Virus record (IMG/VR): IMGVR_UViG_3300049846_000211
Span: 1 to 30,363 of that record
Length of the DNA stretch: 30,363 nt
Source: a virus
Direction: 5' to 3' (one strand)
Shown: positions 1 through 30,363 of the stretch, in pieces
Position numbering within the stretch: position 1 is the stretch's first letter
Layout: the number at the start of each line of letters is the position of its first letter
Notes under the pieces: model-generated
Databases searched by the model: none
Told to the model about the DNA's origin: nothing
What the model saw: the letters and a program-made list of their open reading frames with translations, nothing else
Program-made: the position numbers and the translations under genes

Positions 1-457
1 GCACCGGAATGCCGGCCTTGATCTGCTTCTCGATGGTGCCGAAGTTGGCATTGGTGACGAAGCGGGCCGTGATGCCGAAGCTGGCGAGCGCCTTGATCTG
101 CGCCTGGCTGTCGGTGGTGTCGCCGTAGCGGAACACCCGACCGAGGTAGGTGTCGTCGCCGTTGGAACCAGCCAGCGTGCCGGGCTTGAGCGTCTCGAGG
201 AGCATGGCGCAGCTGCTCGAGAAGCACATCCGGTGGGCGTGTGCTGTGCCGGAGTCGCGCTGGCTGTAGTAGGGCACCCGGAGAGGGTTGGTCGGCGGCG
301 ATGGTTTGGGGTCCACCGCCGCCTTCCAGATGCTGCCAAGTTCACCTGTGGGGTCGAGCGAACCGGGCGGCAACTTTTCTTCGACCGCGTTCCAGAACGC
401 GATGTGGTGCGAGAGCGACAGATCGCTGTGCTTTACGTGGTCGAGGAGTCGGGCCAT
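1..457 (-). CDS. C39-like peptidase, probable endolysin (partial)
   Basis: The first 152 residues are present; the gene runs off the left edge. The sequence starts ARLLDHVKHSDLSLSHHIAF; from about residue 60 it shows RVPYYSQRDSGTAHAHRMCF and SSSCAMLLETLKPGTL. This is the N-terminal signature of C39-like (Peptidase_C39_2) domains; Cys83 in SSSCAM is the likely nucleophile and Cys78 is close by. Later comes YGDTTDSQAQIKALASFGIT, then ATTEMPT-free strand-helix sequence up to KAGIPV. The catalytic His and Asp should lie beyond the edge. Related proteins in cyanophages are seen as peptidoglycan hydrolases. The ATG lies four bases after the previous stop and has a weak, very close AAAGG. Confidence 0.8.
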   Translation of the reverse strand, partial: MARLLDHVKHSDLSLSHHIAFWNAVEEKLPPGSLDPTGELGSIWKAAVDPKPSPPTNPLRVPYYSQRDSGTAHAHRMCFSSSCAMLLETLKPGTLAGSNGDDTYLGRVFRYGDTTDSQAQIKALASFGITARFVTNANFGTIEKQIKAGIPV

Positions 458-461
458 CCTT

Positions 462-617
462 TCAGGGGCGACGCTTCGGGAATGCAATCTTGAGGGCCTG
501 GAGGCCGAGCTGAATCCAGCTGTTTGACTTCAGGGGGCTGAGCGCGATGATCTCGGAGCCTGCGGCGACGATGATCGCGATGATCGCAACGGTAGTCGGG
601 TCCATCTCTAGGGTCAT
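462..617 (-). CDS. Small membrane protein, holin candidate
   Basis: The product has 51 residues from ATG at 617, with AGGAG six bases upstream; a second ATG at 605 gives 47 residues. A transmembrane helix covers about residues 8-27 (TVAIIAIIVAAGSEIIALSP), followed by an amphipathic helix (SWIQLGLQALKIAF) and a basic end (PKRRP). A cyanophage family of similar short proteins, whose function is not settled, is familiar to me. Together with the coiled-coil membrane protein before it and the C39-like peptidase after it, it is a holin or holin-partner candidate. Confidence 0.75.
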   Translation of the reverse strand: MTLEMDPTTVAIIAIIVAAGSEIIALSPLKSNSWIQLGLQALKIAFPKRRP

Positions 618-638
618 ATGGCGCTCCTAAGGCTAGCC

Positions 639-902
639 CTACTGCGAGACGACAGCTGCAGTTGGTTTGATGTTGAGCTGAAAGTGCTGTCCGACGAACG
701 ATGCAAGTGGCGGCAGCACAAGGCTGGCTATCACTGCTACCAGCACCACCTGAGCCATACGGATTTCAAGCTTGTTCAGGCGGGTAAAGATGTCCTTCTT
801 CTCCTCGTCGTCAGCCGTTCGACTGAGGATGATGGCATCCATCTTGCCTTGAAGGATGCCAAGCTCCCGATAGATCTCAGCGTGTGAAACCTCGCGCTCC
901 AT
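639..902 (-). CDS. Holin-like membrane protein with coiled-coil N-terminus
   Basis: This 87-residue protein has an N-terminal charged helix (SHAEIYRELGILQGKMDAII, then DDEEKKDIFTRLNKLEIRMA) predicted as coiled coil. One transmembrane helix follows at about residues 51-72 (QVVLVAVIASLVLPPLASFV), then a short C-terminal tail. The layout resembles XhlA/hemolysin-type holin partners: coiled coil inside, one membrane span. AGGAG lies five bases before the ATG. Neighbouring genes encode another small membrane protein and a peptidase, which supports a lysis role, though a direct family match cannot be confirmed here. Confidence 0.72.
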   Translation of the reverse strand: MEREVSHAEIYRELGILQGKMDAIILSRTADDEEKKDIFTRLNKLEIRMAQVVLVAVIASLVLPPLASFVGQHFQLNIKPTAAVVSQ

Positions 903-928
903 CGGGGCTCCTGGCCAATTTGATCATC

Positions 929-1078
929 CTAGTGATCGACGCTTGGTGGGTCTCCAAGAGGATCCGGTCTGCCCGCGAGGATGGCAAGAGCACGCTTGTA
1001 GTACCAGTTGTCGGTCTTTCCCGCTGCTTCCAGCGCATCCTTGATTTTGCGCCAGTTCTCGCGGGTTTCCCGGTCCAT
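929..1078 (-). CDS. Small hypothetical protein of cyanophage type
   Basis: The product has 49 residues, starting MDRETRENWRKIKDALEAAG and continuing KTDNWYYKRALAILAGRPDP. It is predicted as two short helices with an aromatic turn. I recall related short proteins in cyanophages and Synechococcus genomes without a known role. The start is coupled to the upstream stop (TAATG) and the end is TAG at 931-929. It is followed 26 bases later by a holin-like gene. Location between fibre and lysis genes is the only functional clue. Confidence 0.75.
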   Translation of the reverse strand: MDRETRENWRKIKDALEAAGKTDNWYYKRALAILAGRPDPLGDPPSVDH

Positions 1079-1230
1079 TACCTGCCTTGCCCCCGGTAGC
1101 GGCGCTTGCGCTGCGGGTTGCGGCTGGTGCCGCTGAGCTTGGTGTGCAGCGAGCGCCCCTGCTTGGTTTTCTTGGGCTTGCCGGGTGCGTGCTCGACGCG
1201 AGCGGTGCCGACCTTAGATTTTACTGCCAC
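1078..1230 (-). CDS. Small basic protein of cyanophage type
   Basis: The product has 50 residues from a GTG start at 1230 that overlaps the previous gene; GGAG lies four bases before it. The translation reads MAVKSKVGTARVEHAPGKPK, then KTKQGRSLHTKLSGTSRNPQ and a RKRRYRGQGR end. It is strongly basic (Lys, Arg), with no hydrophobic core, so it is probably disordered or nucleic-acid or lipopolysaccharide contacting. I recall near-identical short proteins from marine cyanophages and picocyanobacteria, of unknown function. Its TAA overlaps the next ATG (TAATG). Confidence 0.8.
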   Translation of the reverse strand: MAVKSKVGTARVEHAPGKPKKTKQGRSLHTKLSGTSRNPQRKRRYRGQGR

Positions 1231-1541
1231 GGCACTCCGGCGGCTTTGCTGGGAGCCCGCTGCTCAGAGAGCTGCTGCTTGAGAGCGGCCTCTACATTGG
1301 CTACAGCTTCCTCGCCCAGTTTGGCGTGCAACCAGCCAATCACCTGTTCCTTGGTGATTTCGGCATATGGCGCCATGCTGTCTGGATCAGCGGCATCAAG
1401 GCCGATCGAGCCATAGGCGCCTGCGCGATAAGTGCCGTCTTCGGCATCAACGGTGTAGTGAATCGTCTGGACTTCACCGGTAGCGGCGACACGCTCCAGT
1501 GTGCTGATGCTCCAGGTGATGGTCACGCTTGGGTCGGACAT
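1221..1541 (-). CDS. Fibre-associated small protein, copy 2 (GVPW family)
   Basis: This 106-residue protein shows the same layout and exact length as the product of 19077-19397. It opens with a strand pair (VTITWSISTLERVAATGEVQ, HYTVDAEDGTYRAGAYGS). A turn follows, then PYAEITKEQVIGWLHAKLG and an amphipathic helix, ending AAGVPWQ. It directly follows the 1043-residue fibre gene by 68 bases and has GAGG seven bases before the ATG. This copy keeps the AYGSIGL segment that I recall from cyanophage members and is likely nearer the ancestral form. A role in fibre folding or capping is inferred from position. Its end overlaps the next GTG start. Confidence 0.82.
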   Translation of the reverse strand: MSDPSVTITWSISTLERVAATGEVQTIHYTVDAEDGTYRAGAYGSIGLDAADPDSMAPYAEITKEQVIGWLHAKLGEEAVANVEAALKQQLSEQRAPSKAAGVPWQ

Positions 1542-1609
1542 TTGGAAGCCTCGGTGGTTGCAGGGTAAACGATGCCGAGGAAAAATTCAACTCCGCGGCA
1601 GTGCTGTCA

Positions 1610-4600
1610 TCAGCCTTCGTAGAGAACGTTAAACGTACCAGCGTCAAATGTTGACGTGGTATTAACAAGTTGAACTTGTGTTAATGCTCCAGCCAAAGCA
1701 ATATAGCCGTTTAAGCATCCTGTCCTACTATTTGTGCCAGTTGTGTTTGCAGCAAAAGTCCCACCTATGACCCAGGTATTTCCCGTAATATTAGAAAGAG
1801 TCAGGGTGCCGGAATAGACGCTAGCTGCTGCATTGGATCCTGTAAGAATCATTGTAAACTCTGTTGAAAAAGCGAATACGCTTGCTGTGCCACCATCTGA
1901 AACACGAAAATGTGCACCTAAATATCCAGTTGAAACAATTCCACCAGAAGTACCAACCCGAATTCCAAAGGAATCGGCACCAGCGCAGCTGAGGTCTGTA
2001 AATAGGATGGTTATCCGTTTTGCCCATGACGGAACAGCCGTAAAGGTGTAAGTAGCAGCCCCACTTGTCGTTACGGCAGTATCTGCTTTGACTGAACCCT
2101 GTACAGATCCAGTGGTAATTACATCTTGAGACCCAAAGTTGGGGGTAATTTTTGAGCCAGCAATTGCTGCGGATGCGCTTACGTCAGCGTTAACAATTAC
2201 GCCAGTGCCAATAGAGGTGACACCGGTGTTGCTGACTGTGACGTCGCCGGACAGCGCTGTAACGGTTGGCACATTAGATGCGTTGCCTAAAAGCACGCTG
2301 CCGGCAGTCATCGATGCCAGCTTGCTGTAAGCTATAGCTGCACTGGCATTAACGTCGGCGTTAACAATTACACCGCTGCCGATAGCGGTAACGCCAGCGC
2401 TGCTGACTGTGACGTCGCCAGTAAGCGCCGTTACAGTGGGCACGTTTGTCGCATTGCCCAGCAGAACTGAACCGGCAGTCATCGATGCCAGCTTGCTGTA
2501 GGCAATGGCAGCGCTAGCGTTGATGTCAACATCGACAATGGTGCCATCAGCAATCATTGAGCTGGTGACACTGCCGGTATCGCCAGTTGTGACAATTGTG
2601 CCCGAAACATTGGGTGCAGTCAGTACACGATCTGCCGTAAGCGACGCTGGAACGATTTCAACAGTGCGGCTTGACGTGCCACCAGCGCGACCACGGAGCA
2701 GGATGCCGTCTTGCGTGGCGGCAGAACGGAAAATCTGGCCGGTTGCATTGGTAAAAGTATTGGCGCCTGTAAAAGCATTAGCGGATGCCAAAAAGACATC
2801 ACCGCCACCTGCGCTGATTGTCGTCCATGTAGGCGCGGCACCGGTGCCGCTGCTGGTCAAGACCTGACCACTAGTACCGTAGTTGGCGCCAGATAGACCA
2901 AAGGCACCGGTGGAAGCGATGCGCAGCCGCTCTGTCGGTGTGGCCGCACCATCGGCAGTGGTACTAAAGACAAGCCGTCCTGGCATGTCGTTAAGGCCAG
3001 GAGTTCCGTCTACGGCTGCAAAAATTTGAGCTGCACGTATTTGCGCTGCTCCATCAGACGCGCTAAAGTAAATCGAACCGGCTACATCGCCACTGACAGC
3101 AATCGCTTCTGTCCCAACTGTTGTTGTGTTGCTACGTCCAAGCTGTAAAGTACCGCCTCCACCTGATGCAGTGTTAAACAACACTGAAGAAATTGAGCTA
3201 TCCGCAAATGTTGAGGCGACTCTTTGTAGGCCAGGGCTCCTGGCTGCGCCATCACCAGTTGGAACGTTATAAACACTACTCGTTCCCAGCAGCAATCGCC
3301 CTGCTTGGTCAATGCGGGCGCGTTCGGCTAGTGCAGTGTTAAATAAGTCAGCGGACCCAGTATAGAACTTAATCTCTCCAAGAAATCCATTTGTGCCTGC
3401 GCCATTCATACCAATGGCAGCCAAGCCATTGGTGCTGCCTATGTCGGATCGAAGCAAGCGCCGCTCGGTTGGCCTGTCTCCAGCTCCAGCGCCACCTGTG
3501 GACTGAAGCGCAACGTTGCCACCCGTGACAGAAACAATGTCTCCAGGCGCAGTCGTGCCGATCCCGACCCTGCCGCTGCTGTCAATCCGCAGGCGCTCCG
3601 TAGGGCTGCTAGCACCATCGGCCGTAGTGCTAAACACCAAACGCCCTGGCATGTCGTTGGTGCCGGGGGTGCCGTCTACGGCGGCGGAGATGGCGGCGCC
3701 TGTAATAAATGCCGTGCCATCAGAACCGGCATATTGAGTCTGACCTAAAACATCATTTGCTTGAACAACGGTATGGTTACCAGTTGTGGCGTTGCGTGAC
3801 TTTAGGAAAAAGAAATTAGAGCCGTTTGCGTCTGCACTAAATAGTGATGAGCTGTAGCTGTAAAAAGAGTTGCTTTGAACTTGCGCGGCAAAAGTAACAG
3901 CAGTGATCGCACTACTCGTCCCCACCAGCAGTCGGCCGGAGGAGTCGATGCGGGCGCGTTCAGTAGTTGCAACTGATCCCGATGGTGTCGTATTAAAGGA
4001 AATAAAACCAGGGCTAGAAGTTGAGCTAATTGCTCCGTCACTGTTTACACCAATTGCCGCAACATCTTGATAAGCAGTCCCGTCATAGCCACGTCCGACA
4101 ACCACCGCGACGTTGGTGCTGGTGCTAATTACAGTAGGTGAGGCTTGTGTACCTGCAGCACTACGCAGAACTATTGACCCAGGTGCTCCGTATCTGCCGC
4201 TATTGAGCACTCCGTTATCAACGTGCAACAGAGATGCTGGGCTTGCAGTGCCTACTCCAATACTCCCACTCGCATCTACAAACACCCGCCCTGCCCCACC
4301 CGTGCTGATCGCCAGCTGGTCTGCGCCGGGGCTGTAGATCCCGGTGTTGGTGTTGCCGCTGACATACAGGCCAGGCGCCGCTGCGGTGCCCGCGATGACG
4401 CCAAGTGCGCCAGTCATCACGTCGCCGTTTGCGTCCACGAACGTGCCGCTCTCGCTGCGCCAGGCCGTGCCGTCCCACACCTTGAACACGTAAGTGCCGC
4501 CGGTGGTGTCAAGCCACTGCTCACCCTTGCTGTTGCCAGCTTGGCCGCCAACTGCTGGCGAGACGTTAGGCGCGGTGGTGCCTACATGCACTGGGCCAAC

Positions 4601-4741
4601 TTTGACCAAGTCGCCATTGCTGTCCTTGAAGAACAGGCCGGGGCTAGTCAGGTTGGTGTTAATGGCCAGCTGGCCATCAGACATCGAGCCAGGGACTGGA
4701 CGCTTATCGAGCGTGCTGCTCCGAAGGTGCTGCAGTGCCAT
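1610..4741 (-). CDS. Large tail fibre protein, probable receptor-binding fibre
   Basis: This 1043-residue protein starts ALQHLRSSTLDKRPVPGSMS, an attachment domain seen in cyanobacterial phage fibres. It continues with FKVWDGTAWRSESGTFVDAN and GNTNTGIYSPGADQLAISTG. The centre holds several copies of a module ending ERLRIDSSGRxxxGT, including two long near-identical stretches of the type DGTPGxNDMPGRLVFSTTAD. A 57-residue unit (ALTGDVTVSSAGVTAIGSGV, then SKLASMTAGSVLLGN) is tandemly repeated at 2160-2530. The last about 165 residues (from SWAKRITILFTDLSCAGADS) form a beta-sandwich-type tip. DNA for the tip is clearly less GC-rich than the shaft, consistent with exchange of host-range domains. 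Confidence 0.9.
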   Translation of the reverse strand: MALQHLRSSTLDKRPVPGSMSDGQLAINTNLTSPGLFFKDSNGDLVKVGPVHVGTTAPNVSPAVGGQAGNSKGEQWLDTTGGTYVFKVWDGTAWRSESGTFVDANGDVMTGALGVIAGTAAAPGLYVSGNTNTGIYSPGADQLAISTGGAGRVFVDASGSIGVGTASPASLLHVDNGVLNSGRYGAPGSIVLRSAAGTQASPTVISTSTNVAVVVGRGYDGTAYQDVAAIGVNSDGAISSTSSPGFISFNTTPSGSVATTERARIDSSGRLLVGTSSAITAVTFAAQVQSNSFYSYSSSLFSADANGSNFFFLKSRNATTGNHTVVQANDVLGQTQYAGSDGTAFITGAAISAAVDGTPGTNDMPGRLVFSTTADGASSPTERLRIDSSGRVGIGTTAPGDIVSVTGGNVALQSTGGAGAGDRPTERRLLRSDIGSTNGLAAIGMNGAGTNGFLGEIKFYTGSADLFNTALAERARIDQAGRLLLGTSSVYNVPTGDGAARSPGLQRVASTFADSSISSVLFNTASGGGGTLQLGRSNTTTVGTEAIAVSGDVAGSIYFSASDGAAQIRAAQIFAAVDGTPGLNDMPGRLVFSTTADGAATPTERLRIASTGAFGLSGANYGTSGQVLTSSGTGAAPTWTTISAGGGDVFLASANAFTGANTFTNATGQIFRSAATQDGILLRGRAGGTSSRTVEIVPASLTADRVLTAPNVSGTIVTTGDTGSVTSSMIADGTIVDVDINASAAIAYSKLASMTAGSVLLGNATNVPTVTALTGDVTVSSAGVTAIGSGVIVNADVNASAAIAYSKLASMTAGSVLLGNASNVPTVTALSGDVTVSNTGVTSIGTGVIVNADVSASAAIAGSKITPNFGSQDVITTGSVQGSVKADTAVTTSGAATYTFTAVPSWAKRITILFTDLSCAGADSFGIRVGTSGGIVSTGYLGAHFRVSDGGTASVFAFSTEFTMILTGSNAAASVYSGTLTLSNITGNTWVIGGTFAANTTGTNSRTGCLNGYIALAGALTQVQLVNTTSTFDAGTFNVLYEG
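2160..2530. repeat. 171-bp tandem coding repeat in the 1043-residue fibre
   Basis: CGTTAACAATTAC recurs at 2188 and 2359, and CCGGCAGTCATCGATGCCAG recurs at 2301 and 2472, each exactly 171 bases apart. The unit encodes 57 residues. About two full copies are present with divergent edges, which points to unequal exchange as a way to lengthen the shaft. Confidence 0.85.
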
Positions 4742-4789
4742 CCCTTAACGCCCCTTAGAGCCGGAATTGATTGTCACAGGTTAGCTCCA

Positions 4790-7441
4790 TCAGTACGTGC
4801 CGTCGTTGAGATCTGTCAGCACGGCCACCGTGCCGGTCTTGTTGGGCAAGGTGACCACGTTGTCTGCGGTGGGGTCTGCAACCGTCAAGGTGGTTTCAAA
4901 GGCATCTGCGGTGGTGCCTTCAAATACGAGGGCGACACCCGTGCTGAGTTCAAGGTTGCCAGTCAGTACGCCGCCGGCCTTGGGCAGCGCATTGTTGGCA
5001 AGATCGTAGGCGCTCTTGACTGCCGTCGCAGTCGCGGCAAGGGTGCTGCTGGTTGTAGCCGTTGAATCAGTGAGTTGCACCACGCCAGAGGCTGTGGTGC
5101 TTGCGGCCGTCACGCTAATGGCAGGCGTCGTCGTGCCGGTCGCTACCTGGATTGGCGCAGTGCCGGTGACGCTGGTGACAGTACCGGCGCCCACGGTCGC
5201 CCACTCCAAGCCGGTCGCAGTGGCACTATTGGCACGCAGCACTTGGCCGTTAGTGCCGACCGTGAGCTTTGTCAGCGTGGTTGAGGCCGACGCTGCAAGC
5301 AGGTCACCCTTGGTGTAAGTAACGACGCCAGTGCCGCCCCGCGCAACGGCAAGCGTGCCGCTGCTGATGTTGGTGGCATCGCGGCACTCGCTCGAAACCT
5401 CTTCAAGTGCTGCTTGAACATTTGTACTGCCAAGATTGGCGGCCGGCGTAAACCCGACGTTGGCAGCTGTCTGTGATGTGTACGTGCTCGAAACGTCAAT
5501 CTCCACCCAGTTGCTGCCGTTGGACAGAAGCAAGTCAGGGGGCGCTAGGGCGACAGTTGGCGCGGGAGCAGTACCTGTGCCACCAATTGAGACGACAACG
5601 TAGTACCCCAGATTGGTTGCACTTGCCGCAGGAAGCACTTGGCCAACTGACAGACCAATCGCAGCGCCTTCGCTAGTAGTGGTAGCAACTAGATTGGTTG
5701 TGGCATTGTAGGTGCCAGCGAAAACAACAGCGCCGGCAGAAATACCGATTGGCTGCCAGACGTTGCCGTCCCAGAGAAAGAATGCCTTGTCGAGCGGATT
5801 GAGAAAGATTTGCCCGATGTAATCAGCAGTCGGCAATGTTTCGCCGATTTGTGCCGTTGAGTAATTTGCCAGCTTGGCAGCCGTAACTGCATCGTTGGCA
5901 ATCAGGCTGGTGCCGATTGTTCCAGAGGTGATCTTGCTGGCATCCAGTGATGGGATGTCGCTAGCCACCAGTGCGGTAGCTGCAGTGATGTGACCTTGAC
6001 TATTGAACGTGATGCCAGAGACGGTCGCGCCGGTGACACTGTTGGAGTGGTTTAAGACACCACTGGTGACTGCCAGACCGGTTCCAGGCTGGATGATGCC
6101 TTTGGTGCTTGCGGTGGCGTCGGGTAAGTCGGCTGGCGTCAGTGCGCGGAATGTCGGGGCGGCGTTGGCACCAGTTGTAGGGCCAGCCCAGACACTGTTC
6201 GCTGCTTGCGTGTCAGATGTTGCGGTGATTGTGGCGCTGTAGGCATCTGGGTAGCTAACTGCAAGGTTGATCGGCGTCGAGTCCGAAATGTTGATCGTCC
6301 CGAGCGACGCTTGACGCAACCACTGCGAACCGGTCCAGGTGTACTCGATTCCGGTGTTGGTATTGATCCATTGCTGACCGATAAACGAGCCAGTGCCGGA
6401 CGGAGTAGCTGCCGCAACGATCGCAGCGGAGTTGTCAGCCAGCTTTGCGGCTGTGATGGCGTCATCAACCACCTTTGTGGTAGAAACCGCGTCAGCCGCA
6501 AGTTTGGCGTTGGTGACGGCAGCGCTGGCGATTGTTGCCGCAAAACTGCCCGTGCCACTGCCGGTGACATCACCCGTCAGCGTGATGGTTTGATCGCCAG
6601 TGTTGGTGCCGGAGCTGGTGCCGCTGAAGCTTGAACCATTCGTCCATGTGCCGGTGGCGGTGGCAAGGGTGCCCAAGCCTAGGGTTGTGCGCTGCGCGGC
6701 GGCATCGGCATCGTCAAGCAGGGCTCGGCCAGCCGATGTGCAGATGATCTCCTCGACGGTTCCGGAGCCGGCCGTGCTGCGCCCCAGTAGACGATCTGTG
6801 GCGCTGACGTTCTGGATCTTGCTGTAGGTGACAGAGCCGCTGGCAAGTTCACTGCTCCCCACAGCACCAGCAGCGATCTGCGTGGCCGTAATGGTGTCGG
6901 TGGCGATCTTGGCCGCCGTGACGGCACCGTCAGCGATCTTGGCGGTCGTGATTGACCCGTCAGTGATGTTGCTAGAGCCAAGAGCAGCCAGTTTGGCTGA
7001 AGTGATCGAGCCATCCGCGATCTTCGCGGTCGTAATGGCACCATCCGCGATACCGGCCGTAGGCATCACCACCTGCTGGTAGCTGGTGCCGTTGAAGACC
7101 TGAAGATTCCCAGAGGTGCTGTTGAAGTAACCGCGACCTTCGAAGTTGTCCGTGATGGGCGCGGTAGCCTGAACCGCAACCGAGCTGTCCGCAGCAAGCT
7201 TGACGGCTGTGACCGCCCCACTGGCCAGGGCTGCTGCACCGAGCTTGATGGCTGAGTTCTGATCGATCTTGGAAATATCGATCGCGCCGACCGAGGCCAG
7301 GTCGACTGCTGCATCTGCGAGATCTTGGACTGTGACCTTTTTGGTCTCGCTGGCAGAGATGTCCGCGATCGGCAGGACGTCGTTGGCCGCAACGCTGGCA
7401 GCGGGCAACGACGTGAGCTGAGTAATCCTCTGGTCGGCCAA
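4790..7441 (-). CDS. Large tail fibre protein
   Basis: The 883-residue product starts at TTG (7441), with AGGGGA upstream at good spacing. The N-terminus ITQLTSLPAASVAANDVLPI and the following ADISASETKKVTVQDLAD form an attachment domain common to cyanobacterial phage fibres. About residues 125-210 consist of ten-residue repeats of the type ADGxITxAKI. Later modules include DRLLGRSTAGSGTVEEIICT, TGDQTITLTGDVTGSGTGSF, and QWINTNTGIEYTWTGSQWLR. The C-terminus is NKTGTVAVLTDLNDGTY. A long trimeric shaft is likely. No S74 chaperone domain is visible. It precedes a second, longer fibre, so the two may form parts of one jointed fibre. Confidence 0.9.
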   Translation of the reverse strand: MADQRITQLTSLPAASVAANDVLPIADISASETKKVTVQDLADAAVDLASVGAIDISKIDQNSAIKLGAAALASGAVTAVKLAADSSVAVQATAPITDNFEGRGYFNSTSGNLQVFNGTSYQQVVMPTAGIADGAITTAKIADGSITSAKLAALGSSNITDGSITTAKIADGAVTAAKIATDTITATQIAAGAVGSSELASGSVTYSKIQNVSATDRLLGRSTAGSGTVEEIICTSAGRALLDDADAAAQRTTLGLGTLATATGTWTNGSSFSGTSSGTNTGDQTITLTGDVTGSGTGSFAATIASAAVTNAKLAADAVSTTKVVDDAITAAKLADNSAAIVAAATPSGTGSFIGQQWINTNTGIEYTWTGSQWLRQASLGTINISDSTPINLAVSYPDAYSATITATSDTQAANSVWAGPTTGANAAPTFRALTPADLPDATASTKGIIQPGTGLAVTSGVLNHSNSVTGATVSGITFNSQGHITAATALVASDIPSLDASKITSGTIGTSLIANDAVTAAKLANYSTAQIGETLPTADYIGQIFLNPLDKAFFLWDGNVWQPIGISAGAVVFAGTYNATTNLVATTTSEGAAIGLSVGQVLPAASATNLGYYVVVSIGGTGTAPAPTVALAPPDLLLSNGSNWVEIDVSSTYTSQTAANVGFTPAANLGSTNVQAALEEVSSECRDATNISSGTLAVARGGTGVVTYTKGDLLAASASTTLTKLTVGTNGQVLRANSATATGLEWATVGAGTVTSVTGTAPIQVATGTTTPAISVTAASTTASGVVQLTDSTATTSSTLAATATAVKSAYDLANNALPKAGGVLTGNLELSTGVALVFEGTTADAFETTLTVADPTADNVVTLPNKTGTVAVLTDLNDGTY
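6827..7062. repeat. 30-bp coding repeats in the 883-residue fibre
   Basis: Degenerate direct repeats of about 30 bases (for example copies beginning at 6903 and 6933, and again at 7017) encode a ten-residue unit resembling ADGSITTAKI. The unit is broken by an insertion at about 6963-7010. The array forms part of the fibre shaft and is not CRISPR-like because the copies are adjacent and in frame. Confidence 0.7.
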
Positions 7442-7478
7442 GGCTCAGTCCCCTTGTTCTGCGGTGCTAGGAGCCATG

Positions 7479-8354
7479 CTAGTCCGTCTCTTCCGTGAGC
7501 AGGAAGTCCAGTGACTGTTCCAGGTTGACGCGATCCGCGTCCTCCTTGAGGATGTAGCCGGATGGCTTGCCAAAGACCAAGCGAATATCGCCAGTGGTCA
7601 CGAAGTCAATCGCGCACTCGATGGCCTGACCGGCTGTGACCTGAACGCCGGCGCGAGTGATGACGGCAGTAAGGTCGTAAAAGACTGTTTCGACGTTTGC
7701 GTCGACCTGTTGATCGGTCATGTAAAGACCGATGTCGCACTCGCTGCCGATGTCAACCCGCTGGATGATCTGCATCACCAAGAGGGCCGGCTCGTCTACG
7801 CCGCTTGTTTCATAACTAAATGAGCAGTTAATCCGTCCCGAGCCGCTAATCAGGCCAGCGGAATACTGGCGGCGAAATTTGTCACTGAGAGTCGTAATAT
7901 CAATAGCCTCTCGATCCGTGCTGAACTCGTAGCTCTGGATGCAGCCCAAGATATTGAAGGCTACGTCGCGGACGGAGATCTTGACAGGAATAGGCGCACC
8001 AGAGAAGGCGCTGACAGGGATCTCAGCCGCTCGCACGTTATTGACCGCATCAGCAAATGTGCGGAAAAAACGAAGACCGCCAGCTGCATTGACATTGACG
8101 TATGCACTTAAAGCGTTGCTTACAGTGTTGTCGTTCCAGGCGCCGTTAGGAAAAAACAACAGCAGGCGCGGATCGGTCGTGGTGATCTCAATCCGATCAC
8201 CCGTCAAAAGGTTTTCAATCGCACCATCAAAGCCGACTCGGTTTAGAGTAGTGTTGACATCATCTGGATTGATAAATCCCTCAAGAAAGCCAAACTGCAG
8301 CTGAGAGCCGCGCCGCAGCTTGATGTTTCCCTGATTTCCAAGGAAGAAAGTCAT
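7479..8354 (-). CDS. Tail-tube-like protein distal to J, long form
   Basis: The product has 291 residues. The second half (from about residue 125) repeats the layout of the preceding 141-residue protein: NILGCIQSYEFSTDREAIDI aligns with SLPVAKIRDWSLETSVELLS, and QYSAGLISGSGRINCSFSYE aligns with TFTPGIKSASGTATLLYYRL. The first half (LGNQGNIKLRRGSQLQFGFL, GDRIEITTTDPRLLLFF) is an added beta domain. Together the two genes look like a duplicated tube-type fold used at the tail tip or as a fibre-attachment ring before the large fibres. No function can be proven from sequence alone. Confidence 0.7.
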   Translation of the reverse strand: MTFFLGNQGNIKLRRGSQLQFGFLEGFINPDDVNTTLNRVGFDGAIENLLTGDRIEITTTDPRLLLFFPNGAWNDNTVSNALSAYVNVNAAGGLRFFRTFADAVNNVRAAEIPVSAFSGAPIPVKISVRDVAFNILGCIQSYEFSTDREAIDITTLSDKFRRQYSAGLISGSGRINCSFSYETSGVDEPALLVMQIIQRVDIGSECDIGLYMTDQQVDANVETVFYDLTAVITRAGVQVTAGQAIECAIDFVTTGDIRLVFGKPSGYILKEDADRVNLEQSLDFLLTEETD

Positions 8355-8779
8355 TAGGCCACCACGTCGAGGAAGTCGCCATCCACTTGGAACTGAATCG
8401 GCACCACGCTGAGCTCGCCCGTGCTTGCGGCAACCTGTGCAGAGGTAATGTAGGCGTTGAACCGAATGTCATCGGCTGTGCCACCGCCGACATTCAGTTC
8501 AAGCTCAACCCGGTCGGACTCCAAGATCGCGCCAAACTTCATGATCTTGGCCAGCAGCGCTGTGAACTGGGTTTTGGCTTCGCCGGCCTCAAGTCGGTAA
8601 TACAGGAGCGTGGCAGTCCCGCTGGCGGACTTGATGCCAGGCGTAAAGGTGCTGACAACGCTGTCGATCGTGTTGGTGCTGAGCAGCTCGACGCTCGTCT
8701 CCAGCGACCAGTCGCGGATCTTGGCCACTGGCAGCGAATTGAAAACCAGGGTTCCGGTGCGACCGGTGTAGAACGCCAT
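8354..8779 (-). CDS. Tail-tube-like protein distal to J, short form
   Basis: The product has 141 residues with GRTGTLVFNSLPVAKIRDWS, then SVELLSTNTID, and TFTPGIKSASGTATLLYYRL. This order (a strand ending in xIRDWS, an alternating strand, then TPGxxSxxGxAT) is typical of tail-tube family proteins. The terminal strands (ELSVVPIQFQVDGDFLDVV) also fit. The main tube protein is encoded elsewhere (17517-18449), so this may build a tip ring or a tail-decoration ring. GAGGAG lies six bases before the ATG. Its stop and the next start overlap (TAATG), which pairs it with a larger relative. Confidence 0.72.
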   Translation of the reverse strand: MAFYTGRTGTLVFNSLPVAKIRDWSLETSVELLSTNTIDSVVSTFTPGIKSASGTATLLYYRLEAGEAKTQFTALLAKIMKFGAILESDRVELELNVGGGTADDIRFNAYITSAQVAASTGELSVVPIQFQVDGDFLDVVA

Positions 8780-8804
8780 CGCTCAGCTCCTCGATGGGCA
8801 CAGA

Positions 8805-11780
8805 CTAGCGCACGGTAAACAGGATGTCGCTAAGGTCCGCAATCTGGCTGAGTGTGGCGGATCCACTTTCAACACACGGATGTTCCAGCGCTTTCACGCT
8901 GACCTGGCCGTCTTCGTCCATTTGCACCTCGGTTACCCGAAACACCCGTTTATTCGTGACAGTTTGGCCGAGCACGAACACGTATCCGGGGTATGAAGCC
9001 AGTTGAGCTGACGTCCCAGCTGAAACGCTGACACCGGTCAGGCGCACTACGGGAGTACCGGATTTGTAGAGCAGCGCCGTGTAGCCGGAACCGCTGATGG
9101 GATTGGACAAGGGAGTATTGAGCACGCCGCCGGCTTCAACCACACCAGTGCTGACCTGGTCCCACTCGTTGCGGCCAATTGCGACGTAAATGTAGGCGCC
9201 AGGAGACAGGACGCTGTCGGTCGGGAACGTGCTGAACTCAATGGCGCGACGAATGTACTTGCGCTGGTTGCAGATGAGTTTGCCGAATTTGATGGCTTGA
9301 GATCTGTTGGTTACGAACTGCGAGAGATCAAAAGACTGACGTACAGCACCAATGTCGGTCACGCCTGCTCGCCTAATTTCTAAACTGTTGTTGCGTGAAA
9401 ATGTTTCGTCTGATTCCGTGTCACGATAGATGATTGTGGCAATTAAGTCCTGAGTGTCGGCTCCATAATCTAGGAACTCTTCTTTGTAACTATCTTCGAT
9501 GATGTTGCCTTGGTTAAAGAGCGCAGTGATAGATACGTTTCGGGTAATCTGACCGGCGGCGTCGCATGGCACAGCTGGGACGAGGGTTTCCTTGCCGCCG
9601 ATTCGGCCAAATTCAAGGAGGCTAAATGGTGCGATCTCGGCCCAGAACTGACGCCAGGGTGTCTGGTCAGCAATTACGCCATCCATGTAGAGCTGATTGA
9701 CAGTGCAGAACCGTTTGGCCAGTGCCAAGGCGTCAAGGTCGATGCCTTCGATCTTGGCGTAGCGACCGATTCCGTTCAGCGGATCAAGGACTGTATCGAG
9801 GAAGATGTCGGGCGCGTAGCTGCTGGCGCCGTCGGGTGTAGAGGGATAGGTGCCGTTACTTGTCAGTCGGCGGACTTTTTTGCCCTTGGTGGCAAAGACC
9901 GTGACTGACCGTAGATCCTGAATGCCTTGGCCGCTGTAGGCATTAAAGCCAAACATTGCTAGGTTGCTGTAAAGACTGGGGTAGGTCGAGAACGGTTCGA
10001 CGCGCTGCTCAGTGACTGCCATAATTGTCAACTCCGGCCCTTGGTCAAAGCTAAATTGCATTTGAGTGTCGGAGCGAAGTGAGAATAGGGTCCATTCGTC
10101 GACTTCTGAGGGGTTGTTATTTCTTGGAGAAAGATATGTATTGACTGGCGCAGCAGTCGCTCCAAGGAATTCGATTTTTGTGCCGTCGGGATTGGTAATA
10201 GTGACAAAGTTGCCGCTGTTTTCGATATACGCAAAATCTGCCAAGCCTTCTAGGCGCATCTCAGCAGCGGTCTCGGCGATAGGGTCAAACGAAAATTCGT
10301 AGCCACCGTCGTTGTTCAGTCCGATAAAGCGCAGCGAAATAAAATTGTCTATATCGGCGGATCGGCGGACGCAAAAAATATAGTTGACTTTTTGCCAAGT
10401 AGTTGAAGTCGTCTTACGATACCAGAGCCAAAAGAAGGCGGAGCGGTACTTGATCCCGTTATCGCTGTCTTTGTATGTTTGCACCTTGTTGTCTGCGTAT
10501 TTTGCGGCACGACCTTGGATCCGCTTGAAAACACGAGCCTTCAAAGCAAAATCAACAACACGGCATTGAGTGATAGTTGTATAAGATGCTTCCTCAATTT
10601 TTACCATGCACTTCGTATCAAAAAAATCATTCTGTTGCTGTCTGGGTAGCAACGGATCTAGTTCTTTGTAAAACAACGTTCCATAGTCGCTCTGAGGGCA
10701 AAGACCCGATCGAATACATTCAAACGTGACTACGATGTCTGCCTCTTCAATGTTGTAATCGGAAATTGACTTGACGCGAAATCTTGCGCTGCCTAGTTTA
10801 TAGATGCTGGCTGCATCAATACTGGAAAAAACTGCCTTGCGGGCATCGGATGCTGCAATTTTGTCGTCTCCAACAAGATTAGTGAGCATTGCAATAGTCA
10901 GCGTAAATTGATGCCCGACGGGCACCGGAATTCTCGTGATTGCGGGATCGTTTGTGGGCCAATATGCGGCTAGGCCGTCTGTCGTAACGCCAAACGGTAC
11001 AAGATTTCGCTGCCCATCGTCGTTGCGCCCGCTGTATTCCATGTTGATTGGAATAGGCGCAAACACTCCAAATTTGTTAAGCGTGGATGGCGAAAAAGCT
11101 TGGCTAAAGCCTTCCTGCATTTGCATCCCGGCCGGACGCACGCGATATACAAAATCAGAGGCGGATGCACCAGCTCTAACAGGATCGGCGGTATCGCCGC
11201 TAGCAAGATCAGAAAAGCGAGTAAGACCAGTCGATGTGTAGGTCCAGGTTCTCTGGCTGGCGAATTGCTTGACAGGTGTTTGACCGAACGCGGTTTTCGT
11301 GAAGTCAATCTGCTCGATTTGACCAGCTCCGATGGCCATCAGCATTTGCATGTACTGACTGGAGCCATAACTAGAAACAGCGGACCATACGAGTGAGGTC
11401 GAAACACGCACGCCGCCAGTCGCGTTATCGGCTGTGTTGCAATAAACAAGATTGACCGGATCGCCATATTTAGCCAGCTCTTGGGCGCTGTTAAATCCAA
11501 AGCGTGGAGAAAACTGCTGGTCACGACGCCCAGGGCGTCCGCCGGCAAGGCTTGGGATTTGGGGCTTTGGGGTGAGCAGGACGGCGGCGACCTGAAACAC
11601 CACGCCGACGACAGCGAGAACAAGTGCAGTAACGCCGAAGTCACCCTGCAGCTCCTGCAGCTTTTCCTCCGGCGACTGGGTGTAGTCGTGTTGAACCGAT
11701 AGGAAGTCGAGGTAGTCGTCCTCGGAGATCCCCAGGGTACGGATCAGTTCGTGCTCGTACGGAAGGAGGCGGCGCTTCAT
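8805..11780 (-). CDS. Tail tip / host-specificity protein, gpJ-like
   Basis: This 991-residue protein is the likely central tail tip. The N-terminus (KRRLLPYEHELIRTLGISED) is followed by a hydrophobic segment at about residues 48-68 (VTALVLAVVGVVFQVAAVLL). This recalls lambda gpI or J N-termini and may represent a gpI-like function fused here, since no separate gpI gene is seen. Then comes FNSAQELAKYGDPVNLVYCN, a motif common in J-like proteins. The body contains YAPDIFLDTVLDPLNGIGRY and FCTVNQLYMDGVIADQTPWR, which match the conserved hub region of gpJ. The last 150 residues are beta-rich without obvious fibronectin repeats. Much of 9360-11300 is AT-rich relative to the ends of the gene. Confidence 0.88.
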   Translation of the reverse strand: MKRRLLPYEHELIRTLGISEDDYLDFLSVQHDYTQSPEEKLQELQGDFGVTALVLAVVGVVFQVAAVLLTPKPQIPSLAGGRPGRRDQQFSPRFGFNSAQELAKYGDPVNLVYCNTADNATGGVRVSTSLVWSAVSSYGSSQYMQMLMAIGAGQIEQIDFTKTAFGQTPVKQFASQRTWTYTSTGLTRFSDLASGDTADPVRAGASASDFVYRVRPAGMQMQEGFSQAFSPSTLNKFGVFAPIPINMEYSGRNDDGQRNLVPFGVTTDGLAAYWPTNDPAITRIPVPVGHQFTLTIAMLTNLVGDDKIAASDARKAVFSSIDAASIYKLGSARFRVKSISDYNIEEADIVVTFECIRSGLCPQSDYGTLFYKELDPLLPRQQQNDFFDTKCMVKIEEASYTTITQCRVVDFALKARVFKRIQGRAAKYADNKVQTYKDSDNGIKYRSAFFWLWYRKTTSTTWQKVNYIFCVRRSADIDNFISLRFIGLNNDGGYEFSFDPIAETAAEMRLEGLADFAYIENSGNFVTITNPDGTKIEFLGATAAPVNTYLSPRNNNPSEVDEWTLFSLRSDTQMQFSFDQGPELTIMAVTEQRVEPFSTYPSLYSNLAMFGFNAYSGQGIQDLRSVTVFATKGKKVRRLTSNGTYPSTPDGASSYAPDIFLDTVLDPLNGIGRYAKIEGIDLDALALAKRFCTVNQLYMDGVIADQTPWRQFWAEIAPFSLLEFGRIGGKETLVPAVPCDAAGQITRNVSITALFNQGNIIEDSYKEEFLDYGADTQDLIATIIYRDTESDETFSRNNSLEIRRAGVTDIGAVRQSFDLSQFVTNRSQAIKFGKLICNQRKYIRRAIEFSTFPTDSVLSPGAYIYVAIGRNEWDQVSTGVVEAGGVLNTPLSNPISGSGYTALLYKSGTPVVRLTGVSVSAGTSAQLASYPGYVFVLGQTVTNKRVFRVTEVQMDEDGQVSVKALEHPCVESGSATLSQIADLSDILFTVR

Positions 11781-12154
11781 CGGCTCATCCAGAAGTAAGT
11801 TGCAGCTCCGTCCGGCAAAGGCGATCGAACGACGAGCTGGCCGGCTCCAATAAACACTACCCCACCATCGATGCAGGTGCCCAATGCTCGCCCAGCCGCG
11901 CTCGGTAGAAGTGCTACTGCGCCAGCCTTTGGGCTATCAATCCGGTCGCCGTGGGTTAGCAGCCAGCGCAGTAGGAGGCCATTGCGAAAAGTCTCCTCAG
12001 TCCAGCGCTCGTAGACCCATGCGAAGCGCTCGCGATACGACGACAGCCGCAGCCGCCTCCGCACTTCACAGGTGAGCTGAAAACAGTCGGTGAGGCCGCT
12101 GCCGTCGTCCGGTGCGTGGCCCCAGCCATACCGCAAACCGATCAGATCGTTCAT
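11777..12154 (-). CDS. gpK-like tail tip protein, possible NlpC/P60 peptidase relative
   Basis: The 125-residue protein starts DLIGLRYGWGHAPDDGSGLT, followed by DC with the candidate nucleophile at Cys24. This matches the N-terminal signature of phage NlpC/P60-type tip peptidases, which sit in the lambda K position and may cut peptidoglycan or process tip proteins. A second part (AGAVALLPSAAGRALG) precedes IDGGVVFIGAGQLVVRSP, where NlpC/P60 proteins normally carry the catalytic His in an HVGIY-like strand. Here Asp takes that place and no His follows. The domain may thus be inactive or structural. It overlaps both neighbours by ATGA. Confidence 0.6.
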   Translation of the reverse strand: MNDLIGLRYGWGHAPDDGSGLTDCFQLTCEVRRRLRLSSYRERFAWVYERWTEETFRNGLLLRWLLTHGDRIDSPKAGAVALLPSAAGRALGTCIDGGVVFIGAGQLVVRSPLPDGAATYFWMSR

Positions 12155-12615
12155 CGTAGGTAAACCTCCGAGTTCAGAGGCAGTGGTCCGACCAACTCGC
12201 GGCTCAGCGTTTGCGCGGGAAAGGCCGAACCGACGCTATCAATCGCGGAGCGAAAACGAAGTTCGATCGTTGTTTCGCTGAAGCTGGCACCAACGCCAAC
12301 GTAGAAATCGCTCACGGCGTTGGCAATCTGCCCACTGGCGGTGATCCAGGCCGTAGTCAGTCGCAGTTGGCTAAGCCTGTTGCCGTTGCCTGCTTCCACC
12401 AGAAGCAGAACGATGTCGAGGTGCGGAAATAAAACCCGCAGCTGCTGATTGTCGCCGCCCAGCGATGCTGTCGTGCCTTCGGCCTGGAATGGTGCAAACG
12501 CGTAAGATTCGCTTAAATACGAACTGCTTTCGTTGATGAAATAGTTTTGGTAGAGGTGGTTGCTGCCATTGCTGGTCGTCAACCTGAAATACTGCGCGAT
12601 TCTGATTTCAGACAT
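12151..12615 (-). CDS. Minor tail protein, lambda gpL position
   Basis: The product has 154 residues, starts MSEIRIAQYFRLTTSNGSNH, and is mostly beta-strand (YAFAPFQAEGTTASLGG, LRVLFPHLDIVLLLVEAGN, LSQLRLTTAWITASG, TTIELRFRSAIDSVG). It ends ELVGPLPLNSEVYLR, a pattern I associate with the gpL/tail-tip family of cyanobacterial prophages. It has no visible Fe-S cysteine cluster, unlike lambda gpL: the sequence has no cysteine at all. The order M-L-K-J is preserved. Start overlaps the preceding stop (TGATG) and the stop overlaps the next start (ATGA). Confidence 0.62.
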   Translation of the reverse strand: MSEIRIAQYFRLTTSNGSNHLYQNYFINESSSYLSESYAFAPFQAEGTTASLGGDNQQLRVLFPHLDIVLLLVEAGNGNRLSQLRLTTAWITASGQIANAVSDFYVGVGASFSETTIELRFRSAIDSVGSAFPAQTLSRELVGPLPLNSEVYLR

Positions 12616-13004
12616 CAGACTGTCAGCTCTCCAACCAGAGTAACCGACACGCTGCTGCGTCCGGTAATGACCGACTCCACTTCAGGGGCCTGCTCGTACT
12701 CCCACTTAATTCCAGTGGGAGACTGAATGTAGGTTTGCAGGCTGGTGCCCATGCCAGCAAATAGGGTGGTCGGCAGCGTGAATCGCACAAAGCCAGCCGC
12801 CGTATCAATGTAGTGCTTGACGATCAGTTGTGCCTGGGCGTCGGTGATGTTCTCGAACTGCAGGCTGAGCGAGTAGCCGGTCGGTTTGTTGCCGAAGCTG
12901 CGCTTTACCGTCGCGCCAGACATCGCCCGATACACCTTGGTCGGATAAGAGCCCATTCTGAATGAACGGGCCGAAGGCTTGATGTCAGGAAATGGCAGAG
13001 ACAT
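12615..13004 (-). CDS. Minor tail protein, lambda gpM position
   Basis: This 129-residue beta-rich protein starts SLPFPDIKPSARSFRMGSYP. It has KRSFGNKPTGYSLSLQFENI and DAQAQLIVKHYIDTAAGFVR, then WEYEQAPEVESVITGRSSVS. The pattern of a paired beta-sheet with a helix that begins 'TDAQAQLI' recurs in phage tip proteins that lie directly after the tape measure gene, as gpM does in lambda. It probably forms part of the distal tail ring. TGATG overlaps link it to both neighbours. Sequence identity with gpM itself is not evident, so the call is positional with supporting fold hints. Confidence 0.68.
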   Translation of the reverse strand: MSLPFPDIKPSARSFRMGSYPTKVYRAMSGATVKRSFGNKPTGYSLSLQFENITDAQAQLIVKHYIDTAAGFVRFTLPTTLFAGMGTSLQTYIQSPTGIKWEYEQAPEVESVITGRSSVSVTLVGELTV

Positions 13005-16000
13005 CAGCGGAGACCCACCTGGCGACGTGTTGTCGGGCTCTGTTGCAGCCTATCAAGAGTCATGCTCATGCCGCGCTTGGCGCCGTCGCGAGACGCTGCT
13101 CGGCGCGTCTCAGCCATGGCTGCCTCGAGCTGATCGCGGCTGACGTACTCAACACCGCCGATGTTGGTGGTCTGGAAGGTCATGTTGAGCGTGGGGGCTT
13201 GCTGCGCCACCGGAGAACGACCCATGATCTCGTTCATCTTGTCCTGACCCTTGAGCGACACAGGGATGCTGCGGCCGTCTGGCAGGGGCACATACGCTTC
13301 GGGCTTGCTGCCCTCGCCGAAGAGGGCCATCTGCGGGCTGTTGGCGATGCCGCCGCTGGCGTAGCGCTTCATTGGGATCGGGCCGCGGGAGGTCATGACG
13401 CCGCCCTTGGCGAAGGAGAAGCCGCCGGTGAATGCAGCCGGATTGAAGCCGGCCTGGCCGCCACCGAAGACGGAAGCACCAGACACTGGACCAGCGCCGC
13501 TGAACCCAAACCCGCCGCCGCCAAAGATCTTCGCAATGCTGTTCAGCGCGATGATCACCAGCTGCTTCGCGATGATGTCGGTGGCCATCTTGATGAATGA
13601 CTGGCCGATATTCGCGAACATGTCCGACAGCGCCTGCTTGATCGAGCCGGAGCCGGTGACGACGGAAGTTACGGCTGACGACATGGCACTGGAGATCTGA
13701 GTCTCGACGGTCTGGCCGATTGTGATGAGGACGTTCTCGACGTTGGTGAGCTGATCTAACTGAAGTTTCAGTTGACCGATGTAATTAGCGAGCGCGACGC
13801 CAGGCGCAATCTGAGCTTGGGCAAGCGCGTTATAAGCCGCGATTTGACGATCTAGCGTAGAATTCACCAGATCAAGTTCTTTTTGATAGCCATCAAGAGC
13901 AACCGTATTATCATCGCCTTCGGCCTCTCTAATAAGTTGCTTGAGCTCTAGTGTGCGCTCAAGTCGCCTCTGCTCAATCTCGGCAATTTTTAGCTGTGCA
14001 TCAAGGAGCTCTGGCCTCATGCCAGACTGCTCAAGCTGCATACGCTTCAACATGAGAGCATTATTATCTTCGAGCGCCTTAGCTTCGTTGCGCAGGCCCT
14101 GAGTCCGATCTTGGGCGTATTTCTGCGCCTCATTGCTTAGCAGGAACTTGGCTTGATCAGCGGTAAGGCTTAGCAGGTTTGCTGCCTGCGTCGCCTCTGC
14201 ACTGGAGGAGCCAGCCTTTCCGGCTGCAGCGACATTTCGACGAGTCTGAGCGGCAACACCAGCGGGGGATGTCTTGATGGCGCTGTTGGCCATTAAGTGA
14301 AGGGCGCGCATCGTCCCCTCTGGTGTCATCACCTCAATGGCGTAGCCGCCAGCGCCGGTGTTGCCAAGGTTCCGTCCGAAAGTGGCTCCGCCCTTAAGCG
14401 TGATGGCAGATCCTGCCGGCGTGCCGAAGTCGATGCCGCCATGGAAGCTGCGGCCGAACAAGCTGCGTGGTCCGTAGGGACTAGTGACGCCAAAGCTGCT
14501 GGGAGCTCTGCCGTTCACCAAGAAGTACTTATCGGCATCCGCCTTGGTAATCGGTCGCCCATCCCCCCACCGAAGATCGAGATGAGCGCCCGTGCTTTGA
14601 CCGGTATTGCCGGTGCGAGCAACGATTCCGGTGCTTGAAAGAGGAACTCCGCCGCCACTCAGTCCTTGCCCAGTGACCGCTTCCATACGAGCGCCAAAGG
14701 CGGCATTTTGCTCGGCAACGACAACACCAAGTGTTGCTTCGCGAACGCTGCGACGAATACTCTCAATTCGAGCGAGGAATTCATTCGCCGCCCGCCTAGT
14801 CTCCGCTCGCTCGCCTTCAAGCGCGCCGGCCTGGAGATCACGCTGCCTCTGCAAGCGCTCCTCTTCGTAGTCCCAGCGCTTTTTAATCAGCTCGATCTGG
14901 TTATTGAAAACTGTTTGAGCTAACTGAATTTCAGCCTTAGCTGCTGCCTCGTTTAGGCGTTGCTGTTCGGCGGCGAGGCGTTCGGCTTCGGCGCGGGCTT
15001 TATCCAGTGCCCGTTTGTCGAGATCGCCCTTGCCTCCACCTGCAAGGCTGAAATCGGTCAAGCCCTGAGCCTTATCGCCCTTTCTCTTCGACAGCTCGTC
15101 GATGCCGGCCTTGTAGCGACTTTCGGCCAGCTTTAGGACGGCCTCTTCAGCGGCAATTTGCTGCCGAAGAAACTCTTGACGCGGCTTGAATGGCGTCGAT
15201 TTGAGTTCAGCGTTGTACGCCTTCAGCTTGTCGGCGGCTAGCTGGTAAGCCTTTCCCGCAGCGGAAACTTGATCCTGAAGACGCTCGGTGTCCAATGCGG
15301 CGCCACCGATACTCTTAACCCAAGCTTCGCCTCTAATGTCGCTCGTGGCGCTTTTGAGGCGGTCTCTTGCTTCTTTGATCTTACTGAGCCAGCCCCAAAC
15401 GATTTCAGCGCCAATAATTCCGACAGTGAGAAGAATTGGAGCAGCTAAAGATCTTGCAAGCGTTCTTACAGTCGTGCCAAATGCTGCGAGCCTGTTTTGC
15501 GCAACAACTGCTTGAGCGGTTGTTTTGCCAAAGGCGATACTAAGCAGGCCGAGACCTGCCTGCACCGGCCCAAGCAATGCTCCAAATGCCTTCATCGCAA
15601 GACCGGCACCAGTAAACGTAAGCGCAAGCTTTGCGATAGACGCAATCACGCCAGCATTTGATGCCACTGCCTCAATTAGGCCGGCAAATCCCTTCGCAAG
15701 TTCAACCAGGGCCGGGGTTGCGCTCTTCAGCGCAGTGACTAGAGAGTTTTGTATCTCCGCCCCGAGCGGTAGCAACGCTTCGCCAATGGCTCGCTTGGTG
15801 TCATTCCAGGTAGCAGTGAGACGAGCGCCCGCCTCCGCCGACGAATCAGAAATGTCCTTCGCTCGCTGCTCAAATTGCCCCAGACCCTGATCCGAGACCA
15901 CGAACTTCATCAAGTCAGCCAAGCCGACCACACCCTGCTCGAGATCCTTCTGCAGCTGGGGCAGGGTGCGACCGGTGGCTTTGGCGAACATCGTCACCGC

Positions 16001-16858
16001 ACCAGGCAGTCGCTCACCTAGCTGGCCCTGCAGCTCCTCTGCGGAGACCTTGCCTTTCGAGAAGATCTGGCCAAGAGCCGTCAGGGAGCCCTGCACGTCC
16101 TCCGATGTACCGCCGCTGGCCTTGATGGCAGCAGTCACATTGCGGAACACCACCTCGGCGTCCGCCACCTTGCCGCCAGCGCCGATCACAGCAGCGCTGA
16201 GCTGCGTCATGCCCTTGGTGGCTTCAAGCTGCGGGACGTTGAAGTCGCGAGTGACCGATGCCGATGCTGCCAGCGCCCGCTGGTACTCCTCTTGGGTCTT
16301 GGTGACGCCCTTCAGGGCAATCTCGAGCTTGCTGATGTCGGCGGCGTAGGTGGTCAGAACGCCAATCTGCTGACGGAACATTCCAACCTGGCCGCCAATC
16401 GCGCCTCCGGCAAGCGCTCCGCCAGGGCCGCCTAAGATGCCGCCAATTCCGGCGCCGATCAGACCTTCAGGCCCACCAAACACCCCAGAGGCCGCAACGG
16501 CGCCTGCGGTCTGCGCAAACCGCGTGCCACGGCCGCCCTGCTGCTGCTGCGCCCCAGTCGCCTTGTCAAGCTGAGCCTGATACTTATTGATCGTGCCGGT
16601 GAGCTTTCGATACTCCCGGTCGGTCAGCGACAGCTGGGCGCGGACGTCCTTCAGCGCATTGATCGACTTGCGGAGGTCGCTCTCGGTGCGGCTGCTGGCG
16701 CCGCCAAGCTGCATCGCCGCATTCTTCAGCTTCTGCAAGTCAGCCGACGCCGGCGCCGCCGTGGTCTGCAGCTGCCGGACCGCGTTCTTGAGGCTGTCGA
16801 CCTGATCGAGACCCTTCAGGAGGACTTCAATCCGGGCCCTGATCGTCTCATTTGCCAT
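13004..16858 (-). CDS. Tape measure protein with embedded M23-like domain
   Basis: This 1284-residue protein sets tail length; at about 0.15 nm per residue it predicts a tail near 190 nm. Residues 1-110 are coiled coil (LKNAVRQLQTT, LRKSINALKDVRAQLSL). About 110-160 is a Gly/Ala hydrophobic region (GGPEGLIGAGIGGILGG). About 170-380 is the conserved tape-measure domain (LSAAVIGAGGKVADAEVVFR, VSAEELQGQLGERLPGAVTM). Hydrophobic segments follow at about 430-500, then coiled coils to 710. Residues of about 745-870 resemble an M23 metallopeptidase, with H806-x3-D810 in HGGIDFGTPAG but with the usual last motif (GNTGQSTGAH759LD761) placed first. The C-terminal part has more coiled coils and a Gly/Phe-rich end. 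ATG at 16858 overlaps the GT stop. Confidence 0.93.
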   Translation of the reverse strand: MANETIRARIEVLLKGLDQVDSLKNAVRQLQTTAAPASADLQKLKNAAMQLGGASSRTESDLRKSINALKDVRAQLSLTDREYRKLTGTINKYQAQLDKATGAQQQQGGRGTRFAQTAGAVAASGVFGGPEGLIGAGIGGILGGPGGALAGGAIGGQVGMFRQQIGVLTTYAADISKLEIALKGVTKTQEEYQRALAASASVTRDFNVPQLEATKGMTQLSAAVIGAGGKVADAEVVFRNVTAAIKASGGTSEDVQGSLTALGQIFSKGKVSAEELQGQLGERLPGAVTMFAKATGRTLPQLQKDLEQGVVGLADLMKFVVSDQGLGQFEQRAKDISDSSAEAGARLTATWNDTKRAIGEALLPLGAEIQNSLVTALKSATPALVELAKGFAGLIEAVASNAGVIASIAKLALTFTGAGLAMKAFGALLGPVQAGLGLLSIAFGKTTAQAVVAQNRLAAFGTTVRTLARSLAAPILLTVGIIGAEIVWGWLSKIKEARDRLKSATSDIRGEAWVKSIGGAALDTERLQDQVSAAGKAYQLAADKLKAYNAELKSTPFKPRQEFLRQQIAAEEAVLKLAESRYKAGIDELSKRKGDKAQGLTDFSLAGGGKGDLDKRALDKARAEAERLAAEQQRLNEAAAKAEIQLAQTVFNNQIELIKKRWDYEEERLQRQRDLQAGALEGERAETRRAANEFLARIESIRRSVREATLGVVVAEQNAAFGARMEAVTGQGLSGGGVPLSSTGIVARTGNTGQSTGAHLDLRWGDGRPITKADADKYFLVNGRAPSSFGVTSPYGPRSLFGRSFHGGIDFGTPAGSAITLKGGATFGRNLGNTGAGGYAIEVMTPEGTMRALHLMANSAIKTSPAGVAAQTRRNVAAAGKAGSSSAEATQAANLLSLTADQAKFLLSNEAQKYAQDRTQGLRNEAKALEDNNALMLKRMQLEQSGMRPELLDAQLKIAEIEQRRLERTLELKQLIREAEGDDNTVALDGYQKELDLVNSTLDRQIAAYNALAQAQIAPGVALANYIGQLKLQLDQLTNVENVLITIGQTVETQISSAMSSAVTSVVTGSGSIKQALSDMFANIGQSFIKMATDIIAKQLVIIALNSIAKIFGGGGFGFSGAGPVSGASVFGGGQAGFNPAAFTGGFSFAKGGVMTSRGPIPMKRYASGGIANSPQMALFGEGSKPEAYVPLPDGRSIPVSLKGQDKMNEIMGRSPVAQQAPTLNMTFQTTNIGGVEYVSRDQLEAAMAETRRAASRDGAKRGMSMTLDRLQQSPTTRRQVGLR

Positions 16859-17500
16859 GGTCGTTCAGCACCTGAAGAGCGGCGGCCTCCATAATCTGGA
16901 TGCCTTCCAGCATGGCCTTGGGATCCTCAACCGAGTATAGGTCGCACAGCCACCGGAGCACCTCGTACTTCAGGCCGGTGAAGCCACCCATCACGACGTT
17001 CCACTGCGTTTGCATGCGGAGGAACATCATCACGGTGTCCCAGTTCTCTTCCCATACTTCAAACTCGTCCGGCTTTTCCTCAGGCGAAGGAAGGACGATG
17101 CCCATCAGACGGGCGTCGTCCTCCGTGTCGTCCTTTTCACCGCCGGCTGCGGCCCAATACCGGGCCGCATCCTTCAGTTTTTTGCCTTCGCCCCCTCCAG
17201 GCTGGCGAGGTATGCCGTGATGACTCCCCTGGTGAAGCAAGGGTCGTCCAGCATGTCCTTCAGCGCAGCAGGAGTGAAGGGGATGTCCTTGTCGGACTCA
17301 TCCTTCACGCCCTCCCAGCCCTCGAGGACGGTCTCGATCAGATCAAGATCGCCCTTGTCGATGAGCTTCTGGAATTCCTTCCGGCCGATGCGCTTGAAGA
17401 TCGCGTCGAATGACTCGCTTTCAAAGCGGCCACCGTCGACGGGAAATTCGACGGTGACCGGCCACTTGAAGGATGAGGACTTCTTTCGGACGAAAGCCAT
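16848..17500 (-). CDS. Tail assembly chaperone, GT-like frameshift product
   Basis: This is the -1 frameshift fusion of the G-like frame with the T-like frame. Ribosomes leave the first frame at A AAA AAC (17183-17177) and resume with CTG at 17177, giving about 217 residues: 108 from G plus 109 from T (LKDAARYWAAAGGEKDD to the end). The T part has an acidic linker, then FEVWEENWDTVMMFLRMQTQ and LKYEVLRWLCDLYSV, which resembles DUF1799-type proteins found in the same place in other phages. The T frame has an ATG at 17240 without any useful ribosome site and inside G, so independent initiation is unlikely. Its end overlaps the tape measure start by 11 bases. Confidence 0.88.
17148..17198 (-). 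promoter_or_regulatory. Programmed -1 ribosomal frameshift cassette
   Basis: Reading on the minus strand, GGAGG (17198-17194) lies 10 bases before the slippery heptamer A AAA AAC (17183-17177), which is in register with zero-frame codons GCA AAA AAC. A TGA follows at once. After a seven-base spacer (17176-17170) comes a perfect 8-bp stem, TGCGGCCC (17169-17162) with GGGCCGCA (17155-17148), and a six-base loop. Internal Shine-Dalgarno, slippery site, spacer and hairpin are the same elements as in the E. coli dnaX frameshift signal. Confidence 0.93.
17174..17500 (-). CDS. Tail assembly chaperone, G-like zero-frame product
   Basis: The product is 108 residues, starting MAFVRKKSSSFKWPVTVEFP. The in-frame upstream extension into the tube gene is rejected because the ATG at 17500 has a better context and the extension is not protein-like. 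The sequence shows a short strand region, then helices (FDAIFKRIGRKEFQKLID, ETVLEGWEGV, FTPAALKDMLDDPCFTRGVI). It ends in AKAKN directly at the TGA. Tail chaperones of this kind coat the tape measure and recruit tube subunits, and are absent from the virion. The last sense codons form a slippery A AAA AAC, which allows a -1 shift into the next frame. Confidence 0.9.
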   Translation of the reverse strand: MAFVRKKSSSFKWPVTVEFPVDGGRFESESFDAIFKRIGRKEFQKLIDKGDLDLIETVLEGWEGVKDESDKDIPFTPAALKDMLDDPCFTRGVITAYLASLEGAKAKN

Positions 17501-17516
17501 GCAGTAGATCCTTGAA

Positions 17517-18449
17517 TCAGGTGAAGGCGAGTGAAAGCTCGTCGTTACCTGCACTGGTGGGGATGGCCACGTAGGGCAGGCTCAGCATCTGGATGCCGTC
17601 GCTGTCACTATACGTGGGGTTGCCGATGTCGACCTTCTGGGCAGTGAAGGTGACGCGGTTGCCTGCAGTGGTGCCGTGCAGGAAGGTCAGGCTGCCGGTG
17701 GTGTTGTCGTTGGCAATGGTGAAGAAGTCCTTCGCCGCGATGGTCGGAGCCTCAAGCATCACCTCACCAGCTGGCGCACGGTTGGTGATCAGCACCTGCT
17801 TGGTACAGCCGATCAGCTCGCGATACACCACCTCGTTGGCGATGTCGAAGCTGCAGGACATCAGGCAGCCGCTGTAGCCGAGCATGCTGAAGGCGCTGGT
17901 GTTGCCTTCCTTGAAGATCAGCGGAGTGGCCTGGGCGCTGTAGGTCACTGCCGGAGCGGCGGTGTCGGTCGGGGCGTTGTAGATGCCGGTCATCGTGAAG
18001 TCGATGGTCGGGATCTGGCCCAGCTCACAGTTCATCGTGAAGGTGCCGCGGCAGCCAGTGGCCTTGTGCAGCACGCCATCATTGTTGAAGTAGATGGTGG
18101 CCGAGCTGAAGGCCGAGCTCACTGGGGCATAGGTGACGCTGGTTGAAGCGACGACGGTCTCGGAGAGACCGCAGGCCTTGAGCAGGGAGCTGTATTTCGG
18201 CGCGGTGCCAGCGGTGCCAGAGCCGGCAAGTTCGACCTGGAAGGTGATACCCACCCGGGTGTTGCCGAGCAGCTGCTCGGAGTTGCCCAGATAGGGACGG
18301 ATCAGATCACGAGAAACCTGATCGGCTTCGATCGGGGTGATCTCCAAGTTGCGCACCAAGATCGCGTCAGTGCCGGCTGGCGTCGAATCGGTCGCGTAGG
18401 TGCTTTCAGTCTTCGCCAGAATCAGGCGCTTGCGAGTCAGGAGCGGCAT
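17517..18449 (-). CDS. Major tail tube protein
   Basis: This 310-residue protein forms the stacked rings of the tail tube. The N-terminus (LILAKTESTYATDSTPAGTD, ILVRNLEITPIEADQVSRDL) and the segment with RVGITFQVELAGSG are typical of long siphovirus tube proteins that carry a second beta domain. Later strands include RGTFTMNCELGQIPTIDFTM and SCSFDIANEVVYRELIG. The position between the terminator and the chaperones is that of lambda V. ATG start at 18449 lies within the preceding small gene. Codon use is high-GC and even, as expected for a highly expressed structural gene. Confidence 0.9.
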   Translation of the reverse strand: MPLLTRKRLILAKTESTYATDSTPAGTDAILVRNLEITPIEADQVSRDLIRPYLGNSEQLLGNTRVGITFQVELAGSGTAGTAPKYSSLLKACGLSETVVASTSVTYAPVSSAFSSATIYFNNDGVLHKATGCRGTFTMNCELGQIPTIDFTMTGIYNAPTDTAAPAVTYSAQATPLIFKEGNTSAFSMLGYSGCLMSCSFDIANEVVYRELIGCTKQVLITNRAPAGEVMLEAPTIAAKDFFTIANDNTTGSLTFLHGTTAGNRVTFTAQKVDIGNPTYSDSDGIQMLSLPYVAIPTSAGNDELSLAFT

Positions 18450-18582
18450 CGCTGGTTACCTCGGGTTGGGGTTGTGGCTGTCCCGGCTCAGTCCGCTCGA
18501 CGAGCTTCCGCTTGCCGGATTTGGGATCGAGGAGGTACGTGCCTCCCTGCCCATGGTATTCATCAATCGTGATAGCCATCAT
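18406..18582 (-). CDS. Small hypothetical protein between tail terminator and tail tube
   Basis: The product is 58 residues from the first of two adjacent ATG codons (57 from the second). The first ATG overlaps the previous TGA as ATGA, and GGAG lies a few bases upstream, so I choose it over an upstream start inside the terminator gene. It contains ITIDEYHGQGGTYLLDPKSG followed by a basic turn and a Pro/Gln/Asp-rich disordered end. The pattern TYLLDPKSGKRKLV suggests a short beta-hairpin. Its end overlaps the tail-tube gene by 44 bases. No function is recognised. Confidence 0.7.
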   Translation of the reverse strand: MMAITIDEYHGQGGTYLLDPKSGKRKLVERTEPGQPQPQPEVTSDAAPDSQAPDSGED

Positions 18583-19004
18583 CAGGCTCCGAGGTTGACG
18601 ACGGAGGTTCTGTACTGCACACGGTAGTCGCACATAACGACACCAGCAGGGACATCGGCCTCGACTGTTTGAAACTCTACTCTGAGCGGCTGAATATCGA
18701 TCGCAAGGCCGCCAAGAGTGAGGTCGGCCATCAGCTTCGCGTGCAGCGATTCAACCGTCGGATCAGCCGCCTGGTCGGGGATATTGGCGCGAACGACAAC
18801 GGCAACTCGGACCGTCAAGCTCCAGTCAAGGGTTGGGAGGCTGGTGTTCTGGGCGGAGAGATCCTCGATTGGCTCGACGACGATCGCTGGGCTCTCCTGC
18901 CGAGCGAGCGGCTCCACTCTGCTGCGGTAGATCCGCGTGCCAACGCCGACCGTGTTGGTCAGCGTCGTGCGGATCGCGGCGAGGATCTGTTCGCGCTTGG
19001 TCAT
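18582..19004 (-). CDS. Tail terminator, lambda gpU-like
   Basis: The 140-residue protein has the alpha/beta pattern of gpU-type tail terminators: an initial helix (KREQILAAIRTTLTNTV), a strand with RIYRSRVEPLARQESPAIVV, a long hydrophobic strand (WSLTVRVAVVVRANIPDQ), a helix (ESLHAKLMADLTL) and terminal strands (CDYRVQYRTSVV). Such proteins cap the tail tube and bind the head connector. The position just before the tail tube gene agrees with lambda order. I find no separate gpZ-type gene. It is preceded by a 72-base gap that holds no gene. Confidence 0.72.
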   Translation of the reverse strand: MTKREQILAAIRTTLTNTVGVGTRIYRSRVEPLARQESPAIVVEPIEDLSAQNTSLPTLDWSLTVRVAVVVRANIPDQAADPTVESLHAKLMADLTLGGLAIDIQPLRVEFQTVEADVPAGVVMCDYRVQYRTSVVNLGA

Positions 19005-19076
19005 GGGGTCAGAATAGCGGCATTGCGCAGATCAGGGCGCGGGCAATTCCGTGCCATTTGCAGACCTGCCGCTAAC

Positions 19077-19397
19077 TCAGGCTGCAGATGCCCAGGGAAC
19101 ACCGCCAGCAACGCTGGGAGAAATCTGCTCCTGAATCTGAGCGAGCAGATTTGCCTCGATGGCTTGAACCTCAGCAGCTCCAAGCGCATCCTGCACCCAT
19201 CCCAGGCAAATGGCCTCGGTCAGATCTGGGTAGGGGATGAAAGAGGCAGGTGGGGCCGGCGGTACGACAGTCTCGCCACCTCTGCGGGCCGCAATGTCGC
19301 CGTCGACGGCTTCGGCAAGCCACCACACGATTTCGACCATGCCGTCGCTTGTGCGGCGGGTCATGTCGACGACTTTCCAGGTGACCACGGCGGGCAT
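19077..19397 (-). CDS. Fibre-associated small protein, copy 1 (GVPW family)
   Basis: This 106-residue protein opens with a WKVVDMTRRTSDGMVEIVWW strand pattern. It has a variable acidic middle, then a helical region beginning YPDLTEAICLGWVQDALG, and ends GVPWASAA. The product of 1221-1541 shares the plan (TITW start, PYAEITKEQVIGWLHAKLG, AAGVPWQ end). Both copies directly follow a fibre gene. I recall this family from marine cyanophages, where its function is unassigned. A fibre assembly factor, fibre-tip protein or chaperone is a reasonable inference from position. The start is coupled to the fibre stop in TAATG. Confidence 0.8.
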   Translation of the reverse strand: MPAVVTWKVVDMTRRTSDGMVEIVWWLAEAVDGDIAARRGGETVVPPAPPASFIPYPDLTEAICLGWVQDALGAAEVQAIEANLLAQIQEQISPSVAGGVPWASAA

Positions 19398-20695
19398 TAC
19401 GCGAAGGATCCTGTGGTGCCAGCGATCTGCCGGACGGTGTAGAAGCTGCCGGCTTGTGGGGTCACGGTGCCTGCGCTGTTGGTTACCTGCAGCTTGAAAG
19501 TGGTGGCAAGGTTGGTGATGATTTTTACGTTGAACTCATACGCCATGTAAGCACCCGCGGTGATTGAAGCAGTAGCAGCAAATGCGGCTGTGGTAGCGTT
19601 TCGGTAGCCGGTATAAGTCGTAATTGTTGCGGCAGATGAGTTAAGGCCCGTAACAGCACCCGAACGAAACACGCCCATCATCAGAGTTGGGGCACTGGAA
19701 GCGGCCAATGTCCAAGTCAGTGTGCCAGCACTGTTTTTGAGTAGAAACGCCAATATCTCAATATCGTAGACGCTGTTAGCTGCCAAGTTGATCGCGCTAG
19801 TAGCACCAAAGTAATCACCGATTGTCGGGCCAACATTGGCGCCGTTGGCCGCAAGGCGAAACGTCTGCCGCGAAGAAATTTGCCCTCGTCCGCTGGTTGT
19901 CGTTGGCGTGCTGTAAAAGTGTGTGCCGTCGTACTCGACCACGCCAGCCACTGCTGTCGTCAGGTTGGTGCCAGCGGTAAACGCCAGCGGAGCTGTGTTG
20001 GCAGTGGCCGTGCCGGCTCGCGGCTTGATGGTTTTGCCGAAGGTTGCGTCGTTGGCGCCGAGCGTTAGCGAGTCAGTTGCCTCTGAGTTCCGTGAGAAGC
20101 GGATGTCGTGATCTGTTGTTGTGCCAAGGCCAAGCGGAGCGCTTGTCGATGTCAGATAGACCGCCCCAGGCTGGTTGAAGATGCCCGTGCCTGAATACGT
20201 CGAACTGTTGATGCCAAAGTTGCCATAGTTGGCACTATCGGTAGACGCGTCGTTGCAAACAACAAAGTCGCACGAGGCGTTTGTGTTGTTGCTTGTGTTC
20301 TGCAGCAGAACCTGGAAATACTGCGTCTCGGTTGACTCAAAGACGGCGCCAATGCGGGCGCCGGTGAAGCTCAGTGCTCCGACGCTGATGACGCCTTTGT
20401 TACTGGCGCCCGCGGCGACTGCATTGATCGCATCAACAGCACCGGTCGTCAGAACATCGGTCGTGCTGTTGAAGCTGAGGTTGACGTCAGCACCGAACGC
20501 GCCGCTGTTGTTGAACTGGACCTGACCGTTGCTGCCGGCCGGTGTTCCGCCGCTGCCGCCGATCTGCACCATCGTGCCGGCGGCGTTCTTGATGTAGAGG
20601 TTGCCGTTCGTGCTGTCCCACGCAGGCTCACCCTCGACGAAAGAGCCTGCCGTGGGAACACCGCTGCCGCGACGCAGACGAATCGTATTAGGCAT
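19397..20695 (-). CDS. Fibre protein with unique C-terminal domain
   Basis: The 432-residue product starts PNTIRLRRGSGVPTAGSF, followed by EGEPAWDSTNGNLYIKN, an attachment domain related to those of the 103- and 484-residue neighbours. The central part has the repeating beta pattern of fibre shafts. Around residues 240-265 is the sequence TTAVAGVVEYDGTHFYSTPT, frequent in cyanobacterial phage fibres. The C-terminal about 150 residues (LAANSVYDIEILAFLLKNSA ... AYMAYEFNVKIITNLATTFK) form a beta-sandwich-like tip, probably receptor-binding or trimerising. Its start overlaps the stop of the upstream fibre (TGATG) and its stop overlaps the following small gene (TAATG). Confidence 0.85.
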   Translation of the reverse strand: MPNTIRLRRGSGVPTAGSFVEGEPAWDSTNGNLYIKNAAGTMVQIGGSGGTPAGSNGQVQFNNSGAFGADVNLSFNSTTDVLTTGAVDAINAVAAGASNKGVISVGALSFTGARIGAVFESTETQYFQVLLQNTSNNTNASCDFVVCNDASTDSANYGNFGINSSTYSGTGIFNQPGAVYLTSTSAPLGLGTTTDHDIRFSRNSEATDSLTLGANDATFGKTIKPRAGTATANTAPLAFTAGTNLTTAVAGVVEYDGTHFYSTPTTTSGRGQISSRQTFRLAANGANVGPTIGDYFGATSAINLAANSVYDIEILAFLLKNSAGTLTWTLAASSAPTLMMGVFRSGAVTGLNSSAATITTYTGYRNATTAAFAATASITAGAYMAYEFNVKIITNLATTFKLQVTNSAGTVTPQAGSFYTVRQIAGTTGSFA

Positions 20696-22149
20696 CAGAA
20701 CGTACCGCCATCAACGGTGGAACCGTCAGATAGCAGCGTACCGCTGGTCGGCAGAGTGACGCTAGTGGCCGCCGTCACTGTCAGCGTGGTGGCAAATGCC
20801 CCGCTCAGTGTCAGTGCACCGGCCGTCAAGATGTTGCCGCCGAGCGTGATGGTGCTGCTGTTGCTGACGCCGGTTCCACCGTTAGCCGCAGCCAGCGTGC
20901 CGGCCAGCGTGATCGCGCCACCGGTGGGCGTGTTTGGCGTCAGGCCAGTAGTGCCAGCCGAGAAGCTGGTGACGCCACCACCTGCGCTGCTGAACTGGTT
21001 GAACGTCAGCGCAGTGCCGCTCGCGCCGCCGATCGTGATCGGGTTGTTTGTCGCCAGTACCCAGCCACTGTCCTGATTGACGGTTCCTTCCTCGACGAAC
21101 ATGAACGCGCCGGCGGCCACCTCGGCGTCAGTGTCGAAGTCAGTAGCCCGGTCCCAGACACCATTCGCGCCCGTGCCGAGGGTGCTGATTACCCAGATGC
21201 CGTTCTGCGCACCGGTGGTCTGGTTCTTGAGCAGGATGCGGTCGTTCGCAGCAAGTGTCACGCCATCGAGCGTGTTGGGTGCTGCAGTGATCTGGCCGCG
21301 GGTGCTGGTGCCGCCAGTCGCGCTATAGGTGACGGTGACGTTGGCCGTGCTCGCTGCACGCACCGACTGCTTCACATCGAGGCCACTGCGGGCCGCATCG
21401 ACGTACCCCTTGTTGGCTGCGTCGGTGTCCAGCGTCGGGGTCGCCAGGTTCGTGATCTTGAAGTTGCCCAGCGAGACGTCCGCCGTAGCGGTGCCCACTG
21501 AGGACAGCGTCGGGTTGGCGTGGACGTGATCAGCTCGGGCGTAACGGGTGGAAGTGCCAACAGCGGCGCTGCCTAGTGCCGCTGGAGTCGCGGACGCCGC
21601 TTGACCCAGCACAAACGCTGTGGTGGCAATCTGCGTTGTGTTGGTGTCTACGGCTGCCGTTGGTGCAGCCGGAGTGCCGGTGAACGTCGGCGACGCCAAG
21701 GCAGCGCGGCTGGTGTCGCTTGGGTGGACGTGATCGGCGCGGGCATAGAGGTTGCTGGTGCCAGCAGCCTGCGTGCCGTTCATCGCAATGGTGCCGGCCG
21801 TGCTGTTGCCCTGGCCGAGCACAAACGCCGTGGTGGCGAGGCGGGTGCTGTTGTCGTTGACGGTCTGGGTGACACCGACAGCGCTGCTGGCGCCAGTGCC
21901 GCTCAGGGTGACGACGCCACTCAGGGTCTTGTCGCCCGTGATCGTCTGCGTGGTGCCGAGCGTCGCAAACGCGCCAGGGCCGCCGATCGACAGAATCGAG
22001 CTCGCTGAACCACCAGCGCCGCCGGTGCCAACGCCGTAGTAGAGGACAGAGTCCTGCTCGTTGAACGCAAGCTCGGCGTTCTGAAGACTGGAGGGGGCGC
22101 CAGCGGCACCACCGGCAAGGCGGCGCTTGATCCTGATGGTGTTCGGCAT
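20695..22149 (-). CDS. Tail or head fibre protein
   Basis: This 484-residue protein starts with an attachment-type N-terminus (PNTIRIKRRLAGGAAGAPSS, then ELAFNEQDSVLYYGVG). It continues as low-complexity Thr/Ala/Gly/Ser beta-rich sequence. Two copies of a roughly 70-residue module (TTAFVLGQ ... ARADHVH) occur at about 21505-21840. The RADHVH motif is known from tail-fibre and collar proteins. A central domain (QSVRAASTANVTVTYSATGG, RILLKNQTTGAQNGIWVI, NQDSGWVLATNNPITIGG) is a recurring phage-fibre domain. It ends in SDGSTVDGGTF. It lies between connector genes and the tail terminator, an unusual place for fibres. Confidence 0.85.
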   Translation of the reverse strand: MPNTIRIKRRLAGGAAGAPSSLQNAELAFNEQDSVLYYGVGTGGAGGSASSILSIGGPGAFATLGTTQTITGDKTLSGVVTLSGTGASSAVGVTQTVNDNSTRLATTAFVLGQGNSTAGTIAMNGTQAAGTSNLYARADHVHPSDTSRAALASPTFTGTPAAPTAAVDTNTTQIATTAFVLGQAASATPAALGSAAVGTSTRYARADHVHANPTLSSVGTATADVSLGNFKITNLATPTLDTDAANKGYVDAARSGLDVKQSVRAASTANVTVTYSATGGTSTRGQITAAPNTLDGVTLAANDRILLKNQTTGAQNGIWVISTLGTGANGVWDRATDFDTDAEVAAGAFMFVEEGTVNQDSGWVLATNNPITIGGASGTALTFNQFSSAGGGVTSFSAGTTGLTPNTPTGGAITLAGTLAAANGGTGVSNSSTITLGGNILTAGALTLSGAFATTLTVTAATSVTLPTSGTLLSDGSTVDGGTF

Positions 22150-22152
22150 GGC

Positions 22153-22464
22153 TTAGAAATTGCCCCCGTCTGTCAGTGTGATTTTAGTGGTTACGTTGTC
22201 GGCCAAGAACTTTGACGAGGTGGCGTCGTAGTAGACAACGCTGCCGTCGACTTTTGCCGATGTATCGACATCAGTGAGACCGCCCAGCGGCACGCCTCCG
22301 CTGGCGTTGACGTACAGCAGGGTGTTCCACGCCGTAGTGCCATCGCCAATCTTCAAGCGGCGCGTGTCACTCTCAAATCCAGCCTCACCAGGCTTCAGGA
22401 TTGGATTGGCAGCCGTCCAAGCTGCCGCCGTTGCGCGTCTCAGCTGGATGTACTGCCGCGTCAT
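22153..22464 (-). CDS. Short fibre protein with Mtd-N-like domain
   Basis: This 103-residue protein begins with the pattern QLRRATAAAWTAANPILKPG, then GFESDTRRLKIGDGTTAWN, typical of the Mtd N-terminal/phage-fibre attachment domain. A second segment (LGGLTDVDTSAKVDGSVVYY) repeats the DGxxxYDxxxxxF module seen at the end of the preceding gpFII-like protein. It ends in LTDGGNF, similar to the DGGTF end of the next gene. It is too short to be a full fibre on its own and more likely acts as an adaptor or collar piece between the connector region and longer fibres. Confidence 0.7.
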   Translation of the reverse strand: MTRQYIQLRRATAAAWTAANPILKPGEAGFESDTRRLKIGDGTTAWNTLLYVNASGGVPLGGLTDVDTSAKVDGSVVYYDATSSKFLADNVTTKITLTDGGNF

Positions 22465-22913
22465 CAGCTCGCCCCGCCGCCATCCACCACGTTAGTGCCG
22501 TCGCCATCTTCCATATCCACCCAGTTGGTGCCGTCGTAGACCAGGCGGTCGCCAAGCTGCGGGTTGCGGATGTCGACGTCGGAGAGATCGGCGATGCCGA
22601 ATGCCCTCGGCTGGCCACCGGGCGCAGTGGCCTCTGGTGCCAGCTTCGTCAGCATCAGCTCGGTCATGGCGCCGTCGTCGACCTTCATGGCCTCGCGCAC
22701 CTGATAGTTCACGCCATCGACCGTGATCCCATCGCCGTATAGCAGGCCGCCGAAGTCGGCCGTTCGAACCGTCAGCTTGTAGTCGGTGGTTAGCACCATG
22801 CCGTCCGCCACGACCTGACTTGGCATGTCAAGAATCCCCATGCCAGAAACGGCGCCACTGGTGACAGTGACGCCGAAGTCGGACAGGAACAGTGACAGGT
22901 CTTCGGTGATCAT
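22464..22913 (-). CDS. gpFII-like head-tail joining protein with fibre-type C-terminal module
   Basis: The product has 149 residues. Residues 1-95 (LSLFLSDFGVTVTSGA, MGILDMPSQVV, LTTDYKLTVRTADFGGLLYG, VDGVNYQVREAM) match the size and strand pattern of lambda gpFII, the connector that completes the head and receives the tail. From about residue 105 the sequence changes to a fibre-type module (IADLSDVDIRNPQLGDRL, then VYDGTNWVDMED), ending in VVDGGGAS. This module is common in cyanophage fibre proteins, where it precedes collagen-like or knob regions. Here it may extend outward as an anchor for the fibre genes that follow. Its stop overlaps the next ATG (TGATG). Confidence 0.68.
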   Translation of the reverse strand: MITEDLSLFLSDFGVTVTSGAVSGMGILDMPSQVVADGMVLTTDYKLTVRTADFGGLLYGDGITVDGVNYQVREAMKVDDGAMTELMLTKLAPEATAPGGQPRAFGIADLSDVDIRNPQLGDRLVYDGTNWVDMEDGDGTNVVDGGGAS

Positions 22914-22932
22914 GCCCGCGCCTCAAGGTGAA

Positions 22933-22956
22933 GGGCCCCAGCCGCAGCTAGGGCCC
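22933..22956 (-). other. GC-rich hairpin between head genes
   Basis: GGGCCC at 22933-22938 and 22951-22956 can pair. After one mismatch, three further pairs (AGC/GCT) extend the stem. It lies in the 51-base gap between two genes, one of the few real gaps in the block. There is no T-run on the minus strand after it, so it is not a canonical intrinsic terminator. It could slow ribosomes or mark an RNA processing point that separates abundant head mRNAs from connector mRNAs. Confidence 0.4.
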
Positions 22957-22964
22957 CGGCTTCA

Positions 22965-23348
22965 TCAGCCGTACTTCTTCACGCCGACAGCGTTCACCGA
23001 GAAGGTGAAGCTGGGGGTGGAGCCGCCGATGGTGTAGGTCACGCGCACATAGCGCTTGGCCTCGTCCTTGCTGATCACCAGTTTCTGCTGCGAAGCAGTG
23101 GTGGTCACCGTGGTGAAGGCAGCACCGGTGATCGCGGTGTAGCCAGAACCCAAAGCGTCGGAATGCTCAACGGTCACAGCCAGCGTCGGCGTGGTGCCGG
23201 TGCCGGCGGCGCTGTCGAGCACCAGCACGAGGTCGCCGTCGTAAGCCTGCACGTCGACACCGGTAGCGCTACCGGTAGCAGTGCGAGCAGCAGTGGCGTG
23301 AAGGTTGACAAGATCGAGCTTGTCGAGAGCTTGGCGAAGAATGGCCAT
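22965..23348 (-). CDS. Head-associated protein of unknown function, possible capsid decoration
   Basis: This 127-residue protein opens with a short helix (AILRQALDKLDLVNLHATAA), then is almost entirely beta-strand and Thr/Ala/Gly-rich (VDVQAYDGDLVLVLDSAAG, TLAVTVEHSDALGSGY, AKRYVRVTYTIGG, FSVNAVGVKKYG). It follows the capsid gene by one small gene, where lambda-like phages encode decoration or FI-type proteins. A trimeric capsid-decoration or fibre-knob role is possible, but I do not recognise the family with certainty. It starts at ATG three bases after the previous stop. A GC-rich hairpin follows the stop. Confidence 0.72.
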   Translation of the reverse strand: MAILRQALDKLDLVNLHATAARTATGSATGVDVQAYDGDLVLVLDSAAGTGTTPTLAVTVEHSDALGSGYTAITGAAFTTVTTTASQQKLVISKDEAKRYVRVTYTIGGSTPSFTFSVNAVGVKKYG

Positions 23349-23351
23349 GGT

Positions 23352-23555
23352 TCAAGCCTCCTCAGAGGATGTGGTAGTGGACTTGCGGCCTCTCTTCGGG
23401 GCCTCGGGTTCGGGTTCAGGCTCGGGCTCAGGGGCGAGACGAGCCTTGTTCATGCCAATCAGCAGATTGGCGTCGGCCACGCTGATCTCAACGAAGGAGC
23501 CAGCCGAAACTGACTCCCCCGAGATCATGACCGAGCGCAGAATCTCGATCCTCAT
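23352..23555 (-). CDS. Small head-region protein with Pro-Glu tail
   Basis: The product is 67 residues, starting MRIEILRSVMISGESVSAGS. The ATG lies five bases after the capsid stop. Codons further upstream in this frame overlap the capsid gene and give an unnatural Arg/Trp/His-rich peptide, so I reject a longer start. The first 45 residues look like a small beta-rich domain (FVEISVADANLLIGMNKA), followed by a Pro-Glu repeat of about ten residues and a basic, Ser/Thr-rich end. Similar short proteins after phage capsid genes are often annotated as head-tail or DNA-packaging accessory proteins; the exact role here is unknown. Confidence 0.75.
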   Translation of the reverse strand: MRIEILRSVMISGESVSAGSFVEISVADANLLIGMNKARLAPEPEPEPEPEAPKRGRKSTTTSSEEA

Positions 23556-23560
23556 GGCGA

Positions 23561-25672
23561 TCAGGTGCCGAAGCAGAAGGCACCAGGCTGCTTGACGGCA
23601 AAGTCGACGTCCTGCAGGGCGATGATCCGCACGGTGCCAGCGGTGGAGCCGGCGTAGGGATCCACGGTCAGGTCGAGACCAGACCACATGCCAACCACGA
23701 ACTGGCTGAAGTCACCGAACAGGCAGTCGTTGGTGCCCAGCTGGTTCGACACGATCACCGGGTAGCCGTTGATCTGGTCGTTGTCGTACACGAACTGAGC
23801 GGTCGAGGTGGCCGACTTCTCGGTGCTCTTCAGAGCGCCGCGGGCTGCAGCGTTGATGATGTACCGCAGGGCGCCGGCATCAGCGTTGGCGGTTGCCACA
23901 TCGGTTTCCATGCCGATGTACTCGGCGAAGGTGCCGTAGGTGGTGATGGCCTGGCTACCGATGCCCGTGGTGTTGGTCAGGCCCAGGGGCTGGTTGGAGC
24001 TGCCGGTGCCGTAGATGGCAGCGCGATCAAGCTCGAGAGCGATCACACGAGCCAGATCACTGCGGATCATGCCCTCGACATCGATCGAGGACTGAAGCAG
24101 CAGGCGGCGGCTGTAGTCAACGAATGCACCCACAGTCTTGGGGGTCATGTTGACCTGATCGATTGCCTGCTGGCTCTCGGTGGGGCTGCCGCCCTCGCCG
24201 ACCCAGTAAGCAGTCGCGGCCGAGCTCTGGCGGGGGATGCTGATGTTGCCCTGCAGGCCAGACAGCATGGTCACGCCGGCCTGCATCATCGCCATGCGAT
24301 TGCGCAGGAGGTCGATGAAGCTGCCGCTCAGCAGTTCAGCGGAGACCAGGTTGCCGCCGGCAGTGGAGGTGCCCACCACCAGGTCACGACGCAGCACCTC
24401 GTTGGGGATCACGATCCCGTTGGAGGAGCGCTCGTACTTCTTCGCAGCAGCTTCGCCGACTTCGATCTCGAAGCCAGCCTGCTCGCGAGCCTTGCGGTCG
24501 CCAGGGTTAGCCAGATAGTTCAGAGCACGGATGAAGGAGAACTCACGAGTTTCCTTCTCGGTGAGACCAAGATCGTTGGCCTTCTCATCGGCGATGCGGT
24601 GTTCCACTTTGGAGCTGCGGGTGTCGAGTTTGTCGAGGACAGCGGCGCGAGCCTCGTCCACGGAACGGCCGCCGTCGATCAGCTCACGAGCCAGATCTTG
24701 GAGACCATGCTTTTCGCCAAGGGCGTTGATGGTGGCGATACGGCTGCGCTCGGCCTCAGCGGCCTTGGACCGGATCACCTCCACGTCAGGGGTGGTGTTT
24801 TCCATTTGGAGAACCTTCGGTTCTGGGGTTGGTGATGCGGCGGGGGCCGCGGAGTCAGTCGCAAGCGACCGGCCTACACCCACAGTGGGGTCTGCCGGGA
24901 TGCTAACAACCGAAACTTCGTAGGGACTCCACTCAGTGGCTACGAAGTTTTCGCCACGCTCCTCCATCTTGTTGATCGCGTAGCCGAAGCTGACACCCCG
25001 AAGGACGCCATCCTTGACATCAGCCATCACCTCTTTGGCGAAGCTATTGCGAGAGAAGCGGACCTTCACATAGCCGCGCTTCTTTTTGCCGTCGATCCAT
25101 GCCCGCTCAACTACACCCACAACCTTGTCAGGGTTGTGGTTGAAGAGCAGCGGAGCGCCGTCATTAAGACGTGCCAGATCAGCGGACTGCCCCTCATGGC
25201 TCAGCACCTCGTTGCCGAAGTACCGCGCCACAGGGTACTCAGAGCTGAAGGGGAACTCAAAGCTCCGATCCTCCAGCTCCGAGAACGTGGTGACCTCAGT
25301 TCTGGTGTAGTTGCCTTCCAGCTTGCGCTCCTCAACGATTTCCTCGGGCTGGTTGCGATCGGCCGGTGCATCCTCGACGGGCGGAGTCGGATCAGAGACC
25401 AGCGCCTCTGGCACGATCCAGAACTTGCAAGCGCCCTCAGGAGCAATGTCGCCCTCAACGATCTCGCAGCCCCTCGGACCAGCGAAGAAGTTGCAGTTTG
25501 CGCAAGCGATGCCCTCACTGGCGAACGGGCTCACTTCCATGTAATGAGCTCCAGCGGCGCCAATGCCCTTATCGAACGAGCCGATCTCGTCCGCGATCTC
25601 CTCAAGACTCTCGTAAAGCGCAATCTGATGCGCCTTCAAGTCGGGAGTGATCTCGCGCTCCTGTGTGTCCAT
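23561..25672 (-). CDS. Prohead protease-scaffold-major capsid fusion with N-terminal four-Cys domain
   Basis: The single 703-residue frame carries four regions. Residues 57-82 form a four-cysteine motif (C57-x2-C60-x8-C69-x12-C82), resembling the cluster-binding pattern of high-potential iron-sulfur proteins. Residues of about 120-275 are an HK97-type (S78) prohead protease, with H179 in LLFNHNPDKVVG and S228 in GVSFGY as the likely catalytic pair. About 290-400 is a helical, charged delta/scaffold-like segment. From about 418 (SSNGIVIPNEVLRRDLVVG) to the end is an HK97-fold capsid protein, with the typical GSFIDLLRNR, WVGEGGSPTESQQ and YGTGSSNQPLGL segments. Fusions of protease and capsid are known, in which the protease releases the mature capsid by self-cleavage. 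No separate capsid gene exists in the window. The iron-sulfur assignment is inferred from cysteine spacing only. Confidence 0.93.
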   Translation of the reverse strand: MDTQEREITPDLKAHQIALYESLEEIADEIGSFDKGIGAAGAHYMEVSPFASEGIACANCNFFAGPRGCEIVEGDIAPEGACKFWIVPEALVSDPTPPVEDAPADRNQPEEIVEERKLEGNYTRTEVTTFSELEDRSFEFPFSSEYPVARYFGNEVLSHEGQSADLARLNDGAPLLFNHNPDKVVGVVERAWIDGKKKRGYVKVRFSRNSFAKEVMADVKDGVLRGVSFGYAINKMEERGENFVATEWSPYEVSVVSIPADPTVGVGRSLATDSAAPAASPTPEPKVLQMENTTPDVEVIRSKAAEAERSRIATINALGEKHGLQDLARELIDGGRSVDEARAAVLDKLDTRSSKVEHRIADEKANDLGLTEKETREFSFIRALNYLANPGDRKAREQAGFEIEVGEAAAKKYERSSNGIVIPNEVLRRDLVVGTSTAGGNLVSAELLSGSFIDLLRNRMAMMQAGVTMLSGLQGNISIPRQSSAATAYWVGEGGSPTESQQAIDQVNMTPKTVGAFVDYSRRLLLQSSIDVEGMIRSDLARVIALELDRAAIYGTGSSNQPLGLTNTTGIGSQAITTYGTFAEYIGMETDVATANADAGALRYIINAAARGALKSTEKSATSTAQFVYDNDQINGYPVIVSNQLGTNDCLFGDFSQFVVGMWSGLDLTVDPYAGSTAGTVRIIALQDVDFAVKQPGAFCFGT

Positions 25673-27291
25673 CAGTTAAGCGTTCCCTTTGGGCGCTCGG
25701 ATTGAACTTCGTCAACTTTAGTCTGTTTCTTGGCACGCGAATTCCTGGTGCGACGGGGGGCCTCGGGAGGTGGGGCGAGCTCCCCGTCGCTTGCCGGCTG
25801 CTGCTGCACGTCAGCCGGCTGCCCTGCGGCGATGTCCGCATCAAGCGTCACGCCAAGCTCGCTAGCCATCTTCTTCTCCCGCGCCAGCTGCTGCAGGTTC
25901 TCGTCCAGATCGCCACCCAGCTCGGCCACGATCTGGGCCTTGGTCTTGTACCCAGCCGCCTCCATCTCGCGGTAGGCCTTGACCTCCTTCAGCGGATCCA
26001 CCCAGCTCCAGCCGCGTGCCATCCAGCGCGGGCTGTCATACCGCTCAGGACGCAGCTCGTAGTCGGGCAGTGCCAGCTCACCGCTCAGCACCGCCACATC
26101 CAGCCACTCGCGGAACACTCGCATGTGGAAATTCTCGATCAGGTAGGCCTGGATCACCTTCCAGTGATCGCGATCCTCAAGCAGTGATAGCCGGCTGCTT
26201 GAGTAGTTGGTTTCCGAGAAATCTCGCGACAGCGTCTCATAGCTGCAGCCGAAGCCAGACGCAAACCGCCGCGTCTTCGCTCGCACGAAGTCCTCATACT
26301 GTCCGTCTGGCGACTTCAGATCTGGGACAACCACGTTCTGCCCGGCGTCCAGATACTTGAACACCCCAGGTTCGAACTCGGTGATGCGCTGGCCGTTTTC
26401 AACGTCATCCGGCTCGAGCTCGCCCTCGGGGCTGGTGATGAAGCCCATCAGCGACGCTGTCGACCGGGCCCGCACAACCGCAGCCTCTTCGTAGCCGGCC
26501 AACTGGTGGGCATCACCGATCACCGGCGCGAACCAGGGCACTCCTCGGTGCTGATTGGGGCGCTCAGGGATGAAAAGGTGAACAACGTCCCGCGCAGGCA
26601 GGAACACATGCTTCACGCTGGTGCGATCTGGTGTCCCCTGGAACCAGTAGTCACCCGGGTGGCGTGTCAGAAACGCGTACTGCACCGGCCGGCCGTAGGC
26701 ATCGATCTCGACGCCCATGCGCCACTCGTTGCCCTTGGCACTCACCGCACCCTGATACTCATCGTCGAGCAGATCGCTTTCGATGATCTCCAGCGCCATC
26801 GGCACCTTGCTGCCGCCAAATGCCCGCCGGTGGATCCTGAAGATCACCTCACCAGATTCGGGCAGGGCACCGGCAGCCAGCCACTCGAACATGTGGAAGC
26901 TGCTCTTGCCCGCGACGTCGCAGAACTCCTTCCGGCACCACCGGTCCCACATGCCCTCGATCGCGCCGTTGATGCGATCGTCGCGCTTGTTCCCGCGCAG
27001 GCTCATCACCTGCGACTGCAGCTTGATGCCACTTCCGACCACGTTGATCTGCGTGGTGCGCTTCGCCTGCCGTGCATACGGGTTGTCCCGCACCATCTGG
27101 CGGGCGCGGTCACGCAGCTTGCGCAGACTGGTCTTGATCTCGGCGTCAGCGCTGGTGCCGTTCGCGATCCAGTCGCTGGTCAGTCTGTTGATCACCGCAC
27201 CCGCATAGGTGCGACGCCGGCGACGAGGAGCCTGAGGCTCAGGCTTGGCGCCAAATCCGAGCGCCGTCAGTACACGAGTGCGGAGTCCCAT
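25672..27291 (-). CDS. Portal protein, lambda gpB-type
   Basis: This 539-residue protein forms the dodecameric ring through which DNA enters and leaves the head. The N-terminus has a basic run (RRRRRTYAGA), then the family pattern in which an Arg-rich helix precedes NPYARQAKRTTQINVVGSG. The central region has typical lambda-portal motifs (WCRKEFCDVAGKSSFHMFEW, IESDLLDDEYQG, NQHRGVPWFAPVI, CSYETLSRDFSETNYSSSR). The C-terminus is a low-complexity Gln/Pro tail followed by a basic region (about residues 485-539), as is common for portals. Length agrees with lambda gpB (533). ATG start overlaps the preceding stop, and the TGA overlaps the next gene's ATG. Position next to the protease/capsid gene is as expected. 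Confidence 0.95.
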   Translation of the reverse strand: MGLRTRVLTALGFGAKPEPQAPRRRRRTYAGAVINRLTSDWIANGTSADAEIKTSLRKLRDRARQMVRDNPYARQAKRTTQINVVGSGIKLQSQVMSLRGNKRDDRINGAIEGMWDRWCRKEFCDVAGKSSFHMFEWLAAGALPESGEVIFRIHRRAFGGSKVPMALEIIESDLLDDEYQGAVSAKGNEWRMGVEIDAYGRPVQYAFLTRHPGDYWFQGTPDRTSVKHVFLPARDVVHLFIPERPNQHRGVPWFAPVIGDAHQLAGYEEAAVVRARSTASLMGFITSPEGELEPDDVENGQRITEFEPGVFKYLDAGQNVVVPDLKSPDGQYEDFVRAKTRRFASGFGCSYETLSRDFSETNYSSSRLSLLEDRDHWKVIQAYLIENFHMRVFREWLDVAVLSGELALPDYELRPERYDSPRWMARGWSWVDPLKEVKAYREMEAAGYKTKAQIVAELGGDLDENLQQLAREKKMASELGVTLDADIAAGQPADVQQQPASDGELAPPPEAPRRTRNSRAKKQTKVDEVQSERPKGTLN

Positions 27292-27893
27292 CAGCGGCCG
27301 AACCTCACAAACAGGTTATGGGGGTTGCCGAGACCGTTCGCGATCAACGCGGCCTTCTGCTCGCGGGCCACTTCGGCCTTGAGCTTTGTCTCGAGCGCCA
27401 GCAGATCTGCCAGGTCGTAACGCTTCAGGCTTCTGGTGCCGATGCGGTACTCCTGCACCGCACCGCCAGCCATCAGCGAGCGGATGGCACTCTGAACAGC
27501 CTCGAGATCTTTCTGCGTCTGGCTGCGGCCGTCGAATGCACCAGGCGAACCGGCATAGCTGAGCGATGGCTCAACCGTCAGCTGGCCCGTGCCCAGCGTT
27601 GTCTTGGCGCCACCAACGTTGGCCGTCGCCACCGCCTGGAAGTACCAGGTGCCAGCATCAAAGCCAGCCGACGTGCCGGCCGTGATCGTGAACCGCCACC
27701 CCGTACCCTCAGCCGTGCCCACCACCGTCGCGCCTTCCGCTGCCGTGTTGGTGCGCAGGTAATAGGTGAGACCGTGGTTAGAGCTGTCGATCGAAGCGCC
27801 AAACGTGTCGATCGTGGGCGAGTCCACCCAGACGATGGTGTCGCCAGCGCGAATTGCAGATGGGATCTTCACGGCCTCACCACTGGCGGACAA
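27291..27893 (-). CDS. Head-tail connector: Ig-like domain plus gpW-like domain
   Basis: The product is 200 residues from the TTG at 27893, or 193 from a GTG at 27872 that lies four bases after the terL stop. Both starts have a GGAG- or GTGAGG-like sequence close by, so the start is uncertain. Residues of about 15-110 look like an Ig-like beta-sandwich (IVWVDSP, LTYYLRTNT, GWRFTITAG, GTWYFQAVA). The last 80 residues match the lambda gpW pattern: a helix with DLEAVQSAIRSLMAGGAV, a beta-hairpin, and a second helix around DLADLLALETKLKAEV. gpW is normally about 68 residues and joins head to tail by plugging the portal. Its place between terL and portal is the lambda W position. The stop overlaps the portal ATG in TGATG. 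Confidence 0.72.
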   Translation of the reverse strand: MSASGEAVKIPSAIRAGDTIVWVDSPTIDTFGASIDSSNHGLTYYLRTNTAAEGATVVGTAEGTGWRFTITAGTSAGFDAGTWYFQAVATANVGGAKTTLGTGQLTVEPSLSYAGSPGAFDGRSQTQKDLEAVQSAIRSLMAGGAVQEYRIGTRSLKRYDLADLLALETKLKAEVAREQKAALIANGLGNPHNLFVRFGR

Positions 27894-29730
27894 AGCTCCG
27901 TTTTGCGGGCTTGTTTGATCTTAGCGGCGCCTTCCGCTCCCTTTCCACGGGCTTTTCGACCCGTTTCTCAAGTTGATCCCAGATAGTTCGCCTGTCGTAC
28001 CGCTGGTACATCCGATTCAACGCTGCATACGCGTAGACCAATTCGTCCAGCGCCTCGTTTCGCTGGCTTGATTTCTTCACCCACACCCTTTCGGGATAGC
28101 CACGCACAAACCGCGTGATCTGTTTTTCTGCTGTCAGTTCCTCGAAGTACTCCTTGCCTGCATCTGCATAGAAATGCAGGAACCCTGGGCCTGGCTCGTT
28201 GTGCTTGAGTCGGCCGAACAACAGGCTCTTCACAGTGTCGCTGCCCACCGGGTACACCTCGGCGCCTTTCTTCAGCGCCTTGCCCTTGATGTTCAGATCC
28301 ACCTTCGTCGGCTTGCCAATCGGTGGCTTGCCCTTCTGGCTCTGACCCTTGATCGCGATCACGCCCATGTTCTGGCGCTCGCGGGCGTACTGGTATACCT
28401 CCATCGTGAAGTGACCGCCGGAGTCGATGCACACCACATCCGGCCGGATCTCGCCGCCCAGCGCATGCTTGAACGGCCGCAACAAGATCTCGTCCAGCTG
28501 CTTCCACGGCTCCGGCCGGCTCGGATCACCATGGATCACCTGGCGGTCAATCAGCCAACCTTCCTCCTCGCGGCCCCACGCCCACACGCTCAAGCTCAAC
28601 CTGTTGTCCTGCACGTCGCAGCCGATCGTCAGCGCTGATGCCTCGGCCGGGATCATCCGCTTCTCGTAGAACTCCGCACGCTCGAGCAGGCTGTCGGCGC
28701 CCACCTTCGCCGCGTAATCGTCCTCCCAGCTCTCGCCCAGCACCGTGTTGACGAATGTCTTCAGTGCTTCTGGGTCGCTCTTCGCCTCGAGGAATTCGTC
28801 CCGCAGGTTGTCCCAGCTTGCGTTTGGGCTGTAGCTGTACGCCGCCCAGATGTGGAACGACGCATGCTTCCCGCTGCCTGGTGCCGTCGCCCGCCACTGC
28901 CCGCGCTCCACCATCCAGCGCTTCTTCGAGTGCGGGATCAGCACACCGCACTGCTCACACACGTAATGCACTGGTGAGAGCTGGTCATCCCAGCGCATGT
29001 GCGCCCATTTCAGGTATTGCATGTGCCCGCAGTCGGGGCAGGGCACGAAATACCGTCGCTGGTCGCCCTGCTCAAACAACCGCTCGATTCGGCTCGCGTC
29101 CTTCAGTGTCGGCGTCGACCCAGCGATGATCTTGCGGTTCCAGTAGTACTCCGTCCGCCTGATACCCAGCTTGATCTGATCACCCTCGGGGCCGGCACTC
29201 GGTGGGTAGCCGTCCGTCTCGTCGAACATCACGATCCGCCGGCTCACACGACGGAAACCACGCGGACTGTTTGCGCCAACCAGGCCCAGCGTCCCGCCCG
29301 GATATTGCTTCTGCAGGATCGTGTTCGCCCCGTCCTTCGCCTTGCTGTCGCTCACCAGGCCGCGCAGCACCGGCACGTCCCGGAGCATCGGTGCAATTTC
29401 TTCCTTGGAATATCCTTGTGCATCTTCGATGGTTGGCTGTACCAACATCATTGGACAAGGATCTTGATGAATATGAAACGCAATACATGCGTTTAAGCAC
29501 TTCGTATATCCAACACGTGCAGATTTCATCACACTTATTTGTTCGATACTTGGATCAGTTATCGCATCCATTATTCCTTTCTGATACGGCAGCGTGTGCC
29601 ACCGGCCGGCCTCAGCGCTGCTCTCCGCCGACAGGAAGAAATGCCGATCGGCCCACTCGCTGAGCGTCAGCTTCTCCGGTGGCTTCCACGCCCGGAGTGC
29701 TTCCCGTGCTAGGTCCGCAACCTCAGCCAT
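27877..29730 (-). CDS. terL: Terminase large subunit, lambda gpA family
   Basis: This 617-residue ATPase/nuclease translocates DNA into the prohead and cuts concatemers. The N-terminus has the gpA-type Walker A, SARVGYTK at about residues 70-77. A Walker B stretch, IVMFDETDGYP, has its acidic pair at D170/E171. A zinc-ribbon-like pattern follows (C231-x2-C234 and C258-x2-C261). The C-terminal nuclease region contains TIGCDVQDNRL and VVCIDSGGHF, each with a candidate metal-binding Asp. Length is close to lambda gpA (about 640). Start ATG at 29730 overlaps the end of terS. The region encoding Walker A is unusually AT-rich compared with both flanks, although the reading frame is intact and no intein or intron is visible. 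Confidence 0.96.
   Translation of the reverse strand: MAEVADLAREALRAWKPPEKLTLSEWADRHFFLSAESSAEAGRWHTLPYQKGIMDAITDPSIEQISVMKSARVGYTKCLNACIAFHIHQDPCPMMLVQPTIEDAQGYSKEEIAPMLRDVPVLRGLVSDSKAKDGANTILQKQYPGGTLGLVGANSPRGFRRVSRRIVMFDETDGYPPSAGPEGDQIKLGIRRTEYYWNRKIIAGSTPTLKDASRIERLFEQGDQRRYFVPCPDCGHMQYLKWAHMRWDDQLSPVHYVCEQCGVLIPHSKKRWMVERGQWRATAPGSGKHASFHIWAAYSYSPNASWDNLRDEFLEAKSDPEALKTFVNTVLGESWEDDYAAKVGADSLLERAEFYEKRMIPAEASALTIGCDVQDNRLSLSVWAWGREEEGWLIDRQVIHGDPSRPEPWKQLDEILLRPFKHALGGEIRPDVVCIDSGGHFTMEVYQYARERQNMGVIAIKGQSQKGKPPIGKPTKVDLNIKGKALKKGAEVYPVGSDTVKSLLFGRLKHNEPGPGFLHFYADAGKEYFEELTAEKQITRFVRGYPERVWVKKSSQRNEALDELVYAYAALNRMYQRYDRRTIWDQLEKRVEKPVERERKAPLRSNKPAKRSFVRQW
29401..29580. other. Low-GC island within terL
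   Basis: By direct count 70 of these 180 bases are G or C (39%). The 60-base blocks at 29281-29340 and 29641-29700 have 40 and 41 (67-68%). The island encodes residues of about 51-110, including Walker A, without breaking the frame. Recombination with a lower-GC relative, or co-conversion beside a lost homing element, could explain it. Confidence 0.75.
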
Positions 29731-30298
29731 CGGCCAGCTCCTCCAGCGCCTCGCGGATGATGTCCTCGAGGATCGCGATCTGATCCTGGGTGAGGTCCGG
29801 GATCCGCTGCTTCGCCTTCGACGGCACGCCGAGCACCTTGGTGCGGCTGATGGTCAGCACCTCGACCCACTTCGCTTGTACGTCTGCTGTCCGTACAAGC
29901 AGCCCCTCCTTTTCCTTGCGCTCCAGCTCGAGCAGCTCAGCCTTCAGGTACTCGGTGCGGGCGCGGCTCTCGTTGTAGTCGGGGACAATGTCGCCAGGCT
30001 CTGGTGCCGCGAGCGATCGGTCGCGCTTCGGCTCGTCGACCGGGAGCTCCTGCTCCTCCGGTTGGCGCTTTGGCCTAGGCGGCGGGAATGCCTTCTCGCC
30101 AGCTGGTGGCTTCGGCCCCACGCCGATCTTCGCCATCGTGTTGGCGAACCAGTCCTCGCGCAGGGTCTCAGATTTGATCAGCTCGCGGCCGTCCGCCGTG
30201 CGAATGACCGGCAGGCGACCTTGCTTGATCGCCTTATAGACGGCCGTTCGGGACACACCCAGGGCGTCGGCTGCTTCTGACTTCGTGATGAGCGGCAA
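29723..30298 (-). CDS. terS: Terminase small subunit, Nu1-like
   Basis: The 191-residue product begins directly with a helix-turn-helix (about residues 5-27, ITKSEAADALGVSRTAVYKA) followed by a wing-like stretch, as in Nu1-type or excisionase-like DNA-binding domains. The middle is rich in Pro and charged residues and the C-terminus is acidic. In this family the protein binds the packaging site and recruits the large subunit. The start is TTG: an in-frame TAA lies 11 codons upstream and no ATG or GTG falls between it and the helix-turn-helix. I see no strong ribosome-binding sequence. The stop overlaps the start of terL by 8 bases, which fits translational coupling. The Nu1 assignment rests on the domain, the length and the position before terL. 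Confidence 0.85.
   Translation of the reverse strand: MPLITKSEAADALGVSRTAVYKAIKQGRLPVIRTADGRELIKSETLREDWFANTMAKIGVGPKPPAGEKAFPPPRPKRQPEEQELPVDEPKRDRSLAAPEPGDIVPDYNESRARTEYLKAELLELERKEKEGLLVRTADVQAKWVEVLTISRTKVLGVPSKAKQRIPDLTQDQIAILEDIIREALEELADG
29874..29900. repeat. Perfect 9-bp inverted repeat inside terS
   Basis: GCTTGTACG at 29874-29882 and CGTACAAGC at 29892-29900 are perfect reverse complements separated by 9 bases. The repeat lies in the middle of the small terminase coding sequence, where it encodes residues around LLVRTADVQAK. In P22-like phages the pac site lies within the small terminase gene, so this is a candidate packaging-initiation or protein-binding site. A chance or RNA-level hairpin is the alternative. 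Confidence 0.5.
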
Positions 30299-30310
30299 GG
30301 GTTGCCGGCT

Positions 30311-30350
30311 GTGTGAACCAAGGTTACAGGTTTACAGTCTTGGTTGACAC
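30311..30350. promoter_or_regulatory. Imperfect 12-bp inverted repeat upstream of terS
   Basis: Arms at 30311-30322 and 30339-30350 are complementary at 11 of 12 positions, with GTGTGAACCAAG on the left and CTTGGTTGACAC on the right. The 16-base spacer holds the direct repeat TTACAG twice. The element ends 13 bases before the TTG start of the small terminase gene, whose product has a helix-turn-helix. In lambda-type phages the terminase-binding part of cos lies beside the small terminase gene, so a packaging-recognition or operator role is plausible. The right arm also contains TTGACA on the plus strand, but any matching -10 would lie outside the window. Confidence 0.45.
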
Positions 30351-30363
30351 CAGGACTCAGAAC

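Follow-up and report, generated by a model that had tools for sequence, protein, structure and literature searches.

The -1 frameshift cassette of Escherichia coli dnaX is built from a Shine-Dalgarno (SD) sequence about 10 nt upstream, a slippery heptamer and a downstream hairpin. Frameshifting in the G/GT tail-chaperone genes of phages is textbook knowledge. Such low-level frameshifting is conserved in a wide range of long-tailed phages, and the dnaX heptamer is A_AAA_AAG (PMC5009743). In reporters, phage tail-chaperone sites shifted at 6-7% (PMC3711429). Heptamers ending in AAC have been described as well, i.e. AAAAAAC adjoining a stop in Acinetobacter phage Loki (PMC5313236) and AAAAAAC and GGGAAAC in phiCbK-like phages (PMC3556154), and a -1 frameshift is already annotated for the DUF1799 relatives in RcapMu and Smarc2. 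A_AAA_AAC is inefficient in E. coli reporters, yet it is probably used by insertion sequences (PMC4066793).

We analysed a 30,363-nt stretch of viral DNA (IMG/VR record IMGVR_UViG_3300049846_000211), here called the window. On its minus strand the G/T tail-chaperone genes of a tailed phage contain what, judged from sequence, is almost certainly a site of programmed -1 ribosomal frameshifting, an ordinary example of the known mechanism. The minus-strand gene order is gpA-type terminase, lambda-type portal, fused protease-capsid, tail-terminator-like protein, tail tube, G, T and tape measure. As is typical of G/GT loci, an overlapping gene pair with the second member in the -1 frame lies between the genes for the tail tube protein (17517..18449, minus strand; Phage_tube_2, 7.6e-25) and the tape measure protein (13004..16858, minus strand; TMP_3, 6.7e-21), the latter overlapping the end of T.

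The initial annotation had proposed a three-part cassette, and every element of it was found at 17198-17148 on the minus strand. An SD-like GGAGG (17198-17194) is located 10 nt 5' of the heptamer A AAA AAC (17183-17177), a spacing like that of dnaX. The heptamer has the 0-frame register X_XXY_YYZ of a -1 signal (GCA AAA AAC TGA) and is touched by the 0-frame stop TGA (17176-17174). A stem of 8 bp is formed by a 5' arm TGCGGCCC (17169-17162), which starts 7 nt past the heptamer, and a 3' arm GGGCCGCA (17155-17148), which enclose the 6-nt loop GGTATT (17161-17156). The minus strand thus reads GGAGG, GGGCGAAGGC, AAAAAAC, TGA, AGGA, TGCGGCCC, GGTATT, GGGCCGCA. The seven bases said to precede the stem are correct when counted from the end of the heptamer with the TGA included, but not after the TGA, where just AGGA intervenes. 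The heptamer is A AAA AAC and not of the highly shifty bacterial AAG type seen in dnaX. AAAAAAC occurred four times in the window with 1.8 expected, AAAAAACTRA once with 0.02 expected, and GGAGG-N10-AAAAAACTGA once, with no occurrence in 100 shuffles. Anti-SD pairing at the GGAGG amounted to -11.2 kcal/mol, and the first 44 nt 3' of the heptamer had a folding energy of -21.8 kcal/mol (z -2.9). An Rfam search yielded no match.

G, a G-type tail assembly chaperone of 108 aa in the 0 frame (17174..17500, minus strand; ATG at 17500, stop TGA at 17176-17174), matched phrog_569 (1.5e-19) and phrog_313, 'Tail assembly chaperone' (1.3e-6); the match to Phage_TAC_4 (0.0025) was below the cut-off of that family. 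The -1 frame had been described as open for 109 residues and as resembling a T-type chaperone. Both points were confirmed, as the frame runs from CTG at 17177 to TGA at 16850-16848 (16848..17177, minus strand) and its product matched DUF1799 (PF08809, 2.5e-14) and phrog_680 (9.4e-27). The G-T fusion would comprise about 217 aa. In a comparison of predicted folds the AlphaFold model of G (pLDDT 83.5) matched 'Tape measure chaperone' models in BFVD, so that homology to known tail chaperones is given by fold as well as by phrog_313, phrog_680 and DUF1799. The BFVD matches include two products of Serratia phage Scapp, of 129 and 236 aa, and this modelled pair is consistent with a G form and a G-T form. 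Searches of solved structures in the PDB by sequence and by fold gave no credible match for G and T; matches to ribosomal L20 with E of 0.009-0.4 were judged to be due to chance. An NCBIfam search gave no match. Invariant residues of T were Leu1, Phe52, Thr57, Trp59 and Glu97 (68-70 relatives), while Asn108 was the sole invariant residue of G (64-65 relatives). In S-LBS1 the G chaperone (L302:7024-7404) has been given the annotation of an ABC-type cobalamin transporter ATPase, and PHROGs 569 and 680, i.e. those of G and T, carry the label 'tape measure protein'; these labels look like annotation errors.

For a survey of relatives IMG/VR and GTDB contigs were scanned with T queries and four phage records were added, which yielded 288 places including the window and 207 distinct junctions. 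A AAA AAC or G GGA AAC was present in 202 of the 207 junctions and the stop touched the heptamer in 189, 135 with AAAAAAC and 54 with GGGAAAC. The slippery sequence is thus kept as in a G/GT family, a point on which the initial annotation had made its reading depend. The same annotation had called the AAC ending with a touching stop unusual. On the contrary, those 189 junctions make it the family rule, and it is published for Loki (PMC5313236). Thirteen junctions had AAAAAAC with a stop 1-3 codons later, four had AAAAAAG with a stop 5-6 codons later, and one (L197) had just a chance heptamer. The AAAAAAG relatives (L184, L188, L201 and L203) are Halomonas-type, while in sites of the AAC type the stop touches the heptamer or lies at most three codons away. 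At five places no site was found within the distance limit; AAAAAAC was slightly beyond it at three, one was truncated, and L209 was without any. AAC together with a touching stop was seen in the named isolates S-CBS1, S-CBS3, S-LBS1, phiES15, RC1, RcapMu, eiAU, CS01, PS-1, YMC11/02/R656, Smarc2, IME18, Ec_L1, Loki and CRP-406; in ZDD2 the stop follows the AAC site three codons later. Scans with other types of T gave one locus for RC1 and two for Loki, of which one is apparently the genome of Loki. The lambda-type scan gave 80 near-identical loci, which are of no use for a cross-family comparison of AAC and AAG. Near the end of HK97 gp13 no X_XXY_YYZ heptamer was found; the HK97 site is apparently G GAA AAG, followed by a stop several codons on, and therefore does not test the AAC rule.

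Selection on RNA structure was assessed in 40-nt segments against synonymous codon shuffles. Mean z was -1.36 ± 0.12 for segments starting 0 nt downstream and -1.41 ± 0.14 at 6 nt; it fell to -0.26 at 12 nt and was close to zero further downstream, with a weaker dip of -0.3 to -0.6 around 54-78 nt. For segments starting 0-6 nt past the last heptamer base, 37-44% were individually significant at p<0.05. The extra folding is restricted to the first ~45 nt downstream of the heptamer, and structure is under selection at 5-9 nt as in a dnaX-like signal. The initial annotation had suggested comparing the stem among relatives for compensatory changes. Across 30 relatives 91.7% of the pairs of the window's own stem were formed, and the third codon positions of Ala4 and Ala9, where changes are synonymous, covaried, pairing as GC in 13, GU in 10 and CG in 5; none of 500 shuffles and none of the slid registers reached this covariation score. 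More distant relatives mostly retain a hairpin 5-8 nt downstream with other sequence; little hairpin is predicted in some, e.g. L085 (-5.2 kcal/mol) and Ec_L1 (-3.5 kcal/mol). Anti-SD pairing had a family mean of -5.2 kcal/mol at 6-18 nt upstream, compared with about -1 to -2.8 kcal/mol at most positions further upstream. At 6-18 nt it exceeded synonymous shuffles by 0.7 ± 0.2 kcal/mol, an excess which is modest and partly due to the encoded Glu-Gly.

The touching stop was analysed with 95 AAC-type representatives, kept below about 80% identity to remove redundancy. T begins with Leu in 95/95. Because Leu1 is universal, the 0-frame triplet past AAC is set by the choice of the Leu codon, and the expected number of touching stops was computed from the base that follows and from how often these T genes use each CTN codon. 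We observed 89 touching stops versus 46.5 expected; the corresponding P of 3e-26 holds for independent rows, and the representatives are related. Ahead of a G base Leu was CTA in 14/17, giving TAG, and CTG in 0/17, with CTG being the commonest Leu codon and 12.5% of CTN codons being CTA. In the T tree, the stop changed its identity at least 28 times, remaining a stop, the heptamer at least nine times and adjacency five times. The stop switches among TAA, TAG and TGA across the family. We concluded that the stop is maintained, not merely inherited. The anatomy of the site, its conservation and the selection on each element are legible in the sequences compared here.

This conservation lends strong support to the core reading of the initial annotation, in which a three-part -1 signal links G- and T-type chaperones. 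Most ribosomes would read GCA AAA AAC TGA and terminate, giving G. A minority would be held by the downstream hairpin and by pairing of GGAGG with the 16S rRNA, would slip back by one base on A AAA AAC, the two tRNAs re-pairing with AAA AAA, and would continue with CTG AAG GAT into the G-T fusion. By analogy with lambda, G and G-T would form a coat on the tape measure protein and bring in the tail tube protein. Slippage in the host of this phage and the role of G and G-T in assembly are inferred. The slip rate is probably a few per cent; it could be very low, A_AAA_AAC being weak in E. coli reporters (PMC4066793). The junction peptide given initially, AKAK/LKDAAR, has the right flanks, but the residue from the second slippery codon was omitted; the correct form is ...GAKAK-(N or K)-LKDAAR. 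The predicted Glu-C peptide of the G-T junction is GAKAK[N/K]LKDAARYWAAAGGE, while trypsin would reduce the junction to NLK. Slip after decoding of AAC would give GAKAKNLKDAARYWAAAGGE, slip before it GAKAKKLKDAARYWAAAGGE.

Could T be made by other means than ribosomal slippage? Deposited T annotations often begin at an internal codon (S-CBS1, S-CBS3, phiES15), and the window taken by itself has a TTG some 21 codons before the slip site, which makes initiation in the T frame formally possible. T might then be a separate product, translated from an internal start codon through re-initiation or translational coupling. However, 75 of 93 representatives have no ATG, GTG or TTG from the upstream T-frame stop to T residue 8 (88 of 93 if ATG alone is considered), and T residues 1-8 are conserved (Leu1, Ala4, Trp8) though mostly without a start codon able to include them. 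Therefore T is almost certainly made as a fusion, and because separate initiation would also give the heptamer and its touching stop no reason for conservation, we consider it most improbable. A fused product could also arise from transcriptional slippage on the run of six consecutive A, which is short for polymerase slippage. G GGA AAC, which is without a long homopolymer, freely replaces A AAA AAC in the family, with the heptamer changes on the tree mentioned above, and the conserved feature is an in-register X XXY YYZ together with SD and hairpin. Thus transcriptional slippage is hardly to be expected at this site, and we favor the programmed -1 ribosomal frameshift.

Within this frameshift reading the stop itself may be part of the mechanism, a refinement which we regard as possible but rather unlikely. 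AAC would be decoded and translocated, the stop would enter the A site, and during slow termination tRNA-Lys and tRNA-Asn in the E and P sites would slip back in competition with release factor. The excess of touching stops over the expectation from codon usage fits such a late slip. So does the stop 5-6 codons off in the four AAG-type relatives and in lambda, as if weak AAC sites alone needed it, but the four AAG cases are one Halomonas-type group. AAC with a stop is also present in phages with a T that is not of the DUF1799 type (Loki, CRP-406). In HIV-1, substitution of a stop for the following codon showed that this codon was decoded before the shift, whereas in Rous sarcoma virus, with its natural stop intercodon, changing the stop left frameshifting unaltered (PMC4373837); the former result is compatible with a late slip, the latter argues against it. 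Furthermore, six of the 95 AAC representatives have the stop 1-3 codons later, and adjacency may merely spare G extra residues. On a plainer reading the stop may simply fix the C-terminus of G. The broader proposal that AAC-ending phage sites form a distinct class, in which the touching stop is a fourth functional element setting late slip against release factor, in contrast to AAG-type sites, where the stop is distant, is more doubtful still. AAC sites, weak in E. coli, are retained against a stop codon across the family, which recasts as a simple reporter test the old question whether bacterial -1 slippage can occur with the next codon in the A site.

A cyanobacterial host, as assumed initially, is a guess. 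Among named relatives, Synechococcus siphophages are closest by G and T, with S-CBS1 (34%) and S-LBS1 (28%) nearest for G, but the terminase is tied between S-LBS1 and Roseobacter phages at 46-47%, and the cellular (GTDB) contigs with relatives are almost all Proteobacteria and none cyanobacterial.

Some further genes of the window, all on the minus strand, were noted. Peptidase_S78 prohead protease and Phage_capsid domains share one open frame of 703 aa (23561-25672), which is a natural protease-capsid fusion. At 19397-22464 adjoining ORFs have similar N-termini (MPNTIRLRRG, MPNTIRIKRR, MTRQYIQLRR); with head-completion genes on one side and tail-terminator genes on the other, they resemble inserted paralogues of fibre or decoration type. 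Two far-apart 106-aa ORFs (1221-1541 and 19077-19397) are paralogue-like by eye. Residues ~743-889 of the tape measure protein match metallo-endopeptidase and endolysin profiles, which suggests a peptidase-like domain within it.

The single site is one clean example of a known mechanism and shows that T is split or truncated by genome callers. Of slightly greater weight is the family survey, with AAC and an immediate stop kept across very diverse phages. Compared with known systems, lambda G/GT (G GGA AAG) shares with the window the gene order, a short G and a -1 extended GT with the tape measure next (PMC5009743), and the shift close to the end of G. On the other hand, its heptamer ends in AAG with the stop 5 codons further on, its T has no sequence match to DUF1799, and SD and stem are clear in the window. 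RcapMu, Smarc2, S-CBS1, S-CBS3, S-LBS1 and T1-like Drexlerviridae have a homologous T and A AAA AAC or G GGA AAC touching a stop, but differ in sequence (T roughly 30-52% identity) and in hairpin details. Loki gp12/gp13 and CRP-406 share AAC and the touching stop, with a T that is not DUF1799-like. E. coli dnaX shares the arrangement of SD, heptamer and hairpin, but has AAG in place of AAC, and its shift shortens the product while that of the window lengthens it. Thus the window is dnaX-like in layout, not in heptamer.
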